Below, in pieces: positions 1 through 44,428 of a DNA stretch of 44,428 bases. Position 1 is the first letter of the stretch. Each line of letters begins with the position of its first letter. Made by a program: the position numbers and the translations under genes. Source of the stretch: Deltaproteobacteria bacterium GWF2_42_12 (GTDB taxonomy: Bacteria; Desulfobacterota; GWC2-55-46; UBA9637); the NCBI GenBank assembly GCA_001797665.1, contig MGQA01000046.1, positions 1 through 44,428 of the forward strand, read 5' to 3'. The notes beneath the pieces were generated by a model that searched no databases, had not been told where the DNA came from, and saw only the letters and a program-made list of their open reading frames with translations.

Positions 1-1
1 C

Positions 2-235
2 GCTGAATTCCCTGTTGAGCTTTCGGTCTCGGCAATGAATATCAAAGGAAGATGGCATGCTGTAGGTGTTATACGGAATATCACAAAGAGGAAAGAGGCG
101 GAGTATGCGATTAAAAGGCAGCTTGATGAGCTGCTGCGCTTCCAGAAAGCAACTATTGATAGGGAGTTCAGGATGAAGGAACTGAAGGACAGGGTAAGGG
201 AACTGGAGGAGGAGTTGAAGAAGGGGAAAGGGTGA
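2..235 (+). CDS. C-terminal end of a PAS-domain signalling protein (partial, 5' end outside window)
   Basis: The reading frame is open from the left edge and stops at 235. It reads as the end of a PAS/PAC domain (EFPVELSVSAM, then GVIRNITKRKEAE) followed by a short charged helix rich in Lys, Glu and Leu that is probably a coiled coil. There is no kinase, HD or GGDEF domain after it, so the visible protein simply ends in the coiled coil. It probably belongs to a multi-PAS sensor whose output domain, if any, lies upstream. A start at the internal ATG (35) is unlikely because it would cut the PAS fold. Confidence 0.75.
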   Translation, partial: AEFPVELSVSAMNIKGRWHAVGVIRNITKRKEAEYAIKRQLDELLRFQKATIDREFRMKELKDRVRELEEELKKGKG

Positions 236-240
236 TTAGT

Positions 241-292
241 GTAGCCGCAACCTTATGGTTGCGTAAAATCGCAGGCTAAGGCCTGCGGCTAC
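241..292. repeat. Three-way-junction palindromic repeat (element 1)
   Basis: Closing stem GTAGCC/GGCTAC (241-246/287-292) encloses two hairpins, GCAACC-TTAT-GGTTGC (247-262) and GCAGGC-TAAG-GCCTGC (271-286). The last bases also supply the TAG stop codon of the minus-strand toxin gene that ends at 289. Short palindromes of this look are dispersed in many bacterial genomes. This is the first of six elements with this fold in the window. Confidence 0.85.
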
Positions 293-669
293 TTTCTACC
301 AATCATAGCGCTTATTTCGTTTAATAACTCTTTTAAGGTGGGCATAGCAGAGGGGATGGTTCTATCTGGCAGGTGTTTATGGTGAGGAAATGTTGCAATT
401 TCACGATGATGGGGTGCATTATCATAGCGGAAAAGTGTCTCACCATGCCTATACATGTAGTGGAATCTGTATTTATCAACATTGACGGCATTGCGGGATT
501 CATTGGCAAAAATGGCAATCTCCAGAATTGAGGAGTCTATAAATATGAGAGCGCCTTTTATATAGACGGTTTTACTGTCAGGGCTAAACTGCTTTTGAAT
601 ATTGGACGATAGAATGAGGGGAGTTGTGGAGATGACCTTTTCAATATTTTCAATAAACCGCTGTATCAT
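289..669 (-). CDS. TumE-like toxin (DUF6516 family)
   Basis: Family signature segments are visible: YIKGALIFIDSS near the N-terminus, FRYDNAPHHREIATFPHHKH in the middle and a C-terminal TLKELLNEI helix. DUF6516/TumE proteins are toxins of two-gene TA systems. The chosen ATG at 669 overlaps the stop of the upstream antitoxin gene as ATGA, so translation is probably coupled and no separate ribosome site is visible. A longer frame to 708 exists but would run 43 bases into the antitoxin. The product is 126 residues. The stop codon lies inside palindromic element 1, so the repeat may have trimmed the C-terminus slightly. Function is inferred from family resemblance. Confidence 0.75.
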   Translation of the reverse strand: MIQRFIENIEKVISTTPLILSSNIQKQFSPDSKTVYIKGALIFIDSSILEIAIFANESRNAVNVDKYRFHYMYRHGETLFRYDNAPHHREIATFPHHKHLPDRTIPSAMPTLKELLNEISAMIGRK

Positions 670-917
670 CGGACAGCAGAGCGGATGGCAGACTGGGTCT
701 TTTGCCACTGTGAGAGGAGTTTTGCAAATGCATACCAGTCAAAGAAGTCTGCTTCGTCTCCAATCTGGCCTGCTTCAAATTTTTTCAGAAATGACTGGGT
801 GGAGAGGCGATACTTTTGTTCAAACACTTTAATGGCCTTTTTATAAAACGCAGTGGCATTTGAACAAAGTACATATTCCCGCTTTAATGAGGTTTTGATT
901 TCGTTAGTTATCTGCAT
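666..917 (-). CDS. TumA-like antitoxin
   Basis: This 83-residue helical, charged protein (FYKKAIKVFEQKY, then FDWYAFAKLLSQW) sits directly upstream of the DUF6516 toxin and overlaps it by four bases. The antitoxin-first order and coupling are typical of TA operons. The ATG at 917 follows a predicted promoter so closely that the mRNA may be nearly leaderless. Its role as antitoxin rests on position and on resemblance to small partners of DUF6516 genes. Confidence 0.65.
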   Translation of the reverse strand: MQITNEIKTSLKREYVLCSNATAFYKKAIKVFEQKYRLSTQSFLKKFEAGQIGDEADFFDWYAFAKLLSQWQKTQSAIRSAVR

Positions 918-953
918 GAGTTATTTATAAACCAATTGGTTTTGTAAAGTCAA
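917..953 (-). promoter_or_regulatory. TA-operon promoter with a palindromic operator in the spacer
   Basis: On the minus strand TTGACT (953-948) and TTATAA (930-925) are 17 bases apart. A perfect 14-bp palindrome, AAACCAATTGGTTT (929-942), fills much of the spacer and is a natural operator for autoregulation by the antitoxin. The start codon begins about 8 bases after the -10 box, so little or no leader is expected. Confidence 0.65.
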
Positions 954-1027
954 GGATTTTGGCGTTACAGGATTCTGGCATGAAAGGACGAAAGTTCAAG
1001 GCCAAATCTTGAATCTTGAACCTAAAT

Positions 1028-1282
1028 TTAATGCAACTTCATCAGCAACGCAAGAAGAAACACAAGTTTTTCTCTTGTAATGCCGGTTTTTTTAAGAATG
1101 CTGTGGAGTGTTCCTTTCTTCAAAGGTTTATTGGAGTGAACAGGTATGGGAATTGTTATATTGCCTTCTTCTGTTTTTTTCTGGTATATGCGGTGGCTGC
1201 CTGTCTGCCTTACAAGGACAAAGCCTTCTTTTTCTATGGCCTTGCAAAGTTCTTTCCCGCTGATTTGCGGCAAATTAGCCAT
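1028..1282 (-). CDS. hicA: HicA-type mRNA interferase toxin
   Basis: The 84-residue product matches the HicA/YcfA fold: ISGKELCKAIEKEGF, then the catalytic-type motif RQTGSHRIYQKK with the invariant Gly-Ser-His, then ITIPIPVHSNKPLKKGTL. HicA enzymes bind and cleave mRNA and are neutralised by HicB. The gene overlaps the upstream antitoxin gene by 8 bases. It appears intact. The C-terminus continues about 10 residues beyond the usual end (FLLALLMKLH). Confidence 0.88.
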   Translation of the reverse strand: MANLPQISGKELCKAIEKEGFVLVRQTGSHRIYQKKTEEGNITIPIPVHSNKPLKKGTLHSILKKTGITREKLVFLLALLMKLH

Positions 1283-1502
1283 TGACTACAAGTTCCAGTT
1301 CCTTAATCTGACGGTTTTTTGCAAAATGAGGGATATTTTCAATTCCTACCACCTCAATATAACCAGAGGCAGCATCCTTGAGCATATCAATCGCTTCCTC
1401 TATTGTTTCTCCTTCTGTGGTTATGTCAAGTTCAGGGCAATAAACTACATAGCCGCCTTCTTCAGCAGGAGTGAGTTCTGCGGTAATTTTTATCTTCTTC
1501 AT
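1275..1502 (-). CDS. hicB: HicB-type antitoxin
   Basis: The N-terminal HicB fold is clear: ITAELTPAEEGGYVVYCPEL, then TTEGETIEEAIDMLKDAA. The short C-terminus lacks an obvious helix-turn-helix, as in many short HicB proteins. It is transcribed first, with hicA overlapping its end. A consensus AGGAGG lies just before the ATG. The promoter is in the 76-base gap shared with the divergent PAS gene. Confidence 0.88.
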   Translation of the reverse strand: MKKIKITAELTPAEEGGYVVYCPELDITTEGETIEEAIDMLKDAASGYIEVVGIENIPHFAKNRQIKELELVVNG

Positions 1503-1520
1503 AATGCCTCCTATGTTGAT

Positions 1521-1548
1521 AGGATAGCATTTTGTTTATGATAGTCAA
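1521..1548 (-). promoter_or_regulatory. hicBA promoter
   Basis: On the minus strand TTGACT (1548-1543) and TATCCT (1526-1521) are 16 bases apart, about 20 bases upstream of the hicB start. Confidence 0.5.
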
Positions 1549-1578
1549 GATGTTTGTTTTTACAGAGGATTATTTTTT

Positions 1579-3795
1579 ATGGAAGGCCAAAACCGCATAG
1601 CTGAATTAGAAACCGAAATCTCCCGCCTCAAAGCAGAGATTGAAAAGGCGCAGGAGCAGGCGCAAGAACTGGAAAAATCCCGCAGCGCAATGCTCCTTAT
1701 GCTTGAGGATTTAAATGTTTCCACTGCTCAAGTAGAGAAGGCAAAAAATGAATGGGAGGCGACATTTGATTCCATCTCCGACCCTCTCTTTATCCATGAC
1801 AAAGAGTTTAAAATTGTGAGGGCTAACAAGACTTATGCAGAGGCGGCAGGCATGACCTTCAATCATTTTATCGGCAGGCCGTATTATGAGGTATTTCCAA
1901 AGATGGAAAAACCGTTCAAGATGTGTTTAAAGGCATCAGAATTGCAGGAGGAGTTTTCCTGCCCTGTTACAAACAGAATATTTAATGTAAGGTTCTACCC
2001 CATTAAGGATATTGATAATAAACTGCTCTCTTCCATTCATATCATGGAGGATACAACAGAAAAGAAAAGGGCAGAAAAAAAGTTGAAGGACGAGATAGAG
2101 ATAACGACTCATCTCCTTATGATTGCCGATGCAACAGCGCATACGACCGATATGGATAAACTCATGCAGCAGGTTGTCCACTGCGGGCATGAGATTATGA
2201 AATGCGATGTATGCCTTTCATATCTCTGGAATGAGGAAGATAAGGTTTTTCAGCCAAGCCAGTGTTATGGCCTTAGCCATGAGATTATGCCTCTATTCAG
2301 GATAGAGCCGCTGGATAAGAAGACGGAGTTTGTTAAAAAGGCAATGGAGGGGAAGGAGACGGTAATAATTATAGAAGGTGAGAGGTTAAGAAGTTTAGAA
2401 GATAGGAGAAAAAACTCAACTTCTCAACCTCATAATTTCCCAACTTCTGCCTTTACCTGGCTTCCTGACATCAACACTCTCGCCGCAATTCCGCTTGTCG
2501 GCAAGGAAGATTATCTTGGCCTGATTATCGGCGTCTATCTGGGGACAGATTTGAAATCTGCCCCCACCTTTACAGAAAGATATAAAAAGATTATGCAGGG
2601 CATATCCCATCAGGTCTCTACAGCGCTTGAGCAGGCAAGGCTCTATAAAGAGACCGTTAATAAGTCAATGGAACTGTTCCATAAGATAGAAACAATACAG
2701 GTAATGCACGAGATAGACAGGAGCATCCTTTCAACCCTTGATTCCAAGGAGATATTGGAGATTGTTACCAGAATGATTGCAAGGCTTATTCCGTGCGACA
2801 AGGTAACGGTCAGCCTTATTGACAAGGATAGGCAGGGTTTTATCTATGGAGCCGGTTTCGGGACATATATTGTTCCAAAAGGGGCATTTGTACCGTTCAG
2901 AGAAACTACTACGACAAAGGTGGTAAAGACAGGCAGACCTCAGTATGCGGCAAATCTTGCAGAGGTGAAAGGGCTTCCTTTCCTTGAGAGAAATCTTGTC
3001 AAGGAAGGATTTATTTCCCATATAAGGATTCCCCTTATTGTAAAAGGTGAGGTGATAGGGGTGCTGTCAGTTGGCGCAAAAAGACATTCTGCGTTTACGC
3101 CAAACGACATGTTAACCCTTGAAAAGATTGCCGGCCAGATAGGCGTGGCATTGGAAAATGCAAGGCTTTTAACAGACCTTAACGAGTTGTTTATGGGAAC
3201 GGTCAGATCGTTTTCCATTGCCATAGACGCAAAATCTAAATGGACCGCAGGCCATTCTGAGCGTGTAACAGGGTATGCCGTCAAGATAGCGAAAAGGATG
3301 GGGATGAACGGAAAGGCGCTGAAGGATATTGAGCTTGCAGGGTTTTTGCATGATATAGGCAAAATCGGCACTTATGAGACAATCCTTGATAAACCGGGAA
3401 AACTCACGGACGAGGAATTGGCGCTTATGAGGCAGCATCCTGCAAAAGGCGCTGAGATACTTGCGTCAATAAGACAATTAACGGACATCCTTCCGGGGGT
3501 AAAATATCACCACGAATTTTATGACGGCACAGACTATCCAGAAGGGCTTAAGGGAGAGAAAATTCCATTGATGGCGCGCGGATACTCGGCGTTGCGGATA
3601 CCGTAGATGCAATGGGCGCTGACAGGCCTTACAGGAAAGGAAGGACTATGGATGTTATCATTGCAGAGCTATAAGAGATGTTCAGGGACACAGTTTGACC
3701 CAAAGGTGGTGGAGGTGTTTTTGGATATCTTCATGCAATGGGTGACAGGCAATAGATGCCCAAATCCCGATTTAGAAAATCAAATCGGGATTTAA
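1579..3795 (+). pseudogene. PAS-GAF-GAF-HD-GYP c-di-GMP phosphodiesterase-type sensor, broken by two frameshifts
   Basis: Domains in order: coiled coil (residues 1-55), PAS (about 58-165), GAF (about 185-355), GAF (about 385-530) and HD-GYP (from about 545, with AGHSERVTGYA, FLHDIGKIG and YHHEFYDGTDYPEGLKGE). HD-GYP domains hydrolyse cyclic di-GMP. The first frame stops at 3606. The expected sequence ARILGVADTVDAMGADRPYR is readable in another frame from about 3579 to 3671, and the original frame resumes near 3670 with CSGTQFDPKVVEVFLDIF. So two compensating indels lie about 95 bases apart, the first in a GCGCGCG run, and a TAA falls between them. The final residues (NPDLENQIGI) come from a repeat hairpin. 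A second repeat sits in frame in the first GAF domain. Sequencing error is a real alternative for the indels. Confidence 0.8.
2378..2452. repeat. Word hairpin inserted in frame in the GAF domain
   Basis: The left arm carries GAGGTTAAGAAG-type words and the right arm CTTCTCAACCTC-type complements. It adds about 25 low-complexity residues (around residues 268-292) to GAF domain 1. The same words recur at 26234-26313. Confidence 0.65.
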
Positions 3796-3942
3796 ACTGA
3801 CAATACATCCCGAAATACTGCGTTCTCGGCGATTTTGCTCCTCACCATACGGGTAATGGTATGGCTGCGTCGCAAAATCGCCTGCGGCCTTGTCTTTCGG
3901 GCGTCTTGTCAGTTTCCCCAAAATCCTAAATCGGATTTTGGG
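3762..3942. repeat. Hairpin-cruciform-hairpin element, copy 1
   Basis: Hairpin A is AAATCCCGATTT/AAATCGGGATTT (3762-3793). Structure B (3794-3915) nests AAACTGACAA/TTGTCAGTTT, CCCGAAA/TTTCGGG, GGCGATTTTGC/GCAAAATCGCC and CCATAC/GTATGG. Hairpin C is CCCAAAATCC/GGATTTTGGG (3917-3942). Copy 2 at 16088-16268 has the same order of stems with different arm sequences. There is no coding potential in B. Confidence 0.8.
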
Positions 3943-3966
3943 AGATGGTTTGCGGGTTTTCTGTAG

Positions 3967-5094
3967 TTATAGCGCTATTTCTGCTATCGGCAGAAATACT
4001 GAAATAGTTGTCCCTTTTCCCTCGGTACTCTCTATCCTGAAAAACCCGCCGTGCTCCTTAATAATTCTAAATGACAAGGCAAGCCCCAGGCCGCTTCCTT
4101 TTGCCTTAGTGGTAAAAAATGGCGTGAAAATCTTTTCCATATTTTCCTTTGATATGCCGCAGCCATTGTCTTTTATTTCTATGGAGGCCATCTTGGCGGT
4201 TTTGTGGCCAGAGTGAATATTGGCCTCACGACCTTCAACCAGATGAAAGTCTGTAAGCACCCTGGTATTTACCATTATTTCACCATCCCTGGCAACTGCT
4301 TCAATGCTGTTTTTTATGAGATTTAAAAATACCTGGGTCAAAGGTTCTTTGTCGCCTGTAATCAGCGGAAGGCTTGGGTCATAGCTTTTAATGATACGCA
4401 CTTCCTTATTCTGAGCCATAGCATCTCCGAGCAGTATAATGGTGTCTAAAACCTCATGGATATTTATCGGCAGGGGATTTATCTTGCGCGGGTTCGCAAA
4501 GTCAAGAACCTCTTCAAGGATTTTATTGAGCCGGTCAACCTCTCGCACAATGACATTGGTATATTCTGTAAGACCCTTTTCTTTAATCCTCCTCGAAAGG
4601 AGCTGGGCGGCGCCTCGTATTCCACCAAGTGGGTTTTTGACTTCATGGGCAACGCCGGCAGCAAATGTGCCCAAAAAAGCAAGCCGGTCTTTTCTTACAG
4701 ATTCCTCCTGGATGGTCTTGATGCTGGAAAGATCTCTTAAAAGCGCCACTGCGCCAATCATATCCCCATTTGAGTCTGTTATCACGGATGTGGATACATT
4801 AATCGGAACTATTCCATCTACTCCAGGCTTTATCTGGGCGCCGCGCTGGTATATTATATTTTCATGCTCTATAAAAATTTTGCCTTCCCTTAAAGTTTTT
4901 TTAAGTATCTCTGTGAACCATGTATCTTTGGGAAAAATATCGGATATATGTTTACCGATAGCGAGCGACCGCGATAACCCTGAAATCCTTTCAGCAGCCT
5001 GATTGTAAACTGTGATAATCAGAGATGTGTCTATGCAAATAACGCCTTCTCCAAGACACTCTATGATATTTTCACTTATATACGTTTGCTTCAC
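3967..5094 (-). CDS. NtrB-like PAS sensor histidine kinase
   Basis: This 375-residue soluble kinase has an N-terminal PAS domain (about 5-125), a HisKA dimerisation domain with the phospho-acceptor motif AAGVAHEVKNPLGG (His150), and a HATPase with N box NLIKNSIEA, G1 DNGCGIS, F box FTPFFTTK and G2 GSGLGLAL. The arrangement matches NtrB/GlnL-like kinases that pair with sigma-54 activators. No response regulator is adjacent, so it is an orphan here. The GTG start (5094) lies in the CCCCGTTAG repeat that begins the upstream palindrome cluster, and no clear ribosome site is seen. The true start may have been replaced by the repeat. Confidence 0.88.
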   Translation of the reverse strand: MKQTYISENIIECLGEGVICIDTSLIITVYNQAAERISGLSRSLAIGKHISDIFPKDTWFTEILKKTLREGKIFIEHENIIYQRGAQIKPGVDGIVPINVSTSVITDSNGDMIGAVALLRDLSSIKTIQEESVRKDRLAFLGTFAAGVAHEVKNPLGGIRGAAQLLSRRIKEKGLTEYTNVIVREVDRLNKILEEVLDFANPRKINPLPINIHEVLDTIILLGDAMAQNKEVRIIKSYDPSLPLITGDKEPLTQVFLNLIKNSIEAVARDGEIMVNTRVLTDFHLVEGREANIHSGHKTAKMASIEIKDNGCGISKENMEKIFTPFFTTKAKGSGLGLALSFRIIKEHGGFFRIESTEGKGTTISVFLPIAEIAL

Positions 5095-5313
5095 CCCGTT
5101 AGAAATTTTAAAGCTACCTCCTGTGAGTTTACCCCGTTAGAGAAAGCCGCCGACTCCTGTCGGCGGTATACTCCTGATCCCTTGGAGATGGTGGTATAAA
5201 GCCACCATCTATAATCGTTAGAGAACAAAGTTCTCTAACGGGATTTACTTTGTTTCATTCCCAATAACATCTCTTTACCATTTTCTTCCCCATTTATAGA
5301 ATTTCTAACGGGG
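5094..5313. repeat. Nested palindrome cluster
   Basis: The outer arms are CCCCGTTAGAAATT (5094-5107) and AATTTCTAACGGGG (5300-5313). Inside is a second pair, CCCGTTAGAGAA/TTCTCTAACGGG (5133-5144/5231-5242). Within that are hairpins CCGCCGAC-TCCT-GTCGGCGG, AGATGGTGG/CCACCATCT and GTTAGAGAAC-AAA-GTTCTCTAAC. No gene is visible from 5095 to 5595. Confidence 0.8.
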
Positions 5314-5433
5314 TTCAAATTAAAGACCCTTTATAAGGCTGAAATACTGGGAATAAAAAAAGAAATGAAAAACAAGGAATGAAAAACTTACATCAGAAAA
5401 AACAAACTTAAATTTATCCCACAAATCCATTTC

Positions 5434-5526
5434 TGTCATCCCCGAATGCCTCTATCCCCGATAGAAGCACTTGGGGACGGATATGGTTTAAAACCAGATG
5501 CCCGATAGAAATACTCGGGCATGACA
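5434..5526. repeat. TGTCAT...ATGACA palindromic repeat
   Basis: The terminal arms TGTCATCCCCGAATG and CTCGGGCATGACA enclose two tandem half-units that each begin GATAGAA (5460 and 5504). This resembles the dispersed GTCATTCCCGAA-type repeats of many genomes. It fills much of the gap between the kinase and the DUF3108 gene. Confidence 0.65.
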
Positions 5527-5595
5527 AAATAAGGCAACATATTTTCATACACCTTTGTGAGCCTATGGTTCGTGCGGGTTTCACCTTTCATGTTT

Positions 5596-6471
5596 CTAAT
5601 TTCTGATTTTTAATCCCATCTTTGATGTTATCTCAACAAGGGTGCCTGTAACATCACCAAACAAGATTATATCCTTTGCCTTGGCATGAATTGGTATCAG
5701 GTCTTTTGTGAAATGCACTTCAACATTGCCTGTCTGAGAGCCGAAGAATTCTTTATCTATAACTATATCAGCGAGATAGGCTATTTCATCAGGATTAGGG
5801 TTTACCCTTGAGGCCTTTTCTTTGTCAGATGTAATCCTTATATGTATAGCTGAAACATTATTTTTTGGAAAAGTTGGAACACTGAGCTCTGTTCCACCGT
5901 CTATCTTGCCGTATACACCAAATCTGAAATTATAAAAACCAGTGAGGGGGTCGTCATAATACATATTCGGAGGTATTTGCTCTTCGGACTCCTTTTCATC
6001 TTTTTCACCGCCCCAACTTTTCCAATTATATGTCCTTTTGTTGTAATCTACCTCAGTATATCCATTCCTTGTCTTATCGCCTATCACAACAATCTTTTCA
6101 AATCTCTTTGTCCTGAATCTCTTTCCATCATCCACCTCTTCCACATAGGCATGATATATGTCTTTTCTGTAACTCGTGATAAATCCAATAAATCCCATTG
6201 TTTCAGCAACCAGCGATATTTCATATGTGTTATCATCTTTTTTATGTATGCCTATCTTGCCAACAGCAGCCTTTTTAAACCACAAAAATCCTATATTGTA
6301 CGTAAACTCTTCTCCGTCAAAATATTCGCCTATTGTTACCGGCTTGTTTCGGGTTTTACTCTCTATGTCCGATTGGCTAAAGGCAGATGGGTTGAGGAAA
6401 AATATGCAAACCAAACCAGCGATAAGCGATGTTTTAGAAATATGAATAATAAAGCCCTTTTTGGGTTGCAT
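5596..6471 (-). CDS. DUF3108 periplasmic protein
   Basis: The 291-residue product has an N-terminal membrane or signal segment (LIAGLVCIFFLNPSAFSQ) and a DUF3108 beta-rich body: GEEFTYNIGFLWFKKAAVGK, MGFIGFITSYRKDIYHAYV and a C-terminal KDIILFGDVTGTLVEI strand. DUF3108 proteins are exported, probably to the periplasm or outer membrane, and their function is unknown. It is divergent from pilB and appears intact. No operon partner lies downstream. Confidence 0.8.
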   Translation of the reverse strand: MQPKKGFIIHISKTSLIAGLVCIFFLNPSAFSQSDIESKTRNKPVTIGEYFDGEEFTYNIGFLWFKKAAVGKIGIHKKDDNTYEISLVAETMGFIGFITSYRKDIYHAYVEEVDDGKRFRTKRFEKIVVIGDKTRNGYTEVDYNKRTYNWKSWGGEKDEKESEEQIPPNMYYDDPLTGFYNFRFGVYGKIDGGTELSVPTFPKNNVSAIHIRITSDKEKASRVNPNPDEIAYLADIVIDKEFFGSQTGNVEVHFTKDLIPIHAKAKDIILFGDVTGTLVEITSKMGLKIRN

Positions 6472-6589
6472 GATGTCAGCCTTGATTGAGAGAGATAGAT
6501 TTTTTGATTGTATAATGCGCGTCTGCCTTGAAACCTTTAATAGATTTCATAAAATATCTTTGTTTAACAATATCATAAATATAATCCCC

Positions 6590-6619
6590 TTGACAATCTT
6601 AATTGTTTTCTAATAATAT
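6590..6619 (+). promoter_or_regulatory. Probable sigma-70 promoter of the pil operon
   Basis: TTGACA (6590-6595), an 18-base spacer and TAATAT (6614-6619) lie 37 bases before the pilB start codon. Confidence 0.6.
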
Positions 6620-6655
6620 TAAAAAAGTGATTAAGTCTCTTAAGGTTAATAATTT

Positions 6656-8353
6656 ATGGTAGACAGACTTGGCGAACTCTTAGTCAGAGAAAAGCTTATA
6701 ACCCCTGAACAGCTCAAGAAGGCCATTGAAGAGCAGCGGACAACAGGGGGGAGGCTGGGGTATAATCTTGCTAAGCTCGGCTATATAAAGGAGAAAGACC
6801 TTACAACCTTTTTGAGCAGGCAATATGGCATCCCTGCAGTAGACCTTGCTACCACTGAGATAGACCCTGAAGTAATAAAGCTCATTCCAGAGGATGTTGC
6901 CAATAAATATCAAGTTATCCCTATCAGCAGAACAGGCTCTACACTGGTTCTTGCCATGGCTGACCCATCGAATATCTTTGCGATAGACGACATAAAATTC
7001 CTTACAGGTTATAATATTGAATCAGTGGTTGCATCTGAGGCATCCATAAAGGCTGCTATAGAAAAATACTACCAGGCCTCTGAGATGGAACTTGGAGACG
7101 TTCTCACAGAACTTGGCGAAGAGGACATGGAGATACTCCATGAAGAGGAAGAGGTTGATGTAGCTGACCTGAAAAAGGCTGTGGATGATGCGCCTGTTGT
7201 CAAGTTGGTGAATCTCATACTTACGGATGCAATAAAAAAAGGCGCCAGTGATATACATGTTGAACCGTATGAAAAGTCCTTTAGGGTGAGATTCAGGGTT
7301 GATGGAGTCCTTCAGGAGATGATGAAGCCGCCCTTAAAGCTTAAGAATGCCATTGTATCCAGATTAAAGATTATGGCCAGCCTTGATATCGCAGAGAGAA
7401 GGCTTCCCCAGGATGGAAGGATAAAGATGAAGCTTGGCAGGGATAAGGAAATGGATTTTCGTGTTTCAGTATTGCCAACGCTTTTTGGCGAGAAGGTTGT
7501 CTTAAGGCTTTTGGATAAGTCCAGCCTCCAACTGGATATGACAAAGCTTGGGTTTGAAGAAAGGGCGTTGAAGGATTTTAAAGAGGCAATTGAGAAGCCA
7601 TGGGGTATGGTTCTTGTTACTGGTCCAACAGGAAGCGGCAAGACAACAACGTTGTATTCAGCGCTCTCTGAATTGAATAAGACAACTGATAACATATCCA
7701 CTGCTGAAGACCCTGTGGAATACAATTTGATGGGCATAAACCAGGTGCAGATGCATGAGGCAATTGGATTGAATTTTGCCAGTGCGCTCCGCTCGTTTCT
7801 GAGACAGGACCCTGATATAATAATGGTTGGAGAAATAAGGGACTTTGAGACTGCTGAGATAGCTGTTAAGGCAGCGCTTACAGGGCATCTCGTTCTTTCT
7901 ACCCTCCATACAAATGATGCGCCTTCAACAGTAAACAGGCTTTTAAACATGGGCATAGAGCCATTCCTTATTGCTTCAGCCACGAACCTTATTCTTGCCC
8001 AGAGGCTTGCAAGAAAGATATGCAAGGATTGCAAAGAAGAAGTTCATGTGCCGCCTCAGGGGCTCATAGATATTGGTGTTCCTGCTGATGATGCTAAATC
8101 CTTTAAATGCTATCATGGCAAGGGCTGCTCCACGTGTAATGGTTCAGGCTATAAAGGCAGGATAGCGCTTTATGAGGTTATGCCACTCACTGAAAGTCTG
8201 AAAGAGCTTGTGTTAAATGGCGCGTCTTCTGCTGAACTTAAAAGGGGCGCTGTAAAGGAAGGAATGAAGACACTGAGGATGAGCGGGATTACCAAGATAA
8301 AAGAAGGGGTAACCACCATAGAAGAGGTTGTAAGGACAACAATGGCGGATTAG
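6656..8353 (+). CDS. pilB: Type IV pilus extension ATPase PilB
   Basis: The 565-residue product is an AAA-type secretion ATPase that powers pilus assembly at the inner membrane. It has an N-terminal MshEN (GSPII_E_N) domain (residues 1-145, LGELLVREKLITPEQLKKAI), then the core ATPase with Walker A GPTGSGKTTT (about 323-332), Asp box and Walker B (DIIMVGEIRDFETAEIA) and His box (TGHLVLSTLHTNDAP). The tetracysteine zinc site (CKDC near 455, CSTC near 492) is typical of extension rather than retraction ATPases. It is first of the pilB-pilT-pilC-pilS-pilR series. No strong ribosome site is visible, only a weak TAAGG. Confidence 0.96.
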   Translation: MVDRLGELLVREKLITPEQLKKAIEEQRTTGGRLGYNLAKLGYIKEKDLTTFLSRQYGIPAVDLATTEIDPEVIKLIPEDVANKYQVIPISRTGSTLVLAMADPSNIFAIDDIKFLTGYNIESVVASEASIKAAIEKYYQASEMELGDVLTELGEEDMEILHEEEEVDVADLKKAVDDAPVVKLVNLILTDAIKKGASDIHVEPYEKSFRVRFRVDGVLQEMMKPPLKLKNAIVSRLKIMASLDIAERRLPQDGRIKMKLGRDKEMDFRVSVLPTLFGEKVVLRLLDKSSLQLDMTKLGFEERALKDFKEAIEKPWGMVLVTGPTGSGKTTTLYSALSELNKTTDNISTAEDPVEYNLMGINQVQMHEAIGLNFASALRSFLRQDPDIIMVGEIRDFETAEIAVKAALTGHLVLSTLHTNDAPSTVNRLLNMGIEPFLIASATNLILAQRLARKICKDCKEEVHVPPQGLIDIGVPADDAKSFKCYHGKGCSTCNGSGYKGRIALYEVMPLTESLKELVLNGASSAELKRGAVKEGMKTLRMSGITKIKEGVTTIEEVVRTTMAD

Positions 8354-8357
8354 ATTA

Positions 8358-8409
8358 TGGAGCAAGCCGACCGTGTCGGCGTTAACGGCAACACGGTTGC
8401 CGTGGTCCA
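8358..8409. repeat. Three-way-junction repeat between pilB and pilT (element 2)
   Basis: The closing arms TGGAGCAAG/CGTGGTCCA pair with two mismatches around two hairpins, GCCGAC-CGT-GTCGGC and GGCAAC-ACG-GTTGCC. It is nearly identical to element 3 in the pilT-pilC gap. It begins 4 bases after the pilB stop. Confidence 0.85.
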
Positions 8410-8423
8410 AACAAGGAGATACA

Positions 8424-9569
8424 ATGCCAGAAGCCACTGAGCAACAACAAAGAAAGGCGCCGCTGCTTCAAGACCTTTTGAAGCTTATGATAGATAAAGC
8501 TGGGTCTGATCTGCACATAACTGCAAGCTCACCGCCCAGGATAAGGATACATGGAAAACTCCTGCCCCTTGACCTCGCCCAATTAACGCCTGCTGAGACT
8601 AAACAGATGGTATACAGCATCCTCACTGACGCCCAGAAGCATAAATTTGAGGAAGAGAATGAACTTGATTTCTCATTTGGCATAAAGGGTTTAAGCAGGT
8701 TCAGGGGCAATTTATTTGTTCAAAGGGGCGCAGTTGCAGGTGTTTTCAGAACCATTCCTTTTAAGATACTGACATTTCAGGAGCTTGGTCTTCCACCCAT
8801 AGTAGAGGAGCTTACAAGAAAGCCAAGAGGCCTTGTGCTTGTAACAGGCCCAACAGGCAGCGGTAAGTCCACGACACTTGCATCCATGATAAGCAAGGTA
8901 AACGAAGAGAGGGAAGACCACATTATAACAATAGAAGACCCAATTGAATATCTGCATCCATCGAAAAAGGCGCTTGTGAATCAGAGAGAGGTTGGGGCAG
9001 ACACCGTCTCCTTTAAAAAGGCGCTCAAGCATGTATTAAGGCAGGACCCTGATGTTGTTCTGCTCGGTGAGCTGAGAGATATGGAAACAATAGAGATTGC
9101 ATTAACAGTTGCAGAGACAGGACATCTTTGTTTTGCAACGCTTCATACCAACTCTTGTGTTCAGACGATAAACAGGGTTGTAGATGTGTTTCCGGCGCAT
9201 CAGCAGCCACAGGTGCGGGCGCAGCTTTCATTTGTCCTTGAAGGTGTTTTGTCTCAGCTTCTTATACCAACTGCGGATGGCAAAGGCAGGGTGCTGGCAT
9301 TGGAGATAATGGTCCCGAACCCAGCTATAAGAAATCTTATAAGAGAAGACAAGATTCATCAAATATATTCACAGATGCAGGTAGGTCAGGCAAAATTTGG
9401 AATGCAGACCATGAACCAGAGCCTGTTAACTCTCTATCAAAGAAGACTCATAACATTGGAAGATGCTATTGGCAGGAGTTCAGAGCCGGATGAGCTCAGA
9501 CAGATGATAGCGAATACTGGTGGCATGGGCGGTATGGGCGGCACGAGGCCTGGAGGAATGGGACGGTAG
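8424..9569 (+). CDS. pilT: Type IV pilus retraction ATPase PilT
   Basis: The 381-residue product matches PilT in length and motifs: LLQDLLKLMIDKAGSDLHIT at the N-terminus, Walker A GPTGSGKSTT (about 142-151), ITIEDPIEY, Walker B DPDVVLLGELRDMETIE and His box GHLCFATLHTNSC. PilT disassembles the pilus for twitching. The start at 8424 is chosen because AGGAG lies 7 bases upstream; a longer frame from 8373 would translate the repeat. The C-terminus ends in a Gly/Met-rich tail (GGMGGMGGTRPGGMGR) not needed for the ATPase fold. Confidence 0.96.
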   Translation: MPEATEQQQRKAPLLQDLLKLMIDKAGSDLHITASSPPRIRIHGKLLPLDLAQLTPAETKQMVYSILTDAQKHKFEEENELDFSFGIKGLSRFRGNLFVQRGAVAGVFRTIPFKILTFQELGLPPIVEELTRKPRGLVLVTGPTGSGKSTTLASMISKVNEEREDHIITIEDPIEYLHPSKKALVNQREVGADTVSFKKALKHVLRQDPDVVLLGELRDMETIEIALTVAETGHLCFATLHTNSCVQTINRVVDVFPAHQQPQVRAQLSFVLEGVLSQLLIPTADGKGRVLALEIMVPNPAIRNLIREDKIHQIYSQMQVGQAKFGMQTMNQSLLTLYQRRLITLEDAIGRSSEPDELRQMIANTGGMGGMGGTRPGGMGR

Positions 9570-9573
9570 GTTA

Positions 9574-9624
9574 TGGAGCAAGCCGACCGTGTCGGCGTAA
9601 CGGCAACACGGTTGCCTTGATCCA
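9574..9624. repeat. Three-way-junction repeat between pilT and pilC (element 3)
   Basis: The closing arms TGGAGCAAG/CTTGATCCA (one mismatch) enclose CCGAC-CGT-GTCGG and GGCAAC-ACG-GTTGCC. Compared with element 2 most differences lie in the closing stem, and the stem still pairs. Confidence 0.87.
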
Positions 9625-9636
9625 GAAATTAAAATT

Positions 9637-10851
9637 ATGCCAACCTTTACATACGAAGGAAAGACATTAACCGGTGAGGTAAGAAAAGGCGAGATAGAGG
9701 CTGCAAGCCTTGCTGTGGCCACTGCTGCCCTGAGAAGGCAACAGATAATAACCAGCAAGCTTGCGGAAAAAAAGGGCGGCGGCTTTGCCTTAAGTATACC
9801 TGGTTTTGGGGCAAAGGTAACAACCAAAGAGATTGTTATTTTTACGCGTCAGTTTGCCACGATGATAGATGCGGGTCTGCCCCTTGTCCAATGCCTTGAG
9901 ATACTTTCCGGCCAGCAGCCGAATCAATTATTCAAAACAACCTTGACAGAAATCAAGAAGAGCGTTGAAGGCGGTTCAACATTTGCGGATGCGCTTCGCA
10001 GACACCCAAAGGTGTTTGACGAGCTTTATGTAAATCTGGTTGCAGCAGGCGAGGTAGGAGGCATTCTGGATACCATATTGAATAGGCTTGCAGTATTTAT
10101 GGAAAAGTCAGAAAAATTAAAGGGCAAGATTAAAGGTGCCCTTATGTATCCTCTTGTTATATGTATAATTGCAGGCATTGTAGTGGCTGTATTGCTCCTC
10201 TACGTTGTTCCAATATTTCAGGGTATGTTCGCAGATTTTGGGAGCGCCCTTCCAGCGCCTACGCAGTTTGTGGTCAACTTAAGCAATGGATTAAAAAGTT
10301 ATTGGTGGGCTTTTTTGGGAACGATTATTGGAATAGTCGTTTCCATAAGACAATTTTATCATACAGATAGAGGCAGAGTAGTTATTGACGGCCTTTTATT
10401 GAAGGCCCCGGTTTTCGGAGACCTTTTAAGAAAGACTGCTGTTGCCAGATTTACAAGGACAATGGCAACTATGATAAGCAGCGGAGTGCCTATACTCGAG
10501 GCCCTTGAGATAGTCGCAAAAACAGCAGGCAACAAAATAGTAGAGTCAGCCATAATGCAGACGAGAATCTCTCTAAGCCAGGGTAAGACCCTTGCAGAAC
10601 CTTTAGCTGCAACAAAGGTCTTTCCTTCAATGGTTGTTCAGATGATAGGGGTCGGCGAAGCTACCGGCGCTTTAGACGCAATGCTTTCTAAGATAGCTGA
10701 TTTCTACGAAGAAGAAGTAGATACAGCAGTAGACACCCTCATGTCTCTTATAGAGCCAGCGCTCATGGCATTTCTTGGTGTAGTTGTAGGAGGCCTCGTT
10801 ATCACAATGTATCTTCCGATATTCAAGCTTGCAGGCGCTGCAGGAGGCTAA
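9637..10851 (+). CDS. pilC: Type IV pilus inner-membrane platform protein PilC
   Basis: The 404-residue product has two GspF/PilC domains: the first with FTRQFATMIDAGLPLVQCLEIL (about 68-90), the second with FTRTMATMISSGVPILEALEI. Three hydrophobic segments are visible (about 170-195, 220-240, and 375-397 ending in a Gly-rich tail). PilC anchors PilB and PilT at the inner membrane. The start is set by the family-typical N-terminus MPTFTYEGKTLTGEV; no clear ribosome site precedes it, so coupling or reinitiation across element 3 is possible. Confidence 0.95.
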   Translation: MPTFTYEGKTLTGEVRKGEIEAASLAVATAALRRQQIITSKLAEKKGGGFALSIPGFGAKVTTKEIVIFTRQFATMIDAGLPLVQCLEILSGQQPNQLFKTTLTEIKKSVEGGSTFADALRRHPKVFDELYVNLVAAGEVGGILDTILNRLAVFMEKSEKLKGKIKGALMYPLVICIIAGIVVAVLLLYVVPIFQGMFADFGSALPAPTQFVVNLSNGLKSYWWAFLGTIIGIVVSIRQFYHTDRGRVVIDGLLLKAPVFGDLLRKTAVARFTRTMATMISSGVPILEALEIVAKTAGNKIVESAIMQTRISLSQGKTLAEPLAATKVFPSMVVQMIGVGEATGALDAMLSKIADFYEEEVDTAVDTLMSLIEPALMAFLGVVVGGLVITMYLPIFKLAGAAGG

Positions 10852-10854
10852 TAT

Positions 10855-10979
10855 GCAATTGAAAAATGAAAATTGCAAATATTAAATTGCAAATTTATAT
10901 AAATAAAGCTTTTTTATTAAATGGTTTTCCCCTAACTTTAAAATTTCCAATCTCCAATCTTCATTTTACAATTAGACAT
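10855..10979. repeat. Word hairpin between pilC and pilS
   Basis: The left arm (about 10857-10897) repeats AAATTGCAAAT-type words. The right arm (about 10938-10975) answers with TCCAATCTCCAATCTTC-type words. Reverse-complemented, the right arm aligns with the left over about 35 bases. It is followed at once by the pilS start, with no ribosome site visible. Confidence 0.75.
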
Positions 10980-10986
10980 TCGTAGA

Positions 10987-12678
10987 ATGTCGCTTAACCC
11001 AATGCCTGTCCAGCCAACCTTACATACCCCTTTAATGGCCAGACTCAAATGGCTCATGGTCTTAAGGGTAGTTCTGGCTATTCTATTCATCGGCATATCA
11101 AGCTGGTTTCAGTTTAAACAAACATCGCCAATTCAACCAAGCTTTTATCCAGCATACGGGATAGTAATAATTACCTGCCTTCTTACCATCCTTTATGCAC
11201 GTTTGTTCAAATGGGTTGCTGATGCAAGGCTATTTGCCTATCTCCAGATATTCGGCGATATCCTCCTTATTACGGCAACCGTGTATGTGACAGGCGGCAT
11301 AGAGAGTCTTTTATCATTTCTCTATTTTCTCTCTATAATAAGCGCAAGCATCTTGCTGAATCGGACAGGCGGTTTTTATGCTGCTTCAGCGAGCAGCATT
11401 GCATACGGGCTATTAGTGAATCTTGATTTTTATAAAGTTTTGCCAACAGGATATAAGACTATTATGGCTGGGAATGTCGAATATGAGCGCGGGGATATAT
11501 TGGCTACAGTGATGCTTAATATAATAGGTTTTTTTACTGTAGCGTTTCTTACTGGCTATCTTGCAGAGAGGACTGTAAAGATAGAAAAGGAGCTCGAGGA
11601 AAAGAAAATTGATTTTAAAAAGCTTGAGGAGATGAATAAATATATTGTAGAGAATATAAACAGCGGGATATTGACAATAGATGAAGATTCAAGGATAACA
11701 TCATTCAACAAGGCAGCCGAAAAGATTACTGGCTACAGCCTTGAAGAGGTATACAACCAGTCAATTGATGCAGTATTTACAGACTTGATGAATGAACATG
11801 GCTATTCTATGAACCCTCTGGATGAAGGTCCTTCATATTTCAGGATAGATAAGGTTTTTAAAAAGAAAGATGGGAAAGAATTGTTTCTCGGCTTCTCTGT
11901 ATCGCCGATGAAGGAAGGGGGTCATGTTATAATATTTCAGGATTTGACAAGACTGAGAGATATCGAAGAACAGCTAAAAAGGGGAGATAGATTAAAGGCG
12001 CTTGGTGAACTGGCAGCAGGCATGGCGCATGAGGTTAGAAACCCTCTTGCCTCTATCAGCGGCTCTGCGCAGGTTCTTAAACAAAGCCTCAGTTTAAGTG
12101 ATGAAGCTCAGCACCTTATGGATATTATCACAAGAGAGACAAATAGACTAAATGCCCTGATTACAGAATTTCTATTGTTTGCCAAGCCCGCAGTAAAGAT
12201 GGCAAAGATAAATTTAAGCGATATTCTTAATGACACCATAGGCATGTTCCGAAATAGTCCGGAGTCAAAAAATATTGAAATTCAAGTTAAATTAGACGAT
12301 AGCCTCGTGATAAATGGAGACGGTGGTCAGCTCAAACAGGTATTCTGGAATCTTTTTTTAAATGCCAGTCATGCAATGCTTGATGGAGGGCAATTAAAGA
12401 TTGGAGGGCATTGCTCGCATATTAAACAGCCGTTTGACTCGAACGGGGCTAAGGTTGTTGTGATAGATATTTCAGATACAGGCGCAGGAATCCCTCAGGA
12501 TAAAATAGACAAAATATTCGACCCTTTCTTTACAACAAGAGATTCTGGGACAGGGCTTGGTCTTGCTGTAGTTCATAGAATCATAGAGAATCACAAAGGA
12601 ACAATCGAGATCAGGAGCAGACAAGGCGAAGGTACAAGTTTTAAGATAAGACTGCCGATGATGAAGAGCGAGGATTAG
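10987..12678 (+). CDS. pilS: PilS-like membrane sensor histidine kinase
   Basis: The N-terminal region (about 20-205) has six hydrophobic segments, as in PilS. A coiled coil (KIEKELEEKKIDFKKLEEM) leads to a PAS domain (about 215-325). The HisKA motif AAGMAHEVRNPLASISGSAQ carries His348, and the HATPase shows NLFLNASHAM, DTGAGIPQDK, FDPFFTTRDSGTGLGLAV. PilS senses pilin in the membrane and phosphorylates PilR. Normally pilS and pilR adjoin; here a repeat-bounded gene lies between them. Confidence 0.88.
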   Translation: MSLNPMPVQPTLHTPLMARLKWLMVLRVVLAILFIGISSWFQFKQTSPIQPSFYPAYGIVIITCLLTILYARLFKWVADARLFAYLQIFGDILLITATVYVTGGIESLLSFLYFLSIISASILLNRTGGFYAASASSIAYGLLVNLDFYKVLPTGYKTIMAGNVEYERGDILATVMLNIIGFFTVAFLTGYLAERTVKIEKELEEKKIDFKKLEEMNKYIVENINSGILTIDEDSRITSFNKAAEKITGYSLEEVYNQSIDAVFTDLMNEHGYSMNPLDEGPSYFRIDKVFKKKDGKELFLGFSVSPMKEGGHVIIFQDLTRLRDIEEQLKRGDRLKALGELAAGMAHEVRNPLASISGSAQVLKQSLSLSDEAQHLMDIITRETNRLNALITEFLLFAKPAVKMAKINLSDILNDTIGMFRNSPESKNIEIQVKLDDSLVINGDGGQLKQVFWNLFLNASHAMLDGGQLKIGGHCSHIKQPFDSNGAKVVVIDISDTGAGIPQDKIDKIFDPFFTTRDSGTGLGLAVVHRIIENHKGTIEIRSRQGEGTSFKIRLPMMKSED

Positions 12679-13239
12679 AGAATTAGCGGATTAGAGAATT
12701 AGATATGGCAAAATCATTCTATGAGTTGAGAATATGGCAAAAGGGATATGAGCTACTAATGAAGATTTATGATATAACAGCCGGGTATCCAGCAGGTGAA
12801 CGATATGCGTTAACTTCGGACATACGGAGATCCGCAAACTCTGTTATCGCCAATACTGCTGAAAGTCATGGCAGGTATTATTTCGCTGATAAGGTACGAG
12901 TATTATATACCGCAAGGGGAGAGGTAGAGGAGACAAGAAGTCACCTACGGGTATCTTTAGGTAGGAATTATATATTAAGAGATGAGCTTCAATATTTAGA
13001 TAAAAATTATGAGGGATTAGCTAAAGGAGTTAGTACGTATATTAAGCGAATTAGAGATTAGAGAATTAGAAAAAACTAATACAAACGCACTAAGTATTGT
13101 TACATTGTCATTGCGAGCAAAGCGAAGCAATCTCATAGTTTAAGGGGATTACTTCGTCGCTCTGCTCCTCGTAATGACACATTATTTAATGCGTTTGTAT
13201 TAATTCCCTAATTCGCCAATTCTCTAATCCGCTAATCAA
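12672..13239. mobile_element. Putative element: word-type inverted repeats around a four-helix-bundle gene
   Basis: The left end (12675-12703) is made of ATTAGAGAATT/AGCGGATTAG words. The right end (13209-13238) is its inverted complement (AATTCTCTAATCCGCTAAT). Between them lie the gene at 12705-13061, then a perfect 13-bp pair TAATACAAACGCA/TGCGTTTGTATTA (13077-13089/13190-13202), and inside that a TGTCATTGCGAG/CTCGTAATGACA palindrome (13106-13179). The block separates pilS from pilR. Mobility is inferred from architecture; no direct repeat of a target site was identified. Confidence 0.55.
12705..13061 (+). CDS. Four-helix-bundle protein (23S rRNA intervening-sequence protein family)
   Basis: The 118-residue product fits the TIGR02436 family: FYELRIWQKGYELLMKIYDIT, ERYALTSDIRRSANSVIANTAES, then a long helix with EVEETRSHLRVSLGRNYI. 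Relatives occur inside rRNA intervening sequences and are structurally similar to Avd, the nucleic-acid-binding accessory protein of diversity-generating retroelements. Function is unknown. The ATG comes immediately after the left word repeat, without a ribosome site. No reverse transcriptase lies in the window. Confidence 0.8.
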   Translation: MAKSFYELRIWQKGYELLMKIYDITAGYPAGERYALTSDIRRSANSVIANTAESHGRYYFADKVRVLYTARGEVEETRSHLRVSLGRNYILRDELQYLDKNYEGLAKGVSTYIKRIRD

Positions 13240-13245
13240 CTAACC

Positions 13246-14649
13246 ATGTCCAAAGAAAAAATACTCATAGTAGATGATGAAAAAAGCATCAGGGAGTTCC
13301 TTGAGATAATGTTGAAAAAAGAGGGGTATAAGGTTGGCTCTGCAGTGAATGCAGAAGAGGCCCTAAAGCTCTTTCATAACAGTAACTATGAACTTGTCAT
13401 CAGCGACATAAAGATGTCAGGCATGGATGGCGTTGAACTTTTAAAAAAGATAAAGGAGATAAATCCTGAAACCATAGTCCTTATGATTACTGCGTATGCA
13501 TCCGTTGATACGGCAATTGATGCAATGAAGGCAGGGGCATACGACTACATTACAAAGCCTTTTAATGTAGATGAGGTAAAACATATTATACAAAACGCCC
13601 TTGACAGGAGGAGATTAGAAACTGAAAACATACTTTTAAAGAAAGAACTCAAAAGCCGCTACAGTTTTGCGAATCTTGTTGGCACAAGCCCGAAGATGCT
13701 GGAGATATATGGGTTGATAAAAAGGGTTGCCAACACAAGGACGAATATTCTTATTAGCGGCGAAAGCGGAACTGGCAAGGAGCTTGTAGCAAGGGCAATA
13801 CATTATGAAAGCGAGCGAAAGGAAAAACCCTTTGTGCCTATTAATTGTGGGGCGATACCGGAAAATCTCCTTGAGAGCGAGCTGTTTGGCCATCAAAAAG
13901 GCGCATTCACAGGCGCGGTGGCGAATAAAAGCGGTCTGTTTGAGGTGGCAAATGATGGCACCATATTTCTTGATGAGATAACAGAGCTTCCGAAAGAACT
14001 TCAGGTAAAACTGTTAAGGGTCATTCAGGAAAGAAATTTCAGGAGGGTTGGCGGGATTGAAGATATATTGGTAGATGTAAGAATAATTGCGGCGTCAAAC
14101 AAGGAAATTGACAAGGAGGTTAAAGAGGGGAGATTCAGAGAAGACCTTTTCTACAGATTGAATGTAATCCCAATCCAGATGCCGCCTTTAAGAGAAAGGC
14201 AAGAAGATATCCGGTTTCTCGCAGAACACTTTTTTGAAAAACACAAGCAAGAGCTTGGCAAGGACATAAAGGGCATATCGCATGAGGCTATGGATTATCT
14301 TGAGTCTTACTCATACCCGGGCAATATAAGAGAGCTTGAGAATATAATAGAGCGGGCTGTTGCGCTGGAAAATACGAGCATTATCCTGCCTGAAAGCCTG
14401 CCTGAATATATTAGAACTCAGAAGGTAGGGTGGGCTTTGCCCACCGTCGGGGGTCAGGAGATACAACGTCCTGAGATTGAAATGCCTGAGGGCGGAATCA
14501 ATCTTGAAAAACATATAGAAGATTACGAAAAGGCCATTATCCTTGATGCGCTCAAAAAATCAGGCGGTGTAAAGAAAAAGGCGGCAGAACTGCTGGGTAT
14601 GAGTTTCAGGTCTATGAGGTATAAGATAGACAAATACGGAATTGAGTAG
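13246..14649 (+). CDS. pilR: PilR/NtrC-family sigma-54 response regulator
   Basis: It has a receiver domain (1-120, with DDEKS, phospho-acceptor Asp54 in SDIKMSG, and Lys in TKPFN), a sigma-54 AAA+ domain (about 145-380, Walker A GESGTGKE near 172, GAFTGA near 219 for sigma-54 contact) and a Fis-type helix-turn-helix at the C-terminus (KKKAAELLGMSFRSMRYKI). With PilS it probably activates pilA, which has a sigma-54 promoter at 16514. A palindromic repeat (GGTGGGC-TTT-GCCCACC, about 14423-14440) is inserted in frame in the linker and encodes VGWALPTVGG around residues 393-402. Its start follows the repeat block directly, with no ribosome site. Confidence 0.92.
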   Translation: MSKEKILIVDDEKSIREFLEIMLKKEGYKVGSAVNAEEALKLFHNSNYELVISDIKMSGMDGVELLKKIKEINPETIVLMITAYASVDTAIDAMKAGAYDYITKPFNVDEVKHIIQNALDRRRLETENILLKKELKSRYSFANLVGTSPKMLEIYGLIKRVANTRTNILISGESGTGKELVARAIHYESERKEKPFVPINCGAIPENLLESELFGHQKGAFTGAVANKSGLFEVANDGTIFLDEITELPKELQVKLLRVIQERNFRRVGGIEDILVDVRIIAASNKEIDKEVKEGRFREDLFYRLNVIPIQMPPLRERQEDIRFLAEHFFEKHKQELGKDIKGISHEAMDYLESYSYPGNIRELENIIERAVALENTSIILPESLPEYIRTQKVGWALPTVGGQEIQRPEIEMPEGGINLEKHIEDYEKAIILDALKKSGGVKKKAAELLGMSFRSMRYKIDKYGIE

Positions 14650-14719
14650 ACAGAAAAATCATCCTTATAATATTCTTGCAAAGAAGATATTATATCTTCT
14701 ATAAAGGAGGATAAATAAT

Positions 14720-14950
14720 ATGAAGGCTAAGCTATCAACTGCCATTGAAAAACCTCTAATCAATTTTCTCGACTCTTTGCCCGGTGAAAGCCGTTCAGAA
14801 AAACTGGAACGTCTTTTAAAAAAAGTCAAACGAATAAAGGAAGAAAAGAAACTTCGCAGCCTGCTATCCGGCTGCAAAGAGGGGGATGATGAAAAGGCAG
14901 AGCGGGAATCATGGGAATCCACTGTAGAGGAGGCTATGTGGAGCAAATAA
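14720..14950 (+). CDS. MazE-like antitoxin (short, basic/acidic)
   Basis: The 76-residue protein starts MKAKLSTAIEKPLINFLDSL, which resembles a ribbon-helix-helix N-terminus, followed by a long charged helix (KLERLLKKVKRIKEEKKL). It lies directly before a MazF-type toxin gene and overlaps it by 13 bases. A good ribosome site (AAAGGAGGA) precedes it. The antitoxin role is by position. Confidence 0.6.
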   Translation: MKAKLSTAIEKPLINFLDSLPGESRSEKLERLLKKVKRIKEEKKLRSLLSGCKEGDDEKAERESWESTVEEAMWSK

Positions 14951-15268
14951 GACGGGGAGAAGTGTGGATAGTAGAATTATTGTCCCATCCAAAACCCAGG
15001 CCAGCCATTGTTGCAAGCATTGACCCAATTAATGATCTCTGCCCGGATGTCATTCTTACTTATCCCTGTTACGACGAAGCCAGTCCCTTTAAGAATTCCT
15101 TTGTTAGAAGACGAATCAGCTACAGGACTGAAACAAAAAAGTTATGCAAAATGCGAATCCATTGGCCCGATTCATAAATCCAGATTAAAAAAGAAAATCG
15201 GGGAGATTCCAGGAAATGAATGGTCTATGATTGAAAATGGGATTAAGCGGGTGCTTGGTTTGGAGTAA
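14938..15268 (+). pseudogene. mazF: MazF/PemK-type mRNA interferase, frameshifted
   Basis: The GTG at 14938 has GAGGAGG four bases upstream. The first frame gives IRRGEVWIVELLSHPKPRPAI and IDPINDLCPDVIL, then leaves the family. The next frame gives LIPVTTKPVPLRIPL, KQKSYAKCESIGPI and a proper MazF C-terminus ending KRVLGLE at 15268. Joining the two near 15054-15060 rebuilds a complete MazF, so there is one extra base (or two missing). The toxin is inactive unless this is a sequencing error or a programmed shift. I see no classic slippery heptamer. Confidence 0.75.
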
Positions 15269-15400
15269 GAAAATAATAAAGGAGATTTATTTATGAATTT
15301 TATTTAAGAAAATAAATCTGTCCGCTTTATTCCTCAAAGAAAATAAATCTGCCTTTTAATGGGTGTCCCCTTTATTCCCCTTTATTCCTTATTGACTGTG

Positions 15401-15757
15401 TCAAATAATTCTACTTCTTATCTTTTTGGGAGTAATAACGACAAATTTGCCATACAGGGAAATGCCATGCTCATTGAGAATTTTTATTAAAGAGTCTGAA
15501 ATATTCTTTAGTTCCGAAGGCTTATATCGCAAGAAGATTACACTTACATTTTTTTCTTTATGTGCAAAAATCCACTCTCCAAAATCACTATCCTCTGTTA
15601 ATAGCAGGGCATGATGCCGTCTTGCCAGTTCTAAAACCTCTTTATCCTGAATCCCCTGATAATCCTTCAATACTGAGATAACCTCAAAGCCCTTATTTAT
15701 TAAGTTTCTGACAATTCTGAAGTCAACGTTTTCGTCAGCAAGGATTTTAAGAGGCAA
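15401..15757 (-). CDS. DUF5615 PIN-like toxin
   Basis: The 118-residue protein has the PIN-like acidic pattern: ILADENVDFRIVRNL (first Asp), TEDSDFGEW (Asp cluster) and SVIFLRY. DUF5615 proteins are predicted RNases paired with DUF433 antitoxins. It overlaps the upstream DUF433 gene by 11 bases. It appears intact. Confidence 0.8.
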   Translation of the reverse strand: MPLKILADENVDFRIVRNLINKGFEVISVLKDYQGIQDKEVLELARRHHALLLTEDSDFGEWIFAHKEKNVSVIFLRYKPSELKNISDSLIKILNEHGISLYGKFVVITPKKIRSRII

Positions 15758-15980
15758 TCAATTCCTCCTGAGAAATAACATCAGCAGAGTAAGAAAGGGC
15801 TGCAAAAATATCTTCCTTTGTCAAATGAGGATAAGCTTCAAGCAGCTCTTCTACCGTCATCCCCTCTGATAGTTTTTTCAGGATAAGCTCTATCGTTACC
15901 CTTGTGCCTTTAATTACAGGTTTGCCAAGCATTATATCAGGGTCTACTGCTATTCTATCTTTATATTGTTGGGGCTCCAT
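15747..15980 (-). CDS. DUF433 antitoxin
   Basis: The 77-residue protein contains the DUF433 helix-turn-helix core: IAVDPDIMLGKPVIKGTRVT, then LLEAYPHLTKEDIFAALSYS. The start at 15980 is chosen because GGAGG precedes it. A longer frame to 16160 would translate repeat DNA. It is first gene of the DUF433-DUF5615 TA operon. Confidence 0.83.
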   Translation of the reverse strand: MEPQQYKDRIAVDPDIMLGKPVIKGTRVTIELILKKLSEGMTVEELLEAYPHLTKEDIFAALSYSADVISQEELIAS

Positions 15981-16087
15981 CTTATTACCTCCCTGTGTTA
16001 TTAGTTTTCCTTCTTCCCTTTTGCTATTTGTAGCATAAAAGACACATATCATAAAGCATCTGGTATCGTCAATAGAAAAGTCCGCCC

Positions 16088-16268
16088 GTAAAATAGCGAT
16101 TAAAAACCTCGCTATTTTACAAACCGGCGATTTGGCTGCCATACTTCGTTGTCGGCGCATTTTTGCTCTTCACCGTATTGGTGACATACGGCTCATCGCA
16201 AAAATGGCCTCCGCCTCGTCTGACAGCCAACTTGCCGGTTTCCCCAAAAATCAAACGCTATTTTTGGG
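16088..16268. repeat. Hairpin-cruciform-hairpin element, copy 2
   Basis: Hairpin A is GTAAAATAGCGA/TCGCTATTTTAC (16088-16120). Structure B has AAACCGGC/GCCGGTTT, GGCTG/CAGCC, GCATTTTTGC/GCAAAAATG and CCGTAT/ATACGG (16121-16241). Hairpin C is CCCAAAAAT/ATTTTTGGG (16243-16268). The stem order equals copy 1 at 3762. Hairpin C recurs inverted at 44119 with one mismatch in 27 bases. Confidence 0.8.
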
Positions 16269-16330
16269 TCCGCTATGTCTATTTTGTCCATAGAAGTAAA
16301 ATAAATCTATCCCATTTCCCCCTCCTTTTT

Positions 16331-16407
16331 GTTGGGTCTGCTGCGCTTGACCCAACTTACCCGTTAATTATTAAAATGTAGGATGGGTGAAGCAAAGCGC
16401 ACCCAAC
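16331..16407. repeat. GTTGGGT...ACCCAAC palindromic repeat
   Basis: There are hairpins GTTGGGTC/GACCCAAC (16331-16356) and TGGGTG/CACCCA (16384-16405). It resembles the dispersed GTAGGGTGGGT-type repeats of many bacteria. Nothing coding is seen from 16269 to 16513. Confidence 0.6.
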
Positions 16408-16513
16408 GAGCTACTGACATTTTTTGTCCATTTTATGACTATTTTTGTCAAAGCGTGCCTTCCAAAAAAACCCTTCAAATTCTAACCCATTGTTTTTAAT
16501 AATAAAAATATAG

Positions 16514-16530
16514 TTGGCATAGGGTTTGCT
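16514..16530 (+). promoter_or_regulatory. Sigma-54 promoter of pilA
   Basis: TTGGCATAGGGTTTGCT has GG (16516-16517) and GC (16528-16529) separated by exactly 10 bases, the -24/-12 spacing. It lies about 130 bases before pilA. PilR encoded nearby is the expected activator. Confidence 0.82.
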
Positions 16531-16658
16531 TATTCTTAGTTTAGGTTGATTGATAAATCTGGACAATACTTCAATAAGGAGGTGAAATCCATAAATTAGA
16601 CAACCAGTTCATCAATCACGAAATCAAAGAAAACTAAGCAAATAAGGAGGTTAAAAAG

Positions 16659-17096
16659 ATGTTTACACAAATCAAAATGAAAAGGGATGAAAGAGGTTTT
16701 ACCCTGATAGAGCTCTTAATCGTTGTGGCTATCATAGCGATTCTGGCCGCAATAGCGATACCACAGTTTTCAGCTTACAGGCAGAGGGGTGTAAGGGCAA
16801 GCATGGTATCTGATGGAAAGAATACAGCAACGCAATTAGAGGCCTACTTTGTGGATTTTAATGCGTATGTAGTTCCTGTCGCTAACCCTTTTACTGCCAC
16901 AGGAACCACTTTAGGGACGGCAAGCGGACCAGGAGTTAGGGCTAGTGGAGCAAATAGCGTGACGGTTACATTGGTTGGCACAACTGGCTACAGTATTGAA
17001 ACTGATAACACTGCTGCTGATGGTAGTGGTTATACAAGTCCGGTCACACTGACAAACACAGGGACTTGCACTTGGGCCAGCGGTCAGACATGTTAG
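16659..17096 (+). CDS. pilA: Type IVa major pilin PilA
   Basis: The 145-residue prepilin has a short basic leader (13 residues, ending Arg-Gly), predicted cleavage before Phe, and mature N-terminus FTLIELLIVVAIIAILAAIA with Glu5 present. The globular part is short and rich in Thr, Gly and Ala. Two Cys near the end (CTWASGQTC) can form the D-region disulphide. A strong ribosome site (AAGGAGG) precedes the ATG. It is apart from the pil assembly genes and has its own sigma-54 promoter and terminator, consistent with high expression. Confidence 0.95.
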   Translation: MFTQIKMKRDERGFTLIELLIVVAIIAILAAIAIPQFSAYRQRGVRASMVSDGKNTATQLEAYFVDFNAYVVPVANPFTATGTTLGTASGPGVRASGANSVTVTLVGTTGYSIETDNTAADGSGYTSPVTLTNTGTCTWASGQTC

Positions 17097-17126
17097 TTAA
17101 TAAGCTAAGTTAGATTTTAGTAAGTG

Positions 17127-17158
17127 AAAAAGGCGTCTTTAAGAAAAGACGCCTTTTT
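17127..17158 (+). terminator. Rho-independent terminator of pilA
   Basis: The stem GGCGTCTTT/AAAGACGCC has a 4-base loop, flanked by A5 before and T5 after. It lies about 30 bases after the pilA stop. Confidence 0.93.
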
Positions 17159-17168
17159 GCTTTCAAAA

Positions 17169-18218
17169 ATGTTAAAGACTACATCTGACATGACATACAG
17201 ATCTTTAATTAGTTCCATTTTTTGCCTTACTTTTATCTTCGTCATTTTGTTTTATGCCACCCTTTCCTATCAGAGGAATGGATTGTGGAAGGATGCTATT
17301 CTGTTATGGCAGAATACAGTTAGAAAATCTCCCTTTAAGGCCAGACCGCATAATAATTTGGGTAAAGTCTACAAGGAGATGGATCTGTTGAATGATGCAA
17401 TGACAGAGTATAAAACTGCCCTTTCTATAGATCCCACCTATTACATTGCCCACAACAACCTTGGGGTTATTTACAAGGAGAAGGGGTTGTTTGAACAGGC
17501 GATAACAGCGTATAAGATTGCTCTCTCCATAAAGCCGGATTCTTACGATGTGCATAATAATCTTGGGGTTATTTATAAAGAAAAAGGTATGCTGGATGAA
17601 GCGGAAAGGATATACCGGCAGTTGATTAAACTATATCCTTCCAATTATGTCGCATTTCTAAACTTAGGGGAGCTTTATGTGGGAAAGGGGTTGTTGGGCG
17701 AGGCTGTCAAAAACCTGAAAATGGCGCTAAACCTGAACCCCAAAAACTCTGTAGCGCATTACAACCTCGGGCAAGCATATTTCAGGATGGAAAGACTTGA
17801 AGAGGCTGAAAAGGCATTTACAACAGCATTGAAGTTAGACCCCCGCTATGGATTTGCTCACACCGGAATGGGACAAATCTATATGCAGAAAGGGTTTGCT
17901 GATGAGGCCATATCAGAGTTTAGAAAGGCTGTAGAATTAGGCGGGGCAGATTCTGCAACGCATTATAATTTAGCAGTGATATACACAAAAAAAGAGTTTT
18001 GGGACGAGGCGGTGAGGGAGTATAGAGCGGTATTACAGAAAGACCCTGAGGATTGTGAAGCTCTCTATGGCGAGGCCAACGGATTAGACAAGACGGGCAA
18101 GAAGGATGAGGCAATAAAACATTACCAAGGGTTTCTGGAAACATGTGGCAAAAACACCCAATACAGTGCAATCGTCAATGTCGTTACAGCAAGGATTGAA
18201 GAAATAAAGAAACACTGA
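17169..18218 (+). CDS. TPR protein resembling the C-terminal half of a TMTC-type protein
   Basis: One transmembrane helix (LISSIFCLTFIFVILFYATL) is followed by YQRNGLWKDAILLWQNTVRK and about eight TPRs (for example AHNNLGVIYKEKGLFEQAI). This junction is what follows the membrane glycosyltransferase domain in TMTC-like proteins, so the N-terminal enzyme half seems absent here. The frame opens at a GTG (17124) inside the pilA terminator; ATG 17169 or 17187 is more likely. No ribosome site is clear. It is followed after 24 bases by a GT-C glycosyltransferase that may work with it. Confidence 0.7.
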   Translation: MLKTTSDMTYRSLISSIFCLTFIFVILFYATLSYQRNGLWKDAILLWQNTVRKSPFKARPHNNLGKVYKEMDLLNDAMTEYKTALSIDPTYYIAHNNLGVIYKEKGLFEQAITAYKIALSIKPDSYDVHNNLGVIYKEKGMLDEAERIYRQLIKLYPSNYVAFLNLGELYVGKGLLGEAVKNLKMALNLNPKNSVAHYNLGQAYFRMERLEEAEKAFTTALKLDPRYGFAHTGMGQIYMQKGFADEAISEFRKAVELGGADSATHYNLAVIYTKKEFWDEAVREYRAVLQKDPEDCEALYGEANGLDKTGKKDEAIKHYQGFLETCGKNTQYSAIVNVVTARIEEIKKH

Positions 18219-18242
18219 CTTGGTGATTTTGACAGGGAGAAC

Positions 18243-19976
18243 ATGCTGCTTATATATAAAATTGGTTTTATCGTAGGAGGTTTAAGCCTCCTGATTTTTT
18301 GTCTGGGACAACTATTCCCTATAAGCTCTGTTTATCTTACAATCATACTAATATTGTTGTTTGCAAGCCTTGCTTTTTTATTCCTGCCTGTGTTCAGAAG
18401 AGATAGGCTTGAACTATTCCGTGTAAATAAATGGCATTTTGTTTTCTTCTGTATTTTTATCGTAATTACGCTCCCTCTCGTTCTTCTCCCGCCTACAGCC
18501 CGAGATGAACTCATCGTGCATCTTGCAGTGCCAAAACTTTACCTTCAAAAGGGCAGTATCTTTGAAATCCCGTTTATGGGTTTTTCGTATGTGCCGATGA
18601 ACATAGACCTCCTCTATCTTATTCCAATGGTCTTTGGCAATGATGTGCTGCCTAAGCTGATACACTTTTGCTTTGCTATCCTGACAGCCTTGATTATATA
18701 TACATATCTTTCAAAAAAGATCGAAAGGGATTTTGCTGTGTTTGGTTTTTTCATTTTTCTAACAACACCTATAGTTATTCAACTCTCAACTACAGCATAT
18801 ATTGACCTTGGCCTTACCTTTTACTCAACGCTTGCATTGATAGGGATGCTCAAATGGAGGGAAGCGGATTTTAAGATCAAATGGTTAATCTATTCTGCTA
18901 TATCAACAGGTTTTGCCCTTGGCTCTAAGTATAGCGCCTTAATTTTATTGCTATTCTTTACCCTCACAGCTATTTACTTTTACAGTCAGGCTACAAGAAA
19001 TCAATTGAAGGCAATACAAACGGGATTTCTTTATTTTTGCGTAGCAATACTGGTGTTTTCTCCATGGTTGATCAGAAACTATCTATGGACAGGCAACCCC
19101 ATCTATCCGCTTGCTAATGGCTTATTTACCAGTGGACAAGGCATGCATTTATCTTCTTTACCGCCATTGCAGATGAGAAATCTCTTATATGGAGAGAGTC
19201 TTTGGTATATCTTGCTTATGCCTTTGCGAATATTCTGGGAAGGAAAAGATGGTTCACACCAGTATTTTGACGGTGTTCTGAACCCATTTTTTCTTCTGTT
19301 TATTCCTTTTGCCTTTATAGGTATAAAGGATAGAAATATAAAGTACTTTGCCCTCTTTGCCTTTTTCTTTTTCTTTATAGCCTTTTTTACTGTGGATATA
19401 GTAATAAGATACCTGCTGCCCATACTGCCAGTGTTTATTATATTTGTTGCTTATGGCATTAAGAAATCCTTTGAAATACGAAGGCTCAAACCCATTGCCA
19501 TGATTGCTGTTGCTGGTTTATTCATATTTAATGGCTGGTATGTTGTTAATTTATATGCGAAATATCAGCCTCAAAAGTATCTCATTGGCAAAGAGACAAG
19601 AGAACAGTATCTCTCAAGGATGCTACCAGATTATCCGGCTGTGGCGTTTGCCAACTCTATTTTGCCAGACAATGCTAAGGTTATGCTTTTATTTACTGGA
19701 GACAGGGGTTATTATTGGGAAAGGGAATATTATTATGGCGATAGGATGGGCAGCGATATTATAGATTTTGTTAAGAAGGCATCGAATGAAAAAGAATTAA
19801 GAGACAAATTTAAGGCAATAGGTATTACGCATCTTTTTGTAAGAGACTCTCTTTTTGCAAAATTTTCCAGAGATAATTTTGGTACGGATAAGATGGAAAT
19901 AATAGATAAATTTTTCAAAACGCAATTAAAGCCAATGTATAGCAAAAATGATTATACCCTTTATGAGATTATCTAA
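18243..19976 (+). CDS. GT-C family membrane glycosyltransferase (PMT/ArnT-like)
   Basis: The 577-residue protein has about 11 hydrophobic helices. The first large loop carries PPTARDELIVHLAVPKLYL, whose Asp-Glu pair is in the position of the catalytic acidic motif of PMT/ArnT-type lipid-linked sugar transferases. A periplasmic C-terminal domain follows residue 430. Such enzymes move sugars from polyprenyl carriers to proteins or lipids on the outer side of the inner membrane. The position just after pilA suggests pilin or surface-protein glycosylation, which is inference. The C-terminus appears complete. Confidence 0.75.
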   Translation: MLLIYKIGFIVGGLSLLIFCLGQLFPISSVYLTIILILLFASLAFLFLPVFRRDRLELFRVNKWHFVFFCIFIVITLPLVLLPPTARDELIVHLAVPKLYLQKGSIFEIPFMGFSYVPMNIDLLYLIPMVFGNDVLPKLIHFCFAILTALIIYTYLSKKIERDFAVFGFFIFLTTPIVIQLSTTAYIDLGLTFYSTLALIGMLKWREADFKIKWLIYSAISTGFALGSKYSALILLLFFTLTAIYFYSQATRNQLKAIQTGFLYFCVAILVFSPWLIRNYLWTGNPIYPLANGLFTSGQGMHLSSLPPLQMRNLLYGESLWYILLMPLRIFWEGKDGSHQYFDGVLNPFFLLFIPFAFIGIKDRNIKYFALFAFFFFFIAFFTVDIVIRYLLPILPVFIIFVAYGIKKSFEIRRLKPIAMIAVAGLFIFNGWYVVNLYAKYQPQKYLIGKETREQYLSRMLPDYPAVAFANSILPDNAKVMLLFTGDRGYYWEREYYYGDRMGSDIIDFVKKASNEKELRDKFKAIGITHLFVRDSLFAKFSRDNFGTDKMEIIDKFFKTQLKPMYSKNDYTLYEII

Positions 19977-19998
19977 CATGTTGCTGAAAAACTCAAAA

Positions 19999-20035
19999 AG
20001 CTGTCTTTGCGAGCGAAGCGAAGCAATCTCGTTTT
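19999..20035. repeat. Half of a CATTGCGAG-type repeat
   Basis: CTTTGCGAGCGAAGCGAAGCA followed by ATCTCG matches the left half of the palindrome at 13106-13179. No right half is present. The remaining gap (19977-20104) shows nothing else. Confidence 0.55.
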
Positions 20036-20112
20036 TTTCCCAAAAGTCAATGTCTATTTTTGGTGTCTATATTATTCTCTGCAAAAACCCAAATTTAATC
20101 CGTTTAATAGTC

Positions 20113-20141
20113 TTGACACACCTCTGATTCCACCTTATTAT
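20113..20141 (+). promoter_or_regulatory. Duplicated gyrA promoter (upstream copy)
   Basis: TTGACA (20113-20118), a 17-base spacer and TATTAT (20136-20141). Spacer bases next to -10 (ATTCCACCT) and the flanks match the intact gyrA promoter at 23599. Confidence 0.8.
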
Positions 20142-20146
20142 ATCAT

Positions 20147-20218
20147 GACAAAAATTGAAAATGGAAAAGATGAAAATGAGAAATTTTCTTACTTTCTATT
20201 TTCTTAATTTCCAAAGTC
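20147..20218. repeat. Word hairpin in the duplicated gyrA leader
   Basis: The left arm repeats GAAAATG-type words and the right arm TTTTCTTAATTTCC-type complements. The outermost GAC pairs with GTC next to the ribosome site. The word content is unrelated to the hairpin in the intact gyrA leader (23639-23731). Confidence 0.75.
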
Positions 20219-20227
20219 GGAGGTTTA

Positions 20228-20389
20228 ATGGCACAGGAAAAGATTCCGGTTTATATCGAAGACGAGATGAAAAAGTCTTATCTCGGGTATGCCATGAGCG
20301 TTATTGTCGGAAGGGCATTGCCAGATGTGCGTGATGGGCTTAAGCCTGTTCACAGGCGGATCCTTAGAACCTACTTACTTAGAACCTAG
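20228..20389 (+). pseudogene. gyrA 5' fragment (first 44 codons)
   Basis: Bases 20228-20361 match the start of gyrA (23747 onward) with three substitutions, keeping GGAGG and ATG. At 20361 the match stops and nine codons of repeat DNA lead to TAG, giving a 53-residue frame. It is a remnant of duplication or recombination, transcribed by a perfect promoter copy, and could make a short peptide. Confidence 0.9.
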
Positions 20390-20480
20390 GGACAACCCCA
20401 GAACCTACCAGAACCTACCAGAACCTACCAGAACCTACAGAACCTAACAGAACCTAAACAGAACCTAGGGACAACCCCCG
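20365..20480. repeat. Tandem AGAACCTACC array next to the transposase
   Basis: About eight copies of a roughly 10-bp unit AGAACCTA(CC) lie between two copies of AGAACCTAGGGACAACCCC (20380-20399 and 20460-20479). Units become irregular toward the right. There are no spacers, so it is not a CRISPR. Confidence 0.85.
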
Positions 20481-20488
20481 TATTTCTA

Positions 20489-20518
20489 TTGACAAAGCAC
20501 TTCAATTTCTAATAGAAT
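20489..20518 (+). promoter_or_regulatory. Promoter of the RAYT transposase gene
   Basis: TTGACA (20489-20494), an 18-base spacer and TAGAAT (20513-20518). The ATG at 20525 begins 7 bases after the -10 box, at the expected transcription start, so the mRNA should be leaderless. Confidence 0.68.
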
Positions 20519-20524
20519 TCGCCC

Positions 20525-21202
20525 ATGCCAAGGATAGCAAGGGTGGTAGTTCCCAACTACCCACACCATGTGACCCAGCGAGGGACGAATAAAACGAATA
20601 TCTTCATTGATGATGATGACCGCGGATATTTTCTGCAATGCCTAAAAGAGTCAGCCGTAAAGACAAAAACCAAGATATGGGTATATTGCTTGATGGATAA
20701 TCACTTTCATCTGCTTTTAGTGCCTGAAAAGGAGCAAGGGCTTGGTAAATGTCTTCATGGTGTCACTTTTAAATATGCCCAATACTTTAATCAGAAATAC
20801 GGAAGAAGCGGCAGGCTGTGGCAGAATCGGTACTTTTCATGCATAGTAGACAAAAATGAATACCTGTGGGTTGCTGCCAGATACATAGAAAGAAACCCGG
20901 TAAGAGCAAAAATAGTGAAGAGTGCAGAAGATTGGAAATGGTCGAGCGCCATGTTCCATATAAATGGCGGAGGAAGAGAATTCCCTGGTATACATGACTG
21001 GTTAGATGAATCGGAAAGAATAGAATACCGAAGATTCATTAAGGGTGAAGAAGGGGAGATAGAAAGGATAAGAAAGACTACATCTACTGGCAGGCCGTTA
21101 GGAGGTATGAAATTTGTGGAAGGGTTGGAAGGTCTGATAGGGAAGGTATTGAAACTCCAAAAGAGTGGAAGGCCAAGAAAGGTAAATAAAAACATGAAAT
21201 AA
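20525..21202 (+). CDS. REP-associated tyrosine transposase (Y1/TnpA_REP family)
   Basis: The 225-residue product starts MPRIARVVVPNYPHHVTQRG, as in this family. The HUH metal motif lies in MDNHFHLLLVP, and the Tyr-containing helix is in FKYAQYFNQKYGRSGRLWQ. Then come YIERNPVRA and a C-terminal TTSTGRPLGG segment. Such single-strand HUH nucleases act on dispersed palindromes. Flanking GGGACAACCCC (left) and GGGGTTGTCCCC (right) hairpins are its likely substrates. No ribosome site precedes it. It appears intact and is the only transposase in the window. Confidence 0.9.
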   Translation: MPRIARVVVPNYPHHVTQRGTNKTNIFIDDDDRGYFLQCLKESAVKTKTKIWVYCLMDNHFHLLLVPEKEQGLGKCLHGVTFKYAQYFNQKYGRSGRLWQNRYFSCIVDKNEYLWVAARYIERNPVRAKIVKSAEDWKWSSAMFHINGGGREFPGIHDWLDESERIEYRRFIKGEEGEIERIRKTTSTGRPLGGMKFVEGLEGLIGKVLKLQKSGRPRKVNKNMK

Positions 21203-21210
21203 TATAAATA

Positions 21211-21232
21211 TAGGGGTTGTCCCCCGCTTCCC
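21211..21232. repeat. GGGGTTGTCCCC hairpin, right flank of RAYT gene
   Basis: GGGGTTGTCCCC folds into a hairpin and is the inverse of GGGACAACCCC at the left flank. It joins directly onto a clipped toxin gene. Confidence 0.7.
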
Positions 21233-21240
21233 CGCTTCGT

Positions 21241-21408
21241 TATGATGGCAAGTTAGGAGAGTTGATTGCAGTAAAAGAGATAGAAACCGGTAAGTTTATG
21301 GTTGTTGTGTATAAAGAAATTAGTAGAGAAGATGGTTTTGTCATTACTGCCTTCCTGACAAAAAGGATTAAACAGATAGAAAGGAGGACCAAATTATGGC
21401 CGCTATAA
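21241..21408 (+). pseudogene. 5'-truncated toxin-like gene (same family as 35779)
   Basis: Family-like sequence begins abruptly after the repeat: GELIAVKEIETGKFMVVVYK then EDGFVITAFLTKRIKQIERR. The last half corresponds to the C-terminal half of the gene at 35779 (KCLCVVVKVLVGNLFIITAY). The N-terminal half is gone. Like that gene it overlaps a DUF2283 gene. A TTG-initiated frame from 21217 exists but would begin in repeat DNA. Confidence 0.65.
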
Positions 21409-21647
21409 ATATTAAAGAAGTCTTAAGCCTTACTCCGCAGCTGCTTCATATACCCTTTAAACGGATTTGGAGTAGTTACGATGAGAAGGCAGATGTTTTA
21501 TACCTGAATTTTAAAAAGCCAAGCCATGCTGATGATAGTGAACTTACTGATGATGATATTATCATCAGATATGAAAAAGGTGAGATTGTAGGTATTACTG
21601 TCCTTCATGCGAGTAAAAGGGGAAATGGCAATCTGGTTCAGAGTTAA
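21396..21647 (+). CDS. DUF2283 protein (probable antitoxin partner)
   Basis: The 83-residue product contains the DUF2283 core: WSSYDEKADVLYLNFKKP, then DDDIIIRYEKGEIVGITVLH. It has a good ribosome site (AAAGGAGG). It overlaps the clipped toxin gene by 13 bases. DUF2283 proteins often sit next to small toxin-like genes; the antitoxin role is inferred. Confidence 0.75.
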   Translation: MAAINIKEVLSLTPQLLHIPFKRIWSSYDEKADVLYLNFKKPSHADDSELTDDDIIIRYEKGEIVGITVLHASKRGNGNLVQS

Positions 21648-21648
21648 A

Positions 21649-21732
21649 GGGATGGTATCATATAATATGGGGGTTGTCCCCCGTCCCCCCCGGGATGGTA
21701 TCATATAATATGGGGGTTGTCCCCCGTCCCCC
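21649..21732. repeat. Two tandem 41-bp units with GGGGTTGTCCCC hairpins
   Basis: Units at 21649-21689 and 21692-21732 are identical (GGGATGGTATCATATAATAT, then a G5-TTGT-C5 hairpin, then GTCCCCC). They are probably non-autonomous relatives of the RAYT flank. They abut the broken end of the ABC ATPase gene. Confidence 0.9.
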
Positions 21733-21742
21733 GCTTCCCCCC

Positions 21743-21910
21743 TCGCATATCCTTACCGATATAGAACGTTTCTGCGACAGGGTTGGGATTATTGTCGGCG
21801 GTAAATTGAGATCGGTTGATAGGCTTGATAATCTATTGTTGGGGACAGCTACATTGGAGAATATATTTTTAAATGAAGTAGAAAAGGCAGGCGGAGGAAT
21901 AGAGATATGA
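21743..21910 (+). pseudogene. ABC transporter ATPase, C-terminal fragment
   Basis: Only the last 55 codons remain, beginning at the H-loop (SHILTDIERFCDRVGIIVGG) and ending LENIFLNEVEKAGGGIEI. Walker A, the signature and Walker B are gone. It overlaps the permease start by four bases, so it was the operon partner. Confidence 0.85.
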
Positions 21911-22719
21911 CCGCTATCTGGCCTATTGCAGTCATAACCTTTAAAGAAGGCATAAGAAACAGGGCAATCTATGGCATCTCCATATTTGCGCTCCTATTAT
22001 TGGGCGCCAATCTCCTTATCTCCAGCATGATTATGCAGGAAGTGGGAAAGGTGGCTGTGGACATGGCCCTATCCACTGTGTCGTTTGCCGGGCTGCTTCT
22101 TGTTCTGTTCATAGGCATTAATCTTATGGCAAAGGATCTGGATAAGAAGACAATCTATATGGTTTTGTCCAGACCTATTTCCAGATTTCAGTATATACTG
22201 GGCAAGTTTTTTGGAATGACCCTTCTTATCCTTGTTACCCTCTCTGTTTTAAGCATTTTTGCCGGCCTCTCTATCGTTATGGTTAAGATGAGTTATCCGG
22301 GCTATTTCCCAAGGTTTTCATGGTCAATGGTTGCATTGGCCATATCATTTACCACTTTGATGTTAATTCTCCTTTCAGCATTGAGCTTTCTCTTTGCATC
22401 CTTTGCATCTACATCGTTCATTACCTTAGTCCTGACCATTATCACCTACATAATTGGCCAATCCATAAGCGATGTTAAGGCGCTGGTGGAGGCTCCGCAG
22501 ATCGTTGGAATTCAGGTTTCGCCCCTGACCGTAAAAGTAGTGCAAATTGCCTACTACATCTTTCCCAATCTCTCTCTCTTTGACATAAAAACACAAGCAG
22601 CGCATGGTCTTGCTGTTTCACCCTCCTATATCTTCTGGGTAGTTTCTTACGGTTTCATTTATACCTGTATTGCAATTATTCTTGCCGCTATTATTTTCAG
22701 ACGCAGGGAGTTTCCGTAA
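21907..22719 (+). CDS. ABC-2 type transporter permease (NosY/Nat-like)
   Basis: The 270-residue protein has six hydrophobic helices and the start pattern AVITFKEGIRNRAIYGISIF common to ABC-2 permeases. DLDKKTIYMVLSRPISRFQY is a typical cytoplasmic loop. It would form an exporter with the ATPase encoded just upstream, but that gene is reduced to a fragment, so it is an orphan unless another ATPase serves it. Substrate is unknown. Its stop overlaps the next ATG (TAATG). Confidence 0.85.
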   Translation: MTAIWPIAVITFKEGIRNRAIYGISIFALLLLGANLLISSMIMQEVGKVAVDMALSTVSFAGLLLVLFIGINLMAKDLDKKTIYMVLSRPISRFQYILGKFFGMTLLILVTLSVLSIFAGLSIVMVKMSYPGYFPRFSWSMVALAISFTTLMLILLSALSFLFASFASTSFITLVLTIITYIIGQSISDVKALVEAPQIVGIQVSPLTVKVVQIAYYIFPNLSLFDIKTQAAHGLAVSPSYIFWVVSYGFIYTCIAIILAAIIFRRREFP

Positions 22720-23561
22720 TGAAACGTTTTCTTGCCGTTAGTTTGCTCTGCATCCTTCTTGCCCTTCATCTTTTTACCCTCGGAAGGGCTGCACATCAAA
22801 GAAAAACCCTTCCCAGAAATGTGGATTACAGCTATGTCCTGCCATCGCCGATATTAAAGATAACTGCACTTGAGTTTGACGGCCTTGCCTCTGACTTTCT
22901 TTTTTTACAGGCCCTGGTTTTTGAGGGAAGCACATTTGAGCGAAAAGAAAGACCAAGGGTGAAGGAATGGGAATACAGATGGATGTATAATACCTTGAGC
23001 GCGTCAACGGATTTAGACCCCTATTTCTTTGACCCTTATTACTTTGGAAATGCAAACCTAACATGGGAAGGAAATCTGATAAGAGAAACTAACACCATGC
23101 TGGATAAAGGCAGCCGTTACAGGGATTGGGACTGGATGCTGCCGTTTTATATCGGGTTCAATAATTTTTATTTTCTGCAGGATAATGAAAAGGCATCTGA
23201 ATATCTTATGGAGGCATCCAAACGGCCAAACTCGCCGAGCTTGCTGCCAACGCTTGCAGCGCGCTTGGCATATAAGGGGAAAAAAACGGAAAACGCAGTA
23301 ATATTCCTGCAGGAGATTATTAAAAAAACAGATGATGAGTCAACAAAGAAAACTTACGAAAAGCGGCTGAATGCCCTAAAAGGTATTCTATTTTTAGAGA
23401 GGGCAGTAGTTGCTTATCAGGATAGATTTAAAAAGCCACCGGAGAAATTGGATGAGCTGATGACAAAAGATGTAATAAGAGAAATCCCACAAGACCCTTA
23501 TGGCGGCGAGTTTTATATTGATAAAGACGGCTCAATAAAGACTACGAGCAATCTGAGATAA
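22719..23561 (+). CDS. Hypothetical exported protein with TPR-like helices
   Basis: I do not recognise a named family. There is an N-terminal signal or anchor (FLAVSLLCILLALHLFTLG). The body has a conserved-looking WYNTLSASTDLDPYFFDPYY-like stretch (MYNTLSASTDLDPYFFDPYY) and TPR-like helices (KASEYLMEASKRPNSPSLLP). The end, FKKPPEKLDELMTKDVIREI and PQDPYGGEFYID, resembles the pseudopilin-like tail found in type II secretion-type proteins. It is translationally coupled to the permease. Confidence 0.7.
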   Translation: MKRFLAVSLLCILLALHLFTLGRAAHQRKTLPRNVDYSYVLPSPILKITALEFDGLASDFLFLQALVFEGSTFERKERPRVKEWEYRWMYNTLSASTDLDPYFFDPYYFGNANLTWEGNLIRETNTMLDKGSRYRDWDWMLPFYIGFNNFYFLQDNEKASEYLMEASKRPNSPSLLPTLAARLAYKGKKTENAVIFLQEIIKKTDDESTKKTYEKRLNALKGILFLERAVVAYQDRFKKPPEKLDELMTKDVIREIPQDPYGGEFYIDKDGSIKTTSNLR

Positions 23562-23598
23562 CTCTCTTTTTTCCATCTTATAACATGCCTTAATAATC

Positions 23599-23627
23599 TT
23601 GACAGTCATATAATTCCACCTTATTAT
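23599..23627 (+). promoter_or_regulatory. gyrA promoter
   Basis: TTGACA (23599-23604), a 17-base spacer and TATTAT (23622-23627). A diverged second copy lies at 20113. Confidence 0.85.
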
Positions 23628-23638
23628 ATCAAGGATAA

Positions 23639-23731
23639 AATACAGGCTATAGGCTATGGGCAATGGGCTATAGGGGAAGACTAAAGGCATAGAATTTTCC
23701 TATAGCCTATCACCTATTGCCCCATGCCTGT
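23639..23731. repeat. Word hairpin in the gyrA leader
   Basis: The left arm ACAGGCTATAGGCTATGGGC and the GGGCTATAGG that follows pair with the right arm CCTATAGCCTATCACC and GCCCCATGCCTGT. It lies between promoter and ribosome site. The duplicated leader has an unrelated hairpin at the same place. Confidence 0.8.
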
Positions 23732-23746
23732 CTTTTTGGAGGTTTA

Positions 23747-26176
23747 ATGGCACAGGAAAAGATTCCAGTCTATATCGAAGACGAGATGAAAAAGTCTTAT
23801 CTCGGGTATGCCATGAGCGTTATAGTCGGAAGGGCATTGCCAGATGTGCGTGATGGGCTTAAGCCTGTTCACAGGCGGATACTTTATGCAATGCACGAGA
23901 TGGGTGTTGAGTGGAATAAGCCCTATAAAAAATCTGCCCGTGTTGTCGGCGATGTGATTGGAAAATATCACCCACATGGCGATATGGCGGTTTATGACGC
24001 TATAACGAGGATGGTTCAGGATTTTTCACTCAGATACCCCTTGATAGATGGGCAGGGTAACTTTGGCTCAATTGACGGCGATGCGCCTGCAGCCATGCGT
24101 TACACAGAGGTGAGGATGGCGAAGATAGCCAGTGCCCTCCTCTCTGATTTAGAAAAAGAGACTGTTGACTGGGGACATAACTACGACGATTCGCTGAAAG
24201 AGCCGCTTGTCATGCCTGCCGCATTTCCTAATTTATTGGTTAATGGCTCGTCAGGTATTGCCGTTGGCATGGCAACAAATATGCCTCCGCATAACCTCTC
24301 TGAGGTAATAGACGGAGTAATCCATCTCATAAATAAGCCAGATGCATCCATCAATGAATTGATGAAACTCATTCCTGGCCCTGATTTCCCGACTGCCGGT
24401 TTCATACACGGAAGGACAGGTATTAAAGAGGCATATTCAACAGGCAGGGGCATTATTCAGATGCGTGCCAGGGCAAGCATAGAAAAAAATCCACGGACAA
24501 ACAGGCAGGCAATTGTTATAAACGAGATTCCGTATCAGGTAAATAAGGCAAAGCTCATTGAAAAAATCGCAGAGCTGGTGCGGGACAAAAAGGTTGAAGG
24601 CATCTCAGACATACGGGATGAGTCTGATAGGGAGGGGATGCGTATCGTTGTTGAACTCAAGAGAGACGAAGTTGCAGAGGTAATACTCAATAACCTTTTT
24701 CTCCATACGCAGATGCAGAGCACATTCGGCATCATTAATCTTGCTATTGTTGACGGTCAGCCGAGGGTCTTAAATCTTAAGGAACTTCTTCAGCAATTTG
24801 TGAGGTTCAGAAAAGAGGTTGTAACGCGGCGCATAATATTTGAACTTAAAAAGGCAAAGGAAAGGGCGCATATATTAGAGGGTCTGAAGATTGCCTTAGA
24901 TAATCTTGACGCTGTCATAACCTTGATAAGAAAGAGCAAGGGGCCGCAAGAGGCCAAAGAAGGCCTGATGAATAAATTTAAACTCTCTGAAATCCAGGCT
25001 CAGGCCATCCTTGATATGAGACTGCAGAGACTCACTGCCCTTGAGCGGGAAAAGATTGTTGAAGAGTATAAAGAGGTCTTAAAGCTCATTAAAAGACTTG
25101 AGGATATTCTTGCCAGCGAAAAACTCCTCACCGAGGTTATTGTTGATGAGCTCAAGGAGATTAAAAAACAGTTTGGCGATGAGAGGCGAACTGAAATTAT
25201 TGAAAAGACAGGCGAGATAAAGATGGAGGATATTATTGCTGAAGAGGATATGGTAGTAACCATAACCCACGGCGGTTATATCAAGAGAAATCCAACAAGC
25301 CTGTTCAGGATTCAAAGGCGCGGAGGCAAAGGCAAGATTGGCATGACAACAAAGGAAGAGGATTTTGTAGAGAATATGTTTGTTGCCTCTACCCACAGCT
25401 ATATTCTCTTCTTTACGAACAAGGGGAAGGTGTATTCTCTCAAGGTTTATGATATACCGCAGGCAGGCACTGCCGCAAAAGGCAAGGCAATTGTCAATGT
25501 TCTTAATTTGGCTCAGAGCGAGAAGATAACTGCATTTTTGCCGGTAAAAGAATTTACAGAAGGTAAATTCATTGTCATGGCTACCAAATATGGCGTTATC
25601 AAGAAGGTAGATTTGACGACATTTACCAATATCCGCTCCGGAGGTATTATTGCCATTGGCCTTGATGAAGGCGATGAGCTTATTTCGACCATGCTGACCG
25701 ACGGCTCAAAAGAGATATTTATTGGAACGAGAGAGGGTCAGGCAATCAGATTTAATGAAGAACAGGTAAGGGATATGGGAAGGATAGCGCGAGGCGTGAG
25801 GGCGATTAATCTTGGCAAAGGTGATGTGGTTGTTGCGATGGAGGCATTAGAGGAAGGGAGAACAATCCTGACAGTTACAGAAAGGGGCTACGGCAAAAGA
25901 ACAGAATTGGAGGAATATAGGAGCCAGCTCAGGGGCGGGAGCGGGATAATCAATATCAAGGTAACAGATAAGAATGGCCCTGTGGTTGGCATTGCCCAGG
26001 TAAACAACGAAGATGAACTTATGATTACTACCAATATCGGCAAGATTATAAGGATAGCAATGAAGGATGTGTCTGTAATCGGCAGAAATACCCAGGGTGT
26101 GAGATTGATAGATGTTGAGAAAAGTGAGAGGGTGACCGGTATTGCGCCAATTGCAGAAAAAGAGGAAGAGGAATGA
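23747..26176 (+). CDS. gyrA: DNA gyrase subunit A
   Basis: The 809-residue product has the breakage-reunion domain with [32 protein letters not shown] and the catalytic Tyr119 in AAMRYTEV. The C-terminal beta-pinwheel follows, with the GyrA box QRRGGKG near residue 524, which separates gyrase from topoisomerase IV. With GyrB it introduces negative supercoils. Start 23747 follows GGAGG; a longer frame at 23717 would translate the leader hairpin. The residue matching E. coli Ser83 is Met80; the residue matching Asp87 is retained as Asp84. The stop overlaps the next ATG. Confidence 0.97.
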
Positions 26177-27090
26177 AAAAGCCAGTGGTCAGTGGTCGGT
26201 GGTCGGTGGTCAGTGGTCAGAAGATAGGAAAAGAGGTTAAGAGGATAAGAAGCTGGGAAGATAAGAAAGCAAGAATTCTTAACTTCTCAATTTCTCAACC
26301 TCTCATCTTCTGCCTTTTACTGTTCACTGTTTTTTTCGGCTGCTCCCAGGACCCTGCTCTTCCTCTGTATGAAAAGGCAGAAGAATATTTCAGCAAGATG
26401 GACTATCTAAATGCAGTTGAAGGATATAGCAGTGTTGTAAGCAAGTATCCAGAAAGCTCATATGCGCCTACCAGTCAGTATAAGATTGGTTTTATAAATA
26501 GCCATTATTTAAAAAATGTGTCAAGGGCAATGAATGCCTATGCTACCTTAATCTTACTATATCCCAAGAGTAAAGAGGTAATTCTGGCACGACAGGATTT
26601 GGCAGATATATATATAAACAGCGGAGATTATCGAAGGGCAATAGGAGAGTATCAGTGGCTTATGGAGAACGCTGGTATAGCGCAGCGCGATGATTATCAC
26701 TATCAGATAGCAGCGGCCTATCTAAAACTTACTGACCTTAGACAGGCCAGGATAGAATTTCAGGAGATTGTAAAAAATTCTCCAAATTCTCAACTTGGGC
26801 CGCAGGTTTATTATCAGATAGCAAACACCTATTACCTTGAAGGCAACTGTCAGGATGCTATAAAGGCATATGAAAATGTGGCTTTGTTTTATCCGTCAAG
26901 TCCATTTGCCAGCGAGGCAAAACTTGGCAAGGCCATGTGCATCGAAGAAATGGGCAACCTAACAGAGGCGGTTGAACTTTATAGAGAGTTAGAAAAGAGC
27001 TATCCTAATCCTGATATTATCAGGGTGAGAATAGAAGGGATAGAGTCAAGGGAGAATAAGACATTTCCTATAGCGCTAAAGGAGAACTGA
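26173..27090 (+). CDS. BamD-like TPR lipoprotein with a repeat-derived signal peptide
   Basis: After an N-terminal extension the protein has a hydrophobic stretch ending in a lipobox ([10 protein letters not shown], Cys at about residue 56) and then about six TPR/Sel1-like helical pairs: [53 protein letters not shown]. This resembles BamD/YbgF outer-membrane assembly lipoproteins. The first 55 residues are encoded by a word hairpin ([12 protein letters not shown], then [10 protein letters not shown]), so the extension and signal core derive from repeat DNA. A later start inside the repeat is possible. The ATG overlaps the gyrA stop (ATGA). Confidence 0.72.
26180..26325. repeat. Composite word hairpin encoding a lipoprotein N-terminus
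   Basis: The left arm has CAGTGGTCAG-type words then AGAGGTTAAGAGGATAAGAAG. The right arm has CTTCTCAATTTCTCAACCTCT, then CATCTTCTG and CTGTTCACTG. Arms pair in mirror order. Confidence 0.75.
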
Positions 27091-27102
27091 ACATACGATT
27101 CC

Positions 27103-27195
27103 GCAGATTACAAAAGCAGATTACACAGATTCCGACAAACCAAATTCGGTTTTTAATCGGTGAAATCGCTTTTAAAAAGTCTGTGTAATCAGTTA
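27103..27195. repeat. Word hairpin upstream of gpsA
   Basis: The left arm has two CAGATTACA words (CAGATTACACAGATT) and the right arm AGTCTGTGTAATC. The centre has an ACCAAATTCGGTTTTT-type mini-hairpin. It ends just before the gpsA ribosome site. Confidence 0.75.
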
Positions 27196-27207
27196 GAGGA
27201 GAACTGA

Positions 27208-28206
27208 GTGGAAAAGATTTCTGTTCTCGGCGCTGGAAGCTGGGGAACAACGCTTGCAAATATCCTATCTGAGAAAGGTTTTGATATAAGCCTGTGGGTA
27301 AGGGAAGAAGACCTCTGCCAGACCATGCTAAAGACACGGGAGAATGTCTATTTTCTTCCTGGCATTAAGCTTGCCCAAAATATAATTCCTACAAATTCTA
27401 TTGAAGAGGCTGTAAAGGATAGGTCTCTTATCATATGTGCAGCGCCTTCCCATGGCGCAAGAGAGATATTCAAAAAGGCAGCAGAATTCGTATCCAGAGA
27501 TTCAATTGTTGTTAGTGTGTCAAAGGGGCTTGAGCTCGCAACCCATTTAACAGTATCCCAGGTATTGAAAGAAGTTCTTCCAAAATCCACGCATAAAAAT
27601 ATTACTGTGCTTTCTGGCCCATCCTTTGCTAAGGAGGTAAGTCTGAAGCTGCCGACAGCAGTCTCTGTCGCATCCACTAAAAAGGCTACTGCAGAAAAGG
27701 TGCAGAAGACTTTTAATACAGGCTATTTCAGGGTTTATACAAATACTGATATAATTGGAGTTGAACTCGGAGGCGCATTAAAGAATGTCATTGCGATAGC
27801 GGCAGGTATATCAGATGGCCTTGGCTTAGGTATGAATGCAAGGGCAGCTTTGATAACCAGAGGCCTTGCTGAGATGGCAAGGTTAGGTGTAAGTATGGGC
27901 GCAAAGTTAGCGACCTTTTCGGGTCTGTCAGGTCTTGGGGACCTGATTTTAACATGCACAGGTGAGTTGAGCAGAAACAGGTCTGTGGGCATTATGATAG
28001 GAAAAGGCCAAAAACTCTCTGATATTCTCTCGCAAATGAAGATGGTAGCAGAGGGTGTAAATACAGCAAAGGCAGCCTATGAGCTTTCTCTACGACATGG
28101 GGTAGAAATGCCAATTACAGAACAGATTTACCATGTTTTATATAAACATAAACTTCCAAAGAGCGCTGTAACAGAGTTAATGACCAGGAGATTAAAGGAA
28201 GAGTGA
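27208..28206 (+). CDS. gpsA: NAD(P)-dependent glycerol-3-phosphate dehydrogenase
   Basis: The 332-residue product has the Rossmann motif GAGSWGTTLA (8-17), SKGLE, SGPSFAKEV and the catalytic region GVELGGALKNVIAIAAGI with the conserved Lys. It reduces dihydroxyacetone phosphate to sn-glycerol-3-phosphate for phospholipid synthesis, in the cytoplasm. The start is a GTG with GAGGAG upstream. Its stop overlaps the modA start by four bases. Confidence 0.96.
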   Translation: MEKISVLGAGSWGTTLANILSEKGFDISLWVREEDLCQTMLKTRENVYFLPGIKLAQNIIPTNSIEEAVKDRSLIICAAPSHGAREIFKKAAEFVSRDSIVVSVSKGLELATHLTVSQVLKEVLPKSTHKNITVLSGPSFAKEVSLKLPTAVSVASTKKATAEKVQKTFNTGYFRVYTNTDIIGVELGGALKNVIAIAAGISDGLGLGMNARAALITRGLAEMARLGVSMGAKLATFSGLSGLGDLILTCTGELSRNRSVGIMIGKGQKLSDILSQMKMVAEGVNTAKAAYELSLRHGVEMPITEQIYHVLYKHKLPKSAVTELMTRRLKEE

Positions 28207-29027
28207 CTCTTTACAAGAATTTCAAATTTCTAATTTCTAATTTCAAATTTCAAATCTTACTGCTTACTGCATACTGCGTACTGCTTACTACCGCAGGTTA
28301 TGCGGAGCCACAATCCCTCACCATTGCTGCCCCTGCTCAGCAGGGCATAACTACGCTCAGCGTGGCTGCTGCCTCTGACCTTTCTTTTGCCTTAAAGGAA
28401 ATTTCGCAACAATTTGAAAAAGAGAGTAATATAAAGGTTATAATATCATTTGGCTCAACAGGGGTGCTCTCACAGCAAATAGAGAATGGCGCGCCTTTTG
28501 ATATATTTTTTGCAGCTAATGAAAAATATATAAATACCCTGGAGGAAAAGGGGTTGATTATTCCAAATACCAAACAACTCTATGCTCAGGGTAGACTTGT
28601 ATTGGCTGTGCATGAGGGATTTAAGTCGAATATCAAGAACCTAAAAGACCTCCTTCAGCCGTCTGTAAAAAGGGTTGCAATTGCCAACCCTGATCATGCA
28701 CCTTACGGCATTGCAGCAAAAGAGGCTTTGCGAAAACTTGGATTGTGGGATAAACTGAAACCCAAACTTGTTTACGCTGAGAATATCCGTCAGGCTATTC
28801 AATTTATCCAAACAGGAGATGCACATGCCGGAATTGTAGCGCTCTCAGTGATTAATGTGCCTGAGGTAAAATACACAATAATAGACAATACTCTTCATCA
28901 GCCTATAAATCAGATAGTAGCTATCATGAGGACTACCAAGGCTGAAAAAGAGGCAAGAAAATTTATAGATTATGTGATTAAAGATGGAAAAGGTATTATG
29001 CAGAGATATGGTTTTGTTATGCCTTAA
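28203..29027 (+). CDS. modA: Molybdate ABC transporter substrate-binding protein ModA
   Basis: The mature part matches ModA: LSVAAASDLSFALKEISQQF, ISFGSTGVLSQQIENGAPFD, IFFAANEKYI, ANPDHAPYGIAAKEAL and IQTGDAHAGIVALS. It binds molybdate or tungstate in the periplasm for ModBC. The signal peptide is coded by tandem words: AATTTCAAATTTCT-type then TACTGCTTACTGCATACTGC-type, giving FKFLISNFKFQILLLTAYCV. A second small palindrome (CCCTGCTCAGCAGGG) adds residues before the mature fold. modB and modC lie 3.8 kb downstream beyond an inverted block of genes. Confidence 0.88.
   Translation: MTLYKNFKFLISNFKFQILLLTAYCVLLTTAGYAEPQSLTIAAPAQQGITTLSVAAASDLSFALKEISQQFEKESNIKVIISFGSTGVLSQQIENGAPFDIFFAANEKYINTLEEKGLIIPNTKQLYAQGRLVLAVHEGFKSNIKNLKDLLQPSVKRVAIANPDHAPYGIAAKEALRKLGLWDKLKPKLVYAENIRQAIQFIQTGDAHAGIVALSVINVPEVKYTIIDNTLHQPINQIVAIMRTTKAEKEARKFIDYVIKDGKGIMQRYGFVMP
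28212..28300. repeat. Word array encoding the ModA signal peptide
   Basis: TTTCAAATTTCTAATTTCTA-type words are followed by CTTACTGCATACTGCGTACT-type words. Here the words run in one direction, without a clear answering arm. Confidence 0.75.
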
Positions 29028-29107
29028 GTTTGATATTTGAATTATACAGCGCGTCAGAACTTCGCCTACCTACCTGCCTGTGCTTCGGAATAAACTCAAT
29101 AGTCATT

Positions 29108-29932
29108 TTAATTTATTCCTTCAAGATATTTTATAAGCTTGTCCCGCTGTTCCTTTTCTACAAGAGATTGAATGTGTCCTTCTGTTTCTGTTATCCATAT
29201 ATCTTTTGGGCTTGATGCCTCTCGATAAAGGATGTCTCCATGGTGAAAAGGCACGATGCTGTCCTGTTTACCATGTAAAATTAAAATAGGGATTGGCGAG
29301 ACCTGCTTTATCCACTTCACAGGGCTATAATAATCATTAAAGAGGAGTGATAATGGGTATTGGAATGGCCATGTTAAAATAAATAGGCCGAGTTTTTCAC
29401 GGGCGATGCCCCTGTAACTTGAAAAAGCACTGTCAATAATAACAGCCTTTATATATTTTTTATATGGCGAAGTAGCTACGGTATAGACAGCAATGGCTCC
29501 ACCGAGGCTCTGACCCATGATAAAGATTCTTTCTTTGTTAATATTGGGCAGTTTTATAATGGTTTCCAAAGCAGCCTGAGCATCTGTATGAACGCCATCC
29601 AGAGTAGTTTTTCCATCAGACCTTCCATATCCCCTGTAGTCAAAGGTAAGGACATCATAACCCTCAAGGGTTAGCCATAATACGCTGTTTACATGCGTGC
29701 TGATATTTTCAGCATTTCCATGCAGTTGAATAACAGTGCCTTTGCTTTTATCCTTTGCCCTGATATACCAGCCGTGCAGTTTTAAGCCGTCAGATGTTGA
29801 AAAATATACATCCTCATACGAGACGAGCTTTAAATAAGGGTTTTCAAATAATTCCTTTTGCGGGTAAAAGAATAAAGATGAACAGCCGGCGATGCAGAGT
29901 AAAGAAATGATAGTGAGTGATATGCGCTTCAT
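29108..29932 (-). CDS. Alpha/beta-hydrolase lipoprotein
   Basis: The 274-residue protein has a lipoprotein signal (LTIISLLCIAGCSSL) and an alpha/beta-hydrolase fold of the kind in YqkD/BAAT-like esterases: oxyanion region LHGNAENIS, nucleophile GQSLGG, acid HGKQDSIVP and catalytic His in TEGHIQSL. Substrate is unknown; it should sit on the outer side of a membrane. It is last in a minus-strand operon with DUF3015 and DUF4105 genes and converges on modA. Confidence 0.85.
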   Translation of the reverse strand: MKRISLTIISLLCIAGCSSLFFYPQKELFENPYLKLVSYEDVYFSTSDGLKLHGWYIRAKDKSKGTVIQLHGNAENISTHVNSVLWLTLEGYDVLTFDYRGYGRSDGKTTLDGVHTDAQAALETIIKLPNINKERIFIMGQSLGGAIAVYTVATSPYKKYIKAVIIDSAFSSYRGIAREKLGLFILTWPFQYPLSLLFNDYYSPVKWIKQVSPIPILILHGKQDSIVPFHHGDILYREASSPKDIWITETEGHIQSLVEKEQRDKLIKYLEGIN

Positions 29933-29948
29933 GACAATTGTTGAGTTT

Positions 29949-31988
29949 TTAAAAATAATAGTTCCAGTTCAATTTGACTTCTGTTTGTTCATTCTTGAAA
30001 ATTTCTTCCCAGGAAATGGATAAATTGATGCTGTTATTTTGATTTAGCCTGAAGCTTTGGACAGCAGCAGCCCTATTTTCATGAAACCATTCTCGTATTC
30101 CATAGAATAAGCTTTCAGCAGACAGATTAATCTTCCAGTAATCGGTTATCTTTTTTACTGTGCCGATGTGCAGACCTGCGCCTGCTGCGTAACTGTCTTT
30201 AAATTCACCGCCGACATTTACATTCACCTGACCCAGGATATACCATAATCCGGCTACCCTGTTCTTATATGTAAGACCAAATCCCGGGTTCACCTGATAT
30301 ATAAGATGCTTCTCATCGTGATATGTTTTACGAGAAAAACCTGTCTTTATTTTCCATGAGAGTGGTTGGAAAAAATTACTCCTTGGAGAAAAGGAGCTAA
30401 TATCTATCATGTCAAAACTTTCAAGCCGTATTCTCCCATCGTTATAATATCTGAGTGTAGTATCAGCAAATACAATCTGTGACCCTTCTACATAACCCTG
30501 ATCCGGGTCTGTAAGACTATGGTAGGCGGGTCTTAGCTGTATCTCCTGGAATAGAATATCATCCTGAATTCCCAAACCCAAGCTCAACCTGTTAGAGAGA
30601 TGCCCGTCCTCAGGGGGTGTTGGTATCTGGGTATTATATGAGCTTTCCTCAGGCGCTCCCAATTTGCTGCGTTCTCTCAAAATAGCTAAAAAGAGCTTAG
30701 AATACGCATCTTGAGTAAGCTCTCTGTTGTTATACTTATACTGAACAGTTTCCGTAGCCAGGTCCAGTATTTTTATTTTATCAGTATCATTTGGAGATTT
30801 ATATTCAAATCCCTCCTGCCCCCCTTTGCTAAAGGGGGGATATTGGAGTCCCCCTTTGGAAAAGGGGGATACAGGGGGATTTTCGTAATCCTCTTTAGAC
30901 CTCAGGTTCGTGTATGTTTCATCCGAATGGATATTCTCTGGTTCTAATGCTTGATTTGCAATTTTGAGAGCCAGCTTCTGATGGTTTTCCTCCAGTAATG
31001 AAGCAATGTGTCTGATTTTTGTCGCCTTAGCTGGCCGAAACTTAATATTTTCAGTCACGCCACTGTCCTTGACAATCCTTATAGTATCTACAGGTATAAC
31101 CCATGGCTTAATATTATCTGTTAACTGCAGTGAAGGTCTGGCAGCCTCAAGCAAAAATAGCAGATTGTAAGAACAGTTTTCATCAAAGAAGTAATAATAG
31201 GAATATATATCCTTAAGCTCCCAGAGATGCATAAACATTCGTTTAACCTCATCTTCTGAGAAGTTGAGGCTATACTCCCACATATCTCTTTGTTCAATGT
31301 CATTATACTCTGCAACCCTCTCATAATATGGAAAGACCTTAAAATATCCTTTATAGTGGCCAAAGAGGCCTTTGAACACATAAAAAAACCCTGGCTCATC
31401 TTCTGCAAGCGCAGCATAATTTGCTGCATAAGATAATAGTTTGCTCTGATACAAGCCATCTATTCTTAATAGGGTATGGCCAAACATCGAAGCGGGGTTG
31501 TTCATATAAGAGGCCGGGAAGACTAGGACAAGAGACTTGGGGTGGATAATATTATTTATCATGTTATTATATTCTTTACAATTTACAGCAGCGAATGTTG
31601 CTTCATCTATATTCAGCTTATCTCTGAGCCACTCATATCTGGCGACAAAGCGGCATTTTGGATGCTCATCATCCTTTTTATCACTCTGAAAAACCTCCCT
31701 TACAGTTGCTTTAAGTTCTGCCTTTGGGTCTGTCTTGCCATAAGGGGACAAGAAAAAGCTGGGGTCATCTATTAAACTCTCGAAGCCGCTTCGTTCAGGT
31801 TTGTAGTGCAAGAGGACTCTCCAGTAGTTATCCTCATAAAGTCGTTCCTCTTCAATCTTTTTTAATACATCGCCTATATGAGGAGTTTCTTCAGAGAACA
31901 AATAGGATGGGAAAAGGATATGAATGAAAATGTAAAGGGATATGGACCTTTTGAGAAGCCCACATCCCTTTATTGATGAAACTATCAA
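29949..31988 (-). CDS. DUF4105 outer-envelope protein with an in-frame repeat insertion
   Basis: The 679-residue protein has a signal peptide and a DUF4105 core: VLVFPASYMNNPASMFGHTL, FVFKGLFGHYKGYFKVFPYY-like FYVFKGLFGHYKGYFKVFP, and DENCSYNLLFLLEAARP with a His/Cys pattern suggesting a peptidase-like fold. The C-terminal 250 residues are beta-rich with Tyr/Trp-rich strands and a final aromatic (NWNYYF), as in an outer-membrane barrel. Residues about 370-394 (PPVSPFSKGGLQYPPFSKGG) are translated from a palindromic repeat. It lies 7 bases downstream of DUF3015. Confidence 0.82.
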   Translation of the reverse strand: MIVSSIKGCGLLKRSISLYIFIHILFPSYLFSEETPHIGDVLKKIEEERLYEDNYWRVLLHYKPERSGFESLIDDPSFFLSPYGKTDPKAELKATVREVFQSDKKDDEHPKCRFVARYEWLRDKLNIDEATFAAVNCKEYNNMINNIIHPKSLVLVFPASYMNNPASMFGHTLLRIDGLYQSKLLSYAANYAALAEDEPGFFYVFKGLFGHYKGYFKVFPYYERVAEYNDIEQRDMWEYSLNFSEDEVKRMFMHLWELKDIYSYYYFFDENCSYNLLFLLEAARPSLQLTDNIKPWVIPVDTIRIVKDSGVTENIKFRPAKATKIRHIASLLEENHQKLALKIANQALEPENIHSDETYTNLRSKEDYENPPVSPFSKGGLQYPPFSKGGQEGFEYKSPNDTDKIKILDLATETVQYKYNNRELTQDAYSKLFLAILRERSKLGAPEESSYNTQIPTPPEDGHLSNRLSLGLGIQDDILFQEIQLRPAYHSLTDPDQGYVEGSQIVFADTTLRYYNDGRIRLESFDMIDISSFSPRSNFFQPLSWKIKTGFSRKTYHDEKHLIYQVNPGFGLTYKNRVAGLWYILGQVNVNVGGEFKDSYAAGAGLHIGTVKKITDYWKINLSAESLFYGIREWFHENRAAAVQSFRLNQNNSINLSISWEEIFKNEQTEVKLNWNYYF
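30807..30882. repeat. Three-way-junction repeat within the DUF4105 gene (element 4)
   Basis: The closing arms AAATCCCTCCTG and CAGGGGGATTT enclose CCCCCCTTT-GCT-AAAGGGGGG and CCCCCTTT-GGA-AAAGGGGG. It is read through in frame. Confidence 0.9.
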
Positions 31989-31995
31989 GAAAATT

Positions 31996-32472
31996 TTACC
32001 CCGTAATTATTGCAATAATATTATCAACTACATCAGCAGCTTCTATATTTTCTGAGGTAAAGATATTAGAAAAGTTAGATTGCAATTTTGCGTATGTTGC
32101 CCCTCTGCTTTCGGCAGGTATGCTCATCAATTCAGCCAATGTCTCAAGGGATTCACCCTGGCCCATAGCAATATCTTTGGCCAGATTATCCACATTAGCT
32201 ACAGCAAATTCCTTTAATCTCTCATTTTCAACAACCTTGGTTGGAGCCTTGCACTCAGATGTGCCTGTTGTAATACCAAAGGTTCCATTACCGGAGATTC
32301 CATTTAAAAAGGTCATTACAAGCTGGCCAATCAGTGTCTCGCTAAATTTTGAGTCCTTCATTGCCAATGCCCCTAAGCCGCACCCTGTGTTTTTTTGGGC
32401 TTCACCAGCTGCAAATACTTGAGTTACAAACATCATACTCACAACAACAATTCCAACTATTACCTTTTTCAT
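31996..32472 (-). CDS. DUF3015 exported protein
   Basis: The 158-residue protein has a clear signal peptide (VIVGIVVVSMMFVTQVFA) and DUF3015 features: GCGLGALAMKDS, then NGTFGITTGTSECK and ENERLKEFAVANVDNLAKDI. Two Cys may pair. DUF3015 genes are often found next to DUF4105 genes, as here. The ribosome site AAAGGAGG is strong. Function is unknown. Confidence 0.87.
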   Translation of the reverse strand: MKKVIVGIVVVSMMFVTQVFAAGEAQKNTGCGLGALAMKDSKFSETLIGQLVMTFLNGISGNGTFGITTGTSECKAPTKVVENERLKEFAVANVDNLAKDIAMGQGESLETLAELMSIPAESRGATYAKLQSNFSNIFTSENIEAADVVDNIIAIITG

Positions 32473-32871
32473 ACATACCTCCTTTTTGGATTGTTTTTAA
32501 CCCCGCCAAACGAGGTTAAGGCTAAAATGTTGAGATGGGTCTATTACCTGTAGCCTAAGATATTTTGGCCATATCACCTCCTCTATTATAATCTTTGTGT
32601 TTATTTAGCATATTAAGTATATATTTGCAAATAATTTTTTGAAAATATTTTTATAAACCCAAACTGCATTTATCCTGTCCTATCGATCTTTTTTTTGGGG
32701 AATCCCCAGCCTTTTCTCTCCCCCTTTTGGGGGTAGAGGATAAAGGCGTGGGGTTCTGCTCCTTGCAAAGTTCTTTTTGGTTATGCTACAGTTTAAAAAT
32801 AGCTGCCAATCTTTGTATTTCGGAATGACGAATCTGCAAGGTTTGCTAAATATTGACGAAAGAGTAAATCC
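32473..32871. other. Divergent intergenic region of DUF3015 and modB
   Basis: Toward DUF3015 (minus strand) a possible promoter TTGCAA-17-TAAATA lies near 32593-32630, followed by a full-length Shine-Dalgarno GGAGGTGAT and a five-codon frame ATG-GCC-AAA-ATA-TCT-TAG (32572-32555). At 32696-32755 are GGGGAATCCCC and a hairpin with TCCCCC-TTTT-GGGGG at its tip. I could not identify a modB promoter or a molybdenum-cofactor riboswitch. Confidence 0.5.
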
Positions 32872-33528
32872 ATGGATGTCTTTCCAGTTTATCTGACTTT
32901 AAAGGTTTCTGTTGTTGCCACATTTTTTTCTGTGGCTATTGGGCTTGCTCTGGCATGGCTTATGGCGAGGAAGGATTTTTGGGGGAAGGGGGTTCTGGAT
33001 GCTATTATTATGCAGCCCCTTGTTATACCTCCGACTGTTTTAGGATATTATCTCCTTGTGCTTTTGGGAAGGTCAGGCACTGTGGGAAGATTTCTGGAAG
33101 ATGTTTTAGGTGTAACTCTGGTTTTTACATGGAAGGGCGCAGTTGTGGCAGCATTCGTTGCATCTCTGCCTTTATTTGTAAGGCCGGCAAGGGCTGCGAT
33201 TGAAGGTGTTGATAAAAATATGGAAAATGCGGCACGGCTACTTGGTAAGACCGAATGGGAGGTTTTAAAGACAATAACTGTTCCATTGGCATGGAGAGGC
33301 ATTATTGCAGGCGCTGTTATGGCATTTGCAAGGGCAACGGGCGAATTCGGCGCAACGCTCATGGTTGCAGGAAATATCCCTGGCATGACGCAAACTCTGT
33401 CTATTGCTATCTATGATGCGGTTCAGATGGGAAATACTAAGATGGCAAACATGCTCGTTGGGATAATAACCATCTTTTCATTTTTAGTCCTTTATTTTGT
33501 GAACAGATTTACCAAAGGCAGGTATTAG
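32872..33528 (+). CDS. modB: Molybdate ABC transporter permease ModB
   Basis: The 218-residue protein has five hydrophobic helices. The EAA-type loop is present: EGVDKNMENAARLLGKTEWE followed by TVPLAWRGIIAG. GEFGATLMVAGNIPGMTQTL is the ModB C-terminal signature. It forms the inner-membrane channel for molybdate with ModC as motor and ModA as binder. It appears intact. Confidence 0.95.
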   Translation: MDVFPVYLTLKVSVVATFFSVAIGLALAWLMARKDFWGKGVLDAIIMQPLVIPPTVLGYYLLVLLGRSGTVGRFLEDVLGVTLVFTWKGAVVAAFVASLPLFVRPARAAIEGVDKNMENAARLLGKTEWEVLKTITVPLAWRGIIAGAVMAFARATGEFGATLMVAGNIPGMTQTLSIAIYDAVQMGNTKMANMLVGIITIFSFLVLYFVNRFTKGRY

Positions 33529-33530
33529 TT

Positions 33531-33607
33531 TAATTGCAAAATGAAGATTGTAAATTGCAAAATAGAGACAACTTTTTTTTCACTTTTCAGTTTACAATTT
33601 GCAATTT
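33531..33607. repeat. Word hairpin between modB and modC
   Basis: The left arm is AATTGCAAAATGAAGATTGT and AAATTGC. The right arm is CAGTTTACAATTTGCAATTT. Words are related to those at 10855. A longer modC frame would begin in it. Confidence 0.8.
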
Positions 33608-33625
33608 AAATTGGAGCGAAGCGAC

Positions 33626-34741
33626 GTGTCTCTTTCATTCCAAGTAAAAAAACATTTAAGGCGCTTTTCAATAGACGTAGGCTTTTCTACTGAAGAAGAG
33701 TTGACGGTATTGTTTGGCCCATCAGGGGCTGGCAAAAGTCTTTTATTGAATGTGCTCTCTGGCATCGCAAGGCCTGATAGTGGTTTTGTTAAAATTAATG
33801 ATATAGAGGTCTTTAACTCCACAACAGGAATAAATATCCCTATAAGAGAGAGAAGGATAGGTTATCTTTTTCAGGATTACGCACTTTTTCCCCATATGAC
33901 TGTATTTGAGAATATTGCCTACGGGATAAACCATCTATCAAAAAATAGGATGAAGGCAAAGGTTGAAGAACTTATAGCGCTCATGAGGCTTATTGGGTTT
34001 GAAGATAGATTACCGAAAGAGCTTTCAGGCGGGCAAAAACAGAGGACAGCGCTTGCAAGGACACTTGCAACAGAACCAAGGATACTCTTCCTGGATGAGC
34101 CTTTTTCTGCGCTCGACTATCAGGTCAGGGAAAAACTTCGGGCAGACCTCTCACTAATACATCAAAGGTATCCAATGACCACTATATTCGTCACCCATGA
34201 TCTGGAGGAGGCATTTGTCATGGGTGAGAAGATAGCGATAATAAACAATGGAAGGCTTGAGCAGTTTGGCACAAAGGACGAGGTATTTTACAAGCCAAAG
34301 ACAAGGAATGTCGCAAAATTTTTAGGTTCGAGGAATATCTTTACCGGAAGGGTCGCTTCTTTGAATGGCACAATCGCCATTATAAATAATCCTGATGTTG
34401 GAGAGATTAAGGCCTTAATAGATATAAAAGGACCACAGCTCTTGGTAGGTGAAGATGTAACATTTGGAATAAGACCTGAAGAGATTATGGTAATAAGACC
34501 TGACAGGCCGATTGATAAAAAGATTCAGGATAATATTTTAGATGGCGAGGTTGTTACAACTATTGGAAAAGGGGCAAGCCATACGGTATATTTTAAGATA
34601 AAGGGCACAGATACAAATCTTAAGATAGAGATCCCTAATTTTGCGTATAGAAAGCTCAATCTGAGTAAAGGTAAGCAGATATCCGTATCTTTAAAAAGAG
34701 AGAGTATCTGGATGATACCGGAAAAACAAGTTAAGGTTTAG
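33626..34741 (+). CDS. modC: Molybdate ABC transporter ATPase ModC
   Basis: ABC ATPase motifs: Walker A GPSGAGKS, Q-loop in LFQDYALFPHM, signature LSGGQKQRTALARTL, Walker B ILFLDEPFSALD and H-loop FVTHDLEEA. A C-terminal regulatory TOBE/MOP-like domain (about 285-370) is present. It drives molybdate uptake. GTG 33626 is chosen because family-like sequence begins SLSFQVKKHLRRFSI; an ATG at 33599 adds nine residues coded by the adjacent repeat. The last codons and stop lie in the next word hairpin. Confidence 0.93.
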   Translation: MSLSFQVKKHLRRFSIDVGFSTEEELTVLFGPSGAGKSLLLNVLSGIARPDSGFVKINDIEVFNSTTGINIPIRERRIGYLFQDYALFPHMTVFENIAYGINHLSKNRMKAKVEELIALMRLIGFEDRLPKELSGGQKQRTALARTLATEPRILFLDEPFSALDYQVREKLRADLSLIHQRYPMTTIFVTHDLEEAFVMGEKIAIINNGRLEQFGTKDEVFYKPKTRNVAKFLGSRNIFTGRVASLNGTIAIINNPDVGEIKALIDIKGPQLLVGEDVTFGIRPEEIMVIRPDRPIDKKIQDNILDGEVVTTIGKGASHTVYFKIKGTDTNLKIEIPNFAYRKLNLSKGKQISVSLKRESIWMIPEKQVKV

Positions 34742-34818
34742 GTCAAGGTTGAGAATCATCAATACCGATGCCTTGATTACTCAATAGGGGGGTTTCTTAG
34801 CCTTAACCTCAACCTTAT
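34731..34818. repeat. Word hairpin between modC and the CDF gene
   Basis: The left arm AAGGTTTAGGTCAAGGTTGAG (from 34735) overlaps the modC stop codon. The right arm is CTTAGCCTTAACCTCAACCTT. Confidence 0.8.
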
Positions 34819-34826
34819 CTTTTCAT

Positions 34827-35741
34827 ATGGTAGACACCCACATTGACATAGAGCTTAAAGGCAGATTTAAGTTAGCTATTTTGCTTACAGCCGTTACCTT
34901 TTTTGCTGAACTTATAGGCGGCTATGTATTTAACAGCCTTGCGCTTCTATCTGACTCAGCCCATGTGTTTATGGATGTCTTTGCCCTTTCGTTAAGCTGG
35001 CTTGCCCTTTATATATGCGCCATGCCGCCCACAGAGACAAGGACATACGGTTGGCACAGGAGCGAAGTGTTTGCAGCATTCATAAACGGCGTAACACTTT
35101 TATTTGTATCTCTGGTTATATTCTATGAGGCATATCAAAGACTTGTATCTCCGCCGGAGGTCAGAGCCATAGGAACAATGGTTGTGGCGTTTGTCGGTCT
35201 TGCAGTCAATATTATCGTTGCGTCATGGCTGAAAGGGCATAAACATGAAGATTTGAATATACGAAGCGCATACCTCCATGTTGTGTGGGATGCAGCGGCA
35301 TCCGTTGGTGTTATTATAAGCGGCGTAATCATTTATTATACAAACTGGTTTACTGCCGACCCGCTCATAAGCATTGGCATAGGCATTATCATTATCATCG
35401 GTGCTGTTAAAATAATTTTGGAATCAGCCCATATCCTTCTTGAAGGCGTGCCAAAAGAGATTGACATTAAGGAGATTGTTGAAGATTTAAAAGCAGTAGA
35501 CGGCGTGCAAGGCATCCATACCCTGCATATCTGGAGCATCTGTTCAAACATCCATGCCATGAGCGCTCATATTGATATAAAAAAAGAGGCGCAGAGCCGC
35601 AGGGGTGAAATCCTTGATTTGATAAACCAAAAACTTGCCAAAGACCACCACATCTTCTATACTACGCTTCAGGCCGAGTGCAATGGCTGCATTACCGGCC
35701 AGCTTTTCAGAGCTATTGAACATAAGGAGCATAGGCATTGA
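34827..35741 (+). CDS. CDF-family zinc/cation efflux protein (CzcD/ZitB-like)
   Basis: The 304-residue protein has six membrane helices and a C-terminal cytoplasmic metal domain. Helix 2 has DSAHVFMD (His46, Asp50) and helix 5 HVVWDAAAS, the HxxxD pairs of zinc-type CDF transporters. It exports zinc or similar divalent ions by proton antiport. The end, LQAECNGCITGQLFRAIEHK, carries a Cys pair. A diverged copy of this end lies at 36344. Confidence 0.92.
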   Translation: MVDTHIDIELKGRFKLAILLTAVTFFAELIGGYVFNSLALLSDSAHVFMDVFALSLSWLALYICAMPPTETRTYGWHRSEVFAAFINGVTLLFVSLVIFYEAYQRLVSPPEVRAIGTMVVAFVGLAVNIIVASWLKGHKHEDLNIRSAYLHVVWDAAASVGVIISGVIIYYTNWFTADPLISIGIGIIIIIGAVKIILESAHILLEGVPKEIDIKEIVEDLKAVDGVQGIHTLHIWSICSNIHAMSAHIDIKKEAQSRRGEILDLINQKLAKDHHIFYTTLQAECNGCITGQLFRAIEHKEHRH

Positions 35742-35778
35742 GCGAGGATAGATGAATAAAAAGAGATGGTGCAGATGA

Positions 35779-36093
35779 ATGAAATGGTTTAAAGACATCC
35801 ACGACAGGCAGATTCGATTAACAGATGAAAGACAAGAGCATATCGAAGTTGACCATCCGGAAATGTTTGGGCAGATTAAAAAAATAGAGGATACCCTGTC
35901 GAATCCCGATATAATTATTAGGTCAAAAACAGATTCGGATGTTGAGCTGTTTTATCGGCATTACGACATCACACCCGTTACCGAGAAATGTTTATGCGTC
36001 GTAGTTAAAGTATTGGTTGGAAATCTGTTCATTATAACTGCATATTTCACAGATACGATAAAGAGAGGTGATGCGCTATGGGAAAAGAAATAA
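35779..36093 (+). CDS. Putative PBECR-like nuclease-fold toxin
   Basis: The 104-residue protein begins MKWFKDIHDRQIRLTDERQE, then HPEMFGQIKKIEDTLSNPDI, then FYRHYDI and FIITAYFTDTIKRGDALW. This pattern is typical of small proteins of the PBECR/RelE-like nuclease type paired with DUF2283 genes. Its stop lies 16 bases inside the next gene. Toxin activity is inferred. A 5'-truncated relative lies at 21241. Confidence 0.6.
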   Translation: MKWFKDIHDRQIRLTDERQEHIEVDHPEMFGQIKKIEDTLSNPDIIIRSKTDSDVELFYRHYDITPVTEKCLCVVVKVLVGNLFIITAYFTDTIKRGDALWEKK

Positions 36094-36290
36094 AAGTCTG
36101 GTATGACAAGGAAGGGGATTATCTTGAGGTCCTTTTCGAAAAAAAGGCAGGTTACTTCAAGGAGACAGAAAACGATGCGGTAATGGAAAAAGTGGATGAG
36201 GAAGGGAACATCATCGGTTTTTCCATCCTGAAGGTGAGTGCATTGAAGGAGAAGCCGCTTTCAATCAGTCTTGAAAGCCACGTCGCCTGA
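36078..36290 (+). CDS. DUF2283 protein (probable antitoxin partner)
   Basis: The 70-residue protein has the DUF2283 core: VWYDKEGDYLEVLFEKKAGY, then MEKVDEEGNIIGFSILKVS. It has a strong ribosome site (GAGAGGTGAT) inside the toxin gene end. It is paired and overlapping with 35779. Confidence 0.82.
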   Translation: MGKEIKVWYDKEGDYLEVLFEKKAGYFKETENDAVMEKVDEEGNIIGFSILKVSALKEKPLSISLESHVA

Positions 36291-36343
36291 CAGATCGTAT
36301 CTGGTTTCGTACCTTCGAGGAAACAGGGGAGATGCGTCCCCTG

Positions 36344-36430
36344 CACCATACTACACTTCAGGCAGAATGCAACGGCTGCCCAACAAATCAGCTTTTTAGA
36401 GCTATTGAACACAAGGAACATGGGCATTGA
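36344..36430 (+). pseudogene. Second copy of the CDF gene 3' end
   Basis: This encodes HHTTLQAECNGC then QLFRAIEHKEHGH and a stop. It matches the end of the CDF gene (35660-35741) with several substitutions. It lies on the far side of the TA-like pair, so the pair sits between two CDF ends. Confidence 0.85.
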
Positions 36431-36468
36431 GCAAACTATAGCAAACGATTTAAATAAGTTGACATGAT

Positions 36469-36551
36469 TCACCCTCCCCTTAATCCCCTCCCGTCAAGGG
36501 AGGGGGAAAATATTAAGTTCCCTCTCCCCTTGCGGGAGAGGGTTCGGGTGA
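36469..36551. repeat. Three-way-junction repeat (element 5)
   Basis: The closing arms TCACCC/GGGTGA (36469-36474/36546-36551) enclose CCCCTCCC/GGGAGGGG and CCCTCTCCC/GGGAGAGGG. Confidence 0.9.
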
Positions 36552-36598
36552 GGGTAACGAATTGTCTTTACTGATATAAATATCGCCAGAGTTTGTAT

Positions 36599-36671
36599 AT
36601 CCGAAATAATTCGGATATCATTTTAAATCAGGAGTATAGACGAAACAGTTTCGGATATAAACGAGTTAGGC
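36599..36671 (+). other. Left boundary of a putative integron-type cassette
   Basis: GTTAGGC (36665-36671) matches the GTTRRRY crossover core. An ATATCCGAAA/TTTCGGATAT pair (about 36597-36656) precedes it, like the inner stem of an attC site, but the expected outer RYYYAAC box is not seen. Confidence 0.4.
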
Positions 36672-36708
36672 GCCATTTTTAATCTTTTAATCTTGAAAGG
36701 ATACTAAT

Positions 36709-38781
36709 ATGAAGGCAAATGAAACAAGAGTAGAAGATTTTTTATCATCAAACAAGACACAGTTTGTAATTCCTGTTTATCAAAGAAATTACGACTGGCC
36801 AGTTGTGCAATGCAAACAACTACTTGACGACATCCTGGAAGTTGGAGCAAGCAAGAAAATGAATGCTCACTTTATTGGTAGTATTGTTTACGTTCACGAT
36901 GACGTTTATACAGCTTCAAGAATTAAAGAGCTAACAGTAATAGACGGACAACAGAGACTTACGACATTGACCTTGCTTTATTTAGTATTGCATAGACTTG
37001 CAAAAGAATTAAAGGATGAAGGTCTTGCAAATGAAATTAGCGAAACATATTTGATTAACAAATTTGCGCCAGAGGAAGAGAAACTAAAACTTAGACCAAC
37101 AGATAATAATGACAAAGCATTAAAATATCTTTTAAGAAGCGATGAAAATGAGGAATACACTGCCTTTTCAAAGCTAATTGACAATTTCAACTATTTCAAA
37201 GGAAGAATTACAGAAGACAACTACCAAATGGTTTTAGCTGGATTATCTAAATTAATGTTTGTTGAAATCTCGCTTGACAGAGAAAAAGATGCCCCCCAAA
37301 GAATTTTTGAAAGCCTCAACTCAACAGGACTAGAACTATCACAAGCCGATCTGATTCGCAATTATATTTTGATGGGTCTGTATCGTAGAGATCAAAACAA
37401 AATATATCAAAACTATTGGGAAGTAATTGAAAAATTGGCAAAAGATGAAACGCTAAACGTAAGCAGAGTATCGGATTTTATTCGTGATTATTTAACACTT
37501 GAAAACAAGAATATTCCGAATAAAGGAAAAGTATATATAGAGTTTAAATCAAAATATCCTACATCAATTCTTGAAAATTTAGAGACTATTTTATCTGGAA
37601 TTAAATCATTAGTAAAACACTACAACAAACTGATAAATCCAAAGAATGAAACAGACAAGGAAATTAGATTACAACTGGAATATATAAACCGCCTTGAAAT
37701 AAATGTTTCCTATCCTTTTCTGATGAAAGTATATGAAGATTATTTAAATACAATTATAGATAAATCAACATTTATCTCAATATTAGAATTAGTTCAATCA
37801 TTCACATGGAGAAGGTTTATACTTGGTTTGCCAACTAACGCATTGAATAAGATATTCATGAGCCTTTATGACAAGGTTGAAAAGGGAAACTATTTATATT
37901 CTGTGCAAAAATCTATTTTACAGCGTTCGGGTGTTCAAAGATTCCCAAGGAACGCAGAGACATTAAATGCATTAAAAGAAAAAGATGTATACAATATAAA
38001 GCCTAAAAACAGAACGTATTTACTTGAAAGGCTTGAAAATTATGAAAACAGAGAACCCGTTGTAATTGACGGTAACGAGGATATAACAATTGAGCATATT
38101 TTCCCACAAAACCCCGACCCAAAATGGAAAATAGGATTAGGGAATGATGAGTATAATTTCATCAAAGAAAATTATCTAAACACTATTGGCAACTTGACGC
38201 TTTCCGGCAACAATGGAAAACTGGGAAACAAGCCATTTATAGAAAAAAGAGAGATGAACATTGATAACAAGGAACAAGGATATAAATTTAGTAGGTTATG
38301 GTTGAATAGATTTATTAAATCTCTTGAAAAATGGGATAAAGCTAAAATAGAGAGTAGATTCGAACAAATTTCAGAAAGGTTTTTGAAAGTTTGGGAAATA
38401 CCAAACATCAACGTAACGGAGGACACAGATAGCAGCGAAGTAAACATCTTTGAAGCAGAAGACCCGAAACACAAGAAATTAGAATATGCTATTTTCTTCG
38501 ACCAAAAAATTGAAGTAAGGGAAGTTGCAAAACTTTATGTAGAAGTGTTCAAACAACTTTTTGAATAGCAGCCAGAAACATTTTTTACAACAGAATTGGG
38601 AACAAAAATTGGATTAACAAAAAATCCAACAGAGGAAAATACAAGACAACCATTAGCAATTAATGACACTTATTTTATCGAAGGTAATATGGACAATCTT
38701 AATAAGTTTGCCAGAATTAAACAAGCCTTGACACTGTTTGATATTGAAGATGAATTAACAATTAAATATGCAGAGAACTAA
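36709..38781 (+). pseudogene. GmrSD-like DUF262/DUF1524 defence protein with an internal amber stop
   Basis: The first 619 codons (stop TAG at 38566-38568) encode an N-terminal DUF262 domain (IPVYQRNYDW and VIDGQQRLTTL) and a C-terminal DUF1524 HNH nuclease (ITIEHIFPQNPDPKW, then IGNLTLSGNNGKLGN). Such fusions act as modification-dependent restriction enzymes, as in GmrSD. The same frame continues another 70 codons after the TAG (TTELGTKIGLTKNPTEENTR, INDTYFIEG, IKQALTLFDIEDELTIKYAE) to a TAA at 38779-38781, which reads like the normal C-terminal domain. So either a nonsense mutation cut it or readthrough occurs. The nuclease core itself is complete. AT-richer than its neighbours, consistent with transfer. 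Confidence 0.75.
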
Positions 38782-38789
38782 AAAACTAT

Positions 38790-38861
38790 GCCTAACAGCG
38801 CATATATGCTCTGCTACTTTCGGGCTTCGGCAAAATGTCATATACGCGCGAAACATTAGAT
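38790..38861 (+). other. attC-like site after the GmrSD-like gene
   Basis: GCCTAAC (38790-38796) is the exact complement of GTTAGGC at 36665. Then GCGCATATATG (38798-38808) pairs with CATATACGCGC (38839-38849) with one mismatch. It ends ATTAGAT (38855-38861), one base from GTTRRRY. The order R''-L''-L'-R' and about 72 bases fit an integron attC site. No integrase is in the window. Confidence 0.5.
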
Positions 38862-38932
38862 GGCATTACCTGTGCCGTCAGGAGGAAACTCCTGCCACCA
38901 AGTGAGTAAGGGGCAAACCTTCAAAATTTAAA

Positions 38933-39118
38933 ATGAAGAAGGACATAAAAACACAAAACTATTCCACCCTCATCACCGAACTTGCTTCTCTAATTGAACA
39001 AGGACGCAAAACAGCAGTGCGGTATGTGAACACTGCTCTGGTAGCTACTTACTGGTTAGTCGGCAGGCGGATTATGGAGTATGAGCAGAAGGGGAAGGAA
39101 AGGCTACACACTGTGTAG
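38933..39118 (+). pseudogene. DUF1016 (YhcG-like) gene, N-terminal fragment
   Basis: The first 58 residues match DUF1016_N: YSTLITELASLIEQGRKTAV, NTALVATYWLVGRRIMEYEQ, KGKERL. The frame then runs into palindromic DNA and stops. The rest of the usual ~340-residue protein, including the PDDEXK-type nuclease domain, is missing. Confidence 0.8.
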
Positions 39119-39290
39119 CAAATCGGAAATCTTGCACACATTGTGTGCAGGATTACCTGTTTTCCAGACGGTGCTTGGAATTTCCGAGACACTGTCTCGG
39201 AAATTGAAAAGCAGAGGCTTCTGGAAGTGTCATTCCTGCGAAAGCATGGAACTATATAAAAACTGGATTCCCATTTACATGGGAATGACA
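39108..39290. repeat. Cluster of palindromes in the DUF1016 remnant
   Basis: GCTACACACTGTGTAGC (39103-39119), GCACACA-TT-GTGTGC (39134-39148), TTTCCGAGAC/GTCTCGGAAA (39181-39203) and a TGTCATTCC/GGAATGACA element (39228-39290). Confidence 0.75.
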
Positions 39291-39373
39291 ATTTTGGGTA
39301 TTGTCAGTTAAATCATTTAGGATAAGTAAATAACCATGCTTGACCGTCAAATATTTCAAAGTGAGGTGAAACT

Positions 39374-39694
39374 ATGAAAAATAATACCTCTGCCCCAATT
39401 ATAAAAGAATTATCAGAAGTCCTTAAAAAAGGGCTTGGATATAAAATCAAGGACATTGTCCTCTTTGGTTCAAGGGCAAGGGGTGATGCATCTCCAGAAT
39501 CAGACTATGATATCTTAGTCCTTGTAGATAAAGAGACAAAAGAGGCAGCAGATAGAATCTTTAACATGGCCTGCGAGATAGGCTGGAAATATAATGCAGT
39601 AATAACTACTTTTGTCCATGACAAGAACTATTGCGAAGATAAGAAGTATGAGCCATTATTCATGAATATAAGAAAAGAAGGGGTTCATGTATGA
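39374..39694 (+). CDS. MNT-type nucleotidyltransferase (antitoxin of MNT-HEPN pairs)
   Basis: The 106-residue protein has the minimal nucleotidyltransferase motif GSRARGDASPESDYDILV (Gly32-Ser33, Asp44, Asp46). MNT proteins silence HEPN RNase toxins by adding nucleotides. The next ATG overlaps its stop (ATGA, 39691) and opens MKNEGYLSA, then a stop: this looks like the beginning of a lost HEPN gene. Near-identical 24-base sequences (CTTGACCG-CAAA-ATTTCAA, 39338 and 39715) flank the gene. Confidence 0.8.
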   Translation: MKNNTSAPIIKELSEVLKKGLGYKIKDIVLFGSRARGDASPESDYDILVLVDKETKEAADRIFNMACEIGWKYNAVITTFVHDKNYCEDKKYEPLFMNIRKEGVHV

Positions 39695-39750
39695 AAAACG
39701 AGGGTTATCTCAGCGCTTGACCGACAAACATTTCAATAAGACTTTCATAA

Positions 39751-39848
39751 ACTGCCCTTGTTTCTACTTGTTGGTTAATCGGCAGGAGGATTGTAGAATA
39801 TGGGCAGAAGGGAAAGACATAGGCAGAATATGGAGAAACTTTATTGGA
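39751..39848 (+). pseudogene. Second DUF1016 remnant
   Basis: TALVSTCWLIGRRIVEYGQK, GKT, stop, then AEYGETLL: this matches residues of the fragment at 38933 and beyond, and includes the AEYG segment that follows in intact DUF1016 proteins. A TAG interrupts it. Confidence 0.75.
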
Positions 39849-39899
39849 TAAATAGAAAAAGTGAGAAGGATTAGCTGACAAAATTTAACCGGAGGTCTT

Positions 39900-42332
39900 A
39901 TGCCAAAAAAACCACAATCATTAACACCGGAAGAACTGCGGTGGACATGCGACCCGAAGCAGTTTCCGTTCAAAACAACGGATGAAATTAAACCGTTAGA
40001 GGAAACCATTGGCCAGGAACGGGCATTGCGGGCAATGGATTTCGGACTGGGGCTTGAAAGCCATGGTTTTAATATATATGTGCTTGGCGAGAGCGGCACA
40101 GGAAAGACATCAACTGTCAAGGCCATGCTCGAGAAAAAGGCTGTCAATGAAAACGTGCCTGATGATTGGTGTTATGTGTATAATTTTGCAGACCCTGACA
40201 GGCCGAATGCGCTAAAACTCCCGCCGGGTATTGGCGCTGAATTGAAGATTGATATGGATGAGTTGGTGGAGTCGTTAAAACGTGATATTCCAAAGGTTTT
40301 TGAGAGCAAAGACTATGAGAAACATAGAGATGAAATACTGGATGGCCAGCAGGAAAGGACAAAGGCCCTCTTTTATAGGTTGGAGCAGAAGGCTGCCGAG
40401 AAAGGTTTTATTATCAAGAAAAGCGTGAGCGGCCTTGCTGTAGTGCCTGCAAAGGATGGAAAGGCAGTGGGCCATGAAGACTTTGAAAAACTCTCAAAAG
40501 CCGAACGGGCAAGGATAGAAGAGGACAGCAGAGTTCTGCAGGATAGGCTCAGCGACACAATCCGTGAGGCGAGAAATATCGAAAAAGACACAAAAGAGAG
40601 GATAAATGCCTTAGACAGGGAGGTTGTCCAGTATGTAGTAAACCCCCTGATGAACGAGCTTTTTGAAAAATACAATAAATACCCTGAAATGGTCGAGTTT
40701 CTTAACCAGGTGAAAGAGGATATACTTGCGCATTCTGAAGATTTCAGGCCAAAGGAGGAGTTTGCAATACCTTTGCCTGGTCTGAAAATTCCCAAAATAG
40801 AACCGACCTTTGAGAGATACAGCGTTAATCTCCTGGTGAATAATAAAGACACAAAAGGGGCCCCTGTTGTTATTGAAACCAATCCCACCTATTATAATCT
40901 TTTTGGCAGGATAGAGCACCGTGTTCAGTATGGAGTTGCCATGACTGATTTTACTATGATTAAGGCCGGTTCTATACATAAAGCGAATGGCGGTTATCTT
41001 GTTATAAATGCACTTGACCTCTTAAGAAACATCTTTTCCTATGATGCGCTTAAGCGGATGATTAAAAATAAAGAAGTTAAAATAGAGGATGTATGGGAGC
41101 AATACAGGCTTGTCTCTACAACTACATTGAAACCAGAACCGATCCCTGTTGATATAAAGATTGTGCTTATAGGAAGTCCATGGCTTTATTATCTGCTCTA
41201 CAATCTTGATGAAGAGTATAGGAAATTTTTCAAGGTAAAGTCAGATTTTGACAGTAGGATGCCGAGGAATGGGGAAAATGTTGAAAAATATGCCACATTT
41301 ATAGCTGCCAGATGTAAAGAGGAAGGGCTTAAGCCATTTGATAGAACAGGGGTAGCAAAGATTGTTGAATATGGGGCAAGGCTTGCTGATGATAAGGAAA
41401 AACTTACGGCTCAGTTTAGTGAGATAGCAGATATGATACGGGAGGCGAGTTATTGGGCAGGTGTGGAAAAGAACAAATTTGTAGCAGGTGAGCATGTAGA
41501 AAAGGCAATATCTGAAAAGATATTCAGAAATTCCAGGATAGAAGATCGGATGAGGGAGCTTATTACAGAGGGGACTCTCCTTATAGACACAGACGGCGCA
41601 GTAGCAGGCCAGGTAAATGGCATAGCTGTGCTTAGTCTCGGAGATTATGCCTTTGGAAAGCCGTCAAGGATAACTGCAAGAACATTCCTGGGCGAGGCAG
41701 GGGTGGTTAATATTGAGAGGGAGGCAAAGATGAGCGGCCGCATCCATAATAAGGCGCTTATGATTTTAACAAGCTACCTTGGAGAGAGGTTTGCGCAGGA
41801 TACGCCCTTGACGCTTTCAGCCTCTATCTGCTTTGAGCAGCTCTATGAGGAGATAGAAGGCGATAGCGCCACGTGTACAGAATTTTATGCACTTATGTCA
41901 AGCCTATCTGGGCTAACACTGAATCAGGGTATAGCAGTAACAGGTTCAATGAATCAGCTTGGGGAGGTTCAGCCTGTAGGAGGCATAAATGAAAAGATAG
42001 AGGGTTTTTTTGATGTCTGTGTTGATAGAGGGCTTACTGGCAAGCAAGGCGTAATTATGCCGAAGAAAAATGTAAGGCACCTGATGCTAAAAAAAGAGGT
42101 AGTTGAGGCTGTAAAGACAGGTAAGTTTAGTATCTATCCAATAGAAAAGGTAGATGAAGGACTTGAGATATTGACCGGAGCGTCTGCTGGTGAAAAAAAG
42201 CCTGATGGTACATATCCTGAGGGGACTGTAAATTATCTCGCTGCAAAACGGCTTAAGGAGCTTGCCAGAACATTAAAAGATTTTGGCAAGGCCAAAGCTG
42301 CGGAAAAGAAGAAAGAGGAGAATAAATCCTAA
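39900..42332 (+). CDS. Lon-like ATP-dependent protease (AAA_32 family)
   Basis: The 810-residue protein has an AAA+ domain with Walker A GESGTGKTS (about 61-69), a long helical insert (about 130-260), a second ATPase half (GGYLVINALDLLRN, SPWLYYLLYNLDEEYRKFF) and a C-terminal Lon protease domain. The catalytic dyad is Ser656 (EGDSATCTE) and Lys699 (GGINEKIEGF), 43 residues apart as in Lon. It lacks the Lon N-domain, like LonB/BrxL-related proteases. Strong ribosome site GGAGG. It probably degrades misfolded proteins in the cytoplasm. Confidence 0.93.
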   Translation: MPKKPQSLTPEELRWTCDPKQFPFKTTDEIKPLEETIGQERALRAMDFGLGLESHGFNIYVLGESGTGKTSTVKAMLEKKAVNENVPDDWCYVYNFADPDRPNALKLPPGIGAELKIDMDELVESLKRDIPKVFESKDYEKHRDEILDGQQERTKALFYRLEQKAAEKGFIIKKSVSGLAVVPAKDGKAVGHEDFEKLSKAERARIEEDSRVLQDRLSDTIREARNIEKDTKERINALDREVVQYVVNPLMNELFEKYNKYPEMVEFLNQVKEDILAHSEDFRPKEEFAIPLPGLKIPKIEPTFERYSVNLLVNNKDTKGAPVVIETNPTYYNLFGRIEHRVQYGVAMTDFTMIKAGSIHKANGGYLVINALDLLRNIFSYDALKRMIKNKEVKIEDVWEQYRLVSTTTLKPEPIPVDIKIVLIGSPWLYYLLYNLDEEYRKFFKVKSDFDSRMPRNGENVEKYATFIAARCKEEGLKPFDRTGVAKIVEYGARLADDKEKLTAQFSEIADMIREASYWAGVEKNKFVAGEHVEKAISEKIFRNSRIEDRMRELITEGTLLIDTDGAVAGQVNGIAVLSLGDYAFGKPSRITARTFLGEAGVVNIEREAKMSGRIHNKALMILTSYLGERFAQDTPLTLSASICFEQLYEEIEGDSATCTEFYALMSSLSGLTLNQGIAVTGSMNQLGEVQPVGGINEKIEGFFDVCVDRGLTGKQGVIMPKKNVRHLMLKKEVVEAVKTGKFSIYPIEKVDEGLEILTGASAGEKKPDGTYPEGTVNYLAAKRLKELARTLKDFGKAKAAEKKKEENKS

Positions 42333-42336
42333 GCAA

Positions 42337-42440
42337 GTGCCGTTACAACTTGTTTTAGCTAAACTTGTGCCATTCCAACTTATTGATAGTATTGCTGGAG
42401 TAACGGTTCAGTCTGTTGTAGTATCAAGTTGTAACGGCAC
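42337..42440. repeat. Perfect 16-bp inverted repeat after the protease gene
   Basis: GTGCCGTTACAACTTG (42337-42352) and CAAGTTGTAACGGCAC (42425-42440) are exact complements 72 bases apart. An imperfect extra copy (TGTGCCATTCCAACTT, from 42366) lies inside. Confidence 0.85.
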
Positions 42441-42448
42441 AAGGATAA

Positions 42449-42600
42449 ATCCGAAATTCTAATATCGAAATTCGAAACAAATCCGAATATTCAAATGACC
42501 AAAACTTCAAACAAAACAGCTTAGAAAATTTGCCCCTCATTGAATCAATCAGGGATTGATATTGTTTGGGATTTCGGATTTAGGATTTAGAATTTCTCAA
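42449..42600. repeat. Word hairpin before the radical SAM gene
   Basis: The left arm has CGAAATTCTAATATCGAAAT and CGAAACAAATCCGAATATTC. The right arm has GATTTCGGATTTAGGATTTA and GAATTTC. It ends 10 bases before the start codon; no ribosome site is clear. Confidence 0.75.
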
Positions 42601-42610
42601 TCCAACAGAT

Positions 42611-44107
42611 ATGACTCAACAATACAAACATGCCCTCGTATTGAATCCATATATAAAGGAATCCTCGGCTGCTATGGGATTCTTCCCGCCAACAGGACTT
42701 GAATATGTTGCAACTGCCATGGAAGGGTTCATTAACAGGATTTCGCTTATAGACCTGCGTCAGGAAAAAAGACTTCAAAATATAGAAGCCCTCCTTAAAT
42801 TTATAGAGGATGAAGATATAGACCTTATCTGTGTAAGCTGTAATTGGAGCTATTATTTTAAAGAAGTAATAGCGCTGATAAATCGGATGCCCTCTCATAT
42901 TGGCCTCATAGTTGGCGGTCAGCAGGCAACAGACTATGTTGAAGAACTTTTTAAGCTCTGTCCCAATATACGGATAATTGTAAGGGGCGAGGGTGAAGAA
43001 TCCATGCAGGATATCTTAAATGGCATCCCGCTTAATGAGATTCAAGGTATTTCTTATAAGGAGAATGGTAAAGACAGCCGGATAATTCACAACCCTGCCA
43101 GGCCTTTGACAGATATAGATAATCTGCATTATCCAAACCGCAGATTACGCAGGACATCATATTATCTTAAGAGTAAAAATATTATCTTAAGCAATTCCGG
43201 TTTTGACACTGTGCTTACAGCAAGGGGGTGCCCGTTTAGCTGCAAATTTTGCACCTTCAATCTAAACCCTCTGGGTCAGAAGAGGACATATTCGGCAAGG
43301 AAACCTGAATCAATAATAGAAGAGCTTAAAACAACAGATGCCAAACTTATATTCATGGCTGATGACAACTTCTTTGTGAATCCAAAGAGGGTTATGGAGA
43401 TATGCGACCTCATTGTGCAGGAAAAGATTGATAAACGGTTTGTGGCCCATGCGCGGCTGGAGATAGCAAAACACCCCATGATGCTGGAAAGGGCTTATGA
43501 GGCAGGGTTCAGGGTTATGCTTATGGGTATAGAATCTCCACATGACAGGATATTAAACATGTTTAATAAGGGCTTTACACGAAGTGAAATTGAGAGGTCT
43601 TTTGATGTCTTGAGAAACTATCCGTTTTACTATCACGGTTATTTCATATACGGCAATATCAGCGAAACAGAAGAGGAGATGCTTTTTATTCCTGAGTTCG
43701 CAGATAAAATAGGGCTGGATTCCATATCCGCCCAGAAGTTAAGGCTTGAAAAATATTCATCTATGAAGGAGCTGATAGAGGAGACCCCAGGTTATTATTA
43801 CAATACAACAGGTTTTGTATACTCAGACACATGCAGCATAGATAAATTAAGCGAGATAGGCAAAAAGATTAAAAAAAGATTTTATACGTCAAAGAGGTTG
43901 ATAAAGATTGTCAAGAAGCTTTCTACCACCGGAATATTTACAAAAGGTGACCTAAAATTTTTCCTGTTGCGTCTTCCGATGCTTGTAACGAAAACCATTG
44001 CACGGGAATTTGATAAAAAGACAGGCAAGTTGCGGAAGAGATTCCGTAAGTATTTGCCCCAGCGCAGATATGGATTGCCAGAGGTTGACATGAGGAAAAA
44101 GATATGA
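42611..44107 (+). CDS. B12-binding-domain radical SAM protein
   Basis: The 498-residue protein has an N-terminal cobalamin-binding-like domain (about 5-150, NPYIKESSAAMGFFPPTGLE, IVGGQQATD) and a radical SAM core with CPFSCKFC (Cys207, Cys211, Cys214). ADDNFF and HARLEIAK follow, then GIES. Relatives modify lipids, hopanoids or small molecules, often by methylation, using cobalamin and SAM. The substrate cannot be told from sequence. The C-terminal basic tail (KLRKRFRKYLPQRRYG) may bind membrane or nucleic acid. Confidence 0.88.
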   Translation: MTQQYKHALVLNPYIKESSAAMGFFPPTGLEYVATAMEGFINRISLIDLRQEKRLQNIEALLKFIEDEDIDLICVSCNWSYYFKEVIALINRMPSHIGLIVGGQQATDYVEELFKLCPNIRIIVRGEGEESMQDILNGIPLNEIQGISYKENGKDSRIIHNPARPLTDIDNLHYPNRRLRRTSYYLKSKNIILSNSGFDTVLTARGCPFSCKFCTFNLNPLGQKRTYSARKPESIIEELKTTDAKLIFMADDNFFVNPKRVMEICDLIVQEKIDKRFVAHARLEIAKHPMMLERAYEAGFRVMLMGIESPHDRILNMFNKGFTRSEIERSFDVLRNYPFYYHGYFIYGNISETEEEMLFIPEFADKIGLDSISAQKLRLEKYSSMKELIEETPGYYYNTTGFVYSDTCSIDKLSEIGKKIKKRFYTSKRLIKIVKKLSTTGIFTKGDLKFFLLRLPMLVTKTIAREFDKKTGKLRKRFRKYLPQRRYGLPEVDMRKKI

Positions 44108-44118
44108 ACAACAAGTGT

Positions 44119-44145
44119 CCCAAAAATAGCGATTGATTTTTGGGG
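44119..44145. repeat. Inverted copy of hairpin C of the cruciform element
   Basis: CCCAAAAAT/ATTTTTGGG; the reverse complement matches 16242-16268 with one mismatch. Confidence 0.8.
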
Positions 44146-44215
44146 AAGTGTATATTCCATTGCCTTCTTATAATGTCTTTGTTATTTGGTTTGCTCCGAA
44201 AATACCGATCCTTTT

Positions 44216-44268
44216 GTAGGGGAGGGGCTTGTCCCCTCCCCTCAGGCGGCCACAAGGGCCGCCCCTAC
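44216..44268. repeat. Three-way-junction repeat (element 6)
   Basis: The closing arms GTAGGGG/CCCCTAC enclose AGGGGC-TT-GTCCCCT and GGCGGCC/GGCCGCC hairpins. It is similar to the very widespread GTAGGGGCGGCC-type repeat. Confidence 0.88.
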
Positions 44269-44294
44269 GTTTAATTTTCATCCCCCTTTGTGAG

Positions 44295-44415
44295 CCACGC
44301 TTAGCGTGGTGAGCCAACGGCTCGTGTGGGTTTGCTCCGAAAATGCTTCATATTCACATTACCGTAGCGTTGCCCTTTATGGGCAACGGTTTTTCGTTGG
44401 CACGCTTAGCGTGCC
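44295..44415. repeat. Cluster of short palindromes at the right edge
   Basis: CCACGC-TTA-GCGTGG (44295-44309), GAGCC-AAC-GGCTC (44311-44323), CGTTGCCC/GGGCAACG (44368-44388) and GGCACGC-TTA-GCGTGCC (44399-44415). The word GTTTGCTCCGAAAAT occurs at 44189 and 44330. No gene is seen from 44108 to the end. Confidence 0.8.
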
Positions 44416-44428
44416 GTTGGGGATAAAC

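Follow-up and report, generated by a model that had tools for sequence, protein, structure and literature searches.

The intervening sequences (IVSs) found in the 23S rRNA of Leptospira and Coxiella, which are thought to be selfish (PMC4990558), carry a single open reading frame of the intervening-sequence protein (IVP) family between complementary ends, in a unit of about 0.4 to 0.5 kb. The element described here lies between pilS and pilR in a window of 44,428 nucleotides, the whole stretch of DNA that was analysed (contig MGQA01000046.1 of Deltaproteobacteria bacterium GWF2_42_12). It has the same plan, but it is intergenic, its ends are tandem arrays of lineage-specific 7- to 8-nt words, and there are many such elements per genome together with gene-free relatives. 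REP/BIME repeats and the RAYT genes resemble IVP elements in that short gene-free hairpins are dispersed through the genome and fewer copies flank a related gene, but IVP is a four-helix bundle without the tyrosine/HUH motif of a Y1/HUH transposase. The window also holds a classical REP-RAYT unit (20398-21232), in which a RAYT-like gene with an HFHLLL motif (20516-21199) lies between the REP-like ends GGGACAACCCCCGTATTT and AATATAGGGGTTGTCCCC.

Three other systems invite comparison. Avd, a component of diversity-generating retroelements (DGRs), has the same fold as IVP, but in contrast to DGRs the window genome has no reverse transcriptase. Cyanobacterial STRRs and the GGGAATC repeats of Xanthomonas (PMC4692102) are tandem heptamers that, like the words of IVP elements, often form convergent inverted pairs hugging stop codons; the Xanthomonas pairs show a stop-codon bias, and no origin was proposed for them (PMC4692102). 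These heptamers were reported without a link to IVP, and the window element has a period of 8 where the dominant lag of the class is 7. MITEs and insertion sequences with repeated ends likewise have inverted ends and internal deletion derivatives, but IVP elements have no known transposase, no target duplication longer than 2 bp in the one clean pair of sites, and ends that are not conserved across the class. No paper linking IVP or four-helix-bundle genes to word repeats was found in the open-licence PubMed Central literature.

Anatomy of the pilS-pilR element

Three genes run in one direction at the locus, all on the plus strand: pilS (10987-12678), a sensor kinase with 6TM_PilS, HisKA and HATPase domains; an IVP gene (12705-13061); and pilR (13246-14649), assigned by domain search as a sigma-54 response regulator. 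The initial annotation had placed a gene of this family between pilS and pilR within inverted words, and both profile matches and a shuffle test of the arms confirm it. The 118-aa product, a four-helix bundle with a pI of about 9, matches PF05635 (E=1e-25, 90.5 bits against a cut-off of 33.8) and TIGR02436 (2.5e-25, 88.8 bits against a cut-off of 24), while PF22296 and NF033474 match below cut-off only. Its AlphaFold model (pLDDT 92) has its best PDB matches in the IVP of X. campestris, XCC0516 (2gsc, TM 0.88), in BT_0352 (2rld) and in Avd (4dwl/8ub7, TM 0.78), so that the fold is indeed close to Avd, as had been proposed. PDB entries 2gsc and 2rld each contain five chains, and the Xanthomonas IVP-family protein is described as a homopentamer (PMC4990558). 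IVP proteins are basic (median pI 8.9) and are under purifying selection, with dN/dS of 0.07-0.22 (0.12 between the window gene and its ortholog in genome G006). To our knowledge, IVP has no catalytic domain. PF05635 ranks among the most frequent orphan families of environmental bacteria and is present in 161 of 297 genomes sampled in the phylum of the window genome.

The 5' end of the element is a left word array (GGATTAGAGAATTAGCGGATTAGAGAATTAG) at 12672-12703 on the plus strand, and its 3' end is an inverted copy of that array at 13201-13236 on the minus strand. The words have a period of 8 (GGATTAGAGAATTAGC), and over 30 nt the outer arms (12672-12701 and 13201-13230) show 90% complementarity, with an alignment score of 25 compared with a mean of 9.5 and a maximum of 19 among 5000 dinucleotide shuffles. 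The word pattern occurs six times in the window, always at this element, against an expectation of 0.5. IVP is the sole gene between the arms, where no transposase gene is present. A third, forward array at 13048-13069 (plus strand; found, like the left array, by repeat search and shuffle test) overlaps the 3' end of the IVP gene and pairs with 13201-13236, making it the left arm of a downstream word hairpin, and the final residues of the window IVP are encoded by words. Stop codons lie inside words on both sides: that of pilS (12676-12678) is supplied by the left array and that of IVP (13059-13061) by the inner array.

The loop of the downstream hairpin contains a 132-bp MITE-like palindrome (13074-13205, no strand assigned; AACTAATACAAACGC..GCGTTTGTATTAATT around a GTCATTGCGAGC core) with AATACAAACGC ends. 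It has no kinship with the word arrays and is missing from the G006 ortholog; it is a separate repeat that struck the loop later. What had been described as two further nested palindromes is instead a third word array forming the downstream hairpin, plus this repeat in its loop. The palindrome core reads GTCATTGCGAGC..GAAGCAATCTC, and a copy of it at locus L353 adjoins a gene for a GIY-YIG nuclease that is possibly the source of the GTCATTGCGAGC-core repeat; tblastn found no GIY-YIG gene in the stretches of the window genome. The element lies outside any 23S rRNA helix, with its IVP reading frame between complementary ends, and an Rfam scan of 12000-14000 returned no rRNA, the sole match being a chance one to a plant miRNA hairpin.

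Two observations concern other parts of the window. A DUF5615-like and a DUF433-like gene, recognised by eye on the minus strand at 15401-16160 near a pilin gene, probably form a toxin-antitoxin module. Word arrays (AATTTCA, CTTACTG, CTGCCTA) also occur inside open frames, at 28218-28290 of the window and at 5389-6340 of locus L232, and there they code for hydrophobic segments resembling signal peptides in secreted proteins (in the window, a ModA-like protein).

Word arrays and the IVP family across bacteria

Association of the family with word-type repeats elsewhere, which the initial annotation had proposed as a check, proved strong and specific and extends over many phyla. We scored bracketing as the best local alignment of the 300 nt upstream of a gene with the reverse complement of the 400 nt downstream, and set the threshold at a score of at least 18. 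In the window genome (G000, about 92% complete) and its relatives, 46 of 66 IVP pieces reached this threshold, as did 3 of 139 control ORFs; for complete genes the figures were 41/53 for IVP and 0/20 for size-matched PIN genes from the same lineages (p=5e-10). Eighty named loci found by protein profile alone, from Patescibacteria, Bacteroidota, Cyanobacteria, Acidobacteriota, Planctomycetota, Desulfobacterota and others, gave 65% bracketed IVP genes against 11% bracketed control ORFs from the same loci (Fisher odds ratio 16, p=4.5e-21); about a third of the IVP genes in this set have no clear arms. The layout is one IVP gene between terminal arrays, in inverted orientation, of a 7- to 8-nt word repeated about four to six times. 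A tandem lag of 7 dominates (123 arrays), followed by 8 (35) and 14 (23). In 101 of 115 IVP elements and 42 of 55 gene-free hairpins, each strand has G-rich words at its 5' end. The G-rich strand of the array faces inwards at both ends of an element, and this polarity is a constraint that any mechanism must account for.

The window genome has 11 matches to PF05635, 10 of them above the family cut-off. Nine of these ten have inverted word arrays on both sides, weakly so in one of the nine, the truncated copy L010; flanks of the tenth copy, L007, were left unscored because it lies at a contig end. Each of the nine has a different word (GGGNTCAAG, GAGGATAA, GAATCGGG, GAATTAGC, GAGCTATCAA, GCGATTTAC, TTGCAAAATG, AATTTCC and GGGTTGC). 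When element pairs with any flank homology were removed, similar words were shared by 6-7% of pairs with 25-50% protein identity (7% at 45-50%), 17% at 50-55%, 35% at 55-60%, 46% at 60-70% and 80% above 70%, and word similarity correlated with IVP identity (Mantel p=0.002). Some words are shared across phyla: AGGCACAAAGG occurs in L111, L156, L180 and L199, and GGGTTCAAGGGG in L001, L098, L118 and L190. These comparisons show words that track the IVP protein and not the locus, with gene and words travelling together between unrelated sites and phyla.

Gene-free word hairpins belong to the same pattern. The three in the window, none assigned a strand, are one at 23637-23736 with the word GGCTATAG, which matches IVP arms of G001, a genome of the same family; one of AGAGGATAAG type at 26232-26311, which resembles the arms of element L002 of the window genome; and one of TTGCAAAATG type at 33529-33609, which resembles those of L008 in the same genome. 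IVP-bearing genomes have 13.3 (G000), 12.3 (G004) and 4.9 (G001) such hairpins per 100 kb, and four IVP-free relatives, whose genomes are higher in GC, have 0-3.4. In the window genome, 54% of gene-free hairpins match IVP arms of that genome, against 9% for equal numbers from random other genomes. In Anabaena UHCC 0204, more than 50 sites carry the words of one IVP element in the form of STRR-type heptamers, and an Anabaena IVP type carries the word GGGAATAGG. In keeping with the link first suggested between the gene-bearing element and the other word hairpins, gene-free hairpins carry the IVP words of the same or a sister genome.

Two further arrangements were seen among the collected loci. 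L243-L244 (G247) contain several near-identical partial IVP copies in tandem, one block of them beside a CRISPR array. Conjugative plasmids of Nostocales (L265-L267, L269) have an IVP gene in a conserved operon beside conjugation genes, with short GAAGTCAG word remnants, and this IVP has possibly been domesticated.

Insertion sites, decay and the origin of the words

The view that pilS and pilR are normally adjacent, with empty junctions elsewhere, agrees with a spacing of 6-10 nt in the sister family (f2 relatives). In G006 the junction holds an orthologous IVP (80% identical) that is flanked left and right by word hairpins. In G003 and G005 it holds a word hairpin without a gene and with a different word, and hairpins of other kinds are found there in G001, G002 and G004. 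The junction is a hotspot. Orthologs without repeats at the same place, or a family without such repeats elsewhere, had been named as evidence against the initial reading; neither is seen, because the G006 ortholog has words and the association of family and repeats was found. The window copy has no near-identical relative with an empty site, so its insertion is deduced at the level of the family, and insertion as a unit is seen in a related element.

That element emerges from a comparison of two species of one genus in the phylum of the window genome. With flanks 97% identical, G056 carries an IVP element and G156 has nothing at the site: AAGGAATATACCGTA is followed directly by ATATGTTACGATCCC in G156, and in G056 an insert of about 510 bp, which starts and ends with word arrays, runs from GGAGACCACAGACATCAGACAC (after ACCGTA) through IVP to GTCTGAGGTCTGAGGTCTGAT (before ACATGTTTAAATCCC). 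Similarly, Anabaena sp. 90 has an IVP element with long word arrays between cas6 and cas4, and a Dolichospermum plasmid with flanks 98.9% identical has neither IVP nor words there and carries a different repeat. On cyanobacterial plasmids, word arrays and IVP elements have repeatedly struck the junction between cas6 and cas4 in type I-D CRISPR operons (L268, L272, L273). Elsewhere in the genus of G056 and G156, a second junction has an intact IVP element in G156, a relic in G093 that retains a single arm and some 80 bp of gene sequence, a solo array in G183 and in G056, and in G128 an array with a GIY-YIG gene and a GTCATTGCGAGC repeat. Mobility as a unit is well supported, and the paired sites and the relic show that word arrays are the ends of an inserted unit, which decays to word-only arrays.

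This second junction bears on an alternative that we consider unlikely, in which the arrays are made by the host (through replication slippage or template switching at forks) or derive from another element and serve as landing platforms, with IVP, GxxExxY and GIY-YIG genes as cargo homing there. Two species (G183 and G056) have gene-less arrays at the position of the G156 IVP element, so that words could be what is targeted and not what is produced. The GIY-YIG gene beside an array in G128 fits such a view, as does the fact that gene-free arrays far outnumber IVP genes. GxxExxY genes are word-bracketed at three of four loci, one of them at a junction where a sister species has IVP; because some GxxExxY/PDDEXK_3 genes are also framed by words, IVP is not the only cargo, and a shared platform is possible. 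Yet neither the clean empty site of G156 nor the Dolichospermum site has words, the words at non-syntenic loci vary in step with IVP phylogeny, and PIN genes are unbracketed. Moreover, gene-free arrays can be leftovers, because G093 carries a decayed IVP relic. The GxxExxY/PDDEXK_3 genes (PF13366) in question, at L328 (G056:C4) and L345-L347, are bracketed by inverted words (GATTACACAGATTA, GCCACAGAGGACACAGAG) and possibly represent another one-gene element built in this way. A PDDEXK_3 nuclease was also considered as an obligatory partner of IVP and rejected, as G000 and 37 of 41 relatives lack it.

A possible mechanism and its alternatives

On balance, we think it probable that the pilS-pilR insert belongs to single-gene mobile elements of about 0.5 kb, whose word-array ends are recognised by their own IVP and which give rise to gene-free derivatives. 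We infer that IVP is the mobiliser. In the mechanism we propose, the IVP ring would recognise its own element's array, each subunit reading one word, in the form of single-stranded DNA, RNA or a hairpin. It would then pair the two ends and help host replication or strand exchange to place a copy of the unit at another intergenic site, often directly behind a stop codon. Hairpins that lack the gene would be mobilised in trans, in the way that RAYTs move REPs, and stop codons within words, together with placement between genes, could make insertion tolerable.

Action at the level of RNA, as in the 23S rRNA IVSs, is improbable. Here the word arms would form a stem in the polycistronic transcript, and an RNase III cut would remove the insert from the pilS-pilR message. 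Known IVSs do have the same anatomy, in which RNase III cuts the complementary ends that enclose an IVP reading frame (PMC4990558), and folding of the 12660-13245 RNA gives z=-4.7, although much of this is due to the nested palindrome. Mismatches between arms are nevertheless divided into 214 of G.U type and 247 of A.C type, and because G.U is not in excess over A.C there is no sign of selection for RNA pairing. Intergenic sites of every kind also harbour elements, and gene-free hairpins are found in either orientation. A conserved-motif scan found no IVP copies inside 23S rRNA among the fetched loci, and a search for phage carriage gave no match among 50,697 phage records.

We give even less credence to a DGR-like partnership, in which an Avd-like IVP would act with a reverse transcriptase in trans and the hairpin RNA would be copied and retro-inserted. 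The fold match to Avd and the DGR ribonucleoprotein and a weak positive co-occurrence of IVP with RVT_1 (OR 2, p=0.006) are in keeping with it, but gene content does not support it: RVT_1 is missing from 17 of 48 genomes with at least six IVP genes, and a reverse transcriptase is not needed, because the window genome, about 92% complete, has none. That an ordinary small orphan gene lies by chance or misannotation near unrelated low-complexity repeats has only its small size in its favour and is ruled out by the bracketing controls, the tracking of words with protein, dN/dS, the empty site and the shuffle test.

Beyond this locus, we advance more tentatively a reading that may hold, namely that IVP elements form a pan-bacterial class of minimal mobile elements whose sole protein is a small four-helix-bundle ring, with no catalytic site known, and whose ends are tandem words that diverge together with it. 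Such a class could be the source of many unexplained heptamer repeats, including cyanobacterial STRRs and the Xanthomonas GGGAATC pairs, with the rRNA IVSs as one branch. The evidence ties a common orphan family, PF05635, to heptamer repeats whose origin has been unexplained for decades, and suggests that recognition of simple repeated words by a non-catalytic ring protein can be enough to sustain a mobile element. The long-standing idea that rRNA intervening sequences are mobile is thereby reopened as well.

Follow-up and report, generated by a model that had tools for sequence, protein, structure and literature searches.

Unrelated heptamer-word hairpins at one site of gyrA leaders: probable insertions of dispersed IVS/S23-type elements

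The gyrA leaders in a family of uncultured groundwater bacteria carry, at one and the same site, hairpins built of unrelated 7-nt words, and these hairpins probably arose by repeated insertion, at sites that tolerate them, of mobile hairpins from several dispersed families of the intervening sequence (IVS)/S23 type. The window (the whole 44,428-nt stretch of DNA analysed here) belongs to the source genome G000, which represents genus g1 of the family; genus g2 comprises G001 and G003, genus g3 comprises G002 and G004 to G007, and G008 is a member of the same order from outside the family.

Six genomes of the family have homologous sequences in the gyrA promoter, in the A-rich stretch that follows it and in the ribosome site, and the alignment of related leaders that the first-pass annotation had proposed as a check indeed revealed a retained promoter and ribosome site combined with variable hairpins. 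Among the leaders of these six genomes and G008, at least six unrelated 7-nt-word hairpins are found, with the words GGCTATAGG in copy B of G000 (see below) and in G001, AGTAGAC in G003 (where the gyrA frame has a 1-base shift near the start, possibly an assembly error, and the leader was kept in the comparison), GGACACGG in G004, AGCTATGG in G002, AACAGGA in G006 and AATGAGTG in G008. The hairpins of copy B and G001 align with a score of 145; the remaining pairs score near shuffled sequences, with a weak excess for copy B and G002. Between G004 and G006, which belong to the same genus, gyrA shows 5 differences in 134 bases and the promoters are 86% identical, yet the hairpins are unrelated. 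All these hairpins fold despite their different words, and none contains an S23 gene. The replacement of unrelated words by one another at this site argues that the gyrA leader requires only some hairpin, or nothing specific. A gyrA-specific autoregulatory hairpin was rejected as an explanation, given that word hairpins occupy many other junctions and their words are dispersed.

The window itself contains two gyrA 5′ ends, 3.5 kb apart and both on the forward strand. Copy A consists of a promoter (20113–20141; TTGACA at 20113–20118 and TATTAT at 20136–20141), a hairpin of GAAAATG-type words (20157–20203), recognized by folding and by the word-hairpin detector, and a ribosome site with the first 134 bp of gyrA (20219–20361; GGAGG at 20219–20223, ATG at 20228). 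The gyrA similarity of this truncated fragment ends after 20361, where a Y1/RAYT-type element begins (20362–21235, forward strand), with AGAACCTACC repeats, GGGACAACCCC ends and an IS200-like/RAYT-type Y1_Tnp gene at 20525–21202 (PF01797, E 1.5e-13). Copy B comprises a promoter (23599–23627; TTGACA at 23599–23604, a 17-bp spacer and TATTAT at 23622–23627), a hairpin of GGCTATAGG/GGGCAATGG words (23637–23736) that folds and, given its matches elsewhere, belongs to a dispersed family, and a ribosome site followed by the functional gyrA (23738–26176; GGAGG at 23738–23742, ATG at 23747). Only copy B is complete, with a full open frame and 89–92% amino acid identity within the family.

Direct reading of the sequence bears out the first-pass description of TTGACA-17-TATTAT, GGAGG and ATG in both copies, as well as the count of only three differences among the 134 coding bases; all three affect third codon positions, and in two cases the base in copy A is that of the family relatives. 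The two hairpins, described as unrelated, indeed do not align clearly above shuffled sequences (score 15, p 0.07), and both fold, although copy A does so weakly (−16.6 kcal/mol, z −2.2, the weakest among the leader hairpins folded, against −47.5 kcal/mol, z −4.4, for copy B). The claim that both copies have the same flanks did not hold: over 50 nt, the promoter regions of copies A and B are 72% identical, whereas the copy B promoter is 90% identical to that of G001, a member of another genus whose gyrA coding part differs from copy B at 26 of 134 bases, and 88% identical to that of G006. The combination of three coding differences with 72% promoter identity, and the closeness of the copy B promoter to G001, indicate that the pair is a mosaic in which the coding part is recent and the leader is older or foreign. 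Copy A probably is a relic of a gyrA 5′ end, derived from a close relative or by leader exchange; congener transfer, leader exchange and assembly mixture are possible routes. When the copy A hairpin was used as a query, only weak partial matches were obtained and no dispersed full-length copies were found. Within a set of 28 comparisons, a marginal similarity (score 34, p 0.007) links it to the leader hairpin of G006.

The same mosaic, together with the draft state of the genome (126 contigs), would fit homologous recombination in which species trade complete leader alleles, with copy A being the allele of a congener or an assembly chimera of two strains. As a general account this is quite improbable: such exchange creates no new hairpins, it leaves the dispersed families unexplained, and at other sites flanks that can still be aligned enclose a replaced insert. 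Given that the flanks of copies A and B differ too and that copy A may derive from a close relative, this pair is a weak example of hairpin replacement, and the first-pass proposal that a hairpin at a fixed site had been swapped or rewritten draws its strength instead from the comparison across genomes, namely from G004 and G006 and from the other junctions.

These other junctions, all on the forward strand of the window, show that word hairpins extend well beyond 5′ untranslated regions, to positions between operon genes, in frame within a coding region and in signal-peptide regions. An in-frame word hairpin (2373–2448) lies within a gene for a sensor with GAF and HD domains (ORF 1579–3606), and unrelated inserts occupy the same place in G003, G004, G006 and G007. 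The hairpin at the pilC-pilS-like junction (10857–10973) is represented by different words in six relatives, and the site is empty in G007. Between the pilS/pilR-like two-component genes lies an element of GGATTAGAGAATTAG words (12670–13236) with an S23 gene (12705–13061) in its loop; G006 has the orthologous S23 gene and words at the same place. A TPR lipoprotein-like gene contains, within its 5′ end (26183–26311), word arrays with a hairpin, made of CAGTGGT and AGAGGTTA words; relatives have different words there and G008 has no hairpin. The signal-peptide region of a modA-like gene (28218–28289) likewise holds two word arrays where relatives have different words. The word hairpin at the modB-modC-like junction (33529–33609) has TTGCAAA words that it shares with G002 and G006, and different words are found in G001 and G004; the words of another hairpin, at the 3′ end of the modC-like gene (34728–34821), recur at that site in G006, whereas G001 has different ones and G002 has no hairpin. 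A further word hairpin lies downstream of a lonB-like gene (42447–42595). Altogether, the pattern of different words at the same site recurs at pilT-pilC, pilC-pilS, pilS-pilR, the TPR gene, modA, modB-modC and modC. At the tRNA-Leu-tig junction, a hairpin is absent from G002, G008 and G009, a single S23 element is common to G004 and G007 (S23 proteins 94% identical), and their congener G005 carries an unrelated S23 (19/62 amino acids) with other words. Different hairpins at the same sites, empty sites and unrelated S23 genes at tig together suggest that the hairpins enter, and give way to one another, as whole units. Comparison of empty and filled sites at pilC-pilS, a comparison of few sites, revealed no evident target-site duplication.

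The word families are dispersed within and among genomes, as judged from BLAST-type matches counted on both strands as segments rather than as distinct elements. The copy B hairpin has matches in all 11 order genomes searched, from 2 to 62 segments in each and often to both arms, including 12 in G000 itself; a second copy that shares its loop (about 91% over 74 bases) is located at G001:C107. The AGTAGAC hairpin of the G003 gyrA leader has 58 matches in G003, 44 in G005, 10 in G001 and none in eight others, and the GGACACGG hairpin of G004 has most matches in G001 (54) and none in G002, G009 and G010. With a heuristic, conservative detector applied to sampled sequence, 7–15 word hairpins per 100 kb were found in G000, G004 and G006, compared with about zero in shuffled sequence, and 2.5–19 in other members of the order. 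Some 510 kb from eight members of the class that have no S23 above the cut-off yielded no word hairpin. G019, with two S23 genes and 6.5 word hairpins per 100 kb, fits a link between S23 and hairpin density, and G025, with two S23 genes and no word hairpin in 40 kb, does not; this link is confounded with phylogeny because nearly all hairpin-rich genomes belong to one order.

The S23 gene of the window matches PF05635 (90.5 bits), the family of the poorly understood S23 protein (23S_rRNA_IVP), a four-helix bundle known from 23S rRNA intervening sequences; its best solved relative is the structure 2gsc (E 5.9e-10), and the flanks of its element are complementary (score 45). Across the order, 35 of 38 S23 genes lie in the loop of such a hairpin, with flanks whose mutual complementarity reaches or exceeds the 95% level of control ORFs, and in 31 of 38 the complementarity exceeds that of every shuffle. 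These flanks, which were not selected for periodicity, show a raised identity at lag 7 (0.40, compared with about 0.27) and once more at lag 14; read in the S23 sense, 30 of 35 left arms are rich in purines. Words are shared between S23 elements and S23-less hairpins in 17 of 31 elements (19 in the scripted count minus two self-matches), compared with 2 of 31 after shuffling. Inspected by eye, S23 genes from other families of the class give much the same picture. In G005, the two ends of the G009 S23 element (35 and 37 nt, >90% identical) lie within the loop of the pilC-pilS hairpin; hardly any of the gene is left between them, so that they represent an S23 element shortened by internal deletion and nested in another hairpin. 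The G009 element itself belongs to the same S23 lineage as that at tig in G004 and G007 (96/121 amino acids) and occupies a different site.

Could the ancestral leader hairpin instead have been rewritten in place, under selection for structure, its words being altered by slippage in 7-nt steps and by arm-to-arm template switching? All leaders fold although their words differ, the lag-7 periodicity is common to unrelated words, and at one site (S23 loci L072/L079) the same words occur in arrays whose order differs between genera, all of which speak for such rewriting. Yet the loops change as well, each genome carries its word families at many further loci, sites without hairpins exist, the S23 genes in the tig loop are unrelated between congeners and the second copy in G001 shares the loop, so that rewriting appears improbable. 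Between the swapping and the rewriting left open by the first-pass annotation, the insertion or replacement of whole elements is favoured. The more general suggestion of an active process that installs tandem-word hairpins gains support from the empty sites, the dispersed copies and the S23-bearing versions, though such a process would not be confined to 5′ untranslated regions.

In the favoured account, the insertion of dispersed IVS/S23-type families, each element consists of two tandem arrays of a degenerate 7-nt word, inverted relative to each other and separated by a loop. In some members this loop holds the gene for the S23 four-helix bundle, so that they are relatives, in design, of the 23S rRNA IVSs; most, including those at gyrA, lack S23 and are probably non-autonomous. 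Insertion would be repeated at hairpin-tolerant sites, such as the gap between promoter and ribosome site, the spaces between operon genes and the regions behind tRNAs, so that lineages would come to differ in the family that occupies a given site, with the flanks inherited normally, and the arrays would drift after insertion by gain and loss of words. Transposition would be the route, S23 would act in trans, and the hairpin RNA would show RNase III tolerance; rRNA IVSs are excised from RNA by RNase III. A driving role of S23 in the movement is suggested by the position of the gene inside the element and by an earlier proposal, as quoted in a later paper, of a mobility component encoded in the IVS reading frame (PMC4990558). 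Speculatively, and with a rather low likelihood, S23 might be the mobility or synthesis factor of mobile hairpins that form a class not described before, with arms rebuilt from 7-nt words rather than faithfully copied and with a word specific to each family and partly to each copy. PF05635 resembles Avd, the accessory protein of diversity-generating retroelements (PMC10053308). No RVT_1 match was obtained in G000 (assembly about 92% complete), so a resident reverse transcriptase of this family is not seen and a reverse-transcriptase route within the genome was rejected; rebuilding of the arms would accordingly imply a new mode of hairpin insertion that is independent of reverse transcriptase or acts in trans.

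Among known systems, the 23S rRNA IVSs with S23, for example those of Coxiella burnetii (PMC4990558), resemble the elements described here in the hairpin, the complementary ends, the presence of S23 in the loop of some members, the preferred sites and the sporadic distribution. Complementary ends forming a long stem are apparent both in the S23 flanks and in the leader folds, and S23 lies in the loop of the S23-bearing elements, including that at 12670–13236, but not of the gyrA hairpins. Unlike IVSs, which lie within 23S rRNA genes, the present elements occupy the leaders of mRNAs, junctions between genes and coding regions, their arms are tandem 7-nt words, and they have many dispersed copies, most of them S23-less. 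MITEs and other small non-autonomous mobile sequences are similar in being short, hairpin-forming and dispersed in multiple copies, with patchy copy number, location at gene junctions and an internal-deletion derivative of an element that carries a gene; here, in contrast, there is no terminal repeat conserved across families, no target duplication is seen and the putative full-length element contains no classical transposase. The TAACTGA heptamers of Beggiatoaceae, with a patchy distribution that suggests horizontal spread (PMC4679880), share the 7-nt unit and the intergenic location upstream of start codons, but consist of one fixed word in direct repeats, as opposed to the many words, inverted partner arrays and occasional S23 genes found here.

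REP/REPIN elements with their RAYT (TnpA-REP) are likewise mobile intergenic hairpins. Hairpin elements are the usual substrate of Y1 (RAYT-type) transposases, and the Y1_Tnp gene of the window sits between copies A and B, so that REP/REPIN-like elements mobilized by this enzyme have to be considered. REP/REPIN elements have a conserved palindromic core and a fixed tetranucleotide; a universal end motif or terminal repeat and a target-site duplication were sought across the word families and were not found. Element-end and arm k-mers vary by family, like the words, without a common palindromic core or fixed tetranucleotide, and AATACA and ATACAG are enriched at some element ends only (14 and 11 of 210). 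Furthermore, the gene inside the word hairpins is S23 rather than Y1, which makes a RAYT-driven origin very improbable. A known RNA family was rejected as the identity of the word hairpins, since an Rfam search of the window gave no match above the gathering score (the best sub-threshold hit being sraA, E 0.49), and a search of the available literature for S23 elements outside rRNA or for word hairpins found nothing direct.

The function and origin of IVS elements have been described as unclear (PMC4990558). The present analysis places S23 genes within an extensive, dispersed collection of hairpins at mRNA junctions, which take each other's place at fixed sites, even in front of an essential gene, and this setting makes the role of S23 amenable to comparative genomics and simple genetics. 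More broadly, mobile hairpins are a possible explanation for a class of fast-changing arrays of 7-nt words that bacteria have in leaders, at operon junctions and in signal peptides.

The segment immediately 3' of the truncated gyrA copy (20362-21740) is bounded by that gene fragment on one side and an apparently truncated ABC ATPase gene on the other. Besides an element with a Y1 transposase gene, it contains a DUF2283 gene and a pair of 43-bp direct repeats, both of which include GGGGGTTGTCCCCC. The segment looks like the product of serial insertions or a rearrangement breakpoint. In a relative from the same family (G003), gyrA itself (locus L097, near 11022) shows a one-base deletion close to the sixth codon; this is a frameshift unless it reflects an error in the assembly.

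Three interspersed repeats were also detected. The repeat of approximately 185 bp at 16086-16270 is represented by dozens of copies in the relatives searched, many of these at 85-93% identity. The other two, at 36465-36560 and 27097-27199, likewise have numerous copies in relatives; the latter, a 100-bp inverted-repeat element located between the TPR gene and gpsA, is missing from this gap in most relatives.

Among the word hairpins that carry a gene for the four-helix-bundle protein S23 (PF05635) in the loop, there is a strand bias: read along the S23 coding strand, the left arm is purine-rich in 30 of the 35 elements (flanks of all S23 loci). Word hairpins also occur within coding sequences. 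At an in-frame insertion site in the gene for a sensor protein with GAF and HD domains (2363-2452), all five genomes compared contain mutually different inserts, which are word hairpins in some genomes and other palindromic repeats in others.

In-frame word arrays further occupy the first codons of the TPR lipoprotein-like gene (26173-26330; array absent at the equivalent site in G008, a relative from the same order) and the modA-like gene (28203-28330). The pyrimidine-rich arms of both arrays encode hydrophobic residues, e.g., LLTAYCVLL, and different words are found at the same positions in relatives. From the sequences, it appears as if mobile hairpins had been turned into signal peptides in these two genes.
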